Source: Dyella psychrodurans (GTDB lineage: Bacteria > Pseudomonadota > Gammaproteobacteria > Xanthomonadales > Rhodanobacteraceae). Taken from it: 64,000 nucleotides of DNA. The notes under the pieces are model-generated. The model was given only the letters and a program-made list of their open reading frames with translations. It was not told the DNA's origin and ran no database searches. Every line of letters begins with the position of its first letter. Position 1 is the first letter of the stretch. This document shows, one piece after another, positions 1 to 64,000 of this stretch. The stretch is from NCBI RefSeq assembly GCF_003363265.1, contig NZ_QRBF01000010.1, forward strand, positions 62,001-126,000, in the 5' to 3' direction. The translations under genes were made by a program, and so were the position numbers.

Positions 1-64
1 GGGCAGCGACATCCCGCCGAACAGTGCGCTGGTGTTCGATATCGAACTGCTTGAGGTGCATTGA
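1..64 (+). CDS. FKBP-type peptidyl-prolyl isomerase, C-terminal end (partial)
   Basis: The window opens inside a gene. The frame ending at the TGA at 62-64 reads GSDIPPNSALVFDIELLEVH, the usual last strand of FKBP-type cis-trans prolyl isomerases (pattern IPPN..L.FD.ELL). This family catalyses proline isomerisation during protein folding, often in the periplasm. Only about 20 residues are visible, so the family call rests on this C-terminal motif and the subfamily and location cannot be given. Confidence 0.6.
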   Translation, partial: GSDIPPNSALVFDIELLEVH

Positions 65-166
65 CCCGTTTCATGCGGCTGTCATGCAAGCTCCCCTGAT
101 TTGGGGGATGATGGGGTGGCATTGACGTCGTACGTCCCCACTGCGCCCACGCTGGAGGATTGCCCG

Positions 167-922
167 ATGAAGCGAATGCTCTGGTCCATCGCGACCGCCC
201 TTTTGATGATGATGTCCGCGACGGCGTTTGCCGCCGATGGCTACACCGTCGGCAACGTCAATATGCGTGCGGGCCCGGATCCGGGATATCCGCTGATTCT
301 CACACTGGCGGCCGGCACGCCTGTTTCCATCCAGGGCTGCACGACCGGATGGGAATGGTGCGATGTGATCGCAGTAGGCAATCGTGGCTGGGTGGCCGGC
401 ACCTATCTTCAGTACAGCTATAACGACCAGCCCGTGTACGTGATCGATTACGGTGCGCGAATCGGCATTCCGATCATCTCATTCGCGATCGGCACTTACT
501 GGGGGCGCTATTACACCGGCCGGCCGTTCTATCGCGATCGCGCGCGCTGGTACGGTCGTCCGATTCCGGTTCGGCCGCCGCCGCGCCCGTCCAGACCACC
601 TGTCCGTCCACCCGGTGGCGGCAACCGGCCGATACCGCCTGGCGGTAATCGTCCGCAACCACCCGGCAACGGAAATCGGCCACAGCCCCCCGGCAGCAAC
701 CGTCCGCAACCGCCAGGAGGCGGAAATCGCCCACAACCTCCCGGCGGCAATCCTCCGGGAGGAGGAAATCGTCCGCAGCCACCTGGTGGTGGTAATCCGC
801 CCGGCGGCGGAAATCGCCCCCAGCCGCCCGGTGGCAATCGGCCTGCTCAACACACACGGCCGGCACCACGTCCGAATCCCCAGCAGGGGAACAATGGGAA
901 CAACGACAACAACGGCCATTGA
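167..922 (+). CDS. Secreted SH3-domain protein with proline/glycine-rich tail
   Basis: A 251-residue exported protein. The start at 167 is chosen because GGAGG lies 8 bases upstream and the next 20 or so residues form a signal peptide ending near AFAADG. Residues about 23-80 are a bacterial SH3 (SH3b) domain, with the typical NMRAGPDPGYP and GNRGWVAGTYL segments, a fold that commonly binds peptidoglycan or peptide ligands. Residues about 115-251 are low complexity: a basic stretch, then many NRPQPPGGG-like repeats ending in an Asn/Gly-rich tail. It probably acts at the cell wall. The ligand is unknown and the proline repeats may simply be a wall-spanning spacer. A hairpin at 955-985 separates it from the convergent selO gene. 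Confidence 0.8.
   Translation: MKRMLWSIATALLMMMSATAFAADGYTVGNVNMRAGPDPGYPLILTLAAGTPVSIQGCTTGWEWCDVIAVGNRGWVAGTYLQYSYNDQPVYVIDYGARIGIPIISFAIGTYWGRYYTGRPFYRDRARWYGRPIPVRPPPRPSRPPVRPPGGGNRPIPPGGNRPQPPGNGNRPQPPGSNRPQPPGGGNRPQPPGGNPPGGGNRPQPPGGGNPPGGGNRPQPPGGNRPAQHTRPAPRPNPQQGNNGNNDNNGH
590..850 (+). repeat. Tandem Pro-Gly-Asn coding repeats
   Basis: Imperfect tandem repeats of roughly 21-27 bases encode NRP(Q/I)PPGG(G/N) units in the C-terminal half of the SH3 protein. Unit length varies through gain or loss of GGN/PGG triplets, as expected from slippage or unequal recombination. They lie wholly inside the reading frame. Confidence 0.7.
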
Positions 923-954
923 GTTGCTACGTCAAACTGGGTGACGCCGATGTC

Positions 955-985
955 GAGGCCCTCCCGCTTTTGCGGCGAGGGCCTC
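955..985. terminator. GC-rich hairpin between convergent genes
   Basis: Arms 955-963 and 977-985 are perfectly complementary (9 bp), with further CCGC/GCGG pairing inside. It sits in the 76-bp gap between the stop of the SH3 gene and the stop of the convergent selO gene, so it could terminate both. No clear T-run follows on either strand, so factor-independent function is uncertain. Confidence 0.4.
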
Positions 986-998
986 AGTGCTTTCGGGA

Positions 999-2564
999 TT
1001 ACGAACTGCACGAAAGCATCGAGCAACCCGCGCGGGATTTGGCCCATTCCGGCCGTTTCTGCGCGAAGTGCTCCCGCCCCGGTTGTTCCTCGTAGGGGTG
1101 CCTCAGCACTTCGAGCAAAGTGTGAATGCCTTCGTAGTCCCCTTCCTTCGCCCGGTCGATGGCTTCCTGAGCGAGATAGTTGCGCAGGACGTAGCAGGGA
1201 TTGGCTGCGTGCATGCGCTGCTTACGCTGTGCCGGTGTCAGCGGGTCTTCGCGCAACCGGGCCGCGTAGTCGTTCAGCCACTGAACAAAGTCGGCTTCTG
1301 CGGCGTCCAGCTTGGCCTCGTCGTAAAACGCGTGTCGCAGCGGATCGAGTCGGGGATGCTGCGGATCGATGTCGCTCAAGGCACGGAAGAACAGCGTCAT
1401 GTCGACTTCCGCTTGCTGCATCAGTGCTTGCAGCGCCTCCATGCGTGCAAGGTCGTTGTCCCGGCATTCGGACAATCCCAGCTTGTGCGCGATGTTGTTC
1501 CGAATCTGCACGGTGTATTCGGCGACATAGGCGTCCAGCCCCGCCTGAAGCGGCGCGACATCGCCAAACAGGGGCACCAGCGCCGCAGCGAGCCGGCTCA
1601 GGTTCCACCACGCCACGCTCGGCTGCTGACCGAAGCGATAGCGGCGGCGCGATGCGTCCGTGGTGTTGGGCGTCCAGTCCGGATCAAAATCGTCGATCCA
1701 CCCGTACGGCCCATAGTCGATGGTGAGACCGAGGATCGACATGTTGTCTGTATTCATCACGCCATGCACGAATCCGACCCGCATCCAGTGCGCGATCATC
1801 CGCGCAGTGCGCACGCAGACGTCGAGGAACCACTCGGCGTAGCGCGCCTCGCCGCGGCCGGAGAGACGCGGAAAGTGACGGTCTATCGTGAAGTCGGCCA
1901 GCTGGCGCAACAGCGCGATGTCGCCGCGTGAGGTCGGCAGTTCGAAATGTCCGAAGCGGATGAACGAAGGGGCGACGCGGCACACGATCGCGCCCTGCTC
2001 TTGCTCCGGGTGTCCGTCGTAGAACATGTCGCGCTCCACCATGTCGCCGGTCACCACCAGGCTGAGCGCCCGCGTAGTGGGGACGCCAAGGTGGTGCATG
2101 GCCTCGCTGCACAGGAATTCGCGGATGGATGAACGAAGGACAGCCCGGCCATCGGCACCACGTGAGTACGGCGTGGTACCGGCTCCCTTGAGCTGCAGTT
2201 CGAGTCGTTCCCCTTGCGACGTGAGCACCTCGCCCAGCGAAATAGCACGCCCGTCGCCCAACTGCCCCGCCCAGACGCCGAATTGGTGCCCACCATAGTT
2301 GGACGCCCAGGGTTCCATGCCATCCAGCAGCCCATTCCCGCCGAATACTTGGGCGAAAAACGGGCTCGCGACGTCGGCTTCGTCCAGACCAAGCCCGATC
2401 GCAACCTCACGCGACCAGGCCACCGCGCGCGGCGCGGCGACGGGGCTCGGGTCCACGCGGGAATAGAACGCTCCCTGGACCTGGCGGCTTCCCCGGCCAT
2501 GATCGGGATCGCCCGGCAGATCGCGAATAAAAGCGTTGTCGAACATCAGCGAAGTCAAAGACAT
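999..2564 (-). CDS. selO: Protein adenylyltransferase SelO (YdiU family)
   Basis: A 521-residue SelO/YdiU pseudokinase-fold protein. Members transfer AMP from ATP to Ser, Thr or Tyr of target proteins and are linked to redox stress. Visible family features are the N-terminal MFDNAF, the nucleotide-binding region around [14 protein letters not shown], the metal/catalytic segment NTDNMSILG, and the DYGPYGWID motif. The protein ends in Cys-Ser-Ser, the position held by selenocysteine in eukaryotic SelO, so this is the Cys form. I start it at [10 protein letters not shown]; the frame is open for another 76 codons upstream but that extension does not resemble the family. Length is slightly above the 478 residues of E. 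coli YdiU. It appears monocistronic. Confidence 0.92.
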
Positions 2565-2696
2565 GGGCACGAATATTCGGGCGGCTTGTGGATGTTGCAA
2601 GGCGGATGACAGGGACCGAAATATTTCTTTCACACTCCCTACACATTTACCGTAAATCCTTGCTAAAGTGTGCTCGCGGCTACGCAGGGGTAGTCG

Positions 2697-2912
2697 ATGG
2701 AGTACCGAACGATGCACATGCTTCTCGCTCGTTCCACCATGACGCGTGGAATGCAGCTGGTAGCAGGGATGCTTACCCGACTGGTCATGCACGACACCTC
2801 ATCCGAGAGAAAGGCTGGCTCGGATTTCAACTTGGTCTCCTGGACGTCGAGTGCTCACTCTCGCCGCGAAGACGAGTTGGCGCGCAGCCGTCTGATGCAA
2901 ACTCCACCGTGA
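2697..2912 (+). CDS. Possible small hypothetical protein (71 aa)
   Basis: Short open frame in the gap between the divergent start of selO (2564) and the stop of rsuA (2931). An AGGGG sequence sits about 7 bases before the ATG. The product is basic, Ser/Arg/Met-rich, with no recognisable domain, signal peptide or membrane segment. Nothing beyond the ribosome binding site supports expression, so it may be chance. I do not recognise it. Confidence 0.25.
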
Positions 2913-2930
2913 TTCGACTTCGGCAAACCG

Positions 2931-3641
2931 CTACGGGCTTGCCGCCTCGAGCAATCGCTGCACGTCTCCCGCATTGAGTTGACGCCACGCGCCTGCCTTC
3001 AGTCCGTCAAGCTGCAAGCCGCCGATCGTCGTGCGTTGCAACGTCTCGACATGGTTGCCCGCCGCGGCGAACATCCGGCGCACCTGATGATAGCGACCTT
3101 CGGTAATGCTCAGGCGCGCGCAGCGAGGCGCAAGCACGTCCAGCTTCGCCGGCAACAGGGGCGTTGTTTCCGATTCCAGCATCAAGGTGCCGCTGGCGAA
3201 CAGCACCTGTTCGTCGCCGCGCATATCCTGCGCCAGCGTCGCTTCATAAACCTTGGTGATCTGCGCGCGCGGCGAAATGATTTTGTGCAGCAATGCGCCA
3301 TCGTCGGTAAACAACAGCAAGCCGGATGTGTCGCGATCGAGTCTTCCAACGGTGGATAGCGCCGGCGTGCGTGCGCGATATCGCGGCGGCAACAAGTCGT
3401 AGACCACGCGTCCCTGGTCCTTGCGCGAACAGGTGAAACCCAACGGCTTGTGCATCATCAGCACCAGTCCCGCCGGAGGATCGAGCGGCTCGCCGTCGAC
3501 GCGGATCTGCGCGTGCTCGACCTTGTCGTCGGCGTACAAAACCTCGCCGTCCGGATCCGTGATGCGCCCTTCGCGAAACATCCATGCGACATCCTTGCGG
3601 CTGCCATAACCGAGATTCGCAATCATCCTGACCAACCTCAT
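2931..3641 (-). CDS. rsuA: 16S rRNA pseudouridine(516) synthase RsuA
   Basis: A 236-residue pseudouridine synthase of the RsuA/RluB/E/F family. Residues 1-50 form the S4-like RNA-binding domain (MIANLGYGSRKDV). The catalytic GRLDRDTSGLLL motif places the nucleophilic Asp at residue 102, the same number as in E. coli RsuA. The segment EGRYHQVRRMF near residue 181 is the conserved C-terminal motif. RsuA converts U516 of 16S rRNA to pseudouridine. Its ATG overlaps the TGA of the upstream methyltransferase gene in an ATGA arrangement, so the two are translationally coupled and both act on 16S rRNA. RluE/RluF specificity cannot be fully excluded, but length and motif spacing fit RsuA. Confidence 0.85.
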   Translation of the reverse strand: MRLVRMIANLGYGSRKDVAWMFREGRITDPDGEVLYADDKVEHAQIRVDGEPLDPPAGLVLMMHKPLGFTCSRKDQGRVVYDLLPPRYRARTPALSTVGRLDRDTSGLLLFTDDGALLHKIISPRAQITKVYEATLAQDMRGDEQVLFASGTLMLESETTPLLPAKLDVLAPRCARLSITEGRYHQVRRMFAAAGNHVETLQRTTIGGLQLDGLKAGAWRQLNAGDVQRLLEAASP

Positions 3642-4702
3642 CCGCGCACACCTCTTGCTTCGATCACCTTGAAACCATCCTGCGTCACTACCGTGTCGAC
3701 ATGTTCGAAATGCGCGGCGAGCGTGGCTTCGTACGGCAAATGGCGATTGGCCACCAGCCACAGGCGTCCCGGAGAAACCAGCGCATTCGCCGCCCGCGCG
3801 ATGAAGGCGCGACCGAGATCGGGCAAATCCGCCCTGCCCTGGTGGAACGGCGGATTGCTGACGATCGCGTCGTAACGACGGTCGATGCCGGTGGTGACAT
3901 CGTGCCAGTGCACGTCGAACGATAGCGTGCGGCCACTTTCCCGCACCGCACGCTCCATGTTGAGTCGCGCAGGTTCCAGTGCGCGCGCTTCCGCTTCGTA
4001 CAGATCGATGGCCGTGACATGCGGACAGCGCTCGACGATCTGCGCAGCGAGATAGCCATAGCCCGCGCCGAAATCCGCGATGTGGCCGCGCAAGTCGTTT
4101 GGCAAATGCGCTGCCAGAAGCGCGGAAGCCGTATCGGCTCGATCCCACGCGAACAAGCCCGGGCGACTCAGGAAACCGGCGGCGTTGTCTTGCGGCGTGT
4201 CGAATGCAAGCCAGGCGTCGCGCAACGACGAATCACCGACCGGCATCTCCGAGACACCCCAGAACACGCGACACTTGTGTTTGGAAAGGTGGCTCACCGA
4301 TCCGAGCAGCGCACTCAGATCCGCTTGCGCAGATTTCGCACCTTCGGCATTCGGCACGCAGGCCAACACCACGCCGCCGCCTTCTGCGTGCCGCGCCGCA
4401 CGCGCAAACAGCGCGCGGGCTTCCTCGCGCTGTCGCGGCGGCAAAACCAGCACCAGCGAAAAGCGTGCGTCAGGCGTGGCGTCGCCAACAATGAAGCCGT
4501 CGCGCATCAGCGCATCGGCGAAGGGTTTGAAGCTTTGCTCGCACAACCAACCCGGCTGCGCCACTTCGCACAGCCGGTAACCGTGGCGCGCACGAAGAAA
4601 CAACACGCGCCCGTCGGCCGGCAAGCGCACGGAGCCGTCGGAAACAGGAAGAAACAAAGCGTCCAGCACCGCATCGGGCGTGGACGCGTGGATACCGACC
4701 AT
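3638..4702 (-). CDS. Class I SAM methyltransferase, RsmC/RlmG-like
   Basis: About 354 residues. The N-terminal half is a degenerate methyltransferase-like domain and the C-terminal half a functional one: ADFGAGYGYLAAQI is the SAM-binding motif I and SNPPFHQG the N-P-P-F motif of N-methyltransferases acting on guanine or adenine. This two-domain plan is that of RsmC (16S m2G1207) and RlmG. Coupling through ATGA to rsuA favours a 16S rRNA target, hence RsmC-like, but the exact position modified is inference. The start at MVGIHASTPD (4702) is chosen because similarity begins shortly after; an in-frame ATG at 4780 is possible and neither has a strong ribosome binding site. Confidence 0.78.
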   Translation of the reverse strand: MVGIHASTPDAVLDALFLPVSDGSVRLPADGRVLFLRARHGYRLCEVAQPGWLCEQSFKPFADALMRDGFIVGDATPDARFSLVLVLPPRQREEARALFARAARHAEGGGVVLACVPNAEGAKSAQADLSALLGSVSHLSKHKCRVFWGVSEMPVGDSSLRDAWLAFDTPQDNAAGFLSRPGLFAWDRADTASALLAAHLPNDLRGHIADFGAGYGYLAAQIVERCPHVTAIDLYEAEARALEPARLNMERAVRESGRTLSFDVHWHDVTTGIDRRYDAIVSNPPFHQGRADLPDLGRAFIARAANALVSPGRLWLVANRHLPYEATLAAHFEHVDTVVTQDGFKVIEARGVRG

Positions 4703-4822
4703 CGTCAAGCGGATGCATCCGGTGAACTGACCGCGCGTATTGTACGCGGCCAGACGGCGAACCGACGACGCGACTGTCATCCACGCATGCAGTGGCCATG
4801 GCGGCCACCGCTGCGATACCTA

Positions 4823-6865
4823 TCAGCTCTTCTGCCCCAGACGGCTGATCCAGCGATACATCGCGAAAATGACCGCCGCAAAGGCGATGCCGCCGATCCA
4901 GATCGACGCGTTCTCGAAACTGTCGCCCACCAGCCCCAGCGGCGAAGATTTGCCGGAGAACACCACGATGGCAGCGACCACCACGCCGATGATGCTCTCG
5001 CCCACGATCATGCCCGAGGCCAGCAGCACGCCAAGCTGCTTGGTGGCCTCGGCCTTCGGCGTACGATCCGCGCGCTTATCGAAATACCAGCCGACGACGG
5101 CGCCCACGACAATCATCAGCGTGGTGGAAGTCGGCAGATAAATGCCCAATCCAACGGCCAGCGGCGGCATGCGCACCGACTTGGATGTGCGGGCGAGAAT
5201 TTCGTCCAGCACGATGATGCCCACGCCGATCAGCGCACCGATGCGTATCAGGCTCCAGTCGATGTTGTTCTGAATGACGCCTTGCGCCAACGCGGAAATC
5301 AGACCGGCCTGCGGCGCCGGCAACGCATGCGCCGGGTCGACGCCCGGCGCGCCGAGGAAGCCGTAAGCGTGATTGAGCAGATCCAGCACCGGCGGAATCA
5401 CGATCGCGCCGGCGATCACGCCGATTACCAACGCGACCTGCTGTCGCCACGGTGTGGCGTCCACCAGCTGGCCGGTCTTGAGATCCTGCAGATTGTTGTT
5501 CGCGATCGCAGCCACGGCGAACACCACCGAGGTGATAAATAGCGCAAACGCCACCAGTGCCTTGCCCGAGTCGGCGGGCAGATCCGACTTCACGCCCGCG
5601 ACAAGCAGCAATGCGGCGATGATCACCACGAGAATGCCGATACCCGAGAGCGGACTGTTGGAGGAGCCGATCAGTCCGGCCATGTAGCCGCACACCGTCG
5701 ACACCAGAAAGCTAAGAATCAGCACGAACAACACACCGCCGATCACCAGCAAAGTGGTGTGCGAACCCAGTCCGCTGACGACGCTGAAGTTGCCCAGCAA
5801 CCACGCAATGGGAAGCATGCAGACCAGCACGATCAGGCCGACGATGCCGATCGGCATGTCCTGCTCCGTGCGCGGCAGCGTGGCCGCCTTGCCTGCCTTG
5901 CGCACACGCGAAGCCGCCATTGCCGAGCTCAGGCCGCTGACGACCGGTTTGACCAGCTTGGCCAGCGTCCAGATCGCCGCCACACCGATGGTGCCCGCGC
6001 CAACGAAGCGAACGTAGTGACTCCACGCGCCTTGCGCGACATCCGAGACATCGCCCGTCGCAGGATGCAGCAACGTGAAATGCGGCACCGCCCAGCCCCA
6101 GCCGATCACCGCGCCGAGCAACATGGCGAGGCCCACCCAAAGACCCACCAGATGACCTACCGCGAACAAGGCAAACGACAGACTGAAGTCGTAACCGCTC
6201 GCCGAACCGCGATCGCCGATGCGGAAGTACTGCGCCACGTCGCTGGCGAAAATCTTCGTCTGCACGACGATGTAGAACACTGCGGCAACGACCGAGCCCA
6301 CCACCACCGCCATCAACCCGCTGGTGCCGCCTTCCACCGACGCGGCGCCCGACGCTTCGGCTGCTTCACCCGATCCCACCTTCAGCACTTCGGCACACGC
6401 CACGCCTTCGGGATACGGCAGATCGGAATCGGTGACCAGCGCACGGCGCAGCGGGATCGTGTACATCACGCCAAGAATGCCGCCCGACGCGCAGATCCCG
6501 AACGAGACCCAGAACGGAAACCCCGTCCACCAGCCCACCATGATCAGGCCCGGCATCACGAAGATGATCGACGACAGCGTGCCTGCTGCCGACGCAACGG
6601 TCTGCACGATGTTGTTTTCCTGGATCGTCGCGTTCTTCATCGCGCGCAGGATGGCCATCGAGATCACCGCGGCCGGAATCGACGTGGCGAAAGTCAGGCC
6701 GGCCTTCAGGCCGAAGAACACATTGGCCGCCGTGAACACCAGCGTGATCACGATGCCTATGATCAGGCCACGGATAGTGAGTTCGGCGCGCGGCGCGGCG
6801 CCGGGTCCAGGTACTGCATTCACGGGCGATCTCCCCAAACTGTCCAAAGGAATGCTCTGACTCAT
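4823..6865 (-). CDS. OPT-family oligopeptide transporter
   Basis: A 680-residue polytopic inner-membrane protein of the OPT (oligopeptide transporter) family. Family signatures include ANVFFGLKAGLTF in the first helices, NIVQTVASAAGT, GFPFWVSFG, SDLPYPEGVACAEVLK, and the distal NNLQDLKTGQLVDATPWRQQV. Bacterial members are thought to take up short peptides, or metal chelates in some lineages, using the proton gradient. It lies in a region rich in secreted peptidase and chitinase genes, consistent with peptide scavenging. The start (MSQSIP) has no clear Shine-Dalgarno sequence. Remarkably, the first codons form one arm of a perfect 24-bp inverted repeat whose other arm lies about 230 bp upstream in its own leader, so translation initiation could be blocked by base pairing in the mRNA. 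Confidence 0.88.
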   Translation of the reverse strand: MSQSIPLDSLGRSPVNAVPGPGAAPRAELTIRGLIIGIVITLVFTAANVFFGLKAGLTFATSIPAAVISMAILRAMKNATIQENNIVQTVASAAGTLSSIIFVMPGLIMVGWWTGFPFWVSFGICASGGILGVMYTIPLRRALVTDSDLPYPEGVACAEVLKVGSGEAAEASGAASVEGGTSGLMAVVVGSVVAAVFYIVVQTKIFASDVAQYFRIGDRGSASGYDFSLSFALFAVGHLVGLWVGLAMLLGAVIGWGWAVPHFTLLHPATGDVSDVAQGAWSHYVRFVGAGTIGVAAIWTLAKLVKPVVSGLSSAMAASRVRKAGKAATLPRTEQDMPIGIVGLIVLVCMLPIAWLLGNFSVVSGLGSHTTLLVIGGVLFVLILSFLVSTVCGYMAGLIGSSNSPLSGIGILVVIIAALLLVAGVKSDLPADSGKALVAFALFITSVVFAVAAIANNNLQDLKTGQLVDATPWRQQVALVIGVIAGAIVIPPVLDLLNHAYGFLGAPGVDPAHALPAPQAGLISALAQGVIQNNIDWSLIRIGALIGVGIIVLDEILARTSKSVRMPPLAVGLGIYLPTSTTLMIVVGAVVGWYFDKRADRTPKAEATKQLGVLLASGMIVGESIIGVVVAAIVVFSGKSSPLGLVGDSFENASIWIGGIAFAAVIFAMYRWISRLGQKS

Positions 6866-7117
6866 TTTGCATGGGCGGCATGATGCCCAGAAAGCCCGCA
6901 GGGTGTGTTGCGCGGCGCAGTGAAGACTGGCTGTCTTTTCAAGCCGCGCGGCACAGCATGCGGGCTTTCTGGACATCACCCTTCGGGCCAGTCCTGTCTG
7001 TCCGCATCCCTTCGGCCCATCGACTCAACAGACAGCCAGTCTGCCTTCGCCGATGGCCCTGCGGCCTGCGGACAGACAGGACTGGTGACGCCTATGCAAA
7101 ATGAGTCAGAGCATTCC
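6849..7117. repeat. Nested inverted-repeat element with two hairpins and complementary loops
   Basis: A 269-bp structure fills most of the leader of the OPT gene. Outer arms 6849-6872 and 7094-7117 are a perfect 24-bp inverted repeat; the left arm contains the OPT start codon and first codons. Inside are two long hairpins: arms 6887-6916/6943-6972 (26 of 30 paired, 14 perfect at the base) and 6988-7021/7052-7085 (about 28 of 34, 19 perfect at the base, 6988-7006 with 7067-7085). The loop of the first hairpin holds AGACTGGCTGTCT (6924-6936); the loop of the second holds its exact reverse complement (7030-7042). Two kissing hairpins closed by a long outer stem could therefore form in RNA or extruded DNA. 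No transposase and no target-site duplication are visible. Confidence 0.8.
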
Positions 7118-7197
7118 CTACAAGATAGCGTGGATCGCCGGATCGATGTTGACCCACCGCAGCAATGGCGCCCCATGCGCGGGGCGCCGGGAACCTG

Positions 7198-7722
7198 CTA
7201 GCGCTTGAGTTTTTGCAGATCGCCGCGCAGTTGGCTGGCGATATCGTCGGCGCTGTCGGACAGCAGCTTCGGCAATGCCTGCGCGTAGCCGCCGTCGCCC
7301 GAACCGCTGGTCACGGCGGTCGATACCTGCGCCTTGTAATCGTGGTTGGTGTCGAAGCCCTTGGACCAGAAGGCGCAGTGCAAGCCCAGGTCCATGGACA
7401 GGTTGCCTGGCGCCTTGTCCTCGTCAACGCGCAGCGTTGTCGTCAGCGCGGTGCAGGTCACCACCAGGTCCTGAAAATAATCCGATTGCAGCCGCGCCCC
7501 GAGCTGGGACTGGAAGGCTGCCGAAACACCCGGCGCAGGTTCCAGGGTCACTTTGTGATCGAGGCCGCGCACGTCGAGCTTGTCGGTGCCGCCGGCTACT
7601 GTCAGCCACGGCGCGCCACTCGGCTTCACCAAATCGCCAAGCGGCGCCTGGACCTGCACGTTCTGGCCGCCACACGCGCCAAGCAGCGCCGCGGCGGCGC
7701 CGACCATCAGAAAGCGTTTCAT
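7198..7722 (-). CDS. Predicted lipoprotein of unknown function
   Basis: A 174-residue protein with a strong ribosome binding site (GGGGGAG, 9 bases before the ATG). The N-terminus MKRFLMVGAAAALLGAC is a lipoprotein signal with the lipobox LGAC, so the mature protein starts at Cys17 and is membrane-anchored, probably in the outer membrane. The remainder is a soluble domain with two further Cys residues (VVTCTALT and LHCAFW), which could form a disulfide in the periplasm, and an Asp/Leu-rich C-terminus. I do not recognise the domain. It is divergent from the S10 peptidase gene and upstream of, on the same strand as, the OPT transporter. Confidence 0.75.
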   Translation of the reverse strand: MKRFLMVGAAAALLGACGGQNVQVQAPLGDLVKPSGAPWLTVAGGTDKLDVRGLDHKVTLEPAPGVSAAFQSQLGARLQSDYFQDLVVTCTALTTTLRVDEDKAPGNLSMDLGLHCAFWSKGFDTNHDYKAQVSTAVTSGSGDGGYAQALPKLLSDSADDIASQLRGDLQKLKR

Positions 7723-7886
7723 CGTTGAACTCCCCCTACAGACAATGCTGAATCTAATGCAGTGCAGCACGCCATTCAACGTTTGGCGGCGTTTGTTGCG
7801 ACGCAGGTCCGCACCATGCCTTTGGGCACAATGCACCGGGAGCTCGCTTGGTTAGTCTTGCGGATCGTATGTCCCGAGGAACCATC

Positions 7887-9389
7887 GTGCGCAAGATCCT
7901 GCAATCCGCCCTGCTCGCCACCCTGATCATCGCCAGTGGCCCGGTCGCCATGGCCGCAGACGATGCCAAGGCTTCGTCCACGCAGGACACCGCGACCGCC
8001 GACGGATTCCACCTTCCGCCCTTTCCGGCCGATGCGCATGCCAGCCAGTCCGCCGTGGTCGACGGCCGCACGCTGAAGTACACCGTCACCGTCGGCACGC
8101 TGCCGGTGCGCGATGAAAAAGGCGATGTCACCGGCCAGGTGGTCTTTACCGCCTACACGATCCCGGGCAAGGACCGTCCCATCACCTTTGCGCTCAACGG
8201 TGGGCCGGGCGCATCGTCGGTGTATCTCAATTTCGGCGCGATCGGACCCAAGCGCGTGAACTTCGGCGTGGATGGCGACAATCCCTCCGATCCCGCCACG
8301 CTGCACGACAACCCGGGCACATGGCTCGGTTTCACCGATCTGGTCTTCATCGATCCGATCGGCACCGGCTACAGCCGTGCGCTGGTGCCCGATGACAAGG
8401 CCACCAAGCTGTTCTACAGCACCGACAACGACATCAAGTATCTCTCGCGCATCGTGTACGACTGGCTGGTGAAGAACGGCCGCATGGAGTCGCGCAAGTA
8501 TCTTGTCGGCGAAAGCTACGGCGGTTTCCGCGGTCCGCGCATCACCGAATATCTGCAGACTCAACTCGGTGTCGCGATGAACGGGCTGGTGTTGCTGTCG
8601 CCCTATCTCGACGGCGCATCGTCCGACGATGGCGATGTGTCGCCGCTGCCGTGGATGCTCACGCTGCCATCCATCGCCGCCGCGCATCTCGAACGCGAGC
8701 ACCGGCTGACGCCGGAGGCGATGGCGCCCGTCATCGATTACACGCGCACCGACTACGCCACCGCCTTGATGAAAGGCCGCAGCGACCCTGCCGCCACGGA
8801 CGCGATGATCCAGAAGGTCACCGAACTCACCGGCCTCGATCCCGTGTTCGTCAAACGCTCGGGCGGCCGCATCGAAACGCAGGCCTATCTGCGCGAGGTG
8901 TATCGCGCCGAAGGCAAGCTCGGCAGCCGCTACGATTCCAACGTGACCGCATGGGATCCGTTCCCCTACGCGCCGCATCAGGTCGGCGGCGATCCGATCC
9001 TCAACGGCATCATCGCGCCTACCACGACGGCGATGGTCAACTTCGTCACGCAGACGGTGGGCTGGAAATACTACGGTCGCTACAACGCACTGAGCTACGA
9101 CGTGAACAACCTCTGGCACGAGGACGACGATGCCAACAAGGGGTCCGTGAGCCAGTTGCGCCAGGCCGTCGCGAACGATCCCGGCCTGCACGTGCTGATC
9201 GCGCATGGCTGGGACGATCTCTCCTGCCCGTTCATGGCCTCCATCCTGGTCGTCGATCAGATGCCTGCGATGGGCGATTCTTCGCGCGTGCAGGTCAAGG
9301 AATATCCCGGCGGCCACATGTTCTACGCACGAACCAGCAGCCAGGCGACACTGCTGCAGGACGTCAAAGCGCTTTACGGTTCGCGTTGA
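7887..9389 (+). CDS. Secreted serine carboxypeptidase-like protein (peptidase family S10)
   Basis: About 500 residues. A signal peptide (LLATLIIASGPVAMAAD) precedes an alpha/beta-hydrolase domain. The nucleophile motif GESYGG (Ser about residue 210), the oxyanion segment NGGPGASS, HGWDDLSCP with the catalytic Asp, and PGGHMFY with the catalytic His match family S10, which removes C-terminal residues from peptides, generally at acid pH. Location is periplasmic or extracellular. I chose the GTG at 7887 because GAGGA lies 7 bases upstream; in-frame alternatives are ATG 7869 and ATG 7848. With the OPT transporter nearby it fits extracellular peptide degradation followed by uptake. Its 3' end overlaps the convergent small gene by 16 bp. 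Confidence 0.88.
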   Translation: MRKILQSALLATLIIASGPVAMAADDAKASSTQDTATADGFHLPPFPADAHASQSAVVDGRTLKYTVTVGTLPVRDEKGDVTGQVVFTAYTIPGKDRPITFALNGGPGASSVYLNFGAIGPKRVNFGVDGDNPSDPATLHDNPGTWLGFTDLVFIDPIGTGYSRALVPDDKATKLFYSTDNDIKYLSRIVYDWLVKNGRMESRKYLVGESYGGFRGPRITEYLQTQLGVAMNGLVLLSPYLDGASSDDGDVSPLPWMLTLPSIAAAHLEREHRLTPEAMAPVIDYTRTDYATALMKGRSDPAATDAMIQKVTELTGLDPVFVKRSGGRIETQAYLREVYRAEGKLGSRYDSNVTAWDPFPYAPHQVGGDPILNGIIAPTTTAMVNFVTQTVGWKYYGRYNALSYDVNNLWHEDDDANKGSVSQLRQAVANDPGLHVLIAHGWDDLSCPFMASILVVDQMPAMGDSSRVQVKEYPGGHMFYARTSSQATLLQDVKALYGSR

Positions 9390-9619
9390 GCCGATGAATC
9401 CTGCGCGGACGAAAGCGATGCCGGGTCCACGCCAGGGTGACGCTCGCGCCACGCCGCCAACGCCTCGCGGTAATGCTGTCGTGCATCTTCGTAGAGATCG
9501 AAGATGCACGGATCGCAGCCATTGCCGCAGCAGTCGCCGGGATCGGGCTCGACGGGCGGTCGAGGCGGCGGATCGTCGCTTGATGCGATATGAGCGGGGC
9601 TTGGCGTGTCGTCGTTCAT
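9374..9619 (-). CDS. Small oxidoreductase-like-domain protein
   Basis: An 81-residue protein with the motif DCCGNGCDPCIFDLYEDARQHYREALAAW, matching the short 'oxidoreductase-like' domain (Cys-Cys-x3-Cys-x2-Cys followed by an amphipathic helix). The cysteine cluster suggests metal or Fe-S binding; the biochemical role of the family is not established. The N-terminal 30 residues are Pro/Asp-rich and probably disordered, and the C-terminus is Ser/Gln-rich. In-frame upstream ATGs at 9640 and 9649 are alternative starts; none has a convincing ribosome binding site. Its 3' end overlaps the S10 peptidase gene. Confidence 0.68.
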   Translation of the reverse strand: MNDDTPSPAHIASSDDPPPRPPVEPDPGDCCGNGCDPCIFDLYEDARQHYREALAAWRERHPGVDPASLSSAQDSSAQREP

Positions 9620-9745
9620 CGGTACATGAAATTTTCTCATAGCCGACATGGCTCCGCATGCTGCCAACTTCAAGCGCATGCCTGGATACTGTGCAAGGCA
9701 GGCTCGACCTGAGCACATCCCATGGCTCCCACTTTGGATACCCCT

Positions 9746-10885
9746 ATGCGCCGCGTTTTCTCCCGTAGTTTTTGTCGCGTGTTTACCGGCCTTTTGCTGA
9801 CCACGCTTGCTGCCGGCACGTGTGCGATGGCGCAAACATCGTCGTCGCCCTATCGCATCGTCGGTTACGCCGGCGGCTGGAATCCGGTGCAGACCAAGGA
9901 CGTCGGCAAGATCGACACGCTCATCTTCGCCTTCGCGCATCCGAAGAACGGTCGCGTGACGATCGATGAAAAAGACTTGCCGCATCTGCGCGATCTCGTC
10001 GCGTTGAAAGTGATCAATCCGAAACTCAAGGTCGATATCTCGGTCGGCGGCTGGACCGTCGGCGGCTTTTCCGAAGCGGCCAGCAGCGAGGCCGGACGTC
10101 GGCTGTTTGCCGACACCGCTGCGCAACTGGTTGCCGATCAGCATGCGGATGGCATCGACGTGGACTGGGAATATCCCGGCCATCACGAATCGGGTATCAA
10201 GTCGAGCCCGCAGGACAAGACCAACTACACGCTGCTGTTGCAGGCGATCCGCGCCAGCCTCGATCGCGTCGGTGCCAAACACGGCCGTACCGGTGCCAAC
10301 CATTACACGCTCAGCGTGGCGATCGCCGACGGTCCCTTCGTCAGCGACATCGACATCGGCGCGATCAACCCGTATCTGGATTGGTTCAACCTGATGACGT
10401 ACGACTTCGTCAACGCCATGACGCCGACCACGGGACATCACACGGGCCTGCATGCCTCGGCGCTCATCGCGGGCGACGGACGTACGACCGATCGTGCCGT
10501 ACAGCAATTCCTGGCAGCTGGCGTGCCGCCGCAGAAGCTGTTGATCGGCGCTGCCCTCTACGGTCGCGAATTCGCCGATGTGAAACCCGATCACAACGGT
10601 CTCTACCAGACCTATGGGCACTACCAGGGCGGGCACGACTGGCCCGAACTGAAGCAGGATTTCATCAACAAGAACGGCTATGTGCGCTACTGGGACGATG
10701 CCGCGCAGGCACCCTGGCTGTGGAATGCGCAAACGCACCGATTCATCAGCTACGACGACCCGCAATCGATGGCCGCCAAGGCCGCATACGTCAAGGCGCA
10801 GCACCTGGGCGGCATCATGTATTGGGAGCAGTCGATCGATCCCAGCGACGAACTGCTGGACGACATGTGGCGCGGGCTGCGCTAA
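9746..10885 (+). CDS. Secreted GH18 chitinase
   Basis: About 379 residues: a signal peptide (RRVFSRSFCRVFTGLLLTTLAAGTCAMAQ) followed by a single glycoside hydrolase family 18 barrel. The catalytic DGIDVDWE motif (D-x-D-x-D-x-E, residues about 135-142) is complete, with the SVGGW strand-3 motif and the MTYDF substrate-binding segment. GH18 enzymes hydrolyse chitin or related GlcNAc polymers by substrate-assisted catalysis. No carbohydrate-binding module is present, unlike the second chitinase at 19289-20881. An in-frame ATG at 9722 would add eight residues before the signal peptide. A following methyltransferase gene is convergent. Confidence 0.9.
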   Translation: MRRVFSRSFCRVFTGLLLTTLAAGTCAMAQTSSSPYRIVGYAGGWNPVQTKDVGKIDTLIFAFAHPKNGRVTIDEKDLPHLRDLVALKVINPKLKVDISVGGWTVGGFSEAASSEAGRRLFADTAAQLVADQHADGIDVDWEYPGHHESGIKSSPQDKTNYTLLLQAIRASLDRVGAKHGRTGANHYTLSVAIADGPFVSDIDIGAINPYLDWFNLMTYDFVNAMTPTTGHHTGLHASALIAGDGRTTDRAVQQFLAAGVPPQKLLIGAALYGREFADVKPDHNGLYQTYGHYQGGHDWPELKQDFINKNGYVRYWDDAAQAPWLWNAQTHRFISYDDPQSMAAKAAYVKAQHLGGIMYWEQSIDPSDELLDDMWRGLR

Positions 10886-10909
10886 GCGCAGGCCCGCACC
10901 GGTCGTGCA

Positions 10910-11692
10910 TTACTTCGGCTTGCGGAAGCGATAGATGAATTGATCGGTATGGCCGCGGATCGAGGAATCGAAGACCTTGATCGTGTGCGGATCGTTCGGA
11001 TTGCGCAACACATTGCTCTCGCCGGCAAACACGAAGCCCACCGATTCCACCTGCTTCTTCACGATTTCCGGATCGATGCGATGCAGGGTGTCGGTGTCGG
11101 CCATGCCCGAGCCTGCCGGCGCAACGTGGTCGACCACCACGAACAAACCACCCGGCTTGAGTGCCGCATACACCTGCTTGTCGAACGCGACCGGATCGAC
11201 CTTGCCCATGAAGGCATCCGGATAGTCGTGATAGTTCTGCGAGGTAAAGACCAGATCGACCGAGTCGGGCACGGTCAGTTGCGCTGCGGGCTGTTTGAGC
11301 ACCGAGACATTCGCGTAGTGCGTATCGGCTGCGAGCTTGTCGGAGGTTGCCACGTTATCGGCATCCTCCTTGGCATATTCGTTCGGCCACAGCGCGTAGA
11401 CATGTCCCTGCGCACCGACGATACCGCTGAACACGCGCGTGAAATAACCGCTGCCCGGAATCAACTCCAGCACTTTCTGTCCTGGCTTCACTTCGCTGAA
11501 AACCATGATGTCCGTGATCTTGCGCCGGGCATCGTTGCTGGCGTCTTGCGCGCGGGCAGGATCGTTGACGGCAGCCTTAACGTAAGGTGGTACAAAGTGC
11601 ACGGCCTGCATGTGATTCGTTTGTGCGGTTTGCCCCAGGGTTGCTCCGGGAATGATCAGTGCCGCAAGCAAAGCGACGTGTATCGAACGCAT
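10910..11692 (-). CDS. Exported class I methyltransferase-fold protein
   Basis: A 260-residue protein preceded by AGGAGATC at a good distance. The N-terminus MRSIHVALLAALIIPGATLG looks like a cleavable signal peptide. The body is a class I SAM-dependent methyltransferase fold: ELIPGSGYFTRVFS corresponds to the SAM-binding glycine motif, DLVFTSQNYHDY to the acidic/motif IV strand, and LKPGGLFVVVDH to a later strand. This family of 'predicted methyltransferases' with signal peptides is widespread in Proteobacteria. The contradiction is that SAM is not known to be available in the periplasm, so the protein may bind another ligand or stay tethered. Function is unknown. Confidence 0.75.
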   Translation of the reverse strand: MRSIHVALLAALIIPGATLGQTAQTNHMQAVHFVPPYVKAAVNDPARAQDASNDARRKITDIMVFSEVKPGQKVLELIPGSGYFTRVFSGIVGAQGHVYALWPNEYAKEDADNVATSDKLAADTHYANVSVLKQPAAQLTVPDSVDLVFTSQNYHDYPDAFMGKVDPVAFDKQVYAALKPGGLFVVVDHVAPAGSGMADTDTLHRIDPEIVKKQVESVGFVFAGESNVLRNPNDPHTIKVFDSSIRGHTDQFIYRFRKPK

Positions 11693-11815
11693 GACGATCT
11701 CCTGATGAGGATGAGCCTCTGCAAAATTGTGCGCTCACCGGTCGATGCCGCCTACCTGACCTTTGGCCCATATGACGTCGCAGATTGCCCGCGAACGTCC
11801 GGAGCGTGCAGAGCG

Positions 11816-12436
11816 TCAACGCGTCGGATTGAGCAGGGGCCAGCGACCTAACTGCTCGTAGTGCCCCTTCCCTACCACGTTATGAATCAGCGCGACGCTT
11901 TCTATCTGCCATGCAATAGGCACGACCGGTGCCGCCTGCGGCAACTCCCGACGCCCGTAGGCCAGCGTGACGTGGGGCGTGAATTGGCGTTCGATATGTC
12001 GATGCAGGCCCACGTGCGCCAGCGCCGAGTTCAGATCGCGCCACAGCACAAGCATGGCATCGGGTACGAACGTGCCACGTAGTACGCAAGGTGGTTCGCG
12101 TCCGCGAAAGCTGGTGGCGTAATCCAGCGACCATAAGAACGACACAGCACAGAGCTGTTTTGCAGCCGCCCGGGCCTTCTCGACCACGTCCTCCGGCAAC
12201 TGCGGATAATCGCCGAGAAAATTCAACGTGGCGTGATAACGCTCGGACTTCACCCAGCGCGCACGCAGCTCGGGATATTGCTCCTGGATCAGCACCGCCG
12301 CGCGACCGATGGCATGACGCGTGGCCTCGTCCGGCATCAACGCGAAGAACAGACGGTGCGTCTCGGCAAGGGTGACGGGCGGTTGTCCGAAAAGCCCGAG
12401 CTGCGAGGCTTTTGACTGGGTGATACCGGCAGGCAT
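11816..12436 (-). CDS. thpR: RNA 2',3'-cyclic phosphodiesterase (2H superfamily)
   Basis: A 206-residue protein of the ThpR/LigT family with the two catalytic H-x-T/S-L motifs, HATLNFLG and HVTLAYG, that define 2H phosphoesterases, and the N-terminal HRLFFALMPDEATR strand typical of ThpR. These enzymes open 2',3'-cyclic phosphates on RNA ends and historically were scored as 2'-5' RNA ligases. The start MPAGITQSK (12436) is chosen by family length; the frame continues upstream to 12487. It is cytoplasmic and appears monocistronic. Confidence 0.85.
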   Translation of the reverse strand: MPAGITQSKASQLGLFGQPPVTLAETHRLFFALMPDEATRHAIGRAAVLIQEQYPELRARWVKSERYHATLNFLGDYPQLPEDVVEKARAAAKQLCAVSFLWSLDYATSFRGREPPCVLRGTFVPDAMLVLWRDLNSALAHVGLHRHIERQFTPHVTLAYGRRELPQAAPVVPIAWQIESVALIHNVVGKGHYEQLGRWPLLNPTR

Positions 12437-12498
12437 GGCTGAAAGCCTACTCCATCCCCGGGCGAAGGCGTACGTTAGGCTTAGCACCCCATCCGCCC

Positions 12499-13314
12499 AT
12501 GAACGAATGCATCATGACCAAGACACCGAACATCTCCGCGCATGACGCGCAGCCCATGCGCGATCGCGTCGTACTTGTCACCGGCGGCGCGCAGGGGATC
12601 GGTCGAGGCATCGCCCAGGCGGTGTTGGGCGCCGGAGGCTCAGTCATGATCGGCGATCTGGATGCCGAAGCCGGACGTGCCTGCCTGCAGGAATGGCAAG
12701 TTGGGCCACGCGCCGCATTTCACGCACTGGATGTCGCACGAGAAGCGAGCGTTCGACGCTGGACGGATGCAGCCCTTGCGCGGTTCGGCCACATAGACGG
12801 ACTGGTCAACAACGCCGGCATCGCCGATCCACATCAAGGGCCCTTGCACGAACTCTCGCTGGAGAAGTGGAACCGCTACCTGAGCACCAACCTGACCGGC
12901 GCGTTTCTCTGCAGCAAGCATGCACTGCCTGCGCTCGCCGCCGCGGGCGGCGCGATCGTGAACATCGCCTCCACCCGCGCGCTGCAATCCGAACCGGATA
13001 CCGAAGCTTACGCGGCCAGCAAAGGTGGATTGGTCGCGCTGACGCATGCCATGGCGGTAAGCGCAGGGCCCGCCGTTCGTGTCAACGCCATTCTGCCCGG
13101 CTGGATTGCGACCGATGCATGGAAGAATCCGAACGCTCGCCGTCACCCCAAGCTCAGTCGTCGCGACCATGCGCAGCATCCGGCCGGTCGCGTCGGTACG
13201 CCGGAAGACATCGGCGCTCTTGCGGTGTATCTGCTTGGCGCAGCCTCGGGCTTCGTCACGGGCCAGCACTTTGTCGTGGATGGCGGCATGACGATCAAGA
13301 TGCAGTACGTCTGA
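12499..13314 (+). CDS. SDR-family oxidoreductase
   Basis: About 271 residues, classical short-chain dehydrogenase/reductase. The Rossmann motif TGGAQGIGRG binds NAD(P), NNAG is the structural motif, the catalytic Ser is in VNIAST and the YxxxK pair is in AYAASKGG. The C-terminus carries the common GHFVVDGGM-type ending (here TGQHFVVDGGMTIKM). Asp in IGDLDAEAG after the second strand favours NAD over NADP. The substrate is unknown. In-frame alternative starts lie at 12514 and 12556. Confidence 0.85.
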   Translation: MNECIMTKTPNISAHDAQPMRDRVVLVTGGAQGIGRGIAQAVLGAGGSVMIGDLDAEAGRACLQEWQVGPRAAFHALDVAREASVRRWTDAALARFGHIDGLVNNAGIADPHQGPLHELSLEKWNRYLSTNLTGAFLCSKHALPALAAAGGAIVNIASTRALQSEPDTEAYAASKGGLVALTHAMAVSAGPAVRVNAILPGWIATDAWKNPNARRHPKLSRRDHAQHPAGRVGTPEDIGALAVYLLGAASGFVTGQHFVVDGGMTIKMQYV

Positions 13315-13343
13315 GCCACGCTCCGCACGAACTGTCGCAACGA

Positions 13344-13844
13344 TCAGCCTTCTTCGCGAAGGAACACCGGCAGATCCGTCGTCGGCGGTGGCGTGGACAT
13401 GCCGTACATCATCATGGCGACATGTCCTCGATGATACGTCGCATGGTTGACGACATGCAGCACGATGTCGCCGCGACGCATCGAGCCCTGCCCGCCGCCG
13501 ATAAAGGTGAAATGAATCGTTTCATCGAGCGCGTGTGCATCCAGCGTTTCCGCCAGGCGGATGTACCAATCGTTCGTAGCCGCCTGCGCCGCACGCAGCT
13601 CCGCGAATGCAGGGCAATCTTCCGGATTGCGCGTCGTGAACCCATGGGGAACGCCTTCCAAATGGGCTTTCCAGACAAGATCCATGCAATGCGCATGGTT
13701 GAGGGTGCGCAGGATGCTGCCGAAAACGATGGGCTGCGCGCGTGTCAACGCCGCCTCCGGCATCGCCGCCAATGACTGATAGAGCAAGCGATCGGCCCAG
13801 GCCCGATAACGGGTAAGCATCTGAAGGTGTCGAAGCTGCGACAT
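13344..13844 (-). CDS. DinB-family protein
   Basis: A 166-residue four-helix-bundle protein with AGGGATAA before the ATG. The conserved histidines of DinB/YfiT-like metal-binding proteins are present: LNHAHCMD in the second helix and HVVNHATYHRGHV near the end, which together make a three-His metal site. Members are often thiol-dependent S-transferases acting on low-molecular-weight thiols or xenobiotics; some are induced by DNA damage. The substrate here is unknown. The short upstream region contains an imperfect palindrome around two CCATGG boxes (13869-13923). Confidence 0.8.
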   Translation of the reverse strand: MSQLRHLQMLTRYRAWADRLLYQSLAAMPEAALTRAQPIVFGSILRTLNHAHCMDLVWKAHLEGVPHGFTTRNPEDCPAFAELRAAQAATNDWYIRLAETLDAHALDETIHFTFIGGGQGSMRRGDIVLHVVNHATYHRGHVAMMMYGMSTPPPTTDLPVFLREEG

Positions 13845-14129
13845 GCGTCTTATCCCTGCGACGAAGTGCCCCATGGTAACCGTGCAGCTATCGGACTCGG
13901 CACAGCCAATGGTCACCATGGGCTCATGTGTTCGCAAAAAGCCCGGTGCATCGTTCATCCGCGATTTGGTTTTCTCCAAAGTCAATCGGCACAGCACCTT
14001 GCAGGAATCAGGCAATGTGATGCACACAATGCCCGCTGAACACCGATGAACTTGTCCGTAAATACAGGTACTCCATCGAAAGTTTTCCCGCGTTTTCTGC
14101 TGTACGGTGCAAGCCTCGGAGGACACACC

Positions 14130-15269
14130 ATGAAAACGACCATGCTTTCTCTGCAATCCCTTCCGTCCAAGCGTGCCTGGCTGGTGCGCGCGGCGGCTGG
14201 CCTGATCGCTGCCGCTGCCGCGTTGACCGCGCTTCCCCAGAAGGCGAACGCGGGTGTGTTTATCGGCGTGGGCGTATCGGTCGGTTTTCCGCCGCCGGTC
14301 CTGCCGGTCTACGTGCAGCCTCCGCTCCCGGCACCGGGCTACATCTGGACGCCAGGTTATTGGGCATGGAACGGCGACGCGTATTACTGGGTGCCGGGCA
14401 CCTGGATTCTTCCTCCGTACTACGGAGCCCTGTGGACGCCTGGATATTGGGGCTGGTTCGGTGGTGTCTACGTTTTCCACGCCGGTTACTGGGGTCCTCA
14501 TGTGGGCTTCTATGGCGGCGTGAATTACGGTTTCGGCTACACCGGTCATGGCTACGCCGGCGGGCACTGGGGTCCGGGCGGCTTCTACTACAACCGTAGC
14601 GTCAACCAGTTCGGCGGCGTCCACGTGACCAATGTCTACAACCAGAGAATCGTCAACAACACCTACATAAACCGCACCAGTTACAACGGCGGCCGGGGCG
14701 GCCTGAGCGCGCGCGCGACGCCGCAGGAAAACTCCTTTGCGCGTGAACAACATACCGGCCCTGTTGCTGCCCAACAGCAGCAGATGAACATGGCGAGCCA
14801 TAATCAGGCGATGCTGGCGTCGGTCAACCACGGCAACCCGTCGATTGCGGCGACATCGCGCCCGGGCGGATTCACGGGTGCGGGCGTCACGCCTGCGCGC
14901 GGCGCGACGGGACAATTCTCGCCCGCGGCAGCGAATGCCCAGCGCATGAACAGCACGGCGATGCATCCGCAGGCAGGCAACAATGCGGCATTGCGTTCGG
15001 CGAACTTTGCGCCGCATGCGAATACGGCAAACATGGCGCGTCCCGCTGGAAATGCCAATCAGCCTGCGAACTTCAATCGCGCCAACTACACGGCGCACGC
15101 CGCTCCGATGAATACGTACCGCCAGCCGGCACCGCAGCCGCAGTACCACGCGCAGTCGTATCAACCACGCCAGGCCCCTGCGGCGGCACCCCGTGGCGGT
15201 AGCGCCCCGCGTGGTGGTGGTGGTGGTGGTGGCGGCGGTGGCGGCGCTCGCGATTCGCACCACGGCTGA
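14130..15269 (+). CDS. YXWGXW-repeat exported protein with glycine-rich tail
   Basis: A 379-residue exported protein. GGAGG lies 8 bases before the chosen ATG, and a long signal peptide (AWLVRAAAGLIAAAAALTALPQKANAG) follows. Residues about 55-150 contain aromatic repeats of the YXWxPGxW type (TPGYWAWNGDAYYWVPGTW and TPGYWGWFGG), characteristic of YXWGXW surface proteins. The middle is Asn/Ala/Gln-rich and low complexity, and the tail is a polyglycine run followed by ARDSHHG. Such proteins are probably envelope or extracellular structural components; no enzymatic residues are seen. A strong terminator follows at 15293. Confidence 0.8.
   Translation: MKTTMLSLQSLPSKRAWLVRAAAGLIAAAAALTALPQKANAGVFIGVGVSVGFPPPVLPVYVQPPLPAPGYIWTPGYWAWNGDAYYWVPGTWILPPYYGALWTPGYWGWFGGVYVFHAGYWGPHVGFYGGVNYGFGYTGHGYAGGHWGPGGFYYNRSVNQFGGVHVTNVYNQRIVNNTYINRTSYNGGRGGLSARATPQENSFAREQHTGPVAAQQQQMNMASHNQAMLASVNHGNPSIAATSRPGGFTGAGVTPARGATGQFSPAAANAQRMNSTAMHPQAGNNAALRSANFAPHANTANMARPAGNANQPANFNRANYTAHAAPMNTYRQPAPQPQYHAQSYQPRQAPAAAPRGGSAPRGGGGGGGGGGGARDSHHG
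15211..15246 (+). repeat. GGT/GGC trinucleotide repeat
   Basis: An uninterrupted run of about twelve GGT or GGC codons encodes polyglycine at the C-terminal end of the YXWGXW protein. Six or more identical GGT units in tandem are prone to in-frame slippage. Confidence 0.7.
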
Positions 15270-15292
15270 TACGCACTCAGTCTGAAACAACG

Positions 15293-15321
15293 AAAAGGCC
15301 CGCCGTAAGGCGGGCCTTTTT
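15293..15321 (+). terminator. Rho-independent terminator
   Basis: Perfect 10-bp stem (15295-15304 with 15309-15318), GTAA loop, T-run 15317-15321 on the plus strand, and an A-run on the left side that would give a T-run on the minus strand. It ends the YXWGXW gene and, being bidirectional, also the convergent DUF3014 gene. Confidence 0.9.
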
Positions 15322-15362
15322 CATGCGTGCCGAAGCAACGCAAACTCATGCTGTTTTACCGC

Positions 15363-16226
15363 TCAATGCGCGACCTGTTCGCCTACGAGCAATGTCCGGA
15401 TCATACGCAGCTTGGCCTTGAACTGAGCTTCGTTCTCAGGCCCCAGACGCACCATGAGCCTCTGTCCATTCGACAACGACTGCAGGCGCGGATCGACGAA
15501 TACGTAGTGTGAGCCAACGCGCGTCACGGCGATCGAATCGTGCAGTTCGGGCGCAGCCAGCATGTCGTCGATGGCCGCCAGGGCACGATCATTGAAATAA
15601 CCGCGCGGATAACCGAGCTCACGATACGCTTGCTGGAATAAGGGGTAATTGTGTTTGTACCAGGCCACCAGCGCATGTGGGTCCACGTTCTGCAGCACGG
15701 TCATGTACGGTGCGTAGCGATCGGCATTGTGCGCATCGATCAGAGTGACGCCATTGGCCTGGCTGGTCTGCATCGTGCCTTTGGGAGTGCGCAGCGGCAG
15801 GATGTGGGTGCTGCCGAAACTCTGCCTGGGCAGTGCATCTACGGTTGCCACGACGCGCGCGATGATCTGGCCAGGCACCAGCAATGTGCGCAGATCGCTG
15901 CCGTTCGCCAACGAAGAAAGCGCATCCATCACGCTGGCATCGCTGTCGGCCAAGGCAGGCAATGGCGTCGTGGATGCGGAAGCGGGATCGGCGTTGGCTT
16001 GTGCTATGGGATGCTGAATCGTCGATGCCGCACTTGCTGGCGCACTCGTAGCAGGCGTCGCAGGCAAAGACTGCACCGAGCTTGCCGTCGGTGTACTGGG
16101 TTGCATGGCCAACCGCACGAGGTATACACCTGCTGCCACGATGGCTGCCAACACGACGATCGCTATGATCCAGCTACCGTACGGCGTCTGCTTCTTTCTG
16201 ACTCTGTGGTTCACGATAGGGCCCAT
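15363..16226 (-). CDS. DUF3014 membrane-anchored protein
   Basis: A 287-residue protein with a short basic cytoplasmic start, one transmembrane segment (SWIIAIVVLAAIVAAGVYLV), a Ser/Thr/Ala/Pro-rich linker (residues about 45-95), and a soluble domain facing the periplasm. The segment YPLFQQAYRELGYPRGYFNDR is the hallmark of DUF3014 proteins of gammaproteobacteria, whose function is not known. It precedes, on the same strand, no obvious operon partner. The start at 16226 is supported by GGAG 12 bases upstream, slightly long. Confidence 0.85.
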   Translation of the reverse strand: MGPIVNHRVRKKQTPYGSWIIAIVVLAAIVAAGVYLVRLAMQPSTPTASSVQSLPATPATSAPASAASTIQHPIAQANADPASASTTPLPALADSDASVMDALSSLANGSDLRTLLVPGQIIARVVATVDALPRQSFGSTHILPLRTPKGTMQTSQANGVTLIDAHNADRYAPYMTVLQNVDPHALVAWYKHNYPLFQQAYRELGYPRGYFNDRALAAIDDMLAAPELHDSIAVTRVGSHYVFVDPRLQSLSNGQRLMVRLGPENEAQFKAKLRMIRTLLVGEQVAH

Positions 16227-16384
16227 TTCACAAAGGTTCTCCCATTGTGACAGGCATTAGTAGGATTTGTTCGATAGAACGCGGCGAACGTGCAACAAAG
16301 CCAACGCAATCCTGTCCGCGTTGGCTCCTCAAGTCGTCATGGAATCTTGCGCTGACGTGTGCGTCACATCGAACGAAGCACTTG

Positions 16385-17371
16385 TCAGGCAGCCCGAAAG
16401 CGCCCATCCGTGACCGCCGGGGGAATACTCATGTCAACAACCTCGGCCGCGCTTTTCTCGGCGGGCCATATCGACTTGGATAGCGGCGTCCGGAAACTGT
16501 CCTCGCGGTTGTAGGCGAGACTGCTGGCCGCATAGAGTTCTTCATATGAGTTCAGGCGTTCGCGCAGCCATTCCCGCATCTGCGGTCCGAAAAGACTCTC
16601 GACCTTACTGTCGGATTGATGCGGCAAGCCGCTCAGTGCGTCTTGCTTCCACGGTTCTGACTTGGGATCGGCGATGCGCTGATGACAGGTCTGATCCAAT
16701 GGGACGTTCGTGCGCAGCGAAAGGAAGGTGCACAAGCGACGCCACTCTTCCAGCGGATTGCGCACGAGATCTTCAAGGAACACAAAGTGGTGATGACGCA
16801 TGCCGATACGCGAACGATGTATTTCCACCGCACGATTCCAGCGCTGCGCCCAGAGCATCAACCCACCACTGAACGCCTTGTTGCCATAGCGCAATTCGGC
16901 ATCGGTGATCGACGCGAGCACGTCCATGCCGGGGCGAATCACATGAATGAACCGCGCACCGGGCAGATAGCGCTCGATCTCGGTCAGATACAGCAAATGA
17001 TTCGGCGTTTTTTCGATCCATACGGAGCGGCCGGCCTGCGTGGCCAATCGATCCAGCGTGGCGATGAACTGCGCGACACACGTGCTTTGGAGCCATGGCG
17101 CCCGCTTGGGCACCTGGGCCGGATCAAGCAAAGCGCGTTGCAGATCGAGAAACTCGCGGCGGCCGTAGCGCCGGGTCAACCCGAGGCGACGTGCAAGCGT
17201 ACGTCGACGGGGTGCAGCCCCTTCGTCGCCCAGGCGGTAATGAAGTCCGCCCAGCAGTCGCGGAAAGAAACCGGTTTCGGGAAGCGTGAAAACTTGAGGG
17301 TGCCTGGCCAGCATGGCTTGCACGATGGTGGTGCCCGATCGAGGGCATCCCACGACGAAAGTTCGTTGCAT
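16385..17371 (-). CDS. Sulfotransferase-family protein
   Basis: A 328-residue cytoplasmic protein. The N-terminal FVVGCPRSGTTIVQAML is the 5'-phosphosulfate-binding P-loop of PAPS-dependent sulfotransferases, and RFIHVIRPGMDVLASI corresponds to the 3'-phosphate-binding segment. KTPNHL and the C-terminal YEELYAASSLAYN region also fit the family. It should transfer sulfate from PAPS to an unknown acceptor, perhaps a sugar or lipid. I start at MQRTFVVG just before the P-loop; the frame stays open upstream to 17566 but with no domain. No sulfate-activation genes are nearby. Confidence 0.8.
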   Translation of the reverse strand: MQRTFVVGCPRSGTTIVQAMLARHPQVFTLPETGFFPRLLGGLHYRLGDEGAAPRRRTLARRLGLTRRYGRREFLDLQRALLDPAQVPKRAPWLQSTCVAQFIATLDRLATQAGRSVWIEKTPNHLLYLTEIERYLPGARFIHVIRPGMDVLASITDAELRYGNKAFSGGLMLWAQRWNRAVEIHRSRIGMRHHHFVFLEDLVRNPLEEWRRLCTFLSLRTNVPLDQTCHQRIADPKSEPWKQDALSGLPHQSDSKVESLFGPQMREWLRERLNSYEELYAASSLAYNREDSFRTPLSKSIWPAEKSAAEVVDMSIPPAVTDGRFRAA

Positions 17372-17683
17372 AAGCTGCTGGCGCCCCCTGCTTTTTTGAC
17401 TTCGTATACGTGCGTCGCGTTGTTTTTGGACAACTGAACAGCTCAACGCGTCAGGTAGCTGTAAGTTGACGCAAATTACACACGCATGCAACAGATGTCC
17501 AGAAAAAGTTCTTGCGCCACTGGGACTTGGGTGACACAAATCCATGCCCAGGATATTGCGCCGCAATAAATCCGTTCAGGTTTCCCCACAAAAACCACCC
17601 CACGGAGAGCAATCCGATGCTATTCCTTGTGCATCACCTTTTTCGCGACCCTCGTGCGGATTTAAAGTGAAGGCGCCAGGTTC
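17372..17683. other. Divergent intergenic region
   Basis: About 310 bp between the sulfotransferase (minus) and the GGDEF gene (plus). It is richer in A/T than the flanks and must hold both promoters. I see a short perfect dyad, ATTGCG-C-CGCAAT at 17555-17567, and TTGACG at about 17466, but no convincing -10 partner. No RNA gene is evident. Confidence 0.4.
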
Positions 17684-19189
17684 GTGGAGTTCAACCCAAG
17701 GCGACCGGCAACGTTCGACGGCACGACCCGTGCTTGGGATTGCGCATCCTCACCACCCGTCCGCGGAGCGATGGAAAAGAATGGTTGCCCGCCTCTGTCT
17801 ACGGTCATCGAGCTTCTGCTCGATGCCATCTGCGTGGTCGATGCCGAAGGCAACTACCTTTACGTCAGTTCCGCCTATGAACGCATCTTCGGCTACACGC
17901 CCGAAGAGGTACTGGGCACCCCGATGATCCGGCTGGTCCATCCCGATGATCGGGAGCGCACCTTGCAGACGGCCAGCGAAATCATGGCCGGCCAGGCCAA
18001 ACCGAGTTTCCAGAACCGCTACATCCGCAAAGACGGGCAGATCGTGCACATCATGTGGTCGGCACGCTGGTCGGGAACCGATCGCGTGCGCATCGCCGTC
18101 GCACACGACATCACCGAGCTCAAGCGCGCCGAGTCCATGCAAACGGCGCTGCTGGCGATTTCCGAAGCCGTCCACTCGGCCGAAGACTTGCTGGCGCTGT
18201 TCCAGCGCATCCACCAGATCATCGGCGAGCTGCTGCCGGCCAAGAATTTCTTCGTGGCGCTGTACGACGAGCGTCGCGACGAACTCAGCTTTCCCTATTT
18301 CGTGGACGAGTTCGATCCGCCACCCGCTCCGCGCAAGCTCAATTCGGGGACGCTGAGCGCGGAAGTGATCCGTAGCGGACGTGCACTGCTGATCACGCCC
18401 AGCAACTCCGTGGATATGCTCGGGGACGGACTTCCCTACGCGGGACGCGATTCGCTGGACTGGCTCGGTGTGCCGCTTACCACCCCCAACGGCGTGATCG
18501 GCGCCATCGTCGTGCAAAGCTACTCGGGCGACGTGCGCTACACCGTGGAACACCAGGCGCTGCTGCAGTTCGTCTCCCATCAGGTTGCCGTGGCGATCGA
18601 ACGCAAACAGAACGCGACATGGCTGAAATACATCGCCGCACACGATGTGTTGACCGATCTGCCCAATCGCGAGCTGTTCCACGACCGCCTGGACACCGCT
18701 CTCGCTGCGGCAAGACGTGACCATGAGCGTCTCTCCGTGCTCTATATCGACCTGGATCGCTTCAAGCAGGCCAATGACACGTTCGGCCACGACGCCGGCG
18801 ATGCATTGCTTTGCGAGACGGCGCGACGCATCCGGGGATGCCTGCGCGAAGCCGATACGGTGGGACGCCTGGGGGGCGACGAGTTCGCTGTCCTGCTGCG
18901 CGGCGTCCATCGGCCAGAAGATGCCGCCGCCGTTGCCGAAAAGATTTGCGATGCCCTCAGGCAGCCTTTCGACATCAACGGCCAACGCCTGGAAATCTCG
19001 TCCAGCATCGGCATCGCCGTCTTTCCGGAGCACGGCGACGATCGCAAGCAGCTGATGCGATATGCCGATGCTGCCATGTACGAAGCCAAGAAGTTGGGTC
19101 GCAGCCCATCGGCCACCATGCACGCGCCGGGGTTCAACAAAGACGACACCTTGCTCGATCCTGATGCCGTGCAGGCAACGTCCAAATAA
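17684..19189 (+). CDS. PAS-GAF-GGDEF diguanylate cyclase
   Basis: About 501 residues, cytoplasmic. Residues about 40-155 are a PAS domain (AICVVDAEGNYLYVSSAYERIFGYTPEE) with its PAC tail; residues about 165-310 are a GAF domain; the C-terminal 165 residues are a GGDEF domain with an intact GGDEF active site (about 397-401). An RxxD inhibitory site (READ) lies exactly five residues before it, so product inhibition by c-di-GMP is expected. The protein should synthesise c-di-GMP in response to a ligand or redox signal sensed by PAS/GAF. The GTG at 17684 has GAAGG upstream; ATG 17771 (MEKNG) is an alternative start. No EAL domain. Confidence 0.85.
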   Translation: MEFNPRRPATFDGTTRAWDCASSPPVRGAMEKNGCPPLSTVIELLLDAICVVDAEGNYLYVSSAYERIFGYTPEEVLGTPMIRLVHPDDRERTLQTASEIMAGQAKPSFQNRYIRKDGQIVHIMWSARWSGTDRVRIAVAHDITELKRAESMQTALLAISEAVHSAEDLLALFQRIHQIIGELLPAKNFFVALYDERRDELSFPYFVDEFDPPPAPRKLNSGTLSAEVIRSGRALLITPSNSVDMLGDGLPYAGRDSLDWLGVPLTTPNGVIGAIVVQSYSGDVRYTVEHQALLQFVSHQVAVAIERKQNATWLKYIAAHDVLTDLPNRELFHDRLDTALAAARRDHERLSVLYIDLDRFKQANDTFGHDAGDALLCETARRIRGCLREADTVGRLGGDEFAVLLRGVHRPEDAAAVAEKICDALRQPFDINGQRLEISSSIGIAVFPEHGDDRKQLMRYADAAMYEAKKLGRSPSATMHAPGFNKDDTLLDPDAVQATSK

Positions 19190-19216
19190 AAACCACCGGC
19201 GTATTCACGCCGGTGG
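19188..19216 (-). terminator. Rho-independent terminator for the large chitinase
   Basis: Perfect 10-bp stem, arms 19193-19202 and 19207-19216, loop of four. On the minus strand it is followed by TTTTTATTT, so it terminates the chitinase gene (stop at 19289). It also lies just after the GGDEF stop (19189), but lacks a plus-strand T-run. Confidence 0.85.
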
Positions 19217-19288
19217 CCGCCTTTCACATCCTTACCCTGACGCGGGCCGGGCATGCCTCCTGGCCCGCATCAGTTCCCCCTGCTCCGT

Positions 19289-20881
19289 TTACTTGCCGAT
19301 ATCCTTGAGAACCTCGTTGGTGTAACCCAGCACACCGACACTCGGGTACGAGTTGCACGTCGCGGACGCCGAACCTGCCGCACATGGCGTGTCGCGATCC
19401 AGCGACCAGAAGTGCACGCCGGCCAGGCCGTTGGTGGTCGCATAGTTGGTGATCGTGTCGATATCAGCGAGCGTGGTGATTTCGCCCGAGGTATCGTTCT
19501 GCCCGATCATCGGCGTCAGCTCGATGTGACTGGCCGGAATGCCATACGTGTGCTCGATGTTCGTCACCGCCTGGATGGCGGACTGACCCATCTCGCAAAC
19601 GCCGCTCACGACCACGCAGTTGGCCGCGCTGGCGCTGCCATAGTCCATCACCATCAGGTTGATGGTGTAGTTGTTGAGCGCGGGGCTCGAGGACTGGATG
19701 GCCTGCACCACCCACTGACCCAGCTGGTTGACGCTGCCGTAGCTGCCGTCCGATGCGCCGAGCGTGGCCAGCGTGAACGAGAAACGCAGGTTGGGATACT
19801 GCGATTGCGCGGCGGCGACATCGGCGACCAGTTGCTGGACGTCAGCTTGCGTCTGGCCGCCTTCGATATCGAAATCCACGCCGATCATCTGAGACGTGTA
19901 GTACTTGGCGATGAAGCTCTCGAACACCGATGCCGACGAACACGTGAACACACCAGCCTGACCGCCGGTGGACACGATGTAATCGAGACCAGCACTGGAG
20001 AGCGAATTGGCAGCGCCTGGCGTGATGTTGGCGGAAATGAATTCCGAAGGCGTCACGCCGGCCCAGCTCTCGCTGCCGCACTCGCCCGTGGCGAACGCGA
20101 GCGTGATCGCGGGGAGGTTTGGCACCTGCGTCGAATAGAGGCTGCCGCTTCCGACAACCGGAATCAGCGTACCCGTGACTTCCGTCGACATGGCATACGT
20201 ATTCCAGTTCATGTTGATGCTCATGTCCTTGTACGGACTGAACACGAATCCACTCGGTGCCGGGGTGGGTGTCGGCGTCGGAGTTGGGGTAGGTGTCGGG
20301 GTTGGGGTTGGGGTTGGCGTCGGCGTGGGTGTTGGCGAACCGCTGCACGTACCGACTTCCGTCCACGGCTCACCGCTGCCCGAGGGGCCGCTATTGGTGG
20401 CCGGGTCATTCCCCTGCGTCCACCAGTTCGCCTTGTAGTTGATGCCGCTCTCGCTCACCAGAGCGCCACCGTTGTAGGCAGTCGACGCATTCCACGCCGG
20501 GTCGCAGGAACCCGAAGGCGTAGGTGCTGGCGTGGGCGTGGGTGTTGGAGTCGGGGTAGGTGTGGGCGTTGGCGTCGGTGAACCGCCGGAACAGGCGCCT
20601 TCCGACGTCCACGGTTCGCCACTTCCCGAACCGCCGTTGTTGGTCGCAGGATCGTTACCCTGCGTCCACCAGTTCGCTACGTAGTTGATGCCGTTTTCGC
20701 TCGCGACATTGCCCTGCGTATAAGCCGTTGATGCATTCCAGGCCGCGGCACAAGCCGATTGCGCGTGCACGACTTGCACAGGCGCAACCGTCAGCACGGT
20801 CGTGGACAACGCTGCGCACACTGCAGTGCTCAGCGAACTCAACGTAAGGGTGGACCACCTCGTCGATCTCTTCATCTGCAT
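19289..20881 (-). CDS. Secreted GH18 chitinase with two chitin-binding modules
   Basis: A 530-residue extracellular enzyme. GGAGG lies 6 bases before the chosen ATG and a signal peptide ends near VVHAQS. Two CBM5/12-type chitin-binding modules follow (residues about 44-97 and 125-179; both have the AWNAS.AY..G and ANWWTQGNDP signatures), each followed by a threonine-proline linker. Residues about 212-530 form a GH18 domain with the VDFDIE catalytic motif (335-340, the D-x-D-x-E form) and MDYG. It should bind and hydrolyse crystalline chitin outside the cell. The GH18 subclass differs from the 9746 chitinase, suggesting complementary activities. A LacI/NagR-like palindrome at 21040-21058 lies about 165 bp upstream, implying induction by GlcNAc. 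Confidence 0.92.
   Translation of the reverse strand: MQMKRSTRWSTLTLSSLSTAVCAALSTTVLTVAPVQVVHAQSACAAAWNASTAYTQGNVASENGINYVANWWTQGNDPATNNGGSGSGEPWTSEGACSGGSPTPTPTPTPTPTPTPTPAPTPSGSCDPAWNASTAYNGGALVSESGINYKANWWTQGNDPATNSGPSGSGEPWTEVGTCSGSPTPTPTPTPTPTPTPTPTPTPTPTPAPSGFVFSPYKDMSINMNWNTYAMSTEVTGTLIPVVGSGSLYSTQVPNLPAITLAFATGECGSESWAGVTPSEFISANITPGAANSLSSAGLDYIVSTGGQAGVFTCSSASVFESFIAKYYTSQMIGVDFDIEGGQTQADVQQLVADVAAAQSQYPNLRFSFTLATLGASDGSYGSVNQLGQWVVQAIQSSSPALNNYTINLMVMDYGSASAANCVVVSGVCEMGQSAIQAVTNIEHTYGIPASHIELTPMIGQNDTSGEITTLADIDTITNYATTNGLAGVHFWSLDRDTPCAAGSASATCNSYPSVGVLGYTNEVLKDIGK
20256..20338 (-). repeat. Pro-Thr linker repeat 2
   Basis: About fourteen 6-base units encode alternating Pro-Thr between the second chitin-binding module and the catalytic domain. 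Synonymous variation at third positions breaks perfect identity, which should reduce slippage. Confidence 0.75.
20515..20580 (-). repeat. Pro-Thr linker repeat 1
   Basis: A shorter Pro-Thr tract of about ten units between the two chitin-binding modules, of the same type as the tract at 20256-20338. Such linkers keep modules apart and are often O-glycosylated. Confidence 0.75.
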
Positions 20882-21471
20882 GGACTGCCTCCAGGTTGGA
20901 TAGAACCGCAACAGGTGAGATTCCTCGGCGATTTCACGGCTGTGTTCCGGCCAGCCATGTGGGGACAGTCGCCATCACGCATCCCTGCCCGTACTGCGTG
21001 TAATGGTTTGGCAACGACTTGAGTGCGGCGAGTATCAGCTTGTCATGACAACGTTGTCCAGTGGATTTGGCCGTTCCGCCCACAATGGAACGTGATGCGC
21101 ATCGCAAAGGAGGACATGGCATATCCACGCTGCGAAATTTCACGCGGCGTGCACATTCAATAACGCTTAAAACACCTTAAAAAAGCCACTTTTATCGCTG
21201 CGACGCAGCATGGCATTTTGCGATCGACACGCGCATGGAATCGTCTCCACAGACTCTTCACACAGCCAAGAAGCTCACGCGCATCGATTTACCTAGCGCA
21301 GTCGACAATGTCACTCCATGCGCTGCGATGCTCGTTTTTCCAGACATGCATGACAACGATAGCCACCCCAGGACATGGCCAGACAACAAAGCATTCGCAC
21401 CCGTGTCGAATTCGGATAACGGCATTCGTCGTATAGATGTCTTCCACCATCCATCCCGACAGGAGTCACCC
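20882..21471. other. Long divergent intergenic region
   Basis: About 590 bp between the chitinase (minus) and the PhnB-like gene (plus). It contains the overlapping palindromes at 21040-21058 and an A/T-rich tract at about 21155-21195 that could hold promoters. No convincing gene or RNA is seen; an open frame extending upstream of 21472 lacks any family similarity. Confidence 0.45.
21040..21058. promoter_or_regulatory. NagR/LacI-like operator palindromes upstream of chitinase
   Basis: Two perfect 12-bp palindromes overlap: TTGTCATGACAA (21040-21051) and GACAACGTTGTC (21047-21058). The second has the central CG typical of LacI-family operators and matches the core of the NagR motif described for GlcNAc regulons in Shewanella and relatives (as I recall it, AATGACARCGYTGTCATT): 14 of 18 positions agree. 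The position, about 165 bp upstream of a chitinase start, fits chitin-oligosaccharide control. The regulator gene is not in this window. Confidence 0.55.
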
Positions 21472-21969
21472 ATGAGCGTCCGATTCCAACGCATCTCGCC
21501 CTTCCTCTGGTTCAACGATCAGGCGGAAGAGGCGGCGGACTTCTACGTCTCGGTCTTCGAAAACTCGCGCATCCTCACCACCACGCGCTATGACAAGGAA
21601 ACGGCGAAGGCCGCCGGCCGACCGGAAGGGTCAGTGATGACGGTCGCCTTCGAACTCGATGGCCAGGCATTCGCCGCACTCAACGGCGGCCCCGCGTTCA
21701 CGTTCAACCCGGCGCTATCGCTGGTCGTCAATTGCCGTAACCAGGATGAGATCGATCACTACTGGAATTCGCTGTCGAAGGGCGGCGACCCCAGGGCGCA
21801 ACAGTGCGGATGGCTGCAGGATCGCTACGGGTTGTCATGGCAAGTTGTACCGGTCCGATTGTTCGACCTGCTCAATTCCGGCGATGCAAGCAAGGCGCGA
21901 AACGCCATGCAGGCGGTGTTGGCGATGAAGAAGATCGATATCGCTGCACTTGAGAAAACGGCGGCCTGA
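21472..21969 (+). CDS. VOC-superfamily PhnB-like protein
   Basis: A 165-residue cytoplasmic protein with AGGAG 7 bases before the ATG. The N-terminal ISPFLWFNDQAEEAADFYVSVFENSRI and GQAFAALNGGPAFTFNPALSLVV are typical of the PhnB-like/3-demethylubiquinone methyltransferase-like branch of the vicinal oxygen chelate superfamily. Members usually bind a metal or dimerise as glyoxalase-fold proteins; the substrate is not predictable. It is followed by an MFS pump gene on the same strand, 168 bp downstream, not obviously in one operon. Confidence 0.82.
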   Translation: MSVRFQRISPFLWFNDQAEEAADFYVSVFENSRILTTTRYDKETAKAAGRPEGSVMTVAFELDGQAFAALNGGPAFTFNPALSLVVNCRNQDEIDHYWNSLSKGGDPRAQQCGWLQDRYGLSWQVVPVRLFDLLNSGDASKARNAMQAVLAMKKIDIAALEKTAA

Positions 21970-22137
21970 CGCGCGCATTGCCTTCAGTTTGCGAGGGACA
22001 ACGGCCACCGCGGGTGTGCTCAATAACTTTGCAGAAATGGGCAAGAGCGATGCGCAATCGTGGTGACGCACCGCAGCATTCAAGCCTATAATTCCGCTAC
22101 GCCCGGCTCCCCCCCTCCGGGTGATATCGCACTCCCC

Positions 22138-23373
22138 ATGGCTGTTGCCCCCCGCTCCATCGCGGCCTCTTCAGGCCGCACGTCCGGTGTGTTGCTGTCG
22201 ATTCTCAGCACCGTCGCGTTCACGTTCATCGCCTATCTGACCATCGGCCTGTCGCTGGCGGTGCTGCCCGGATTCGTGCACGACAACCTCGCCTTCGGCG
22301 CGATGCTGGCGGGCCTTGCGATCAGCATGCAGTACGTGGCGACGCTGCTGAGTCGTCCGCACGTGGGACGCATGGCCGACGCCAAAGGCCCCAAGCGCAC
22401 GGTCATGACCGGCCTGACGATGTGTGCCGCCAGCGGAGCGCTGCTGCTGCTCGGTGCATGTGCCGCCAGCCTGCCATGGCTCAGCCTCGGCCTGATCTTC
22501 CTCGCGCGCCTCGCCCTTGGTTGTGCGGAAAGTTGCGTGGGCACCGGCGCGATCACCTGGGGCATGGGCCAGGTAGGACATGAGCACACCGCGCGCATCA
22601 TCTCCTGGAATGGCGTGGCCACGTACGGCGCGCTGGCCGCAGGCGCGCCGCTGGGCGTGCTGATCGCGCATCGATTCGGTTTTGCGGCGATCGGCGTTGT
22701 CTCCTTGTTGTTGCCGCTTGCGGCACTTCCTCTGGCACGGCGCAAGCGCGCCACCACGGTGGAGGCGAACGAACGATCGCCATTCCGCACCGTCGCGGTA
22801 CGCGTGGTGCCTTACGGTGTCGGGCTGGCGCTGGGCTCGATCGGTTTCGGCTGCATCGCAACGTTCATTACGCTCTTCTACGCTGCGCACGGCTGGGACA
22901 ATGCAGCGCTGACGCTGACGATCTTCGGCGTCGTATTCGTGGGCGTACGCTTCGTGTTCGCGCGCACCATCAATTGGCTCGGCGGTTATCGCGTGGCGAT
23001 GGCTTCGCTGGCGATTGAAACGATCGGACTCATCACTTTGTGCATGGCCAGCAGCGCACAGATGGCCAGCGCAGGCGCTGCCATCGCGGGCCTTGGATTT
23101 TCGCTGGTGTTTCCCGCACTGGGTGTCGAAGCAGTGAATCGCGTGCCCAAGCACAGCCGCGGCTCTGCGCTAGGCGTCTATTCCGTATTCATGGATGTGG
23201 CCATGGCCGTCACCGGACCGGTAGGCGGCTGGATCGCAGGCGGCATGAGCTACAACGCCGTCTACGGATTTGCCGCCATGGCCGCCGTGGCGGCGGTGAT
23301 GCTCGCCTGGGTGCTACATGCACAAGCGGCGCGTGGCGAACCCGAACTGGCGACGGCATCCACCGATCCGTAG
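22138..23373 (+). CDS. MFS transporter (YhhS-like)
   Basis: About 411 residues with twelve predicted transmembrane helices in two halves. The MFS loop 2-3 signature appears as SRPHVGRMADAKGPKR, and the segment FLARLALGCAESCVGTGAITWG resembles the YhhS/YfcJ branch of drug:proton and arabinose efflux proteins. It is an inner-membrane, proton-driven exporter of unknown substrate. The ATG at 22138 is chosen; a GTG at 22060 would add a non-hydrophobic 26-residue leader. Confidence 0.82.
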   Translation: MAVAPRSIAASSGRTSGVLLSILSTVAFTFIAYLTIGLSLAVLPGFVHDNLAFGAMLAGLAISMQYVATLLSRPHVGRMADAKGPKRTVMTGLTMCAASGALLLLGACAASLPWLSLGLIFLARLALGCAESCVGTGAITWGMGQVGHEHTARIISWNGVATYGALAAGAPLGVLIAHRFGFAAIGVVSLLLPLAALPLARRKRATTVEANERSPFRTVAVRVVPYGVGLALGSIGFGCIATFITLFYAAHGWDNAALTLTIFGVVFVGVRFVFARTINWLGGYRVAMASLAIETIGLITLCMASSAQMASAGAAIAGLGFSLVFPALGVEAVNRVPKHSRGSALGVYSVFMDVAMAVTGPVGGWIAGGMSYNAVYGFAAMAAVAAVMLAWVLHAQAARGEPELATASTDP

Positions 23374-23517
23374 GCTGCGCAAGCTTCGCGTCACGCTGAG
23401 AAAACAAACCGCAACACTCCGGTCAGATAGCTGAAATATAGGCTTTTTTTGTGATTTTCAGCTCAAGTTGACGCGCCATCGGCCGATGGTTGGGCATTCC
23501 CCTCTCCAGGTTGTGTC

Positions 23518-25182
23518 ATGCCTCGCCTTCCCTCCGGCCTGTTCCGAATCACGCTGCGCAAAATCCTCCTGCTTCGTCTCGCCGGCCTGTTGGTCTTGCT
23601 GATCGCCATCGGTGGATGGTCCAGTCTGTCGTTGATGCATGCCGATCAGCGCATCGAGTCGGTCGTTGGCGGCACGCTCGCTCCTATTTCCGATGTCGGC
23701 CGCATACAAAGCGACTTCAACAACGACTTCCAGGCGCTGTCTCATGCCGTGCTGATGCGCCTCCCTTCCGCGGCCGACGAGGCCGCCACGGCGATCAAGA
23801 GCAATCGCGTCGATATCGATCGCTACTGGAAGCCGTTGCTCGACAGTGGACTGGGCGTAGAACAGAAATCCCTGCTCACCATCGCCGCGGAACACCGCAA
23901 AGATGCCGAGCAGGCCATGGACGACACACTCACGCTTTTGCAGGCCGGACAGTTCGACATCGCCCAGCTGAAACTGGCCACCGACGTGCAGCCGGACCTG
24001 GTTCCGCTGCAAAGCGATTTCACCAACCTCTTCGAAGACGCCCTGGCCACGGGCAAGACGCAGTCCTCGACGCAGCACATGGCGAACCGGAAGAGCTTGT
24101 TCCTGCTGCTTGCCGTGTTCGCCGGCGCGATGCTGCTGGCGAGCCTGAGCGACGGCATGCTGATTCATGCACTCGGTGCACGCCTGCGGTTGGCGTCGGG
24201 CGTTGCGCGGCGCATCGCACGCGGCGAACTGGGACAATCGATCGCCCTCGGCCGCGACGACGAAATCGGCGATCTTCTGCGCGCACTGGCCGCCATGGAT
24301 GCCCAGTTGGCCGATGTGGTGCGCGAGGTGCGCAGCGGCGCCGCCAGCGTGCGCGAAGGTGCGCAGACGCTGGAAAAGAGCACGCTCGCCTTGAGCCAGC
24401 GCACGCAATCCCAGGCCGCGAGTCTTGAGCAAAGTTCGGCGTCGATGGAACAAATCGCCGCGAGCGTCGCCGAAGCGGCCGCTGTGGCGGAGCATGCCCA
24501 TCGGGTTGCCCTGACCTCTCGCGAACTCGCCGAGCAAGGCCGGCATGTCGTCGGGGATACGGTGACGGCGATGGACGCCATCGACCGTTCCGGCCAACGC
24601 ATCGCAGAATTCGTCGGCCTCATCAATGAGGTCGCGTTCCAGACCAATCTGCTTGCGCTCAACGCTGCCGTCGAAGCGGCTCGCGCCGGCGAGCACGGAC
24701 GCGGCTTTGCCGTCGTGGCGGCGGAAGTGCGGCAACTCGCGCAACGTTGTTCCGCTGCCGCGCGCGAAGTGAAGCAATCGATCGAAGAAAGCGGCGCCGC
24801 CGTACTGGATGGCCGCACGTTCGCCCGCCGCTCCGGCGAAGCGTTGGTGGGCATTGTTGCCAGCGCCACGCAGGTCTCCGAAAAAGTGGCCGATATGGCG
24901 TTGTCCGGTCGCGAGCAGAAAGCCGGCATCGATCAGATGAATCGCGCAGTCGCCAACATGGACAGCATGACCCAGCAGAACGCCGCACTGGTCGAGCAAA
25001 CCGCCGCGATGAGCCACGCCATGCGCAGCAGCGCGGAAGCGCTATTGCAGCAAATGGATTTCTTCCTCGTCGAAGAGACGGCGGCGGATGGCATGCAGGC
25101 TGGCAACGACGTCGAAGCAAACGCTGAACCTGGCGCGCTCGCCACCCAGCGTTCCTCGCAGGTCTTCGACGAAGCCGCCTGA
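23518..25182 (+). CDS. Methyl-accepting chemotaxis protein
   Basis: A 554-residue chemoreceptor. Two membrane helices ([18 protein letters not shown] near residue 18 and [18 protein letters not shown] near 192) flank a periplasmic, mostly helical sensor of about 150 residues. A HAMP-like linker follows ([29 protein letters not shown]), then the signalling domain with the conserved hairpin tip [37 protein letters not shown]. It should signal to CheA/CheW; no other che gene is in the window. The stop is only 7 bp before the EAL-GGDEF gene, so both are probably co-transcribed, linking chemoreception to c-di-GMP. Confidence 0.9.
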
Positions 25183-25189
25183 CAAAGCC

Positions 25190-27001
25190 ATGTCCTTCAT
25201 GCGCGACACCGCTCGACTAACCAGCCTGTTGGACCGGGCGAGCAGCGGTCTGCACGCCGTCTTCCAGCCACTGATCCGGCTGGACACGATGGAGATCGTC
25301 GCGCATGAAGGATTGGCACGCACGGCAGCCCAGCTGGGTGGCATCACAACGCCGGAGCTGCTCAATCTCGCACGCGCCGAAGGCAGATTGGGCGAATTCG
25401 AACTGGCTGCCGCGCGCACCGTGTGCACGGCGTTCGCCGCACAAAACGCGCGCGGCCGGCTGCTGGTGAATCTCAGTGCCCAGGCTTTCATGCAGGAGTC
25501 GATCGAACCCGACGACCTGCTCGCCGCACTCGGCAGCGGCGGTATGGATCTCAGCCGCATCACGATCGAACTTACCGAGCGGGACATCGTCGACGAACCC
25601 GCGCGGCTCGCCCACGCATTGGGATATTTGCGCGCGCACGGGGTGCGTTTCGCGCTGGACGACTTCGGCAACGGCCATTCCAATTTCGAAATGTGGAACG
25701 AAATTCACCCGGAAGTGGTGAAGATCGACCGCTATCTGATCCACGGATTGGCCAAGAGCGCCGAGCGCCTGGCGATCGTGCGCGCATTGTGCCAAGTGGC
25801 AGAAACGCTTGGCGCGGACCTGGTAGGCGAAGGCGTCGAAGAACCGGACGATCTGCGCATGCTGCGCGAACTCGGCATTTGCTATGCGCAGGGCTTCCTG
25901 CTGGGCTATCCCGGACCGCAGGTAAGCCACGCCATCAGCGAGTCCGCGCGCGAAGCATTGAGTCATCCATCCATATCGGTACCGCCCCGGCTGCGTGGAC
26001 CGGTCACGCAACGCCCCATGCACCTGGGCCATCTGGTGATCGAAGCGCCATCGCTGACGCCACAGCAGACCAACCACGATGTGATCACGCTCTTTGCCCA
26101 AATGCCCGAGCTGCATGCACTGGCGGTGGTGGAAGACGAGCGACCCATTGGCATCGTCAATCGGCGCGTTTTCAGCGAGCGCATGGCGCAGCCCTATACA
26201 CGCGAACTCTACGGCCGCAAAAGCTGTACCGCCTTCATGCACGAAGCACCGCTGCTGTGCGATGTGCATCAATCGCTCGAAAGCATGGCGGACATTCTGC
26301 GCGGGCAGGACCAGCGTTATCTCAGCGACGGTTTCGTGATCACGCGCGAAGGACTTTATCTGGGACTTGGAACAGGCGAATCACTGGTGCGCCGGGTAAC
26401 CGAACTGCGCATCGAAGCGGCCCGCTACGCGAACCCGCTTACTTTCCTGCCCGGCAACATCCCGGTGACGGAACATCTGGCACGGCTGCTGCGCGCCGAA
26501 CTGCCCTTCACCGTGGCTTATGTGGATCTCAATCACTTCAAGCCGTTCAACGATCAATACGGTTATTTTCGCGGCGACGAAATGATCCGCCTGCTCGCGG
26601 GAATCCTCACCGCTCAGGTCAACCCGCGCTGCGATTTCGTGGGCCATATCGGCGGCGACGACTTTCTGCTGGTGTTTCAGAGCGAGGACTGGGAAACGCG
26701 CTGCATGCAGATGGTCGCCTTGTTCAACCAGCGCGCCCGCGATCTGTTTGCTGCCGAGGACATTGCCCGGCAAGGCATCGTCGGTGAGGATCGTCACGGC
26801 AACACGCAGTTCTTTCCGCTCACCACTGTCGCCATCGGTGCCGTGCGCGTCGTACCGCCCTTCCCTGGCCGCCCGGAAACGCTCGCCACGCTGGCGGCGC
26901 GCGCCAAACGGCACGCCAAGCGCGCGCAAGTCGGGTTCTATCTGTTGTCCGGCGATACCTCGTGGCCTGCGCAAGCCGACACGGCAGCGACGCCCGCCTG
27001 A
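25190..27001 (+). CDS. EAL-CBS-GGDEF c-di-GMP signalling protein
   Basis: A 603-residue cytoplasmic protein. Residues about 15-250 are an EAL domain retaining the main catalytic residues: EGL (E40) in place of EAL, N94, the ELTE glutamates, D157-D158 of DDFG, K178, EGVE (214-217) and Q234. Residues about 290-400 resemble a CBS pair. Residues about 425-590 are a GGDEF domain whose signature is GGDDF (488-492) and which lacks an RxxD inhibitory site. Phosphodiesterase activity is plausible; cyclase activity is uncertain because the second acidic residue is Asp. The CBS region suggests control by an adenine nucleotide. The gene starts 7 bp after the chemoreceptor stop. Confidence 0.85.
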   Translation: MSFMRDTARLTSLLDRASSGLHAVFQPLIRLDTMEIVAHEGLARTAAQLGGITTPELLNLARAEGRLGEFELAAARTVCTAFAAQNARGRLLVNLSAQAFMQESIEPDDLLAALGSGGMDLSRITIELTERDIVDEPARLAHALGYLRAHGVRFALDDFGNGHSNFEMWNEIHPEVVKIDRYLIHGLAKSAERLAIVRALCQVAETLGADLVGEGVEEPDDLRMLRELGICYAQGFLLGYPGPQVSHAISESAREALSHPSISVPPRLRGPVTQRPMHLGHLVIEAPSLTPQQTNHDVITLFAQMPELHALAVVEDERPIGIVNRRVFSERMAQPYTRELYGRKSCTAFMHEAPLLCDVHQSLESMADILRGQDQRYLSDGFVITREGLYLGLGTGESLVRRVTELRIEAARYANPLTFLPGNIPVTEHLARLLRAELPFTVAYVDLNHFKPFNDQYGYFRGDEMIRLLAGILTAQVNPRCDFVGHIGGDDFLLVFQSEDWETRCMQMVALFNQRARDLFAAEDIARQGIVGEDRHGNTQFFPLTTVAIGAVRVVPPFPGRPETLATLAARAKRHAKRAQVGFYLLSGDTSWPAQADTAATPA

Positions 27002-27008
27002 AGCGCCA

Positions 27009-27383
27009 TCAACACACGTGCAGCCAATGCACGTGCACGCCGTTTTCGCGGTCTTCTTCCCGGAATCCCTGACGACCTTCTGCCACCACTCCCCAAACGG
27101 TACGCAGACTTTCGCCCAACACGCGATCGACGCGGACGTGCTCGCCTTTCGGAATGGCGAACCGCGTCTCCACCACCATCACCCGGTCGCTTTCCCAAAC
27201 CAGCACGGCGTTGCGCCCGCTGTTCGCGCCCCAGCCGACATGAAGCTGGACGTCCTGCGAGGAGAACGCCCCGCGGTTGTCCAGTTTCCAGCTCTCGGTT
27301 TTGCTCAGCAGCGACTGCAGGTGAGGATCGTCCCAGTTCACCTGGTTGTTCGACAGCTTCGAATTGGGCTTGAAATGACTCAT
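27009..27383 (-). CDS. Conserved hypothetical protein, tandem paralogue A
   Basis: A 124-residue cytoplasmic protein, paralogous to the next gene (27604-27975). Shared segments include WKLDNRGAFSSQDVQ, LVWESDR, VETRFAIPKGEHVR and the C-terminal WGVV.EGR.GFREEDREN...WLH. The pattern of alternating beta strands with conserved Trp and Gly suggests a small beta-sandwich. I do not recognise the family. It ends 7 bp from the convergent EAL-GGDEF gene. No signal peptide. Confidence 0.75.
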   Translation of the reverse strand: MSHFKPNSKLSNNQVNWDDPHLQSLLSKTESWKLDNRGAFSSQDVQLHVGWGANSGRNAVLVWESDRVMVVETRFAIPKGEHVRVDRVLGESLRTVWGVVAEGRQGFREEDRENGVHVHWLHVC

Positions 27384-27464
27384 GCAGGCAACATCCGCTC
27401 AGGTCGACGCCAGCGGCGCCATCACTCGTGCACAACCGTGCGTTCCCTGCCTACCGGCTAGCCG

Positions 27465-27488
27465 CGATCGGATCGGGGGATCCGATCG
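27465..27488. repeat. 10-bp inverted repeat between paralogues
   Basis: CGATCGGATC (27465-27474) and GATCCGATCG (27479-27488), separated by four G. No T-run on either side, so it is more likely a protein site or relic than a terminator. Confidence 0.45.
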
Positions 27489-27603
27489 AAACGAAGCCGG
27501 GTACATCTGGATGGTTAGCGCGCTTGAGCGTCCTATCGGCCTGATGGACGCAAAACTTTAGGGCCCCTCTTCGAAGCCCAAGGCGGAGGCGTCGCAGACG
27601 CCG

Positions 27604-27975
27604 CTATTTGACATGCAGCCAATAGAAGTGAAGGCCGTTCTTGCGGTCTTCCTCGCGAAAACCTTCGCGCCCGTCCACGACCACGCCCCACAGGGTTCGG
27701 ATGCTTTCGCCCAGATGCTTGTCGATGCGGACATGCTCGCCCATGCCGATGGGAAAGTTCGTCTCCACCACCAGCGACTTGTCGCGTTCCCACACCAACA
27801 TGGCGGACTTGCCGACCGTACCGCTCCAACCCACGTAGATCTGGATGTCCTGGGGTGCGAAGCCACCGCGATTGTCCAGACGCCAGGTTTCGCTTCGGCG
27901 CAGCAGCGACTCCAACTGCGGATCGCTCCAGTCCACACGAACATTGGAAACTCGGGCATGCGGCCTGTGATTCAT
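27604..27975 (-). CDS. Conserved hypothetical protein, tandem paralogue B
   Basis: A 123-residue protein about 60 per cent identical by eye to the 27009-27383 product over its full length: WRLDNRGGFAPQDIQ, LVWERDK, VETNFPIGMGEHVR, LGESIRTLWGVVVDGREGFREEDRKN, YWLHVK. Conservation is strongest in the last 45 residues. The two genes are probably a local duplication with a 220-bp spacer containing a 10-bp palindrome (27465-27488). Function unknown. The frame is open upstream to 28200 but similarity begins at the ATG at 27975. Confidence 0.78.
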   Translation of the reverse strand: MNHRPHARVSNVRVDWSDPQLESLLRRSETWRLDNRGGFAPQDIQIYVGWSGTVGKSAMLVWERDKSLVVETNFPIGMGEHVRIDKHLGESIRTLWGVVVDGREGFREEDRKNGLHFYWLHVK

Positions 27976-28339
27976 GGTCGGCTTCCGCGTTGGGGGCGCA
28001 ATCATGGTATGACCGTGGCGCGCGATGGCGGTAGCAAGGTTTTGTGTGAAATATGTGAAAAGTACGTCGACGCGTTCACACACGAAACAATCGGATCGCT
28101 GTTTCCAGGCGGGACGCCCACCGGTCTCAAGACCCCGGTGATGTGCTCCGAGTCTTGCGGCCTGCGTCATCCAGCCGGGCAAACTCTCGCGGCAGTGCAC
28201 AAAACGGCCCTGAAAACACGCATTTTTATGCTAGGAAAGGCGCTGCGGCTGAATGCCGCACTGCACGCTGTTCTCCCCAACCGTCCGCGCTAAGGTCATC
28301 CAACGTTCGTAAAGCAGCGTTCACAGCTCGGGGGAGTTG
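27976..28339. other. Divergent intergenic region with an 8-bp inverted repeat
   Basis: About 360 bp between paralogue B (minus) and the nuclease-fold gene (plus). TGTGTGAA at 28043-28050 and TTCACACA at 28075-28082 form a spaced inverted repeat, possibly an operator. No gene or RNA is seen. Confidence 0.35.
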
Positions 28340-29014
28340 ATGGCGAAGCACGGAACACGTCGCATCGAGCGGTTCATGTCGGTGCATTGGCCAGCCGGCA
28401 TCCTGCTCGGCATGAGCGCTTATTTCGGCGTTCACGATGGCGTGGGCGCGCAAAGCAGCGTCCATATCGTTATTGCCTGGTTATTGATCGCTGCATGCTG
28501 GTTCGGCGCCTTCATGTCGTGCCTGGGCTATCGCCGGCGCATGCGGCGCCTGGTCGTCCGCGACGAAGTGAACGAACTGCGCGGCATCCATTGGCGAGAC
28601 TTTGAACGTCAGGTAGCGCAAGCGTTTCGTTACCGCGGTTATGTGGTGGAACACGCCGGTCATGCCGATATCGACAACGGCCTGGACCTGATCGTGCACA
28701 AGCACGGCCTGACCACCCTGGTTCAGTGCAGGCACTGGCACAATCGCAACGTCGACGTGAAGGACGTGCGCGAGATGCATGGCCTCATGAAATTCCACCA
28801 GGCGTCCGCCGTGAAAATCGTCGCCTGCGGCGACTACACCGAGGACGCATGGAAGTTCGTCGCCGGCAAACCCTTCGAATTGATCTACGGCGAAACGCTG
28901 CTCGCCATGCTGAGCGATGCACAATTGCCCATCGACGCGAGCGTGGTTCCTTTCCGGGCGCCGGCTTCGCCACCACCGATGCACCATCGCCCGAAGACGG
29001 CTGCGCACCCTTGA
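28340..29014 (+). CDS. Membrane-anchored restriction-endonuclease-fold protein, probably inactive
   Basis: A 224-residue protein with GGGGGAG just before the ATG. Two hydrophobic segments (about residues 14-30 and 39-60) precede a cytoplasmic Mrr-type PD-(D/E)XK domain (about 80-190): IHWRDFERQVAQAFRYRGYVVEHAG, then GLDLIVHKHGLTTLVQCRHW. In active relatives the last motif is Q-C-K; here the lysine is Arg (QCRHW), whereas the paralogue at 52739-53548 keeps QCKQW. Catalysis is therefore doubtful while the fold is kept. It also lacks the zinc-finger tail of the paralogue. Role unknown; it may bind DNA or regulate. Confidence 0.78.
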   Translation: MAKHGTRRIERFMSVHWPAGILLGMSAYFGVHDGVGAQSSVHIVIAWLLIAACWFGAFMSCLGYRRRMRRLVVRDEVNELRGIHWRDFERQVAQAFRYRGYVVEHAGHADIDNGLDLIVHKHGLTTLVQCRHWHNRNVDVKDVREMHGLMKFHQASAVKIVACGDYTEDAWKFVAGKPFELIYGETLLAMLSDAQLPIDASVVPFRAPASPPPMHHRPKTAAHP

Positions 29015-29022
29015 GCTGAAAT

Positions 29023-29054
29023 AAAAAACGCCGCGCCAAAGCGCGGCGTTTTTT
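29023..29054. terminator. Bidirectional rho-independent terminator
   Basis: A-run, perfect GC-rich stem (29023-29036 with 29041-29054), four-base loop, T-run. It lies between two convergent genes (stops at 29014 and 29073) and can serve both. Confidence 0.92.
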
Positions 29055-29072
29055 ATTCCCCTCGCTGCTGCG

Positions 29073-30335
29073 CTAGAGCTCTTGCCGCGGCTTCACCAGC
29101 AATGCCAGAAAGGTCAGCACGGCAGCTGCGGACAAGTAATAACCGACATAGGCAAGCCCGTAGGTTTTCGCCAGCCACGTAGCGAGGTATGGCGCCAGCG
29201 AAGCGCCAAAAATACCCGCGAGGTTGAAAGCCAGCGAGGCCCCGGTATAGCGCACGGCCGTGGGAAACATCTGCGCCAGGATCGTACCCAGCGGCCCATA
29301 CGTGATACCCACGACGCACATGCCAAGCACCATGAACAGCAGACCATGATTGGTCAGCAACGGCGCGTATGCGATGCCGAACGCAAAAATCAACACGGTT
29401 GCGATGATCATCGCGTAGCGGCTGCTGCGGCGATCCGCGAGCCAGGCGGAAACCGGAATGAGCGCTGCGAAGAACAACACGCCGACCATCTGCACCAACA
29501 GGAACGTCTCCCGCGGATAGCCCAGCTTGGACGTTGCCCAGCTCAGCGCGAACACCGTCATCAGGTAGAAGATGACGAATGTGGCCAAGGCTGCGAAGGT
29601 TCCGGCGATCAGCTCACGCGGATGGTGCGTGAAGACGCGCACCATGGGTACTTCAACGCGTTTCTGTTGCGCCATGGCGCGCGCAAACGCCGGCGTTTCC
29701 GTCAAGCGCAGGCGCATCCACAAACCCACTACCACGAGCACCGAACTGGCGAGGAATGGAATGCGCCAGCCCCAGGCGAAAAACGCCGCATCGCCCATGC
29801 TCTGCGTCAACCACAGAAACAATCCGGTCGCGACGAGGAAGCCGATCGGCGCGCCGAGCTGCGGAAACATGCCGTACCACGCGCGCTTGTTCGCCGGCGC
29901 ATTTTCAATGGCCAGCAGCACCGCACCACCCCACTCGCCACCCAGGCCCAAGCCTTGCCCCAAACGGCACAGCGCCAACAGCAATGGCGCCGCCAAACCG
30001 ATATGCGCGTAGGTCGGGAGCATGCCGATGGTGACGGTGGAAAGACCCATGGTCAGCAATGCGGCCACCAGCGTGGCCTTGCGGCCGACGCGGTCGCCGA
30101 AATGGCCGAACAACGCGGAACCGATGGGTCTGGCGACAAAGGCTAACGCAAACGTGGCAAATGATTGCAGCGTTGCCGACGCAGTATCGCTCGCCGGAAA
30201 AAACAGCTTGGGAAACACCAGCACCGCCGCCGTGGCGTAGATATAGAAATCGAAAAACTCGATGGTGGTGCCGATCAGACTGGCAAACAACACTCGGCCC
30301 GGCGAATTGGCCGGAGTGGTTACAGCATCGCGCAT
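29073..30335 (-). CDS. MHS-family MFS transporter
   Basis: A 420-residue, twelve-helix inner-membrane protein with AGGAAAG before the start. Metabolite:H+ symporter features are clear: IGTTIEFFDFYIYATAA in helix 1, ARPIGSALFGHFGDRVGRKATL in loop 2-3, and LCRLGQGLGLGGEWGGAVLLAIENAP in helix 4. Relatives import dicarboxylates, shikimate, betaine or other small organic acids with protons. The substrate cannot be set from sequence. The next gene upstream on the same strand is the sigma factor, with a 42-bp gap, but linkage is probably fortuitous. Confidence 0.85.
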   Translation of the reverse strand: MRDAVTTPANSPGRVLFASLIGTTIEFFDFYIYATAAVLVFPKLFFPASDTASATLQSFATFALAFVARPIGSALFGHFGDRVGRKATLVAALLTMGLSTVTIGMLPTYAHIGLAAPLLLALCRLGQGLGLGGEWGGAVLLAIENAPANKRAWYGMFPQLGAPIGFLVATGLFLWLTQSMGDAAFFAWGWRIPFLASSVLVVVGLWMRLRLTETPAFARAMAQQKRVEVPMVRVFTHHPRELIAGTFAALATFVIFYLMTVFALSWATSKLGYPRETFLLVQMVGVLFFAALIPVSAWLADRRSSRYAMIIATVLIFAFGIAYAPLLTNHGLLFMVLGMCVVGITYGPLGTILAQMFPTAVRYTGASLAFNLAGIFGASLAPYLATWLAKTYGLAYVGYYLSAAAVLTFLALLVKPRQEL

Positions 30336-30377
30336 GTCGGGCTTTCCTGGGGGCGGAAGGCCGATTCTGCCAGATAT

Positions 30378-31658
30378 TCAGGGATCAAGACCCGCCTGTC
30401 GATCCTGCAGGAAACGGCGCACCGCTGCATCGCGCGTCAGGCCGATGGCGATCTCGTACGCGTGATGGGCTCGCGTTTTTTGGCCGGCGCGTGCCAATAA
30501 ATCGGCGAGTGCGGCCCAATAAGGTTGGTAATCGGTCAACCGCTTGTCGACGGAGAGGTCTTCGAGGATCGCAAGCGCAACCTGCAATCCCTCCAGCTCG
30601 GCCACGGCCAACGCACGATTGAGCGCAACGACAGGAGAACCCGTCAAGGCGAGCAGCGCGCCATAGAGTTGTACTTCCGGCGTCCAATCGGTGCGTCCGG
30701 AACGGCGCCGCTCGATGTGCGCGGACTGCAACGCCGCTTCCAGCTGATATCGGCCGATATGTTTGAACGCGCTGGCACGTTGCAACAACGCTTCCGCCTC
30801 ATCGATCGCGGCAGCATCCCACAGGCTGATGTCCTGCTTCGCCAGCGGCACATAGTCGCCCTGCGCATTACGTCGCGCGCTTCGGCGCGCCTGGGCGTAC
30901 AGCATGCCGGCAAGCAGGCCCATCGCTTCCGGTTCCTGCGGCAGCAATTCGACCAGCAAGCGCGCGAGGAAGATCGCTTCGTCGGCGAGATCGCGCCGAA
31001 CCAGATCGGCTTCGTCCGGATCGCTCCAGCCCTCCGCGTACGTGGCGTAGACCGCATCGAGCACACCATCCAGCCGCCCGCTCCATGCCTCGCGCTCGGG
31101 AATGACGAAAGGAATGCCGGCCTCGCGGATTTTCTGCTTCGCACGGCCCAGTCGCTTGCCCATCGCCTCGGGCGACACCAGAAAAGCCGAAGCGATGGTT
31201 TTCGCATCGAGCCCCAGCACGGTCTGCAACATCAAGGGCGCGCGAACAGACGCATCGATAGCCGGGTGAGTACAGGCGAACAGCAAGGCAAGACGGCGAT
31301 CGGGAAACGCGTCGTCCTCGCCGTCCGCATGCATGCACTCCGCCTGCATATCCGCGATCGCCCGCAACTGTGCAGCGACGGCATCGCCCGTACGATGCCG
31401 CCGCGTGCCATCGATACCTTTGCGGCGCGCCACGGTCATCAGCCATGCCTCGGGTTGATCGGGACATCCGTTGGCCGGCCAATCCGCGAGGGCGGCGGCG
31501 AAAGCTTCCGACAAGGCATCCTCCGCCGCGGACACGTCGTGCATGTCGGCGGCGAGGTAGGCGAGCAGCTTGCCATAGCTGCGACGAGCCACCGTGCTCG
31601 CCGCAGCGCGGGCGGCCGCAGCGTCGCTCACGCTGCGGAGGTCCCTGACATTGCCCAT
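30378..31658 (-). CDS. ECF42-type RNA polymerase sigma factor with TPR-like extension
   Basis: A 426-residue sigma-70 family protein, much longer than ordinary ECF factors. Residues about 25-95 are region 2 (AEDALSEAFAAALADWPANGCPDQPEAWLMTVARR), residues about 120-180 region 4 (LPLMLQTVLGLDAK-like, IASAFLVSPEAMGKRLGRAKQKIRE), followed by a 240-residue helical extension with tetratricopeptide-like character. This architecture, and linkage to a YCII/DGPF gene, define ECF42. These factors have no anti-sigma factor; the extension is thought to control activity. It overlaps the YCII gene by 31 bp, so the pair is co-transcribed. Likely target: its own YCII operon. Confidence 0.85.
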   Translation of the reverse strand: MGNVRDLRSVSDAAAARAAASTVARRSYGKLLAYLAADMHDVSAAEDALSEAFAAALADWPANGCPDQPEAWLMTVARRKGIDGTRRHRTGDAVAAQLRAIADMQAECMHADGEDDAFPDRRLALLFACTHPAIDASVRAPLMLQTVLGLDAKTIASAFLVSPEAMGKRLGRAKQKIREAGIPFVIPEREAWSGRLDGVLDAVYATYAEGWSDPDEADLVRRDLADEAIFLARLLVELLPQEPEAMGLLAGMLYAQARRSARRNAQGDYVPLAKQDISLWDAAAIDEAEALLQRASAFKHIGRYQLEAALQSAHIERRRSGRTDWTPEVQLYGALLALTGSPVVALNRALAVAELEGLQVALAILEDLSVDKRLTDYQPYWAALADLLARAGQKTRAHHAYEIAIGLTRDAAVRRFLQDRQAGLDP

Positions 31659-31993
31659 ACCGGGCGCACTTCAATGGTGCCGTGGCTGGCACCGGGGCAG
31701 CGTGCGGCCCAACCCAGCGCGGCATCGAGATCGGGCGCTTCGATCAGGTAATAGCCGCCAAGCTGTTCCTTGGAGTCGATGTAGGGCCCATCCAGCACCT
31801 GCGATTTGCCTTCGACCAGGCGCACGGTCGTTGCCGTGCCCGTATCTTGCAGCCGGTTGGAGCCCACCCACACGCCGGCTTCTTTTAACGCCTGCGTGTA
31901 GGCCTGGTACGCCGCCACGCCACGTTGCTGATCGGCCTGCGACATGCGGCTCCAGGCGCCTTCTTCGGAAAAAAGCATGAGTAGATATTGCAT
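31628..31993 (-). CDS. YCII/DGPF-domain protein, partner of the ECF42 sigma factor
   Basis: A 121-residue protein with AAGGAG 7 bases before the ATG. The N-terminus MQYLLMLFSEEGAW and the DGPYIDSKEQLGGYYLIEA motif (the DGPF signature) are those of YCII-related proteins regularly encoded beside ECF42 sigma factors. The fold is a small ferredoxin-like dimer; enzymatic function is unknown although YciI relatives may be hydrolases. First gene of the two-gene unit with the sigma factor. Confidence 0.88.
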   Translation of the reverse strand: MQYLLMLFSEEGAWSRMSQADQQRGVAAYQAYTQALKEAGVWVGSNRLQDTGTATTVRLVEGKSQVLDGPYIDSKEQLGGYYLIEAPDLDAALGWAARCPGASHGTIEVRPVWAMSGTSAA

Positions 31994-32180
31994 CGGAATT
32001 CTCCTTGGGTCGGGGCGGGCACCATGCGCCGCCACTCCGATGACGCACGAACTTTCGCGATTTGGACATCCGTTCCGAGAGCATAACCAGTCGTTCCATA
32101 GCCGGCATGAGCAGGTTAAAGGCAACCAAATGGTTGCGTTATTGGCAAGTCGGCGCTAATCTGCAACAAGGAGGTTGCAC

Positions 32181-32642
32181 ATGAACACATCTACCGATCG
32201 CATCGAACGACAGATACACATCAAGGCACCGCGTTCAAAAGTATGGAGCTCACTCGCCGATGCCGAGTCCTTCGGCAACTGGTTCGGCGTGGCGCTCAAG
32301 GGAAAACGATTCGTCGCCGGCGAACCCATCGAGGGCAACATCACGTATCCCGGCTACGAGCACGTGGTATGGAAGGTGGTGGTCGAGCGTATCGAACCCG
32401 AACGCCTGCTTTCCTTCCGCTGGCATCCGTATGCCGTCGACCCGCATGTCGACTATTCGCACGAACCCACCACGCTGGTCAGTTTCGAACTGGAAGAAAC
32501 GCGCGACGGCACCCTGCTCCGGTTGGTGGAATCGGGTTTCGACCAGATTCCGACCCATCGGCGTCTTGAAGCATTTCGCATGAACAGCCAGGGTTGGGAC
32601 GCGCAGATGAAAAACATCGACGCCTATGTCGCCTCGCACTAG
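32181..32642 (+). CDS. SRPBCC-family (AHSA1-like) protein
   Basis: A 153-residue protein with AAGGAGG before the ATG. RQIHIKAPRSKVWSSLADAESFGNWFGV and ERLLSFRWHP are typical of AHSA1/START-like SRPBCC proteins, which form a hydrophobic cavity for a ligand. It overlaps the following ArsR-type regulator gene by 17 bp. This pairing of an AHSA1 protein with an ArsR repressor is common, and often travels with YCII/sigma genes as here, where the sigma operon diverges 187 bp away. Confidence 0.85.
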   Translation: MNTSTDRIERQIHIKAPRSKVWSSLADAESFGNWFGVALKGKRFVAGEPIEGNITYPGYEHVVWKVVVERIEPERLLSFRWHPYAVDPHVDYSHEPTTLVSFELEETRDGTLLRLVESGFDQIPTHRRLEAFRMNSQGWDAQMKNIDAYVASH

Positions 32643-32991
32643 CCCGCTTGCGAAAGGTGCTCGGTCGAAGCACTCGGGCTTGCAAAAATCCGCGCCGATC
32701 TTTGCCGCGCTGGGCGATGAAACCCGTCTTCGCCTGATCGCCGTGCTCTGCGCCGGCGGTGCGTTGTCCATCGCGCAACTCACCGCCGGCACCGACATCA
32801 CCCGACAGGCGGTGACAAAGCACTTGCAAGTGCTCGCCGATGCCGGACTGGTGCACGACATCCGGCAAGGACGCGAGCGACTCTGGGAGTTCGAACCCAC
32901 CCGGCTTGAAGAAGCCCGACGCTCGCTCGACACGATTGCACAGCAATGGGATCAGGCATTGACGCGATTGAAGTCCATGCTGGAGCAATAG
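32626..32991 (+). CDS. ArsR-family transcriptional regulator
   Basis: A 121-residue winged-helix regulator: PIFAALGDETRLRLIAVLCAGGALSIAQLTAG is helix 1-3 and ITRQAVTKHLQVLADAGLVHDIRQGRERLWEF the recognition helix and wing. No Cys-x-Cys metal motif (only one cysteine), so it is probably not a metal sensor. Start overlaps the SRPBCC coding end, showing co-transcription; it probably represses its own operon and perhaps the neighbouring sigma/YCII operon. Confidence 0.87.
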   Translation: MSPRTSPLAKGARSKHSGLQKSAPIFAALGDETRLRLIAVLCAGGALSIAQLTAGTDITRQAVTKHLQVLADAGLVHDIRQGRERLWEFEPTRLEEARRSLDTIAQQWDQALTRLKSMLEQ

Positions 32992-33168
32992 GTTCACGCC
33001 CTCACGCCCGGCAACCTGCTGCTGCGTGAAAACCGTGATCGAAGAACATTCTCGTTCCCTAGACGGCCCCGTCACATCGAGGTTGTCTTTTCGGAACCCG
33101 ACAAACCGAAAACCCCTTAATATCCGGCGAAGCTCCAACGCGCGGGCGTCGGTCGAATTGAGGGAACC

Positions 33169-34284
33169 ATGCAACACGTCATGACGAAGGTACGCCCGCT
33201 CATCGGCTGGCTTACGGTGACGCTTTTCCTGATTTTCGGAGCGCAGTGGATGTCGAGCCTCGACAACCACGCCCTGGCCTTCGGCCTGTTCCTGTGGCTC
33301 TTCCTGGTCATCATCTACGTAGCATTCGGCGTCGTACACGAGGCCGAGACGCTCGCTGAGATGCTCGGCGAACCGCTGGGCACGCTGGTGCTGACACTTT
33401 CCATCGTCGTCATTGAGGTGGTGCTTATCTCTGCCGTCATGCTCGGCCCCGAAGGCAGCCCGACGCTGGCCCGCGACACGATGTATTCGGTGCTGATGAT
33501 CGTGCTCAACGGCGTGGTGGGGTTCGGCCTGCTGTTGGGAGGGTTCAGGCACTACGAGCAGTCCTACAACCTCAAGGGCGCATCCGCGTATCTGTCGGTC
33601 ATTATCCCGCTCGCGATGATCGCGCTTATTCTTCCGGACTTCACCACGTCCACGCACGACGGCACGCTATCGTCGACGCAAGCGCTGGTGTTCTCGCTCC
33701 TGACCATCGCCCTGTACGGCATTTTCCTGTGGCTGCAGACGGGCCGTCATCGCGGCTATTTCGTGGCGAACGATGCGCAGCCGATCGATCCGAAGGAAAT
33801 GGAGCGCCACCGCCCTGCCCCCATCAGCAAGAAGAAACTTCTGCTTCACTTCGTCCTTCTGCTGGTCAATATTCTTCCGATCGTCATTCTCTCCAAGAGC
33901 CTGGCGAAGATCCTCGACTACGACATCGCCGTGATCGGCGCGCCCGCGGCCCTCGGCGGCATCATCATCGCCATTCTGGTGTTTGCGCCGGAAGGCATCT
34001 CCGCGCTGATCGCGATTCGCGCCGACAAACTGACGCGCGCGATCAATCTCTGCCTGGGCGCAGCGACATCCACGCTTGGACTTACGGTTCCCGCGGTATT
34101 GGCGATCAGTCTGTATACCGGCAAACCCGTGTTGCTGGGCCTGTCGCCTTCAGGGGTTGTGCTGGTGATGGCGACACTTATCCTGAGTTCGATCACCTTC
34201 TCCAACTCGCGCACGACGATGCTTGAAGGCGCGGTTCATCTCTCATTGTTTGCGGTGTTCCTGGTGCTGATTTTCAGCCCTTAG
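33169..34284 (+). CDS. chaA: ChaA-type calcium/sodium:proton antiporter
   Basis: A 371-residue integral membrane protein with GAGGG before the start and about eleven helices. Two inverted halves each hold the CaCA/ChaA signature: HEAETLAEMLGEPLGTLVLTLSIVVIEV and FAPEGISALIAIRADKLTRAINLCLGAATSTLG. The conserved acidic residues (E in GEP and IEV; E in APEG) are those needed for cation exchange. It should export Ca2+ or Na+ (also K+ in E. coli) in exchange for protons at alkaline pH. Its 3' end overlaps the convergent SGNH hydrolase gene by 11 bp. Confidence 0.88.
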   Translation: MQHVMTKVRPLIGWLTVTLFLIFGAQWMSSLDNHALAFGLFLWLFLVIIYVAFGVVHEAETLAEMLGEPLGTLVLTLSIVVIEVVLISAVMLGPEGSPTLARDTMYSVLMIVLNGVVGFGLLLGGFRHYEQSYNLKGASAYLSVIIPLAMIALILPDFTTSTHDGTLSSTQALVFSLLTIALYGIFLWLQTGRHRGYFVANDAQPIDPKEMERHRPAPISKKKLLLHFVLLLVNILPIVILSKSLAKILDYDIAVIGAPAALGGIIIAILVFAPEGISALIAIRADKLTRAINLCLGAATSTLGLTVPAVLAISLYTGKPVLLGLSPSGVVLVMATLILSSITFSNSRTTMLEGAVHLSLFAVFLVLIFSP

Positions 34285-35488
34285 CAAAAAGGCTCAAGTC
34301 GATCGAGTCGGCCATGGCGCGATATCCCGCGTCGCCTGGATGCAAGTGATCGCCGCTGTCGAACTCAGGCAGAAAGCGATCGGGATGTGCCGGGTCGCGC
34401 ACCACCTTGTCGAAATCGATCACCGCGTCGAACGCACCCGACGTACGAATCCACGCATTGACCGCCTGGCGCTTCTCTTCACCGGCAGCCGTATGGTACG
34501 GCCATCCCGCGCCGCCAAACGGCGTGAGCGTGGCGCCGAAAATCTTGATGCCCTTGGCATGCGCCTTGGAAATCAAGGTCTTCATGCCATCGATGATCTG
34601 TTGCGCCGAGACATTGTCTTCGGGCGTCGACGGCTGACCAGACGCGCCGATGTCGTTGATGCCCTCGAGCAATACGATCCAATGCACGCCCGGTTTGTCC
34701 AGAGCATCGCGATCGAAACGCGATAGCGCGCTGGGGCCGCCGCCGTCATGCAAGATCCGGTTGCCGCTGATACCGGAGTTGACCACGGCGATGGACGAAA
34801 GCTTCGGGTCCGCCTGCAAACGCTCGGCGAACACGTCCGGCCAACGATGATTGGCGTTCGGCGTCGACATGATGCCGTCGGTGATGGAGTCGCCGAACGC
34901 CACCACCGCGCGTGCCGACTCGCCCGCATCGACATCGACTTCGGTGAGGAAAAAACGATTTGCCGACACTTCGCTGTTGCCAAGCGTCTCGGCAGACGTC
35001 GCATCGCCATTCTCGGTGACATATGCAGTCGCCAAACCGTTGGCATGGATAGTCGAGGGACCTCTGCCCTTCGGCACATACAGACTTATCGCAATGTCCT
35101 GCATGGGCGTGACCTGCATGGCGATCGGATCGCTCAGCACACTGCCACCCTCGGCAACAGTCACGGTCTGTTTGCCGTTGAACGTCACCACATGATCGCC
35201 GCCGGGCTGGATCGCCGACTCATGCACACGCAAGGCGATGTGCACGGGTCCGATCATGACGGGTCTCTGCCCATACAAATTGGAAAGCCGGATACGCACG
35301 GCCGAACCACCGATGCTGGTTCGAATCACTTCACGCACTGTCTGCGCCTTCAATGCCGGTCCGAATGCATCCGGCGCGGCACCCCATGCGGTGACCCAGT
35401 GTTCATCCGTGGACGCCGCGCAGGTGCCTACTGACAGCACGCAAAGCAGCACACCGAACACACTTCGCTTCAGCATCGAAGCAGTCAT
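34274..35488 (-). CDS. Secreted SGNH/GDSL hydrolase
   Basis: A 404-residue exported esterase. The signal peptide ends near CAAST; residues about 25-180 form a beta-rich N-terminal domain; the SGNH domain follows, with AFGDSITDG (block I Ser), NSGISGN (Gly), GINDIG (Asn) and SGDHLHPGD with the catalytic Asp/His (block V). Members deacetylate polysaccharides or hydrolyse lipids and aryl esters; this two-domain type is frequent in plant-polymer degraders. Substrate unknown. The next gene on the same strand starts 57 bp upstream. Confidence 0.88.
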   Translation of the reverse strand: MTASMLKRSVFGVLLCVLSVGTCAASTDEHWVTAWGAAPDAFGPALKAQTVREVIRTSIGGSAVRIRLSNLYGQRPVMIGPVHIALRVHESAIQPGGDHVVTFNGKQTVTVAEGGSVLSDPIAMQVTPMQDIAISLYVPKGRGPSTIHANGLATAYVTENGDATSAETLGNSEVSANRFFLTEVDVDAGESARAVVAFGDSITDGIMSTPNANHRWPDVFAERLQADPKLSSIAVVNSGISGNRILHDGGGPSALSRFDRDALDKPGVHWIVLLEGINDIGASGQPSTPEDNVSAQQIIDGMKTLISKAHAKGIKIFGATLTPFGGAGWPYHTAAGEEKRQAVNAWIRTSGAFDAVIDFDKVVRDPAHPDRFLPEFDSGDHLHPGDAGYRAMADSIDLSLFAKG

Positions 35489-35545
35489 GCATCAATCCTC
35501 GTGGCAATCCGACAAAGGTGGCGAACTTCGCGGACGTTAGCCAGC

Positions 35546-36031
35546 TCAACCGCGAAAGAACAGGTAGATGGCGTTGTAAGGTACACGAACCTCGCCACCC
35601 ACGTGATTTGCATCGCAACCCGTGGAAGGCGCCACGCCGCCCTCGGTGCGCGTGCGGACGATATATTGAACATCCGCCATCTCGCCGCTGCCACTGTGCG
35701 ATTTGGCTTGCAGGACGAGCCACGCAATCGCTCCCGCATCGGGCGATGGCGAAGCGCTGACCGGCGCGCCGACGACGATGCTGCCATCGCCGGCCTGCCA
35801 GCTGGGACCGGCGAAGTGCTTGGCGATGAAGCGACCCTTTGCATCCTGCAGACTGGCATCGGGAGCTTTCAGGCTCCACGCATAAGCACCGTTGGACGCC
35901 TTGCAGGTATAGATCTGCACGCCCTTGCCCACGGCTTCGATCGCAGCGGGCTTCGCTGCGGGCCCCTGCGCGTGGGCAACCGACGCAAAAGCCACGAGCA
36001 CAAAAACGGCACTTGCCAACATGTTCCGCAT
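35546..36031 (-). CDS. DUF3455 exported protein
   Basis: A 161-residue protein with AGGAG before the ATG and a signal peptide ending at AHAQG. VGKGVQIYTCKASNGAYAWSLKAPDASLQDAKG and the C-terminal ANHVGGEVRVPYNAIYLFFRG match DUF3455, a family of secreted beta-rich proteins of unknown function found in bacteria and fungi. Two Cys residues (YTCK, TGCD) probably form a disulfide. It may be co-transcribed with the SGNH hydrolase downstream. Confidence 0.85.
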   Translation of the reverse strand: MRNMLASAVFVLVAFASVAHAQGPAAKPAAIEAVGKGVQIYTCKASNGAYAWSLKAPDASLQDAKGRFIAKHFAGPSWQAGDGSIVVGAPVSASPSPDAGAIAWLVLQAKSHSGSGEMADVQYIVRTRTEGGVAPSTGCDANHVGGEVRVPYNAIYLFFRG

Positions 36032-36422
36032 GACATTCTCCTGTTTGCCGGCACCGGCGATGATGGGTGCGCGCTATCTTACCGATGAAATATGAAGCAT
36101 TCCGTGGCGTCCCGGACCTCGGCTCTGCGACCGGTTTCAAGCGCCAGCTATTGCCCGGACAGGCTCTTTTACATGGCATGCACAGACGGACACCGCATGA
36201 TTCGAGTCCTGCGCTTCAGCTGCATGAACCAATCCCTACACTGTGCGCTGCCTTGAATAAACCTACACACGATTTGTCATAGACTCGGGCCACGGCGATA
36301 GGTGGTGGCATGCCAGATGTTGTGGCCAACGCCTCGGTCGCCAACGGGACATCCATTCTCGCAAGCATTCGCGGCTGGCCCGATGCATGCGCCAACCGTT
36401 TCAAATTGAGGAGGGTAAGTTG
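36032..36422. other. Divergent intergenic region
   Basis: About 390 bp between DUF3455 (minus) and the proline-rich protein (plus). I see no gene, RNA or strong palindrome. The stretch near 36250-36290 is relatively A/T-rich and probably contains the plus-strand promoter. Confidence 0.35.
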
Positions 36423-36779
36423 ATGACTCGCACCTCTCGAATTCCGTTGTACAGACAACTCGCCATGGCGGCTTTTGCAATTGCTGCCGTCGCGCCTTCG
36501 TTCCCGGTACAGGCGCAGTACTATCGCCCCGGCCACGATTATCGCCGCCCACCTCCGCCTCCGCCCCGTTATCACGACCGCCGTCGCGGCGGCGGCGATG
36601 GCGGCGCACTCGTTGCCGGAGCATTGCTTGGGGTCGTAGCCGGAGCCGTCATCGCCAACTCGGCGGCCAACGCGGCACAACCGCCGCCGGGCGTCGTCTA
36701 CACCGCGGCACCGCCGCCACCGCCGCCGGGCGTGGTGTATTACGACGATAACAATCCGCCGCCGCCCAACGGGTATTGA
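36423..36779 (+). CDS. Small exported proline-rich protein with glycine-zipper-like segment
   Basis: A 118-residue protein with GGAGGG 8 bases before the ATG. The signal peptide ends near PVQAQ. Then come RPPPPPPRYHDRRRGGGDGG, a hydrophobic small-residue stretch (ALVAGALLGVVAGAVIANSAANAA, residues about 62-85) that could insert in a membrane, and two further polyproline tracts ending in NPPPPNGY. Function unknown; probably an envelope protein. The next gene is 63 bp downstream on the same strand. Confidence 0.7.
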   Translation: MTRTSRIPLYRQLAMAAFAIAAVAPSFPVQAQYYRPGHDYRRPPPPPPRYHDRRRGGGDGGALVAGALLGVVAGAVIANSAANAAQPPPGVVYTAAPPPPPPGVVYYDDNNPPPPNGY

Positions 36780-36842
36780 ACGTCGCCTCGCGTCCCTCAC
36801 GGACCGTCATCGAATTGCAGTCATGAATTGGAGCCACCCATC

Positions 36843-37382
36843 ATGAAAAACACTATTCGCAAGACTGCCGTACCCGTCGTGTTGTCGTTGGCCATGTTCG
36901 CGGGTGCGGTGTTCGCGCAAGAGGGATCCACCGCACCGGCGTCGGCGTCATCCGCTGCGGCACCTGCCGCCAAGACCCATGCGGAGCGCCGTGCCGATGC
37001 CGTCGAACAGCGCATCAACGATATGCATACGCAGTTGAAGATCACCGATGCACAGTCCACGCAATGGAACGCTTACGCACAAACCATGCGCGACAATGCC
37101 ACCAAGGCGGCCAGTGCCTTTCACGACCGCTCGCAGAAGATGTCGACGATGAATGCCGACGACGTCATGAAGTCCTACGCGGAACTTGCCCAGATGCACG
37201 CCGATGACATGCAGAAACTGTCGTCGGCATGGAGTGCGTTGTACGCCGCACTGTCTCCGGATCAGAAGCAGATTGCCGACGACATGTTCCATAACCGGGC
37301 AGCACACCCGCATTCGATGCCACGCAAGCACGCCGCAAAGCCTGCCAGCGCATCCTCTTCGGCGACAACTTCGGGTACGTGA
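36843..37382 (+). CDS. Spy/CpxP-like LTxxQ periplasmic protein
   Basis: A 179-residue exported, helical protein. The signal peptide ends at VFAQE; residues about 45-150 contain the relative of the LTxxQ repeat (LKITDAQSTQWNAYAQ and LSPDQKQIADDMF) typical of the Spy/CpxP chaperone family; the tail is Ala/Ser/His/Lys-rich. Spy-type proteins protect periplasmic proteins from aggregation under envelope stress. Chaperone function here is inference from family membership. It may be co-transcribed with the upstream proline-rich protein. Confidence 0.75.
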   Translation: MKNTIRKTAVPVVLSLAMFAGAVFAQEGSTAPASASSAAAPAAKTHAERRADAVEQRINDMHTQLKITDAQSTQWNAYAQTMRDNATKAASAFHDRSQKMSTMNADDVMKSYAELAQMHADDMQKLSSAWSALYAALSPDQKQIADDMFHNRAAHPHSMPRKHAAKPASASSSATTSGT

Positions 37383-37415
37383 TCTTCCGCCTTCGGGCAT
37401 CGTCGACAACACAAG

Positions 37416-37460
37416 GAGGCCAGAAGCAACCGGCGCTTGCCCGGCTCCGCTTCTGGCCTC
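37416..37460 (+). terminator. Hairpin, probable terminator of the Spy-like gene
   Basis: Perfect 12-bp stem (37416-37427 with 37449-37460) with inner CCGG pairing, followed by TTCGCTTT, a weak T-run. It lies 34 bp after the stop of the Spy-like gene. Confidence 0.6.
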
Positions 37461-37573
37461 TTCGCTTTAGGACGGAAAATCGGGACGCTTGTCCTGTTTA
37501 TGGGCGATGATGACAGTGCAAAATCCAGTCACGCGACTGCATTAGAACCAGAGGCCACCACGGGAGGGCGAGC

Positions 37574-38434
37574 ATGGCGACCGAAGGCAATGTCTTGCTT
37601 GCCGATGGCAGGGTCATGACATTTGCCGAGTTCGGTGCGCCGGAAGGCCACCCGGTTCTCTACTTCCACGGCACGCCATCGTCGCGGCTGGAACCGCTGC
37701 TGATCGGGGATGCCGAGTTTTCAAGGCTCGGCCTGCGCATCATCGCGCCCGACAGGCCGGGCATGGGCCGATCGAGTTTCCAGCGACATCGCAGTTTTTC
37801 CGATTGGCCGATCGACGTCGCCGCACTCGCCGATGCACTGGGTATCGGCAAGTTTTCGGTGCTGGGAAACTCGGGCGGAGGCATCTATGCGGTTGCCTGC
37901 GCAGCCAGGATTCCCGAACGGCTGCACAGCGTCGCCATCGTTTCCGGCGCATGGCGCATGGACGATCCCCGCACGCTTGCCGCGATGCCCTTCGTGAATC
38001 GACTGACCTGGACGCTCGCCAGACGGGCACCGCTGCTGCTGTCCCTATGGCTAAGAAGCGTCGGCACCGGCGTCAACGGCGACCTTTCCCAGCTGAAACG
38101 CCACTTGCCGCCGGCCGATTACGAGGCCTTCGAAAGCCCGGGACGGTATGAAGCATTCGGCTACGCCTTGCGCGAGTCCCTGCGGCAAGGCACGAAAGGA
38201 CCTGCATGGGACATGCGCATGTATGTGCATCCCCTGGGAATCCGACTGCAGGACATCCAGATGTCTCTGCATGTCTTCCATGGCGCGAAGGACGTCAACG
38301 TCCCCATTGCCCTGATACGCGAAGCGCTGACCAGCCTGCCAACGGCCCTGCTCACCGTCTACCCGCGCGATGCGCATCTTTCGACCTTGTGCAATCACTT
38401 CGACGCGATTGCCCGCACTCTTGTCGAGGGATAG
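37574..38434 (+). CDS. Alpha/beta-hydrolase
   Basis: A 286-residue cytoplasmic protein with GGGAGGG before the start. YFHGTPSSRLEP is the oxyanion-hole motif, LGNSGGGIYAVACA the nucleophile elbow (G-N-S-G-G), HGAKDVNVP supplies the acid and DAHLSTL the histidine. Elements are in the usual order for alpha/beta-hydrolase fold enzymes (esterases, haloalkane or epoxide hydrolase relatives). The substrate is unknown. The gene is alone on its strand segment. Confidence 0.82.
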   Translation: MATEGNVLLADGRVMTFAEFGAPEGHPVLYFHGTPSSRLEPLLIGDAEFSRLGLRIIAPDRPGMGRSSFQRHRSFSDWPIDVAALADALGIGKFSVLGNSGGGIYAVACAARIPERLHSVAIVSGAWRMDDPRTLAAMPFVNRLTWTLARRAPLLLSLWLRSVGTGVNGDLSQLKRHLPPADYEAFESPGRYEAFGYALRESLRQGTKGPAWDMRMYVHPLGIRLQDIQMSLHVFHGAKDVNVPIALIREALTSLPTALLTVYPRDAHLSTLCNHFDAIARTLVEG

Positions 38435-38556
38435 CCACCTCATGGACGCATTGTCTTTCGGCGCGACCCAGCGCTAAGCTGGCCTCGCCCGGTTCCCCAT
38501 CACACCTGCCGGGCGTACCGACATCGACATCATGCACTGCACTGGGAGGAAGAATC

Positions 38557-38955
38557 ATGGCTTTCTCTGCACGTGTTTCTCGTGACGTGATCGCACAGAT
38601 CAACGTGACGCCGCTTGTTGACGTACTGCTGGTGCTGCTGATCATTTTCATGATCACCTCACCGATCGTTACGCACAAAACGACGATGGATCTTCCGCAG
38701 TCCTCGTCGACGCCGATGCCCGACCCGCCGAAACCGATCCATCTTTCCATTCACCAGGACGGCGAGATGTATTGGAACGACACACCGATCAACCAGAACC
38801 AGCTGAGCGTGCAACTGAGCGTTGCCGCGGCACAAGCCACGCAGCCGGCGCTGCAGATCGATGCCGCGGATGGTGTCGCCTATGATGCTGTCGCACGCGT
38901 ACTGGCGAAGGCGAAAGCACAGGGTCTCGCCCGAATCGACATGCTTGGCGAGTAG
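38557..38955 (+). CDS. Orphan ExbD/TolR-family protein
   Basis: A 132-residue protein with GGGAGGAAG before the ATG. INVTPLVDVLLVLLIIFMITSPIVTHKTTMDLP is the single ExbD/TolR transmembrane helix with the essential Asp (VDVLLV) that carries protons; the rest is a periplasmic domain (QDGEMYWNDTPIN...) binding TonB partners or peptidoglycan. ExbD normally works with ExbB and TonB in one operon; none is encoded here, and a terminator follows directly, so it must use partners encoded elsewhere. Confidence 0.9.
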   Translation: MAFSARVSRDVIAQINVTPLVDVLLVLLIIFMITSPIVTHKTTMDLPQSSSTPMPDPPKPIHLSIHQDGEMYWNDTPINQNQLSVQLSVAAAQATQPALQIDAADGVAYDAVARVLAKAKAQGLARIDMLGE

Positions 38956-38974
38956 AGCGTCGCGTCACCATCGG

Positions 38975-39003
38975 AGGGCGCCACCCGTGTGGCGCCCTTT
39001 TCT
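38975..39003 (+). terminator. Rho-independent terminator after exbD-like gene
   Basis: Perfect 10-bp stem (38975-38984 with 38989-38998), CCGT loop and TTTTCTT tail. It ends the single-gene exbD-like transcription unit. Confidence 0.9.
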
Positions 39004-39074
39004 TGCCACATCGTGTCCTCGTGCCATCTCGACAATACGCCGCTGCGGACAGCGTGACCGTGGACGGTCGATCG

Positions 39075-39080
39075 TATAAT
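39075..39080 (+). promoter_or_regulatory. Consensus -10 box placing the transcript start at the ATG
   Basis: TATAAT at 39075-39080 ends six bases before the ATG at 39087. With normal spacing, transcription would begin at or beside the ATG, giving a leaderless mRNA. The -35 region (about 39052-39057) is a poor match, and no Shine-Dalgarno is present before the ATG. Confidence 0.45.
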
Positions 39081-39086
39081 CACCTT

Positions 39087-39821
39087 ATGCAAGAACATTC
39101 CCATACCCTGGCTTCCGCGCTATCGGCCGACGTGCAGCGCGACGGTTTTTCGTTCGTCACCGCCGATACCATGCGACCGCTGCTGCAATCCTCCGGCGAC
39201 CTTTCCGACTGGCCCGCCTTTTCAGACAGCTGGAACCGACTTGGGCCTGATCCCTATCTCGCCGCCAAAGGGCGTTTCCGACGCCGCCGGCACGCCACGT
39301 TCACCGCCGCGGCAGACGGCGCCATCGCGCTTGCGCCGCATCAACCGCACTACCAGGCTCTGCAGTACAACGCACTGCAAGGCGACATCCAGCGCTGGTT
39401 CGACCCCATCGAGCCATCCGTGGCGAATGGCGCCAGCCTGCAAACCATCCTGACCTTCTGCCATACCTTTTTCGGATCGCTGGCGCCTTCCGTCGCGCAA
39501 TGGCACGTGGAAGTGCACCAGTTCCGCATCGAAGCGAACAAAGATGCGGCAGGCGAACCCACGCCGGAAGGCAGTCATCGCGATGGCGTGGATTTCGTGC
39601 TCGTACTGCTGATCGACAGGCACAACATCGCCAGCGGCACGACCACCATCCACACGCCGGATGGAAAACTCCTGGGCGATTTCACCCTCACCCATCCGCT
39701 CGATGCGGCGCTCATTCACGATCCGCGCGTGTTCCATGGCGTGACGTCCGTGACGCCGCTGGTTTCCACGGAACCCGCACATCGCGACGTGCTGGTGGTG
39801 ACGTTTCGGGCAAAACCCTGA
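39087..39821 (+). CDS. 2OG-Fe dioxygenase family protein
   Basis: A 244-residue protein of the 2OG-Fe(II) oxygenase 2 family. The iron ligands appear in PEGSHRDGVDFV (H-x-D) and the distal His in HDPRVFHGVTSV; the C-terminal HRDVLVVTFR carries an Arg suited to 2-oxoglutarate. Relatives hydroxylate free amino acids such as isoleucine. The amino-acid substrate is not known here. The chosen ATG has no ribosome binding site but follows a TATAAT, suggesting a leaderless transcript. Convergent with the phosphoesterase gene with a 14-bp gap. Confidence 0.8.
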   Translation: MQEHSHTLASALSADVQRDGFSFVTADTMRPLLQSSGDLSDWPAFSDSWNRLGPDPYLAAKGRFRRRRHATFTAAADGAIALAPHQPHYQALQYNALQGDIQRWFDPIEPSVANGASLQTILTFCHTFFGSLAPSVAQWHVEVHQFRIEANKDAAGEPTPEGSHRDGVDFVLVLLIDRHNIASGTTTIHTPDGKLLGDFTLTHPLDAALIHDPRVFHGVTSVTPLVSTEPAHRDVLVVTFRAKP

Positions 39822-39835
39822 TACGGCTTCGACCG

Positions 39836-41287
39836 TTACCGCTTTGTTGCCGCAGACTGGCGACTGGCCTTCCACGCAGCCAATCGTTCCTGGATGTAAC
39901 TGTCGTAGTCGTAGCCTGTTTCGAGCTTGGGCTGCGGGCGATGCGTGCCTAGCTCGGCATCCGGCACCGGCAGGCGCGACACCAGGTCGGCATACACTTC
40001 CTGCAGATGCGAAGGACGATTCGCCGCGGGATTCGTGCCCGTCGATGCCGGCACCGTCACGCCGGCCAACGGGTCGTCGGTACGCGGCGTCGCGAGGCTG
40101 AGCGCGGCGCCGACATCGGGGGCCGCCGCGTCGCGCGCGGTCAGCGCAGGCACATTCCAGCGCTGCTGAATCGTCTTGAGAATCGAGGTGTGATCGAACG
40201 GCATGCTACCCGCCGGCACGCGGAACACCGTTCCGGCAGGAATCAGCGGCGATATCAGCAACGTGGGAACACGCGGACCGAAACGCTTGAAGTCGAATCC
40301 GTACTCGCCTGCGGACGCATCCGGTGGCACCGCATGGGTGGGTGGCGGCACATGGTCGTAGCAACCGCCGTGCTCGTCATAGGTGACGATCAGCAATGTC
40401 TGGTTCCACAACGGACTGTTGCGCAGCGCGTAGTAAACATCGTGGATGAACTGCTCGCCCAGCGCCACGTCGTAATTGGGATGCTGGCTGTTGCCCTTCG
40501 AGCCCCAGCTCGGCTCGAGAAACGTATAGTTGGGCAATGTGCCGTTCGCCGCGGCCGCCTGGAAATCGGTGAACTTTCCGAAGTAGCTGTCCGCGAGACT
40601 GGAGATGTCGGTGAAGGTCATGCGTGTCAGCGGATCGGCGTCGTAGCCATAAATCGCCCAGCTGACGTTCTGCTTCGTCAGCGACGCATAAATGGTGGGC
40701 GCGGTGAACGTCTTGGTCTTGTCGTCCATGTGACCCTGCGACGTGGCCGCGTGCACGAAGGCGCGATTGGGCAGCGTTTCCGTCGGTGCCGATCCGTACC
40801 AGTAGTCGCACACCGCAAAGCCGCGCGCCAGGGCGGACATCACCGGCAAGGTCGCCGGCGTATGCATGCCCATGATGTCGTTGGCGACCGTGCCGGCAAG
40901 AATCGATTCGTTCTCCTTGCCTTCCCAGCCCAGCGTGTAGGCAAAGTTGGCGATGAATCCCTTGTTCGTGGCAACCGGCGGCGTCGGAGCCGTGTTGCTG
41001 CCGAACAGTTGCGAATTGGTCGCGGTGTAGCCCTCGCCCGGGTCGGCGCCCGGCATGAAATACGTGCTGGTGGTACCGGGCTGGATCTTGAATACCGTAA
41101 CGGAATCGCCGCCGCTGGAACTGGGGTTCGATTCGGTGCCCGTCAAACCTTCGAATGCCTGCCCCGCGGGCGAAACGTTGCCCGCATCGGCATAAAGAAA
41201 ACCGAGCATGTGATCGAACGAGCGGTTCTCCAGCATCAGCACGACGATGTGATTGATGGCCGACAGCGAATGACTTGTGGTGGACAT
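39836..41287 (-). CDS. Phosphoesterase-family protein (phospholipase C / acid phosphatase-like)
   Basis: A 483-residue protein of the alkaline-phosphatase superfamily branch that includes bacterial phospholipase C and acid phosphatase AcpA. Near the N-terminus IVVLMLENRSFDHMLGF contains the metal-binding ENRSFDH motif. Later motifs are GTVANDIMGMH, WAIYGYDADP, LLIVTYDEHGGCYDHVPPP (second metal site) and FGPRVPTLLISP. Unlike most relatives it begins directly with the domain: no signal peptide, suggesting cytoplasmic or non-Sec location. It should hydrolyse phosphomonoesters or phospholipids. Confidence 0.83.
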   Translation of the reverse strand: MSTTSHSLSAINHIVVLMLENRSFDHMLGFLYADAGNVSPAGQAFEGLTGTESNPSSSGGDSVTVFKIQPGTTSTYFMPGADPGEGYTATNSQLFGSNTAPTPPVATNKGFIANFAYTLGWEGKENESILAGTVANDIMGMHTPATLPVMSALARGFAVCDYWYGSAPTETLPNRAFVHAATSQGHMDDKTKTFTAPTIYASLTKQNVSWAIYGYDADPLTRMTFTDISSLADSYFGKFTDFQAAAANGTLPNYTFLEPSWGSKGNSQHPNYDVALGEQFIHDVYYALRNSPLWNQTLLIVTYDEHGGCYDHVPPPTHAVPPDASAGEYGFDFKRFGPRVPTLLISPLIPAGTVFRVPAGSMPFDHTSILKTIQQRWNVPALTARDAAAPDVGAALSLATPRTDDPLAGVTVPASTGTNPAANRPSHLQEVYADLVSRLPVPDAELGTHRPQPKLETGYDYDSYIQERLAAWKASRQSAATKR

Positions 41288-41426
41288 GTCCGGCTACCCT
41301 GCGTTTGCGAAGATCGGAGTGCTATTTCGCCACGACGAACGTGGTGGTTTCATCAACGTCGTTGCAGAACCACAACCTAGCCGGTCACTGTGACAGTTTC
41401 AGCAACGCATGCGCGTTGGGCGCTCC

Positions 41427-42332
41427 TCATGCGGTTTCCAGGTAAGGCGTCAGGATCTCCGCCAACCAATCCATGAAAACCTGTACGCGCGCGGAGACAT
41501 TGCGCCGCTGCGCGTAGAGCAGCGACACCGGCATCGGCTCGGCCCGGTATTGCGGCAGCACTTCGACCAGCTCGCCATGCTCGATGAGCTGCAATACGCC
41601 CGGCTGCGGCGTTTGAATGATGCCTAATCCGGCAAGACAGCCTGTTTCGTAAGCCTCAATGCTATTGACGGTAAACACGCCTCCCATCGGTACATACCGA
41701 CATACGGCGCCATCGAGATATTCAAAACCCGGCGGTCGTTGGCCGAGTGTCGATACGTAATGAATCATCTTGTGATTGACCAGGTCGCTTAACTCGCGAG
41801 GCGTGCCGTGTGCCTCCAGATAGTCAGGACTGGCGCAATTGACGATTTGAAATTGCCCAAGCGGCCGCGCCACCAAGTTGGAGTCTTCCAGCGTACCCAC
41901 GCGCACCACGCAATCGAAGCCTTCGCCGACCACGTCCACGCGGCGGTCCGTGCAGCTCAGCTCCACTTCGATGTGCGGATGTTCGCGCAGAAACTCCGGC
42001 AATCGCGGAATGACCTGGGAACGCGCAACGCGACTGTTCATGTCCACACGCAAACGTCCCCGCAAGGACTGCGGTGCGCGCTGGAACATGGCGTCGAGTT
42101 CGTCCAGATCGGCCAGCAGCGTCTTGCAGCGTTCGTAGAAACGCTCTCCGTCCTGGGTCATCTGCACCTTGCGGGTGGTTCGGTGCAGCAGCTGTGTTCC
42201 CAGCTCCGCTTCCAACTGCTGCACAGCCGTGGAAGCGCTCGCCTTGGGCAGGCCCAGACTGTCGGCCGCCTTGGTAAAGCTGGCCATTTCGGCTACCCGC
42301 GCGTAGACATGCATGGCATCGATCCGATTCAT
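41427..42332 (-). CDS. LysR-family transcriptional regulator
   Basis: A 301-residue regulator with GGGGAG before the start. The N-terminal winged helix (MHVYARVAEMASFTKAADSLGLPKASASTAVQQLEAELGTQLLHRTTRKV) is followed by the LysR effector domain. Of the group with a conserved RTTRKVQMTQDG, acting near divergently transcribed oxidoreductases. It is divergent from the SDR gene at 42463, and the shared 130-bp gap contains a GTTC-N9-GAAC dyad, so it most likely controls that gene and itself. Confidence 0.9.
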   Translation of the reverse strand: MNRIDAMHVYARVAEMASFTKAADSLGLPKASASTAVQQLEAELGTQLLHRTTRKVQMTQDGERFYERCKTLLADLDELDAMFQRAPQSLRGRLRVDMNSRVARSQVIPRLPEFLREHPHIEVELSCTDRRVDVVGEGFDCVVRVGTLEDSNLVARPLGQFQIVNCASPDYLEAHGTPRELSDLVNHKMIHYVSTLGQRPPGFEYLDGAVCRYVPMGGVFTVNSIEAYETGCLAGLGIIQTPQPGVLQLIEHGELVEVLPQYRAEPMPVSLLYAQRRNVSARVQVFMDWLAEILTPYLETA

Positions 42333-42357
42333 GAATCTCCCCGCTGGCCCGATCATT

Positions 42358-42374
42358 GTTCATGATTTACGAAC
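42358..42374. promoter_or_regulatory. Dyad in the LysR/SDR intergenic region
   Basis: GTTCATGATTTACGAAC (42358-42374) has 4-bp arms GTTC/GAAC around nine bases and contains a T-N11-A core of the type bound by LysR regulators. It lies 25 bp from the regulator start and about 90 bp from the SDR start. Confidence 0.45.
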
Positions 42375-42462
42375 ACACATCTCATGATCCGCCGATTTAT
42401 GCGATCCGTATAGATCAATATGCTGACCAGGTTGGTTTCATCCACTTAGACGGAGACACCCC

Positions 42463-43227
42463 ATGAGCACGCAGACTCCCATCGCCCTGATCACAGGCGG
42501 CAGCCGTGGCCTCGGCAAAAGCATGGCCCTGAAACTGGCCGAACAAGGCACCGACGTGGTGCTGACCTACCGCTCCAACCAGGCCGAGGCCCGGGCGGTG
42601 GTCGCGGCCATCGAAAAGCTCGGCCGCCGCGCGGCCGCCCTGCAGCTGGACGTGGGCAAGGCAGCGACCTTCAAGGCGTTCGCCGGGCAGTTGCGCCAAA
42701 CGCTGCAGCAGCACTGGCAGCGCGATAGCTTCGACTATCTCGTCAATAACGCCGGCATCGGCATACATGCGAGTTTCGCCGAGACCACCGAGGCGCAGTT
42801 CGACGAACTCGTGAACATTCACTTCAAGGGAGCATTCTTCCTGACGCAGACCTTGCTCCCGTTGATCGCCGACGGCGGCCGCATCGTGAACGTATCTACC
42901 GGACTGGCGCGCTTTGCCCTGCCCGGCTATGCGGCCTACGCATCGATGAAAGGCGCCATCGAAGTACTCACACGCTATCTCGCCAAGGAATTGGGTGCGC
43001 GCGGCATTGCCGTCAACACGCTGGCGCCGGGCGCGATCGAAACCGATTTCGGCGGTGGCCTCGTGCGCGACAACGCCGACGTGAACGCTTACATCGCCTC
43101 GCAGACCGCGCTTGGCCGTGTCGGCAAGCCTGACGACATCGGCGGTGCGGTGGCATCGTTGCTGTCGAAGGAAAGCCGCTGGATCAACGGCCAGCGCATC
43201 GAAGCGTCCGGCGGCATGTTCATCTGA
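42463..43227 (+). CDS. SDR-family oxidoreductase under divergent LysR
   Basis: A 254-residue classical SDR: ALITGGSRGLGKSMA is the Rossmann motif, VLTYRSNQAEA (with Arg after the second strand) favours NADP, NNAGIGIH, the catalytic Ser in VNVSTG and YAAYASMKGA (Y-x3-K). The C-terminus GQRIEASGGMFI is usual. It resembles FabG-like 3-oxoacyl reductases and glucose dehydrogenases, but the substrate is unknown. Divergent LysR gene suggests inducible detoxification or catabolism. Confidence 0.88.
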   Translation: MSTQTPIALITGGSRGLGKSMALKLAEQGTDVVLTYRSNQAEARAVVAAIEKLGRRAAALQLDVGKAATFKAFAGQLRQTLQQHWQRDSFDYLVNNAGIGIHASFAETTEAQFDELVNIHFKGAFFLTQTLLPLIADGGRIVNVSTGLARFALPGYAAYASMKGAIEVLTRYLAKELGARGIAVNTLAPGAIETDFGGGLVRDNADVNAYIASQTALGRVGKPDDIGGAVASLLSKESRWINGQRIEASGGMFI

Positions 43228-43247
43228 ACGTCATCGCCGTGACATCG

Positions 43248-43280
43248 ACGTCTGCGCAACACAAGCGGTTGCGCAGACGT
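43248..43280. terminator. Strong hairpin after the SDR gene
   Basis: Perfect 13-bp inverted repeat (43248-43260 with 43268-43280), loop of seven, 20 bp after the SDR stop. T-run is weak (TGTCATAT), so termination is likely but may not be purely intrinsic. Confidence 0.6.
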
Positions 43281-43366
43281 TGTCATATCTAGTAACCCAT
43301 TCGCAGCCCGCTTCAATCGGTGTACCTTGAGTGTCTTGCTGAAACCATCTTTCTGGAGAACCAGCC

Positions 43367-45346
43367 GTGGTCAGCTACACCCCCGCCCATTCCGCGCCCA
43401 GCCGCGAGCAGGCATTGCACGCCCTGTATGAGGCTGCGGAACTCGAACACTGCCTGATGTGCACCTATCTCTACGCGGCGTTCTCGTTGAAGTCGTCGGT
43501 GGAAGAAGGACTGACACCGGAGCAACTGGAGGCGGTCACGCGCTGGCGCCGTCTCATCATGCAGATCGCAACGGAAGAGATGGGGCATCTCACGGCGGTG
43601 TGGAACATCACGGTCGCGCTGGGCGGTGCGCCGCGCGTCGGACGCTCGAACTTTCCGCTCGATCCGGGATACCTTCCGGCGGGCGTCGTGGTGAAGTTGG
43701 CGCCGTTCAACATGGCGACGTTGCAGCATTTCATTTATCTGGAACGACCTGCCGACTCCGACGAACCCGACGGCGCGGGCTTCGAGCCCGAGCGCCACTT
43801 TGTCCGCGGCGCCGATGGTCCGCGTCTTACGCCTCACGGTTTGAACTACGACACGGTCGGCGATTTCTACCAACTGCTCGGCGTCGGTTTGCGAAGATTG
43901 GTCGAAACGCACGGAGAAGCCGGCGCCTTGTGCGGGAACCCCGGCTTGCAGGTATGCGAAACCGAAGTCGTGCTTGGTGGTGCCAAGCGCGTCATCTGCC
44001 TGAAGACCGCACTCGCCGCTTTCAACGCTATCATTTTGCAAGGCGAAGGCGCGCAGCACAGCGTCGAAGGTTCGCACTACCAGAAATTCGCGTCGATCCG
44101 TTCGGAATATCAGGCCATGCTGGCTGCCGATCCTTCTTTCGCGCCGGCTTTTCCAGCCGCGACGAATCCGGTGCTGCGCCGTCCGCCACGACCGGAAGGC
44201 CGTGTGTGGATTGAAGATCCCAGGGCCATCGCCACGGTCGATCTGGCCAACAGCGCTTATGGATTGATGCAACGATTGCTTGCGTACACCTACGCGGTAA
44301 CGACGAAGGACCCGGACAAATCCGTGTCGCTGGATCTGGCCATCGGCCTGATGCACGCGCTGGTTCCCTTGGCGGAACGCGCTGCGCGATTGCCGGCCGG
44401 TCCGTCGAATCCCTCGTGTCACGCTGGCGTATCGTTCATCACGCTGCGCGACACCGCTGCCTTGCCGCCCGGCCCGGCCGCGCGCCGGTTCTTCATCGAA
44501 CGCATCGAACAGTTGGCCGACGCGGCAGTACGCATGCAGGAACCCGAAGACGCACGCACGGTTGCAGCCGCGACGATCTTTGCAAAGCTTTTGCAAACCG
44601 CGAAGCAGGGATTCGATCTTTCGCGCCCTCCGCCGTCCCCTGTGCTGGGAACGTTCGCGCCTCCCGCACCGATTGCCGTTCAACCGCCGGCGCCAACCTC
44701 CACGCAAGATGGCATCGAAGAAGTCGACGGCGAAAAAATCACGCTGCTGTTCGATGCGAAGCGATGCATCCACGCACGCTTCTGCGTGACAGGCGCGCCG
44801 AACGTTTTTCTCGCGAATGTGCAGGGGCCATGGATTCACCCCGATGCGATGGACGTGGAACGGCTCGCCGATATCGCGCACGCCTGCCCTTCCGGCGCCA
44901 TTCGCTACAAACGGCGCGACGGTCGTCCTGATGAATCGGCGCCGCCCGTCAACCTCGTCTCCACACGCGAAGCGGGGCCTTACGGATTTCGCGGCGACTT
45001 GCGCCTCAACGGCGCATCGGCAGGCTTCCGCGCAACCTTGTGCCGCTGCGGTGCCTCGAAGAACAAACCTTTCTGCGACGGCTCGCACCACGACATAGGC
45101 TTCAACGCCACCGGCGAACCACTCACATCAGCATCGCCCGAAACCTTGGACACGCGCGACGGCCCGCTGCAGATCGATCCGCAGACCAACGGGCCATTGA
45201 GAGTGCGCGGCAACCTGGAAATCACCAGCGGAACAGGCCGCATGGTCACACGTGTCACCAGCACCCTTCTGTGCCGCTGTGGACATAGCAAGACCAAGCC
45301 GTTCTGCGACGGCAGCCACGCGATAGTCGGATTTATTGCAGATTGA
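43367..45346 (+). CDS. Fusion: VioB-type ferritin-like domain, ferredoxin-like domain and two CDGSH Fe-S domains
   Basis: A 659-residue cytoplasmic protein starting at GTG with GGAG 8 bases upstream. Residues about 15-260 are a ferritin-like domain of the iminophenyl-pyruvate dimer synthase (VioB N-terminal) type, with ELEHCLMCTYLY and ATEEMGHL carrying E-x-x-H metal ligands. Residues about 270-400 are a further helical bundle. Residues about 459-525 are a divergent single-cluster ferredoxin (CIHARFC, CPSGAI). Two CDGSH domains follow (CRCGASKNKPFCDGSH about 559-575; CRCGHSKTKPFCDGSH about 636-652), each a [2Fe-2S] site with three Cys and one His. Together this suggests a di-iron oxidoreductase with built-in electron transfer. 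Substrate unknown. Confidence 0.85.
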   Translation: MVSYTPAHSAPSREQALHALYEAAELEHCLMCTYLYAAFSLKSSVEEGLTPEQLEAVTRWRRLIMQIATEEMGHLTAVWNITVALGGAPRVGRSNFPLDPGYLPAGVVVKLAPFNMATLQHFIYLERPADSDEPDGAGFEPERHFVRGADGPRLTPHGLNYDTVGDFYQLLGVGLRRLVETHGEAGALCGNPGLQVCETEVVLGGAKRVICLKTALAAFNAIILQGEGAQHSVEGSHYQKFASIRSEYQAMLAADPSFAPAFPAATNPVLRRPPRPEGRVWIEDPRAIATVDLANSAYGLMQRLLAYTYAVTTKDPDKSVSLDLAIGLMHALVPLAERAARLPAGPSNPSCHAGVSFITLRDTAALPPGPAARRFFIERIEQLADAAVRMQEPEDARTVAAATIFAKLLQTAKQGFDLSRPPPSPVLGTFAPPAPIAVQPPAPTSTQDGIEEVDGEKITLLFDAKRCIHARFCVTGAPNVFLANVQGPWIHPDAMDVERLADIAHACPSGAIRYKRRDGRPDESAPPVNLVSTREAGPYGFRGDLRLNGASAGFRATLCRCGASKNKPFCDGSHHDIGFNATGEPLTSASPETLDTRDGPLQIDPQTNGPLRVRGNLEITSGTGRMVTRVTSTLLCRCGHSKTKPFCDGSHAIVGFIAD

Positions 45347-45365
45347 ATACTGCAACGTGCGCAAG

Positions 45366-45396
45366 GAGCGAGGCAGTCAGTACGGCTGCCTCGCTC
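45366..45396. terminator. Hairpin between convergent genes
   Basis: Perfect 11-bp stem (45366-45376 with 45386-45396), nine-base loop, in the 63-bp gap between the fusion-protein stop and the propeller-gene stop. No long T-run on either side. Confidence 0.55.
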
Positions 45397-45409
45397 TTGG
45401 CAAGGTTGC

Positions 45410-46573
45410 TCAGCGCATGATGCCGGTGTGGCCCAGCGAATAGCGGCCCGGCTGCGGCCATACGGCGAGACCGTGCGGCTCCATGCCGACCTTGATGATC
45501 TTCACCTTGCCGGTCGCCGTGTCGAAGGCATACACGACGTCGTCGAAGCGACCCGACAGCCACAACCACTTGCCGTCGGCCGTGACGTTACCCATGTCGG
45601 GACTGCCGCCGCCCGGAATCGGCCAGTTGGCGACGACCTTGCGCGTGGCGAAATCAATCACCGAAACGCTGCCCGGACCGTTGCGCGGGCCGTGCACCTT
45701 GTTGGAACCACGATTGGCCACGTAGAGCTTGGTCGCGTCGCGGCTGGGGTACATACCATGCGTGCCGATGCCGGTCTTGATGAAGCCGATCTGCTTGAAG
45801 CTGTCGCCATCGACCAGGTACACGCCGTTGGCCATCATGTCGGCGACGTAGAACACCTTGCCGTCCGGCGACACGCGAATGTCCTGCGGCATGCCGCCCT
45901 TGTGCAGTTCCAGATAGCCCACGACTTTCTGGTTCACCATGTCGATCTTGGCAACCTTGCCGCCGAATTCGCAGGTGAAGATCGCGTACTTGCCGTCGAT
46001 CGAGAAATCGGCGTGATTGATGCCCTTGCATTCGGGCACCTGTAGCGCCGACTTCAGCGCCATGGTGTGCGCATCGCGGAAATCCAGGCGCGCATGCGCC
46101 TCGGCCACCACGATGGCTTCCTTGCCGTTCGGCGTGAAGTACATGTTGTACGGATCGTCGACCATCACTTCCTTGCCCGGCTTGCCGGTCTTCGGATCGA
46201 TCGGAGTCAGGCTGCCGTCGTTGTGGCCTTCGGCGTTATTGGTGACCCACAGCGTCTGCAGATCCCACGACGGCACCACGTGCTGCGGGCTGCGGCCTAC
46301 CGGAAATTTGCCCACGACCTGGAAGGTGGTCGGATCGATGACGTAGACGTCGTTCGAACGCAGGTTGGGAACATAGATGCGCTGCAGCGCGCCGGCGACG
46401 GCCGGGCTGAAGTTGTTGTAGCCGGCATTGCTGTACATGTTGCCGGGGTTCGTGACCGGCGGCATGCCGGGAACGGTCGTTACCGTTTGCGCTACCGCAG
46501 CGGTGGTGACGCACACGCCGATCAGGGCAGCGCCGATGTGCGAAGCAAGACGTCCAAAACGTTCGAATTTCAC
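45410..46573 (-). CDS. Exported YVTN-family beta-propeller protein
   Basis: A 387-residue protein starting at GTG with AGGAA upstream and a signal peptide ending at AVAQT. About seven repeats of the YVTN/YncE type follow (NDVYVIDPTTFQVVGKFPVG, GSVSVIDFATRKVVANWPIP, DVVYAFDTATGKVKIIKVG), forming a beta-propeller in the periplasm. These act as scaffolds or quinoprotein-like enzymes; no catalytic residues are evident. It lies 55 bp downstream of an exported creatininase-family gene on the same strand and is probably co-transcribed. Confidence 0.83.
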   Translation of the reverse strand: MKFERFGRLASHIGAALIGVCVTTAAVAQTVTTVPGMPPVTNPGNMYSNAGYNNFSPAVAGALQRIYVPNLRSNDVYVIDPTTFQVVGKFPVGRSPQHVVPSWDLQTLWVTNNAEGHNDGSLTPIDPKTGKPGKEVMVDDPYNMYFTPNGKEAIVVAEAHARLDFRDAHTMALKSALQVPECKGINHADFSIDGKYAIFTCEFGGKVAKIDMVNQKVVGYLELHKGGMPQDIRVSPDGKVFYVADMMANGVYLVDGDSFKQIGFIKTGIGTHGMYPSRDATKLYVANRGSNKVHGPRNGPGSVSVIDFATRKVVANWPIPGGGSPDMGNVTADGKWLWLSGRFDDVVYAFDTATGKVKIIKVGMEPHGLAVWPQPGRYSLGHTGIMR

Positions 46574-46628
46574 AGCTAATTCCTGTATCAGAGACAAGAC
46601 AACAAAACGAGTTATGTCCGCGACGACG

Positions 46629-47444
46629 TCACCGCCCCGCTGCATCCTTCCGAATGGCGTCGACCGTGCGCGAAACTATAGCATCCACCCCCAACTGCCC
46701 CAGTTCCGTGCTGGAACGGCGCGGATCGCCGCCGTACACACCATCGGCCGCACCCAGCTTGGGGCTGCTGCGTAGTGCGCTCAATCGCACCATCTCAGGC
46801 GCCACCGCAAGCTGCAGCGATGTATCCGCCAGCCCTGCATGCGTGCCGATTTCGTCGTCGCGATAACCGTGCTGGCGCAAGATCTGCGCGTAGCCATCCG
46901 ATGCGGTGGCGTAGTACGCCTCCGGCAGGATCGCGCGCGCGCCAGTGCCTGCCCAGGTCTTGTTGAGGTGGGCCACCACCAGCTTCAGGTCCTTCTGATA
47001 GCCGCCGTGATCGCCGAGAAAGACGACGTTGCGAAAGCCGTGCACCGCAAAACTGTTCGCGGCCGACTCGAGCATTTTTTCGAAGACATCGTCGGGAATG
47101 GTGATCGTGCCGGGAAAGCGCATGTGCGACGTCGGCGGCGCATAACCGCCTTCCGGAACATACGCCACGACCGGCGCAACCAGCGCATTGCCCAATTGCT
47201 GCGCGATCTTCTGCGCGAGGTATTCGGCGCGCACGTTGTGCTTGCCCACTGCGACAAATGGGCCACTTTGCTCGGTGCCGCCGATGGGAATAATGACGGT
47301 GGTCTTGCCTGCGTGAATCTGATCTCGCAGTTCGGTCCAGGTGAGGTTTTGCAGCACTACAGTTTGCGGAGCCTGCGCGAACGAGACATTAGCGACAAAA
47401 AGCAACGCGGCGGACGCAAGAACACGTCGGAAGATGGGGCGCAT
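46629..47444 (-). CDS. Exported creatininase-family protein
   Basis: A 271-residue protein with a signal peptide (RRVLASAALLFVANVSFAQ). The creatininase fold motifs are IIPIGGTEQSGPFVAVGKHNVRA (metal ligands E, H), VVFLGDHGGYQ (instead of N-G-H-G-G) and THAGLADTS (instead of H-A-G-E-x-E-T-S). These amidohydrolases act on cyclic amides such as creatinine, or in cofactor biosynthesis (MftE-like). Being exported is unusual, and one acidic residue of the H-A-G-E motif is Leu here. Probably operonic with the downstream propeller; partner of unknown reaction. Confidence 0.8.
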   Translation of the reverse strand: MRPIFRRVLASAALLFVANVSFAQAPQTVVLQNLTWTELRDQIHAGKTTVIIPIGGTEQSGPFVAVGKHNVRAEYLAQKIAQQLGNALVAPVVAYVPEGGYAPPTSHMRFPGTITIPDDVFEKMLESAANSFAVHGFRNVVFLGDHGGYQKDLKLVVAHLNKTWAGTGARAILPEAYYATASDGYAQILRQHGYRDDEIGTHAGLADTSLQLAVAPEMVRLSALRSSPKLGAADGVYGGDPRRSSTELGQLGVDAIVSRTVDAIRKDAAGR

Positions 47445-47545
47445 TATCGGGGCCTTGCAGGACGATCAGGAAAACATCGACGCAATATGGTTACACGCCA
47501 ATCCCGTCGCCGCACCTTCTGCGGGTGCACTGCCCTTGTTTTGCC

Positions 47546-47860
47546 TCATTTGTTCTCAGGCAAGGCTTTTCGAAAGATCCCTTCCCAGTAGGCTACACGC
47601 TCCGAATACGCTATGCGCACGGATTCGGGTTGATCGTTCTGCAAGCTGCGGACGTGCGTGATCGGCAAGGTGGCGGAGGCCAGGTGCCGCCAGGTATCGG
47701 CCGCCATATGCAGATGGGAATGCGAAGCCACCAACGCAGCGATCACCTGCTGGTCGACCATCTGCTGAGCGCTCAGCGCCATCAACCCTTCCAGCGCCAT
47801 GTCCGTGCGCTCGGAGAGAAACGCCACCGCCTCGCCCCAGTTGTTGAAGCTGACGTCCAT
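47546..47860 (-). CDS. Hypothetical protein (104 aa)
   Basis: A small helical protein with a strong AAGGAGCC ribosome binding site 6-7 bases before the ATG. Mixed acidic and hydrophobic residues suggest an all-alpha cytoplasmic fold: MDVSFNNWGEAVAFLSERTDMALEG, MVDQQVIAALVASHSHLHMAADTWRHL. Resembles no family I recognise. No signal peptide. It is upstream of the creatininase gene on the same strand, with a 101-bp gap. Confidence 0.7.
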   Translation of the reverse strand: MDVSFNNWGEAVAFLSERTDMALEGLMALSAQQMVDQQVIAALVASHSHLHMAADTWRHLASATLPITHVRSLQNDQPESVRIAYSERVAYWEGIFRKALPENK

Positions 47861-47980
47861 GGAGGGCTCCTTGGTCTTGGGGGATGGCTCGGAGCCTAAC
47901 ACCAAGCGCCATACGGCTCTGTCATTGAAATGTTTATGACATCCGCATGCACGCAGCGGGTTGCGCGGTGGCCATCCCGT

Positions 47981-48244
47981 TCAGCGAAGCTGGCTGTCCT
48001 TGCTGCCCCGGCGGTTGTAGAGGCCGGCGCTACGCTCGGCGTCCTCGGCCGCCTGGCATTTCACGCACAGGCGCACGCCAGGCACTGCCTTGCGCCGCGC
48101 GGCGGGAATAGGCGCGTCGCATTCCTCGCAATGCGTCAGGCCGGGACCTTTCTTCAACTGGCCACGCGCGCGCTGGACCGCATCGTTGACCGTGGCATCG
48201 ATCTGGTCCTGAACTGCACCGTCGCCGGCCCAACCAGTCGCCAT
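47981..48244 (-). CDS. DksA/TraR-family zinc-finger protein
   Basis: An 87-residue protein with GGAGG before the ATG. The C-terminal CEECDAPIPAARRKAVPGVRLCVKCQ is the four-cysteine zinc finger of DksA/TraR proteins (C-x2-C and C-x2-C), preceded by a short coiled coil. It lacks the long coiled coil with the DxxDxA tip found in DksA, and is closest in size to YbiI-like or phage TraR-like proteins, which bind RNA polymerase and modulate rRNA and stress promoters. Direct action on RNA polymerase is inference. Confidence 0.85.
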   Translation of the reverse strand: MATGWAGDGAVQDQIDATVNDAVQRARGQLKKGPGLTHCEECDAPIPAARRKAVPGVRLCVKCQAAEDAERSAGLYNRRGSKDSQLR

Positions 48245-48639
48245 GGAAACCTCCTGAACCTTGCCATGAACCTGATGGCTCAAACGCCTCGCCCCGATAT
48301 ATGGAGTCGGAAGCCACCCGTGCCAAGTTTACCTCCGGGGCCAGGGCTCGTGCCGGCATCGCGCTGAAGGACCTTGATGGCAATGGGTTTGCCCCTGATC
48401 GGCGATCTCGACAGGCGCGTATTTGCCCAAGCCTTGCACACGGAGTTCGCAGCAATAACTTGCCCCTCGTCCATGAGTTATGCGTAATATTCTGCAGCGA
48501 ACGAGCGCAATGCCACGGCTGCGATCCATGGGCGCACCAAAGGCAAGATATCATTCGCCAACGGCCGTTCCCGGGGAGAGACAGGACATAACTCGCCCGT
48601 CAAGCCGTTGCAGCAATCCAGGAGATAGGGGGAAGTTGG
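48245..48639. other. Intergenic region of about 395 bp
   Basis: Divergent gap between the DksA-like gene (minus) and a hypothetical gene (plus). I find short open frames without ribosome binding sites or family similarity, and no strong palindromes or RNA structures. Confidence 0.35.
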
Positions 48640-48945
48640 ATGTCGAGCGTTATCGATTTTCTTGAACGAATGGGCAGCGAGGCGCATTGGCGCCACGCTT
48701 CCGAGAACGAGTTGGAACTAGCACTGGTACAGGCCGATATAGCAGCCCCCGAACGCTCGGCCATTCTTGCGAAGGATGCCGCGAAACTGCAGGCATTATT
48801 GCGACTGCGTCCGCTTTTCGCGATGCAGACCCCGCCGGACGAAGAAGGCGACGAGGACGAGGGTGAAGAAGATGAAGGTGACGACAAGCACGAACCGAAC
48901 GGTCAACGCCTCTCATCGCCGACCTCCTTGCTCCAGCACGCATAA
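48640..48945 (+). CDS. Small acidic hypothetical protein (101 aa)
   Basis: A 101-residue cytoplasmic protein preceded by AGGGGGAAG. Residues 1-65 are helical (SSVIDFLERMGSEAHWRHASENELELALVQAD); a highly acidic tail follows (PPDEEGDEDEGEEDEGDDKHE). I do not recognise the family. It ends 9 bp before the TPR-GGDEF gene, so the two are likely co-transcribed. Confidence 0.65.
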   Translation: MSSVIDFLERMGSEAHWRHASENELELALVQADIAAPERSAILAKDAAKLQALLRLRPLFAMQTPPDEEGDEDEGEEDEGDDKHEPNGQRLSSPTSLLQHA

Positions 48946-48954
48946 TTCGAGGCG

Positions 48955-50796
48955 ATGAACGACCCCGGCAAGCGGCGCCGGAAATGCCTGGGAGGAGCCG
49001 TGCTGCTCCTTGGCCTGTTTGCGGGCGTGGTGTCAGCCGGCACCACACCACAGCCCGGCGATCCAGCCGCGCTGCTCGCACTCGCCGACAGCATCAAGAC
49101 GTCCGATCACGATGGCTTCACCAACCTGCTGAAACAGCTCAACCAAACGACGGCGGGTTTGTCGAACGAGCAACAGTGGTACCTGCGTTATCTCAACGCA
49201 TGGGAAACCGGGTATGTCGGCGACATAGAAAAAGCCAAGCCGGAGCTGCGGGACGTCATTGACGGAGCGCCCGACATCGACTTCAGGATGCGTGCCACCG
49301 CGACCCTGATCAATCTCCTGGGTATCGAGCATCGCTACCAAGAAGCGTTTGGCCTGCTGGACCAGGCGATGGACAACCTCCCGAACATCACCCACAAGGA
49401 CGCGCGCTTCCAAGTCCTGGCGGAGTCCTCGCAATTGCTGATCCAGGCAGGCCAATACGATCTTGCCTCCACCTATGCCGACCAGATAATCGCCGACTAT
49501 CCTCAGGGCAGGAACGGTTGCATCGGCAAATTCCTCAAAGTGCATGCCGAATTCCTGCGCGGTACGACGCCTGTCGATGAAGCGCAATCCCAGAACGCCA
49601 TCGACACGTGCGACAAGGTCGGGGAGGGTATTCCCGCCGATTCGATCCGGCGCGACATGGCGAGCTTTGCCATGCAGCAAGGCAAGATCAACGACGCCAT
49701 TGCCTTGCTGGTGAACCGCTATCCCCACGTCGTGAGCTATCAATACCTCGACCTGACTTCGGAATACGACGCACTGCTCGCACAGGCGTACTGGAAAACC
49801 AACGACATCAGGCGCGCGGAAAAATATGCGCTGGATACCGCTGATATCGCTGTGAAAAGCAATTTCACCCAGCCGCTGAGCGTGGCCTACCAGTTGCTTT
49901 TCCAGATCGAGCAACAGAAAGGCGACATGCGCGATGCACTTGCGTATCACGAGAAATACATGGAGGTCGACAAGAGCCATCTCGACGACACGCGTGAAAA
50001 AGCGCTGGCGTACCAGATCGTCAGGCAACAGGTCGAAGCGAAGAAGATACAGCTCGAAACACTGAACAAGCAGAATCAGATTCTGCAGCTGCAACAGGCG
50101 CTCGACCTGAAACAGGTCGAAACCAGCAGGCTTTATATCGCCCTGCTCCTGACCATCCTCGCGTCGATCGCCTTCTGGCTGTATCGCCTCAAGCGTTCCC
50201 AGCTGCGTTTCATGCGACTGGCCCGAAGAGACGGCCTGACGGGAATCTTCAACCGGCAGCATTTCGTCGACGAAGCCGAGCAGTCACTGCGCTATGCCGC
50301 CAAGTCGTTGCGCGGCGCGTGCCTGATCCTGATCGACATGGATCACTTCAAGCAGATCAACGACACGCACGGCCATATCGTCGGCGATCACGTCTTGAAA
50401 CAAGCCGTGGCGACCTGCCAACGTTACCTGCATTCCTGTGATGTGTTTGGCCGCCTCGGCGGCGAGGAATTCGGCATCCTGCTTCCCGAATGCACGCCAT
50501 CCAAAGCACTGGATCGCGCCGAGGAAATTCGCCAGGCGATCAACGCGACGCCGGACGGAGACTCCGTGCCACTTGTGATATCCGCAAGCTTCGGCATCGC
50601 CTCCACCGAACACCACAGTTACGATTTGCGCCGGCTGCTGGTTGCCGCGGACGATGCGCTGTATCGCGCCAAGCGACATGGGCGGAATCGCGTCGTCATG
50701 AATATCGGCGACAGCGTGCCGGCCGCTCACGGCTCATCGCAAGACAGGAAAGACAGCACGGACGATGGCGGACAGTGCACCGATCCGGCAGCTTGA
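48955..50796 (+). CDS. TPR-sensor GGDEF diguanylate cyclase
   Basis: A 613-residue protein: signal-peptide-like start (LGGAVLLLGLFAGVVSAG), periplasmic TPR-like helical repeats (residues about 30-350), a coiled coil (VEAKKIQLETLNKQNQILQLQQALDLKQV), a transmembrane helix (LYIALLLTILASIAFWLYRL, about 395-414) and a cytoplasmic GGDEF domain with GGEEF at about 502-506. The residue four back from the family's RxxD position is His, so no inhibitory site. It should make c-di-GMP in response to a periplasmic signal or protein partner, with the coiled coil as transmitter. Confidence 0.88.
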   Translation: MNDPGKRRRKCLGGAVLLLGLFAGVVSAGTTPQPGDPAALLALADSIKTSDHDGFTNLLKQLNQTTAGLSNEQQWYLRYLNAWETGYVGDIEKAKPELRDVIDGAPDIDFRMRATATLINLLGIEHRYQEAFGLLDQAMDNLPNITHKDARFQVLAESSQLLIQAGQYDLASTYADQIIADYPQGRNGCIGKFLKVHAEFLRGTTPVDEAQSQNAIDTCDKVGEGIPADSIRRDMASFAMQQGKINDAIALLVNRYPHVVSYQYLDLTSEYDALLAQAYWKTNDIRRAEKYALDTADIAVKSNFTQPLSVAYQLLFQIEQQKGDMRDALAYHEKYMEVDKSHLDDTREKALAYQIVRQQVEAKKIQLETLNKQNQILQLQQALDLKQVETSRLYIALLLTILASIAFWLYRLKRSQLRFMRLARRDGLTGIFNRQHFVDEAEQSLRYAAKSLRGACLILIDMDHFKQINDTHGHIVGDHVLKQAVATCQRYLHSCDVFGRLGGEEFGILLPECTPSKALDRAEEIRQAINATPDGDSVPLVISASFGIASTEHHSYDLRRLLVAADDALYRAKRHGRNRVVMNIGDSVPAAHGSSQDRKDSTDDGGQCTDPAA

Positions 50797-50880
50797 CGCG
50801 GCCGGCTGCGGCATAACCCGTCGGCGCGGGCGCCTCACCCTGCTGGACGAGGCACCCATCCAAGATCCCCGCTTACCCGA

Positions 50881-51798
50881 TCACTTGGCCACGTCCTGGC
50901 CTTTGTTCAGATCGATCATCGGTATCGAACCTGCCCCCACGACTTGCGGAAGCACGCCGTTCCAGTGCTGCAACCCGTAGAAATGCGAATACTCCGGATT
51001 GCTCTTGAGCGCCTCGCCGACTGTCTCGATCGCCTTGGCCTGCGCCTGCGCCTGCAACACGGTGGCCTGCGCTTCGCCGTTGGCGCGCTCCACGGCCGCG
51101 GTGGCTTCCGCATTGGCGGTAACGGTTTTCTGCTCGCCCTCGTATTTCTTCTGAGCCACCGTATTTTCCGCCTGCACGGCAAGGTTCTTGGCGCGCACGG
51201 CCTCTTCGATCGATTGATCGAACACAGGCGAGTAGTGGATGCCCACCAGCTGCACGTCGACCACGTCGACGTTGAAGAGCCGCTGCAAGGCCTCGCTGAT
51301 GTCCTTGCGCATCTGTGCGGTGATCTGCGCGCGCTGATCGGAAATGGTCAGCGTGTTGTATTGCGCGAACGCTGCCAGCGCACGATCCCTTACCACCGGA
51401 AGAATCGTGGATTCGATATCCACCGAACCGGCGCGCCCCACGTGATAAAGCAGATTCATCACCGCCGAGCTTGGAATCTGATAGATCAGGCTGACGTCGA
51501 TCGTGACCTTCTGGTTGTCGTTGGTATACACATCCAGGCCGTTGAGCGTGTATATCGAACGACTCGTCTGCAGGCGATCGACCGATTCAAAGAAAGGCAC
51601 CTTGAAATGCACGCCGGTGGTAAGCGGCGCGGACGTCATCGGCGTACCGCCCATCCAGCGCGTCCCGGCCTCCTCGCTGGGCGACACGACAAAGACGCTG
51701 CTGTAGAGGAACATCACAACCAGGGCCGCGATAAGCAGGCCCCCGACACCGAAGCGACCGAGGAAACCACGCGGATCCTTGGGCGGTAAGCTGAGCAT
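50881..51798 (-). CDS. SPFH/Band 7 (prohibitin-like) membrane protein
   Basis: A 305-residue protein with GGAG before the start. A single N-terminal transmembrane helix (FGVGGLLIAALVVMFLYSSVFVV) anchors an SPFH domain (VSPSEEAGTRWMGG, VPFFESVDRLQTSRS, VDVVDVQLVGIHYS) and a coiled-coil tail (AVRAKNLAVQAENTVAQKKYEGEQKTVTANAEATAAVERANGEAQATVLQAQ). Prohibitin/HflK-C-like oligomers form membrane rings that organise proteases or lipid domains. No partner gene is next to it; convergent with the GGDEF gene. Confidence 0.87.
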   Translation of the reverse strand: MLSLPPKDPRGFLGRFGVGGLLIAALVVMFLYSSVFVVSPSEEAGTRWMGGTPMTSAPLTTGVHFKVPFFESVDRLQTSRSIYTLNGLDVYTNDNQKVTIDVSLIYQIPSSAVMNLLYHVGRAGSVDIESTILPVVRDRALAAFAQYNTLTISDQRAQITAQMRKDISEALQRLFNVDVVDVQLVGIHYSPVFDQSIEEAVRAKNLAVQAENTVAQKKYEGEQKTVTANAEATAAVERANGEAQATVLQAQAQAKAIETVGEALKSNPEYSHFYGLQHWNGVLPQVVGAGSIPMIDLNKGQDVAK

Positions 51799-52157
51799 AA
51801 GTCGTCTCCATTACGGTTTGCGTCGAACATGGCGTGCCGCACCGGCCGCAAAGACGCGATCAGCGCGAATAGCAAAGAGGTTTTGCATGCCCTTATGGGC
51901 ATCAGGCCGTTCCCCCATAGCGACATCATAGCCAGTCGTTGCTGCGTCGGCCCATCGACGCGGCAAACATGACCAGGCGGATGCGTTGTCCGGATCGTGT
52001 CCGGACAACGGTGCATATCGTCCGCGGACAGCCTCTTCTTCATGCTGCGGCATGCGGAAATGGCGCAGCCATGCAGGTTTCGGGACGTTTAAACCCTTGG
52101 CACAGGGTTTGCCATCTATCTCTTGAAAGCCTCATGACTCAAACCCGGAGAACCGCC
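51799..52157. other. Divergent intergenic region with two palindromes
   Basis: About 360 bp. Two hairpins stand out: ATGCCC-TTAT-GGGCAT at 51887-51902 and GTTGTCCGGA-TCGTG-TCCGGACAAC at 51985-52009 (perfect 10-bp arms). Either could be an operator or structured leader. No gene is seen. Confidence 0.5.
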
Positions 52158-52313
52158 ATGAAACTCGAGACCCTGCTGCTGAAAAGCCTTTTCGTCGCTT
52201 CCTTCCTGATCTGCGTGCTGACGGTAGGTTCCATGCTCACCGCAAAGATCACCGTGTCGGCCGTTGCCGGCAACGACGCCACGGTTGCGGCAAGCGTGAG
52301 CAACGCCAGCTGA
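52158..52313 (+). CDS. Small membrane peptide (51 aa)
   Basis: A short open frame with CCGGAG seven bases before the ATG. MKLETLLLKSLFVASFLICVLTVGSMLTAKITVSAVAG forms one hydrophobic segment (residues about 8-30), followed by an Ala/Ser/Val-rich tail. Could be a small single-pass inner-membrane protein or a short secreted peptide. No family recognised. Confidence 0.55.
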   Translation: MKLETLLLKSLFVASFLICVLTVGSMLTAKITVSAVAGNDATVAASVSNAS

Positions 52314-52738
52314 TCGGTTCGGCGAGCGACGGCTTTGCCTTTGTTCGGAGCAGTGGCGACGGCTCGTTGATGCAAGGGCATCAGAACCGCCTCCGCCGTA
52401 CCGTGAGACACGAAGAATTTAGACCGATCAAAACAGATAATGCTCGGCGCAGAAAACCATCCGACGGTACCTGCGCGAGCCTCCCGGAACCGGCGGGAAC
52501 GACAGGGTGATGTGACCCAATGAGTCAGCTCTTTTCAACGAAGTGCCTCTCCTCAGCACCCCGTTTAAAAGTGTGAGTTCAATCACAGTTGTCGAACCTT
52601 CGGTAAGCCGCTGTCGGGATTGGCATGACGCGCAAGCATGCGGCCGACGGCGCCCTTGGCTTAATTCATGCTTTAAGACTACAGAAGCGGGCAACGCCAA
52701 CAGGTGCCCGCAAGTCATCCGGCGCTTGAGGGGGAGCG
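52314..52738. other. Intergenic region with CRP/Clp-type site
   Basis: About 425 bp between the small peptide and the nuclease-like gene. It contains a consensus CRP-type palindrome (52572-52587). No gene is seen; short frames lack ribosome binding sites. Confidence 0.45.
52572..52587. promoter_or_regulatory. Consensus CRP/Clp binding site
   Basis: TGTGAGTTCAATCACA at 52572-52587 is a perfect TGTGA-N6-TCACA palindrome, the CRP consensus, also recognised by the Xanthomonas homologue Clp, which responds to c-di-GMP. It lies about 150 bp before the nuclease-like gene at 52739, suitable for class I or repressor-type regulation. Confidence 0.65.
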
Positions 52739-53548
52739 GTGACCAGGCGGAAAGACAGCAGCATGGAAGTGGTGTCCCGGTTGCCCTGGCAGGCAGGCAT
52801 CGTGCTGGGCATTGTGGGTTACGTCAGCGTGCGTTACCTGCTCGCCTGGTCGTTGTCGACGCTCGGCGGTCCGGTGGGCCAGGCCTTGGGACAACAGCTC
52901 GGCCAGGGCTTGGGCGCCGCCGTCGCCTCGTTGCTGCTGGGCATGTGCTGGGCTGCCGCGTTGATCTCCTACATGGATAGCCGCCGGCGCTCGCAATTGC
53001 TCGAGACCCAGACCGGGCTCAACAGCCTGCGCGCCATCGACTGGCGCGAATTCGAATTGCTGGTGGGCGAAGCCTTCCGGCGTCAGGGTTATGCCGTGAA
53101 GGAAACCGGGCTTGGCGGCGCCGATGGTGGCGTCGACCTGATCCTTCTCAAGGACGGCGCCATGACGCTGGTGCAATGCAAGCAATGGCGCACCAAGCTG
53201 GTGGATGTGCGAGTGGTGCGCGAGATGTACGGACTGCTCGCCCACCATCATGCCGACGCCGTGAAAATCGTCGCCATCGGCAACTACACCGATGACGCGC
53301 GCCTGTTTGTGCATGGCAAGCCGATCGAGCTGATCCACGGCAACGCATTGCTGGAGATGGTGCGCGATGTCCAGCGGACCACGCCCTCCCGATACAAACT
53401 GATCCAGAACCCCGAACCGTTGCCGGGATTGGAACCCCTGTGTCCCACCTGCGGCCGCCCGATGGTGCAACGGGCCAACCGCAGATCGGGAAAAACATTC
53501 TGGGGCTGTTCGGCTTACCCCGCGTGCCGTAGTTCGCGCGTCGCGTAA
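52739..53548 (+). CDS. Membrane-anchored Mrr-type restriction-endonuclease-fold protein with zinc-finger tail
   Basis: A 269-residue protein, GTG start with AGGGGG close upstream. Two transmembrane helices (residues about 15-34 and 52-72) precede a cytoplasmic nuclease domain: IDWREFELLVGEAFRRQGYAVKETG, then GGVDLILLKDGAMTLVQCKQW with the D...Q-x-K catalytic set. A C-terminal topoisomerase-type zinc finger follows (CPTCGRPMVQRANRRSGKTFWGCSAYPACR, four Cys). It resembles Mrr-like DNases and is probably an active DNA-processing or defence-related enzyme at the membrane. A paralogue lacking the lysine is at 28340-29014. The CRP-type box upstream suggests regulation. Confidence 0.83.
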   Translation: MTRRKDSSMEVVSRLPWQAGIVLGIVGYVSVRYLLAWSLSTLGGPVGQALGQQLGQGLGAAVASLLLGMCWAAALISYMDSRRRSQLLETQTGLNSLRAIDWREFELLVGEAFRRQGYAVKETGLGGADGGVDLILLKDGAMTLVQCKQWRTKLVDVRVVREMYGLLAHHHADAVKIVAIGNYTDDARLFVHGKPIELIHGNALLEMVRDVQRTTPSRYKLIQNPEPLPGLEPLCPTCGRPMVQRANRRSGKTFWGCSAYPACRSSRVA

Positions 53549-53571
53549 GCCTCGAGCGGATCGAAACCGCC

Positions 53572-54450
53572 TCAGTTCAAGCCTGCGTAGCGCTTGCTGC
53601 CCAGCTGCGTCTGCAGCCTTCTCTTCACGACTTGCAGATTGCTTTGTCGCATGTCTTCGCGCACCTCTCGCGGCGACATGCCCAGCACCTGGCGAAACGC
53701 ATCGGTCATGTGGCTGTGGCTGTTGAAGCCCATATCGCAGGCGAGCGCGGCGAGATCCATTTCGCCGCCGCCCAGGCGGCCCAGTGCCGTTCCGAGGCGT
53801 TGCTGCAAACGGAACTGTCGCAACGATTGCCCGGTACTCCGGCGGAAGATCCGACACAGGTGAAACGGCGAGCAACCGGCCAACTTCGCCAATGCATCCA
53901 CGCCCACGTTTTCTCCTGCATGACCGATGATGGCCTCCTCGACGCGCGCGACCTGGTGCGCAATCCTCGGGTCATGCAGGTCCGCATCGTCCGGCGTCCG
54001 CCCATGCATCAGGTAGGCGAGTATGTCCAGCAGCACCTCCTCTGCGTCGCCGGCATCCTCGTCCTGCAAAATGCCGCGAAACATTTCCACGTGCGTCATC
54101 TGGAATCGAAGGTCATGGCGGAATACCTGACAGGGCTGCTTTGTCGCGACCGTTTTGCCGAGCATGTCCAACACCTCGTCATCGATCAGCACATCGGTGC
54201 AGAGGTCGCAGCTGTCGGGTACCGGATGCGAAGCGAAATATTCGACGTTCTTGCGCACCAGGATCGCCTGTCCCGGACGCGCGCACCACACCTTGCCGCC
54301 GACATGCACCAAAAACGAACCGCATCGGGTAAAGATGAGATGCGCAGGCTCATCGCCCGCGACCACGCCGCAATCGACTCGCGGCTGCTTGCACACATGA
54401 CTGATCACTTTGAAGTGCGGCGACTGCAGCACTGTCCGCATGATCGACAT
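53572..54450 (-). CDS. AraC-family transcriptional regulator
   Basis: A 292-residue regulator: a cupin-like N-terminal sensor (residues about 1-110), then a C-terminal AraC/XylS DNA-binding domain (ALAKLAGCSPFHLCRIFRRSTGQSLRQFRLQQRL and DMGFNSHSHMTDAFRQVLGMSPREVRE) with two helix-turn-helix motifs. Effector unknown. The upstream gap holds two 13-bp direct repeats. Divergent gene 54739 is a plausible target; the convergent nuclease-like gene stops 23 bp away. Confidence 0.87.
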   Translation of the reverse strand: MSIMRTVLQSPHFKVISHVCKQPRVDCGVVAGDEPAHLIFTRCGSFLVHVGGKVWCARPGQAILVRKNVEYFASHPVPDSCDLCTDVLIDDEVLDMLGKTVATKQPCQVFRHDLRFQMTHVEMFRGILQDEDAGDAEEVLLDILAYLMHGRTPDDADLHDPRIAHQVARVEEAIIGHAGENVGVDALAKLAGCSPFHLCRIFRRSTGQSLRQFRLQQRLGTALGRLGGGEMDLAALACDMGFNSHSHMTDAFRQVLGMSPREVREDMRQSNLQVVKRRLQTQLGSKRYAGLN

Positions 54451-54533
54451 AGGCCTTGCTCCACACGAGCGCCCGCGTCCCCGCTTCGATCATACGCCCT
54501 GCCCTCCGCAACCGGATGTGCCGTTTAAAGCAC

Positions 54534-54546
54534 GTTTCTGGAAGCG
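54534..54546. repeat. 13-bp direct repeat, copy 1 (GTTTCTGGAAGCG)
   Basis: First of two identical 13-mers, 82 bp apart, in the divergent gap between the AraC regulator and the secreted protein at 54739. Direct repeats of this kind are typical of AraC-family operators. See copy 2 at 54616-54628. Confidence 0.5.
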
Positions 54547-54615
54547 ACGCAGCGCTGGTTGTGATAGCCGCGCAACGCGACATCACCGGCCACGCGCTTT
54601 GCCGCAAACAGGCAA

Positions 54616-54628
54616 GTTTCTGGAAGCG
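54616..54628. repeat. 13-bp direct repeat, copy 2 (GTTTCTGGAAGCG)
   Basis: Identical to the copy at 54534-54546, same orientation, eighty-two bases downstream: about eight helical turns, so both face the same side of DNA, consistent with cooperative or looping binding. Confidence 0.5.
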
Positions 54629-54738
54629 CGCACGATGAGCTTGCCCGAAGCTTCAGCCTTCCCCGGAAGGCTCCGGCATGAATGCTGCGCCCTCCCCACA
54701 CCGATGTGTTACGCAACTTACGCGATATGGAGGATCCC

Positions 54739-55452
54739 ATGCTGAAAACACTCTGCACATTGCTTGCAACATGCTGCGCCGTCGCGGCCGCAAGCGCCGC
54801 GGATCCGCTGTCGGCCGATCACGGCGACTCCATGGTGTATGCAAAATATTCACATCCGTACGGCAGAACCATCAACGGTTGGGCCAACTTGTCGATGCAG
54901 TGGATTTACCAGGAACCGTACAGCCAGAATCCTTACTTCGATCCGACGGGCGAGTATTGCGGCGTAGGCCAGTCAGGCCCGGTCTGGTATGTCGCGCCGA
55001 TTTTTGCACCCACGCCCGGCAGCTATACGCGTTCGTGCACGATCCCGCACGACAAATCGATCCTGTTCCAGGTGGGCTGGGTCGCCGACACGTGGCCTTG
55101 CCCCGATCCGACTTTCGGCCCGGCGCCCGGTCAGTCGCTGTACGACTTTCTGTATACCAACAGCGAAACCTACTTCTCGAACGTCACCGTCAGCGTGACG
55201 CTGGACGGCAAACCGATCCATGACGCGGTCGACTATCACTACATCTCCGACAGCCTGAACGCGATCAAGGGCGACCTCAGCCTGCAGGCGAACTTCGATC
55301 CGTGCATCACGGGCAACTATCAAGAGATAGTCACCAACGGCTGGTTCCTGATGTTCAAACCCTTGTCGCCCGGCGTGCACACCATCGTGAGCACGACGAC
55401 CAACATGGGCATGATGATGAATACGTTCACCTACTACTTGACGATTGAGTAG
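54739..55452 (+). CDS. Secreted protein of unknown function (237 aa)
   Basis: GGAGG sits 5-6 bases before the ATG. A signal peptide (TLLATCCAVAAASAAD) precedes a 215-residue mature protein with four or more Cys (GEYCGVG, YTRSCTIP, TWPCPDP, FDPCITG) and many aromatic residues: likely a disulfide-stabilised, extracellular beta-rich protein. No known domain recognised. Divergent from the AraC regulator, which may control it. Confidence 0.7.
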   Translation: MLKTLCTLLATCCAVAAASAADPLSADHGDSMVYAKYSHPYGRTINGWANLSMQWIYQEPYSQNPYFDPTGEYCGVGQSGPVWYVAPIFAPTPGSYTRSCTIPHDKSILFQVGWVADTWPCPDPTFGPAPGQSLYDFLYTNSETYFSNVTVSVTLDGKPIHDAVDYHYISDSLNAIKGDLSLQANFDPCITGNYQEIVTNGWFLMFKPLSPGVHTIVSTTTNMGMMMNTFTYYLTIE

Positions 55453-55485
55453 CGGAACGCGTGCGCCCCGTGGCGCTGCGACAGC

Positions 55486-55515
55486 AAAACGCCGAGGGAA
55501 TCGCTTCCCTCGGCG
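55486..55515 (-). terminator. Terminator of secreted paralogue 1
   Basis: Perfect 11-bp stem (55490-55500 with 55505-55515), four-base loop, TTTT on the minus strand. Follows the stop at 55541; nearly the same hairpin follows the paralogue at 57093. Confidence 0.85.
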
Positions 55516-55540
55516 TTCGCGTCACAAGCCATGACGGCTC

Positions 55541-56593
55541 TTAGTTCGACTCGGTGAAGCTGATCGAAGGCGTCGAGCCACCCGTGGCGGTACAAGCGCC
55601 CAGGTTCAGGTTGTTGCTCTCGCCCGTGGTGCCCGAATCGGCTACGCAGGACGGTGCGGCAGTGGAACCGTCGCTCACCGCGAGGTTCACCTTGATGGAG
55701 CTGCCGCTATTGAACTCCGCTTCCGAACCGCCGGCATTGCCCACCACATTGAACTCGCCGGTGTTCCACACCTTCGCGATATACAAGGTGCTGTCCTTCT
55801 GGCTGGTGCTGTAAGCCGTGCCGCCATAGGTGACAACGGCCGTATCGTTACCGCCCGAGGTTGCCGTACCCGTCAGCTTCAGGCCCGCCAGGTCCGTGGG
55901 CGAGATATCCGGCGGCAGAGAGGCGGCGCTGTTCTTGTAGCAGTCGCCCGCGCCGTCGCTTCCAAAGCCGCTCGGGCAACGCCTGCCGCCGTAGCCGATC
56001 AGCCAGTCCTGCATGAAGATGGCGCCCTTCCCTTGCTGCGAGTAATCCGTCGCATACACCCATTGCTGCCACACGGTGCAGCCGGAGTGGCCCGAACACG
56101 CCGAGGTGGTCGACGTGAACTGCGTGTTGAGCTGCACCGAATACTCGTTGGGACCCAGGATGCCGCCATTGCCGTAGGCCGGCACACCCACGCTTTGTTC
56201 GGAGGTCACACCGGTGACCGACGGGAACGTGCCGACCGCGCTGGTGATCAGGTGCGAACCGGTCTGAATGGTGTAGTCGTTGCCGTTACCGGCGGTTTCC
56301 TGTGCACCGAACACGTAGTAGTGCGGCATCGGGTGCACGTCGGTACGGACTGCTCCGCAGGCGACCTGCTGCCACACGATGCTCGGATAGTCGGCATGAA
56401 AGCAGCCTTCCGACGGCGTGGCGATCTGTGCCATGTCCTGACGCCAGGCCTCGCGTGCGACCTCTTCGATCGGCCCCACCTGCGCGCTCGAACCTTGTGC
56501 GGATGCATTGTCGAACGGCGCGGCAAACGCCGCGGGAACGCATGCAGCACCCACAAGACCGGCCAGTAACGCGAATTTCAACGTTGCTTGCAT
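55541..56593 (-). CDS. Secreted protein of unknown function, tandem paralogue 1
   Basis: A 350-residue secreted protein with GGGGAG before the ATG and a signal peptide ending at AFAAP. Highly similar throughout to the next gene (57093-58109); it differs mainly by a short insert after the signal peptide (DNASAQGSSAQ). Conserved features are HPMPHYYVFG, SEQSVGVPAYGNGGI, SGHSGCTVWQQWVY and a run of Gly/Ser/Thr with several Cys pairs. Probably an extracellular beta-rich protein; no catalytic motif recognised. Confidence 0.78.
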   Translation of the reverse strand: MQATLKFALLAGLVGAACVPAAFAAPFDNASAQGSSAQVGPIEEVAREAWRQDMAQIATPSEGCFHADYPSIVWQQVACGAVRTDVHPMPHYYVFGAQETAGNGNDYTIQTGSHLITSAVGTFPSVTGVTSEQSVGVPAYGNGGILGPNEYSVQLNTQFTSTTSACSGHSGCTVWQQWVYATDYSQQGKGAIFMQDWLIGYGGRRCPSGFGSDGAGDCYKNSAASLPPDISPTDLAGLKLTGTATSGGNDTAVVTYGGTAYSTSQKDSTLYIAKVWNTGEFNVVGNAGGSEAEFNSGSSIKVNLAVSDGSTAAPSCVADSGTTGESNNLNLGACTATGGSTPSISFTESN

Positions 56594-56726
56594 TGATTGT
56601 CTCCCCAGTATGCAAATGAAAATGGATGTCGACGCTGGACAATCCAGGCGCCGAGACACTTCCAACAACGACTACACCCGCGAACAACCATGACGGTTGC
56701 CACGGTTCCCCTGCTTTGCCTTTTCA

Positions 56727-56740
56727 CCGTATCCCTACGG
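56727..56740. promoter_or_regulatory. Conserved CCGTATCCCTACGG motif, copy 1
   Basis: CCGTA-TCCC-TACGG dyad in the leader of paralogue 1, conserved in the same position upstream of paralogue 2 (58246-58259) while flanking bases have diverged, suggesting selection. Could be an operator or RNA hairpin. Confidence 0.45.
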
Positions 56741-57037
56741 GGAAGAGATCGAGGCGATGACGCGCCCTTCTCGCGAGTGTCGTGCTCATGGAAAGCACCG
56801 GCACCTCACTGGCTTCGATAACGCATTGGCACTACCGCTATTTACACACAGACGTGTAGCGAAGCCCTTCCCCTACCTGACGCGCTCATCCTTTCAGTCC
56901 TACGCGACGCGCAAGACTTTGCGGGACTGGAGAGCCTGATCGCACGGGCCGTGATGGCCAACAGGTACGCGCGTCTATGCACGCACAGGAATCACCATTT
57001 AAATCGAGGCAAGTCTCACTAGCAGCCCTTTGCATAG

Positions 57038-57067
57038 AAAACGCCGAGGGGATTTCTCCCCTCGGCG
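57038..57067 (-). terminator. Terminator of secreted paralogue 2
   Basis: 11-bp stem (57042-57052 with 57057-57067), four-base loop, TTTT on the minus strand. Similar to the terminator at 55486-55515, so the duplication covered the transcription unit from promoter to terminator. Confidence 0.85.
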
Positions 57068-57092
57068 TGTGTGTCAACTCTTGCTGCAACGC

Positions 57093-58109
57093 TTAGTTCG
57101 ATTCGGTGAAGCTGATCGAAGGCGTCGAGCCACCCGAGGCGGTACAGGCGCCCAGGTTGAGGTTGTTGCTCTCGCCCGTGGTGCCCGAATCGGCCACGCA
57201 GGACGGGGTGGCGGTGGAACCGTCGGTCACCGCGAGATTCACGCTGATGGAGCTGCCGCTGTTGAACTCCGCCTCCGAACCGCCAGCGTTGCCCACCACA
57301 TTGAACTCGCCGGTGTTCCACACCGTCGCGATCTTCAACGTGCTGTCCGCCTGGCTGGTGCTGTAAGCGTTACCGCCGTACGTGACAACGGCCGTATCGT
57401 TACCGCCCGAGGTCGCCGTACCCGTCAGCTTCAGGCCCGCCAGATCCGTGGGCGAGATATCCGGCGGCAGGGCGGCGGCACTGTTCTTGTAGCAGTCACC
57501 CGCGCCGTCGCTGCCAAAGCCACTCGGGCAACGGCGACCGCCGTAGCCGATCAGCCAGTCCTGCATGAAGATGGCACCCACACCATTCTGGGCGTAGTCC
57601 GTCGCATACACCCACTGCTGCCACACGGTGCAGCCGGAGTGGCCCGCGCACACCGAGGTGGTCGACGTGAACTGCGTGTTGAGCTGCACCGAATACTCGT
57701 TGGGGCCCAGGATGCCGCCATCGCCGTAGGCCGGCACACCCACGCTTTGTTCGGAGGTCACACCCGTCACCGACGGGAAAGTACCGACGGCGCTGCTGAT
57801 GAGATTGGAGCCGGTCTGAATGGTGTAGTCGTTGCCGTTACCGGCGGTTTGCGGTGCGCCGAAAAGATAGTAGTGCGGCATCGGATGCACGTCGGTGCGG
57901 ACTGCTCCGCAGGCGACCTGCTGCCAGACGATGCTGGGATAGCTCGCATGGAAACAACCCTGCGACGGCGTGGCGATCTGCGCCATGTTTTCGCGCCACG
58001 CTTGGCGGGCGAGTTCTTCGATCGGGCCAGTACTGCTGGCAAAAGCTGCAGGCACACAGGCGGCACTGATAAGACCGGCAACAAGAGCAATCTTCAACTT
58101 CGTTTGCAT
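57093..58109 (-). CDS. Secreted protein of unknown function, tandem paralogue 2
   Basis: A 338-residue paralogue of 55541-56593, with GGGGAG before the ATG and a signal peptide ending near AFASS. Sequence differences cluster near the signal-peptide junction and in short loops; the core is nearly identical (for example SEQSVGVPAYGDGGI, SGHSGCTVWQQWVY, YGGRRCPSGFGSDGAGDCYKNSAA). Not in an operon with paralogue 1: each has its own leader and terminator. Confidence 0.78.
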   Translation of the reverse strand: MQTKLKIALVAGLISAACVPAAFASSTGPIEELARQAWRENMAQIATPSQGCFHASYPSIVWQQVACGAVRTDVHPMPHYYLFGAPQTAGNGNDYTIQTGSNLISSAVGTFPSVTGVTSEQSVGVPAYGDGGILGPNEYSVQLNTQFTSTTSVCAGHSGCTVWQQWVYATDYAQNGVGAIFMQDWLIGYGGRRCPSGFGSDGAGDCYKNSAAALPPDISPTDLAGLKLTGTATSGGNDTAVVTYGGNAYSTSQADSTLKIATVWNTGEFNVVGNAGGSEAEFNSGSSISVNLAVTDGSTATPSCVADSGTTGESNNLNLGACTASGGSTPSISFTESN

Positions 58110-58913
58110 TTACAGTCTCCCCATACTTGTGAATGGCAATGAATGTCGAGCCTGGACCCCCCAGGCGCCGACGCACTTCCAACAACGACCTACACACGCA
58201 GGCAGCTGGAAACGCCGCTACGTGTCCCCTGAGGTTGCCTATTCGCCGTATCCCTACGGAGAAAAGAACAAGGCGATAGCACGCCCTTCTCGTGGACGCT
58301 GTGCCATGCAGAGCACGCGCGCCTCACGGGCTTGGATGAAGCATGGTTGCGACGAGTATCGAACCGAGACGGGCGATCGCGCCCTACGTCAGGCTATCCA
58401 GATCGTTCATCGACGACCCACGATGAAGCGTTGATCTGGAGGCTGCGCCACGTTCGATGCCATCGATTCGGACAAGGACATTTGGACCGACGATGCTTTC
58501 CCCACAGAAACTCGAAAGCGTGCACTCATCACGTCTCCTCACCTCTTTTTCTATGACCCACATTCCCGGGCTGAAATCCGAGTTGCTCGGCCAGCGCGAC
58601 GAAGAATGCCCAGAAAGAATGTGTAGAAGTCGTGACGTCATTCGCACGTGCAAGAGCTTGCGAACCGGCGCCAAATTTGCGGCTGCTGTTTTAACGCACG
58701 TGCAGCACGACGACGCGCGTTGGACTACACGTTCCGTGCAGTGACACGCGTCGACAATACGCCGCAAAAAATGCCGATTCTCGATATGCGCCGACAAAAC
58801 CGCATGCGTTCGCACGGGACGAAGGGAAGTTGCGCGCTCCGCAATGCATCAAAAAAACCGCGCATTTCGGATGACAAAATTTTGAGACGCAGTGCTCATT
58901 CGCGACGAGCACA
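58110..58913. other. Long intergenic region, promoter of paralogue 2
   Basis: About 800 bp. The first 220 bp are the duplicated leader of paralogue 2. The rest, up to the GGDEF stop at 58914, has higher A/T and no convincing gene: overlapping short frames lack ribosome binding sites and family similarity. Confidence 0.45.
58246..58259. promoter_or_regulatory. Conserved CCGTATCCCTACGG motif, copy 2
   Basis: Identical 14-bp dyad to 56727-56740, in the corresponding position upstream of paralogue 2. Confidence 0.45.
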
Positions 58914-60176
58914 TCAATCGGCCTGCACCCTGCCGCCGCCATTGCGCTTGGCTGTGTACATGCGCTCGTCGGCAAGAATGGATAGTTCCTCCGGTGTTTG
59001 CGCATCGTCGGGAAACATCGCCAGGCCGATGCTTGCGCCGATCTGCATGGTGCGTCCCGCGACGGACAGCGGCGCTTCCAGCAACTCCTTCAACGTGCTG
59101 GCCACGTCTATCGCTTCGTGACGTCCAATGGGTCCTTCGAGCACCACGGAAAATTCGTCGCCCCCCGTACGCGCAACGGTGTCCACGCGTCGAAGGTATG
59201 CGGCAAAAAGGCGAGCAACCTGCTGCAGCACATCGTCGCCGGCATGATGGCCCAGCGTATCGTTCACTTCCTTGAAGCCGTCCAGATCGATGGCAAGCAC
59301 CGCCGTGGGAATGTTGCGTTGACGTGCGCGCTCCAGCGCTCCGCTTATCCGGTCCTTGAACAGGCGACGATTGGGCAGACCCGTGAGCGAATCGTGATGC
59401 GCAAGGTGCTGATTCCGTCTGAGCTGCGTCTCCAGCAGCAACAGAATCATGCCGATGGCCACCAGGTACTTGGGCAGATTCCAGACCTCGGCGCCCACCT
59501 GGACGTTGGGCAGAAACACATCGAACGCCATGCCCACGGGAAACACCAGCGACCAGGCCAGCAAACCCAGGATCGTGACCACGAATCCGCCCGTCCTGCG
59601 CTGATTCGAAAACCAGAACTGCACGCAGCAGGTGAAATAGGCCACGAACAGCGGCATGACCTCCATCAGATCGGGACCGTGCTTGGAAAACTGCCAACCG
59701 AGCAAAGCGATCGAAAGAGCCGTGTTGAGACCGACCGTGATCCACCGGCTGAAGGGCCGCTTCGCAGCCGGCGTTGCGGCAACAACTGTTAGCGGTACCA
59801 GCGCAAACAGCAGCGCCGCCGGAACCATGACCGCGGGCGACACCGACGGCAGCGTCGCCAACACGATATAGAGCGTATAAACGGCAGAAACTGCCCCAAA
59901 CAGCACTCGACTACCCCATCGTTCCGAGCGGGGGTCCACCGACCAGCAAAACAGTTGCGCGCACCAGATCAGGGACGACGTGCCCACGATATCGGCCAGC
60001 ATGCCGCCGACACCTGGGAGGTCGAGGAAGGAATAGGCGGCAAAATGCACTTCCACGCAGATCCATCCCGCCAGCCAAGCCTGCGTCATCCTGCTGCCGG
60101 CAGGCCGCGCCACCGACACGAATGCATAAATCAGCACTCCGACGGCGAGCAGATCAGGGAGTTCTTTCCAGGACAT
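58914..60176 (-). CDS. Membrane-bound GGDEF diguanylate cyclase
   Basis: A 420-residue protein. The N-terminal 255 residues contain about seven to eight transmembrane helices (MASE-like, family not identified); the GGDEF domain follows, with NRRLF, IDLDGFKEVND, RRVD at the I-site (329-332) and GGDEF at 338-342 spaced exactly five apart. An active, product-inhibited cyclase is predicted, sensing a membrane or periplasmic signal. The start at 60176 is chosen because it begins the first helix. Confidence 0.87.
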   Translation of the reverse strand: MSWKELPDLLAVGVLIYAFVSVARPAGSRMTQAWLAGWICVEVHFAAYSFLDLPGVGGMLADIVGTSSLIWCAQLFCWSVDPRSERWGSRVLFGAVSAVYTLYIVLATLPSVSPAVMVPAALLFALVPLTVVAATPAAKRPFSRWITVGLNTALSIALLGWQFSKHGPDLMEVMPLFVAYFTCCVQFWFSNQRRTGGFVVTILGLLAWSLVFPVGMAFDVFLPNVQVGAEVWNLPKYLVAIGMILLLLETQLRRNQHLAHHDSLTGLPNRRLFKDRISGALERARQRNIPTAVLAIDLDGFKEVNDTLGHHAGDDVLQQVARLFAAYLRRVDTVARTGGDEFSVVLEGPIGRHEAIDVASTLKELLEAPLSVAGRTMQIGASIGLAMFPDDAQTPEELSILADERMYTAKRNGGGRVQAD

Positions 60177-60517
60177 TCTGGGTCCACGCTTGCGGAAACG
60201 ACATGATGGGTAGATCGAAACTCGATGATGCAAAGTTCAAGCCACACCCCTACCCGGCCATAACCAGCTGATACACGACCATGCCGTTCACGCTCCTCCA
60301 GCCCGATTGCCCAGTCTTTCCCGCCACCGAAAAGCGATCCTGCAAATTATGAACCCATGAGGACAGCATCCAGCCGGCGTCGCTTCGACAGCAACGCCCG
60401 TCCGCGCAGGTCGAAACGCAACCATGCGTTCGGAATCTGACAGTCATTCGGCCGAACCACGAAACACTTGAATGCTGAACGAGCATCCGCAGCGGATGTT
60501 TCAAGCGTGACGCGCGT
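60177..60517. other. Intergenic region
   Basis: About 340 bp between the acyltransferase stop and the GGDEF start, both minus strand. I see no gene, repeat or terminator with a T-run. Confidence 0.3.
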
Positions 60518-61666
60518 TCAGCGAACGGCGTCGACGGCTCCCGTTCGCGCTCGCCGACAAGGCCACCGCAGGCGAAGCAACCACCGGCGCGTCCATGCGG
60601 ATGCCGGAGCTTCGATGCAACGAAACGTCGCCCAGGCGCAGAGCACGGCAAGGATGGGGCGCGTCACGAAAAGTACGACTGCAAGCATGTCGTGACTCAT
60701 CGGAATGCGCACGACGATGCGTTGTACGATTTCGAAAACATACACGTGGACGAGATAAAGCGAATAGGAAATTTCGCCCACCCACACAGACCACGCCGGC
60801 ACTTTGATAGCGCCGTTCTTTGCCAGCATCACCACACCAAAAAACAGAATGGCCAATGGCGCGCCCCAACCCTGCGGGCCGAAAAAATTCACCATGCCGA
60901 TCCGGTTCCATCCCATCAGAAGCATGGCGATCAGCGCGATCGCGATCGCGTAAACCGTTGCATTGTTCTTGATCGCAAGGCGAGAACCGTACAGCCAGCC
61001 TGCAAGCATGCCGAAAACAAATTCCCAGACGATCGGATTGACGGCGAGATTGGCATATCGCGACCACGCCACCAGCGGCTGCGTCGCCACACCCAGGTTA
61101 TAGCCGCCGCGCAAAACGGGAATCGCGATCAGCGTGAGGACAAACCATGCCGCCATGACCCGGTAACGCCATCGCCCAAAAAGCATGCACAGGGCGAACA
61201 CGACATAGAAATAGCACTCGAAGCACAGCGTCCATGCCACACCCACCGACATCTGGAAATAGATGTGCGATGCGGCGGGGTTGTGCGGAACGAACAACAA
61301 CCCTTCCAGATAAGGAAGCAGCACGGATGCATCGAGAAATCCGCGAATGCCGTGATGATCCACCGCAACGGCAACCACCGTCACCACCGCAAACAGTGGC
61401 CAGATCCTGGCAATGCGCTTGGCTGCGAATCGCCAGGCGTAAGCATGGGTTCCATCGAAATCCAGGGTGGTCAGCACCATCAGGAATCCGCTGATGATGA
61501 AGAACAGGTCAACGCCCATCGCCATCGGCAACAGCACGTAGTCGGCGACGGCTTTCCCGGCAAAGGTGCCCGGCAGGACGCTCCGGCTGTGCACCATGAC
61601 GACCATGAAGGCCGCGATACCTCGCAGCGCCTGGATCCATGCCAGTTTTCGCTCTCGCGCATTCAT
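60518..61666 (-). CDS. Acyltransferase 3 (OafA/YrhL-like) membrane protein
   Basis: A 382-residue protein with about ten transmembrane helices. LAWIQALRGIAAFMVVMVHSRS is the family's first helix with the catalytic-type R-G-x-A and H residues, DLFFIISGFLM the second, and RFAAKRIARIWPLF the conserved Arg-rich loop. Members transfer acyl groups (often acetyl) to polysaccharides or lipids at the membrane. The target glycan is unknown; no O-antigen or capsule cluster surrounds it. Start ATG at 61666. Confidence 0.87.
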   Translation of the reverse strand: MNARERKLAWIQALRGIAAFMVVMVHSRSVLPGTFAGKAVADYVLLPMAMGVDLFFIISGFLMVLTTLDFDGTHAYAWRFAAKRIARIWPLFAVVTVVAVAVDHHGIRGFLDASVLLPYLEGLLFVPHNPAASHIYFQMSVGVAWTLCFECYFYVVFALCMLFGRWRYRVMAAWFVLTLIAIPVLRGGYNLGVATQPLVAWSRYANLAVNPIVWEFVFGMLAGWLYGSRLAIKNNATVYAIAIALIAMLLMGWNRIGMVNFFGPQGWGAPLAILFFGVVMLAKNGAIKVPAWSVWVGEISYSLYLVHVYVFEIVQRIVVRIPMSHDMLAVVLFVTRPILAVLCAWATFRCIEAPASAWTRRWLLRLRWPCRRARTGAVDAVR

Positions 61667-61713
61667 CCTGGTGAGTGCGCGCCAGCTCCCGTTTGGTTAA
61701 ACGGCCGAATGCA

Positions 61714-62703
61714 TCATCCCTCTTTCCCCTGGCTCACTGGCTGCTCTCTCACCGACTGGCGGCGGCGCCATGTAGCAGGGGGCACGCCAAACTCGCGATG
61801 AAATGCACGGCTGAATGCCGTGTCCGTCTGATAGCCCACATCCTCCGCGATACGCGCAAGCGTGGCGTTGCTTCGACACAGCAGGTTGGCGGCAAGCAAC
61901 ATGCGCCATTGCGTCAGGTACTGCATCGGCGTGCTTCCCACCAAGGCGTGAAAGCGTTCGGCAAGCACGGAACGCGATGTCGCCGCGGCAGTGGCCAGCT
62001 CATCCAGCGACCAGGCATGGGCAGGACGCTTGTGCAAGGCGTTCAAGGCGGCGCCCACGATGGGGTCTGTAAGACCCGCAAGCCAGCCCGTGCGATCGTC
62101 GCGCCGATCGTTCATGTAAAGGCGCAGGACTTCGATAAACAGCACTTCGGCCAGCTTCGCCAGCACGCCTTCCCCGCCGGGCCTGGGCGAGCGCGCCTCG
62201 TTCAATGCATAGCGTATCGATGTTTCCAGCCACGCTCCCGCATTCGATCCGCGCAGATTGACGCACACCAGCGCAGGCAACCCGCCGAGCAGCATGCGCG
62301 CCAGGCGCGCATCGCACGCAAGATAGCCGCAGATGATGCGCGTCGTGGGCCCGCCGCCGCCGTAGGCAAGCAGGCGCGGCCGACGCGACAACACCTCTTG
62401 CAGCGGTGCGCCCCGGGCGGGTGCCAAATCCGGTTCGGAACTCATGCGGTGCGCGTCCCCGCGCGGAAAAATGACGACATCCCCCGCGGCAATGCGAGTG
62501 GGCGGCTGGTTGTCCAGCTGCACGAAACACGTCCCTTCGGTGACCAGGTGAAAAATCACCACACGCTCGGCGCCAGGTTCGAGCAAAGGCGCCACGGTGT
62601 CGGCACGGGGCGACTGGTAGCACCAGGGTGCCGTGAATCTGGCCTGGATGAAGATGGCGCCGACCAGCCGCACGACGCGAAGGATTTCCGATAGCGCATC
62701 CAT
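61714..62703 (-). CDS. AraC-family regulator with cupin sensor
   Basis: A 329-residue protein. Residues about 1-190 are a cupin-type sensor (VIFHLVTEGTCFVQLDNQPP, RIAAGDVVIFPRGDAHRM); residues about 220-320 the AraC domain (LDELATAAATSRSVLAERFHALVGSTPMQYLTQWRM and RIAEDVGYQTDTAFSRAFHREFGVPPATWRR). Starts 11 bp after the OsmC gene stop, so the two are co-transcribed. Likely controls the OsmC operon in response to an organic molecule. Confidence 0.87.
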   Translation of the reverse strand: MDALSEILRVVRLVGAIFIQARFTAPWCYQSPRADTVAPLLEPGAERVVIFHLVTEGTCFVQLDNQPPTRIAAGDVVIFPRGDAHRMSSEPDLAPARGAPLQEVLSRRPRLLAYGGGGPTTRIICGYLACDARLARMLLGGLPALVCVNLRGSNAGAWLETSIRYALNEARSPRPGGEGVLAKLAEVLFIEVLRLYMNDRRDDRTGWLAGLTDPIVGAALNALHKRPAHAWSLDELATAAATSRSVLAERFHALVGSTPMQYLTQWRMLLAANLLCRSNATLARIAEDVGYQTDTAFSRAFHREFGVPPATWRRRQSVREQPVSQGKEG

Positions 62704-62714
62704 ATCCGCGTCAC

Positions 62715-63245
62715 TCAGGCGACGTTGGCGTCGATGTGTAGATCAATACGTAACGCGTTTTCCACCGCGCACGAGATAGGCGAGGAGCGATGGCTCCTTT
62801 CCACCAGATGGCGCAATTGCTCGGACGTGACGCCGTGTGCATCGATGCGGACGCGCCACTGCATGTCGCTGGGTCCGGCAAAAACAGGATCGCCGTTGCC
62901 ATCGAGCATGCCGAAAAAGCCCCGCGTGTCGGTGCGACTGTGAACCGATACTTCGAGCCTGGTCAGCGCGATGCCTTCCGCCGCCGCATTCATCGCGATG
63001 CAGGTGGCGAGACAGGACGCCACGCCCGCCCGGAACAGCCAGCCCGGCGTCACCTGGTCGCCGCTGCCGCCTAATTCCCCGGGCATATCGGTCAATACCT
63101 GCGTGCCGTTGGGATGACGGGACACGACCCGCAGGCCGTGCTGCCAATGCGAAAAGGCCGGCGTATCGTCCTGAAGACCCCTTTGAGGCTGGCGTTGCAG
63201 AACGGCCCTGACGCGCTGCACGGCCTCGGCGATGCCTTGCACCAT
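62715..63245 (-). CDS. OsmC/Ohr-family protein
   Basis: A 176-residue protein with GGAGG before the ATG. LRVVSRHPNGTQVLTDMPGELGG, PGWLFRAGVASCLATCIAMNAA (first redox Cys in the helix: ASCLAT) and RSHRSSPISCAVENA (second Cys) are the OsmC/Ohr hallmarks. This fold reduces organic hydroperoxides with two cysteines; whether both Cys are correctly placed needs a structural check. First gene of an operon with the AraC regulator. It is divergent from the MddA-like gene. Confidence 0.83.
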   Translation of the reverse strand: MVQGIAEAVQRVRAVLQRQPQRGLQDDTPAFSHWQHGLRVVSRHPNGTQVLTDMPGELGGSGDQVTPGWLFRAGVASCLATCIAMNAAAEGIALTRLEVSVHSRTDTRGFFGMLDGNGDPVFAGPSDMQWRVRIDAHGVTSEQLRHLVERSHRSSPISCAVENALRIDLHIDANVA

Positions 63246-63485
63246 GGCGACACCTCCACACCCAACCCGTGCGTGAACACGTTCGGCCTGATCCCCTGAG
63301 GCTGCCGCCGGCATGCCGTGCATCCGGACGGTTGGGCAAGTCAGGGCGACGCGCGGATAGGACGCCTCTGACCGCCAGGCACCACAGTACACCCAATGGC
63401 ACCCGCTCAGCGTGGCCGCCGGTTATCGACGGCTCGCCGAGGGTGCGGCAGCGTGCGCCGCGAATGTCGGCGGGGAGGTTCATGT

Positions 63486-64000
63486 ATGGCTCGCGTACTT
63501 GGCTTTGTCTATGGCGTCCTTTGCTATCTCGCATTCTTCCTCACGTTTCTTTATCTGATCGGTTTCGTCGGCAATCTGGCAGTGCCCAAGTCCATCGATG
63601 CCGGATCGCCCGCGTCGTTGACAGCAGCGATATCGACCAACCTGGCCCTGGTGGCATTGTTCGGCATCCAGCACAGCGTGATGGCGCGGCCGGGCTTCAA
63701 AAGCTGGTGGACGCGCTGGGTTCCGCAAACCATCGAACGCAGCAGCTATGTGCTGCTGGCGAGCCTGGTGCTGATCTTGTTGTTCGCGCTGTGGGTGCCC
63801 ATCAAGAGCGAGGTATGGCGCGTGCAATCGTCGTTCGCATCGACGGTGTTATGGGTGCTGTTCGCGCTGGGATGGACATTGGTTCTAGGCAGCACCATCC
63901 TGATCAATCACTTCGATCTGTTCGGATTGCGCCAGGTCTACTTGAATCTGAAAAACAAGGCGTACACGCCGATCGGGTTCCGCATCCCCCTCTTCTATCG
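63486..64000 (+). CDS. mddA: MddA-like / ICMT-family methyltransferase (partial, runs off window)
   Basis: The gene starts at 63486 (GGGGAGG 9 bases upstream) and is still open at 64000. Visible: helix 1 (GFVYGVLCYLAFFLTFLYLIGFVGNL), VPKSIDAG, LALVALFGIQHSVMARPGFK, and later helices with YVLLASLVLILLFALWVPIK and LGSTILINHFDLFGLRQVYL. This pattern is that of methanethiol S-methyltransferase MddA, an NnrU/isoprenylcysteine-methyltransferase-like membrane enzyme that makes dimethyl sulfide from methanethiol. Assignment to MddA rather than another NnrU member is my recognition of the family pattern and not proven. Confidence 0.68.
   Translation, partial: MARVLGFVYGVLCYLAFFLTFLYLIGFVGNLAVPKSIDAGSPASLTAAISTNLALVALFGIQHSVMARPGFKSWWTRWVPQTIERSSYVLLASLVLILLFALWVPIKSEVWRVQSSFASTVLWVLFALGWTLVLGSTILINHFDLFGLRQVYLNLKNKAYTPIGFRIPLFY

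Follow-up and report, generated by a model that had tools for sequence, protein, structure and literature searches.

A dispersed palindromic repeat beside an OPT transporter gene in Dyella: a probable MITE with IS5-type ends whose stems evolve in mirror image

The closest described systems are the IS-derived MITEs of bacteria (among them RUP, Correia/NEMIS and ERIC), which according to their published descriptions resemble the element studied here in being short and non-coding, in having terminal inverted repeats and possibly a target duplication, and further in their extragenic position, strong fold and mobilisation in trans (PMC3733652, PMC2229807); MITEAba12 (PMC6382973) is a further MITE to be named for its likeness. 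The present arms differ from those of such MITEs in being ~33 bp long, copy-specific and mirror-matched, and in enclosing two more hairpins with inverted-copy tips. CIR repeats of Caulobacter and Brucella are similarly built of two long hairpin arms, a linker and a motif in the terminal loop, but the account in PMC2229807 lists them without terminal inverted repeats, whereas the present element has both hairpin arms inside an outer IS5-type stem. EFAR palindromic repeats of enterococci are likewise a complex palindromic family, classed with MITEs in PMC3733652, but belong to another host phylum. REP/BIME/REPIN elements share the inverted hairpins, the extragenic location and the compensatory changes; REPs are, however, given as 20-40 bp in PMC3733652 and are tied to RAYT, and no Y1_Tnp was found here. 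The closest described process is quasipalindrome template switching, in which arm-to-arm copying keeps stems perfect, as reported in work on rRNA genes and on yeast coding sequence (PMC8794818, PMC8604942); its extension to bacterial MITE arms that enclose ~200 bp is a proposal of this work. A literature search for published descriptions of such repeats in Dyella or its relatives returned none.

Based on the layout, the copies and the pattern of change within them, we propose that the element is a MITE, mobilised in trans by an IS5_4 transposase and kept symmetric by template switching, an explanation that we consider likely as a whole. The element occupies 6849..7117 of the window, the entire 64,000-nucleotide stretch under analysis, and is oriented on the + strand from hairpin 1 to hairpin 2, as delimited by complementarity search, repeat search and 14 empty orthologous sites. 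It measures 269 bp, and family members ~270-290 bp. The left outer arm (6849..6880, + strand) is mirrored by the right outer arm (7086..7117, - strand), with 32 nt paired at 94% and a 24-mer that is exact on both strands; the outer part is an IS5-type terminal inverted repeat with the family consensus GGGATGCTCTGA, from which the window copy departs at 1 of 12 positions. Hairpin 1 (6881..6978, + strand; stem 6881-6916/6943-6978, 36 nt, 86%) is the most widely shared module, with an apical motif found also in families with other arms, and its tip (6923..6937, + strand) carries the conserved loop motif CTGGCYG. A short linker, CCCTTCGGG (6979..6987, + strand), replaced in other copies by a longer CCCC...GGGG linker, leads to hairpin 2 (6988..7085, + strand; stem 6988-7022/7051-7085, 35 nt, 83%), detected by complementarity search, the tip of which (7029..7043, + strand) repeats that of hairpin 1 in inverted orientation. 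The perfect 24-bp arms, the two inner hairpins and the loop complementarity described by an earlier, sequence-only reading are thus all present, and the folding of both strands that it had suggested yields RNA structures far more stable than dinucleotide shuffles (z = -18.0 for the + strand and -17.0 for the - strand, with equally stable shuffles in 0 of 200).

That reading had also placed a kissing-loop contact between the two hairpins. The loops are indeed complementary (6924-6939/7027-7042, 16 nt, 94%), but covariation between them lends no support to a contact: both motifs were matched in 58 of 90 copies, in the combinations C/G (31), C/A (15), T/A (7) and T/G (5), with a Fisher p of 0.18. 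Both loop regions form small hairpins of their own, AGAC-TGGCT-GTCT and AGAC-AGCCA-GTCT, whose tips show a single palindromic motif in opposite orientations, so that their complementarity is automatic. The loop-loop match is therefore a by-product, less striking than first sight suggests. Apart from a 98-aa frame, the reading frames of at least 80 aa that touch the element reach into it from outside, and there is no transposase within. No promoter or terminator was detected by consensus scan, and Rfam returned 0 matches for the element at gathering score, the sub-threshold matches being to microRNA models only.

The OPT-family transporter gene (4823..6823, - strand; Pfam OPT) likely starts, by our own reading, at the GTG at 6823-6821, ~25 nt from the element, although the mechanically called OPT frame extends into it. 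On the other side lies an ORF of 212 aa (7198..7836, - strand) without Pfam match and with a provisional start codon; DNA similar to this upstream gene occupies the same place in 13 of 14 congeners. In the 14 congeners where the OPT 5' region was located, the element is absent from all, and the empty site reads TGTCCAGCTAACAAG with small variations, compared with TGTCCAAA-element-CTACAAG in the window. By this comparison the AA at 6847..6848 and the CTA at 7118..7120, neither assigned to a strand, are presumably the left and right remnants of a CTAA-type target, of which the window copy retains just these bases. Because all 14 alignable loci lack the element, we interpret it as a lineage-specific insertion rather than a conserved OPT leader, and it probably influences OPT only incidentally. 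One earlier option, a structured regulatory RNA in the OPT leader, is disfavoured by these empty loci, by the unrelated genes next to other copies and by the lack of an Rfam family.

A search of the element's own genome with a 311-bp query gave 41 matches, ~10 of them near-complete copies and the others fragments or hairpins self-matching in reverse. Extended to 61 genomes, the search proposed in the sequence-only reading found matches in 24, namely 15 of 16 in the genus (own included) and 9 of 21 in other genera of the family, with 0 of 24 in other bacterial families; at most 12 candidates per genome were scored, so that places are those among the matches listed. The copy-finding model was built from 4 sequences and used for locating copies only, and its own per-genome counts include reverse-strand hairpin self-matches. 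A DNA pattern scan of named genomes recovered 33 stretches, from Dyella, Rhodanobacter, Frateuria, Mizugakiibacter and two metagenome bins. Empty counterparts were identified for ~12 copies besides that of the window, and shared insertions are few, with four same-locus, same-orientation pairs among the loci fetched. The members of one of these pairs, L115 and L120, carry different arm types and therefore probably represent two events. A fifth shared locus pairs L080 with L009 and L011, which lie at the ends of contigs C10 and C16, respectively, overlap by 29 bases and look like parts of one copy. Recent activity is seen in a genome of another genus (G019), where 21 near-full copies of 95-100% identity represent a burst (L377-L381, L387-L396); none of 7 congeners searched carries any copy of this repeat. 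In plasmid and phage collections the window copy found no match; relatives matched a single plasmid record, of Xanthomonas sacchari, one of them at 71.9% across 79% of the query.

In further families the apex of hairpin 1 sits on other basal stems and other arms, including arms of type GGCCTGTTCGCACTATTTGCG at CTAG, arms starting GAGCCTG and arms starting GGCAACGCTGAATAA at TTAA; arms were located for 25 of the 27 loci in one set and outer arms for 17 of the 20 in another. The hairpin 1 tip motif is in this manner housed in at least four arm types. When 299 genomes of the order were scanned, its exact apical pattern turned up in 30, of which 25 belong to family f1 and 5 to f2, as against 0 of 299 for the reversed control.

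Of 90 copies, 13 have the same YTAR tetramer on both sides (TTAA in 8, CTAG in 5), the remaining 77 being without identical YTAR flanks, and YTAR stands at 53 of 180 ends; at control offsets of 20, 40 and 60 nt, identical flanks were found in 0 of 90 copies and YTAR at no more than 1 of 180 ends. Of 19 copies from the young burst, 18 have CTAG on either side, where it could be part of the ends themselves. IS copies of ~0.9-1.2 kb in a congener, G003, start and finish with GGATGCTCTGA beside YTAR sites (TTAG/CTAG-type), and two of its loci, L219 and L229, are full-length IS relatives with the same ends. Three transposases, in L216, L219 and L163, exceed the 140-bit cut-off of NCBIfam IS5_4 (NF033581), the three scores being 309, 279 and 147.9 bits. 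That of L163 is the sole PF01609 transposase found in the element's own genome and is broken; its IS copy starts with CTAA followed by GGATGCTCTGATCA, the family terminal sequence, and the commonest arm sequence shares 14 nt with it. An integrase-like reading frame, by our own reading, follows this broken transposase in the same stretch (L163:1300-2800, G000:C12).

Many copies, the lineage-specific insertion and the IS5-family-like termini and targets agree with the MITE-like element that the earlier reading had entertained as one option, and there is a strong case that the element is a dispersed non-autonomous repeat of the MITE type. Judged from these sequences, mobilisation by a candidate IS5_4 transposase is well supported: an IS5-family (NCBIfam IS5_4) enzyme would recognise the element ends in trans, and insertion would occur at CTAG/TTAA/YTAR-type targets, mostly upstream of genes. 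The transposase of the element's own genome is broken, and some of the same-genus frames that were compared are interrupted or split, which we count against an active mobiliser, and in G019 a search with a 16-mer end gave no end pair at full-length-IS spacing among the matches listed. The origin of the arms may be reflected in G003, where both arms of the MITE L347 are identical to the right end of the IS, GGATGCTCTGATTTATTCCACG, over 22 nt, and those of L312 and L351 follow it with one mismatch in one arm. The two ends of the G003 IS itself agree over the first 11 nt only. As the arms follow the IS right end on both sides while the IS ends differ, we infer that at the element's origin the sequence at one end of the IS was duplicated onto the opposite side, as this pattern suggests.

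How long stems remain perfectly paired is a question of two-step compensation versus one-step arm-to-arm copying, and the family, with three stems per copy acting as internal controls, offers a natural test of palindrome upkeep. It provides palindromes of differing age within one bacterial order, in the form of the young burst, the orthologous pairs and the scattered older copies. The 90 aligned copies display 84 different left 24-mers, and yet, over the first 24 positions, 42 of the 89 distinct arm pairs are free of mismatches and 74 contain at most one (3 of the 89 rows, in shifted register, were dropped from the tally). Of 2600 arm cells, 409 depart from the consensus pair on both sides yet remain Watson-Crick, and 88 are not Watson-Crick, these being cells and not independent events. 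Counted against the consensus structure, three orthologous insertions have accumulated 24 mirrored changes (arms 6, hairpin 1 7, hairpin 2 11), where ~2 would be expected by chance at their divergence according to our own rough estimate, and 21 changes that leave a wobble or mismatch (arms 6, hairpin 1 11, hairpin 2 4). In one of the orthologous pairs, L002/L084, even a single-base length change in a T run is mirrored. The young burst, sampled as 19 of the 21 copies, selected by hairpin tip and each 98-99.6% identical to the consensus, contains 15 distinct paired-site changes, all one-sided. Mutations thus arise on one side and become mirrored later, in place; because the orthologues carry double changes and the young copies one-sided ones only, symmetry is restored after insertion.

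Template switching, which is described as making and keeping stems (PMC8794818), is our preferred cause of this mirror symmetry. During replication the DNA would fold back and one side would be copied onto the other, as in quasipalindrome correction, and the outer arms and both hairpins would stay self-complementary through the mirroring of one-sided mutations. Selection for a DNA fold needed in transposition could contribute. The strongest competitor, less probable in our judgement but a serious one, attributes the symmetry to ordinary compensatory selection on a folded DNA, either a cruciform or a single-stranded hairpin, that the transposase needs. Two-step compensation expects just what the 19 young copies show, with 0 of 15 paired-site changes mirrored, and the wobble tolerated on one strand of hairpin 1 is in line with it too. 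It accounts less readily for scattered copies whose arms are symmetric though their sequence is evidently free to vary, for G·T and A·C being equally rare in the arms and for the mirrored T-run change, points that weigh against it without separating the two causes.

Whether the DNA or an RNA is constrained can be read from the pairs that are not Watson-Crick, since G·U on one strand is A·C on the other and the G·T:A·C ratio therefore tells the constrained strand. In Watson-Crick-majority columns this ratio is 35:37 in the arms, pointing to DNA, and 38:47 in hairpin 2, both without RNA strand signature. The compensatory changes between copies anticipated by the sequence-only reading are accordingly abundant, but in the arms they come without such a signature, which is a warning that DNA repeats, too, can acquire the mirror covariation that is commonly regarded as proving a functional RNA. 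Hairpin 1 deviates, with 100:17 in such columns (lower stem 37:11, upper stem 63:6), and is therefore subject to a strand-specific constraint that favours the + strand; the binomial p-values of this whole comparison treat copies as independent, although they are not. The excess is alike in every gene context (43:8, 33:4, 18:4 and 6:0) and recurs in a second arm family (101:30), so that it looks intrinsic to the element and not derived from local transcription. A tentative extension, which we regard as possible but rather unlikely, is that hairpin 1 is the true replicating unit, working from one strand in the form of single-stranded DNA or of RNA and residing in several transposon-end sets across the order, while template switching keeps turning the arms and hairpin 2 around it into mirror images. 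The tip motif in 30 of 299 genomes and at least four arm types, and the standing of hairpin 1 as the sole stem of three with strand-specific wobble, may be cited in its favour.

A strand preference in one hairpin also raises the question whether the downstream gene has in the element a structured regulatory RNA as part of its 5' leader, either a cis-acting leader or an mRNA-stability element. The directions of the genes flanking the first 90 copies, derived from a codon-score heuristic trained on this window, are ++ in 42, -+ in 31, -- in 13 and +- in 4, and a second sample of 38 copies, drawn once the bias had been predicted and from which 2 of 40 had been dropped as lacking arms, gave 18, 11, 7 and 2, respectively. 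Most copies hence precede genes, and the sense orientation relative to these genes is the commoner one: tandem pairs are in the downstream gene's sense 42 to 13 and then 18 to 7, pooled 60 to 20 (p = 8.6e-6), and divergent regions exceed convergent ones 42 to 6 when pooled. This bias and the far greater G·U tolerance of hairpin 1 on the + strand speak for a leader RNA. Nonetheless, we consider a leader function unlikely, as the copy in the window has the less common orientation, the orthologous OPT loci are empty, the hairpin 1 excess is independent of gene context and the outer-arm mismatches are strand-neutral. Moreover, the second arm family exhibits no orientation bias (7, 6, 4 and 3), albeit in a small sample of 20 copies read out of 25, the other 5 being without motif. 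Neighbouring genes are also unrelated, with 70 Pfam families of at most 2 members each to the right of the element (66 of 71 genes scanned), and a regulon was rejected on this basis. A nearer right-hand gene start in divergent pairs, seen in 22 of 31 cases in the first sample, was dropped after 6 of 11 in the second.

Two further origins are weaker still than a leader RNA. A REP/BIME/REPIN-type element with a RAYT (Y1) transposase as mover would share the inverted hairpin pair, the extragenic position and the many copies, and compensatory changes have been reported for REPINs too (PMC3116915), but it is very improbable given the ~270-290 bp length, the long terminal inverted repeats and the CTAG/TTAA targets; we rejected it as Y1_Tnp has 0 matches in this genome, while the control matched in 5 of 14 genomes. 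An assembly artefact, in the form of a collapsed or inverted repeat, could be suspected from matches at the very ends of contigs C5, C10, C11, C13 and C16, but we give it next to no credence: the same architecture recurs in many independently assembled genomes, including the single-contig genomes G003, G010 and G019, which makes the mis-assembled inversion named earlier as a possible refutation unlikely. In practical terms, contig ends of this draft coincide with these repeats, all five falling at or in them.

Variation in insertion and build was also observed among the copies. L092/L135, L121/L131 and L129/L136 occupy the same intergenic regions in different species, with differing insertion points and opposite orientations, hinting at insertion hot spots. 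EFAR repeats have a modular make-up, and some copies here look modular, L010, L013, L148, L149, L382 and L386 having an extra ~50-nt hairpin, CTTCCTCGCTCCTC...CCCCGCGTGCGG, inside hairpin 2 or the linker. In L144, L146, L147 and L161 of two congeners (G002, G012), hairpin 2 is swapped for another near-perfect stem of ~30 bp or more, the sequence of which varies from copy to copy.
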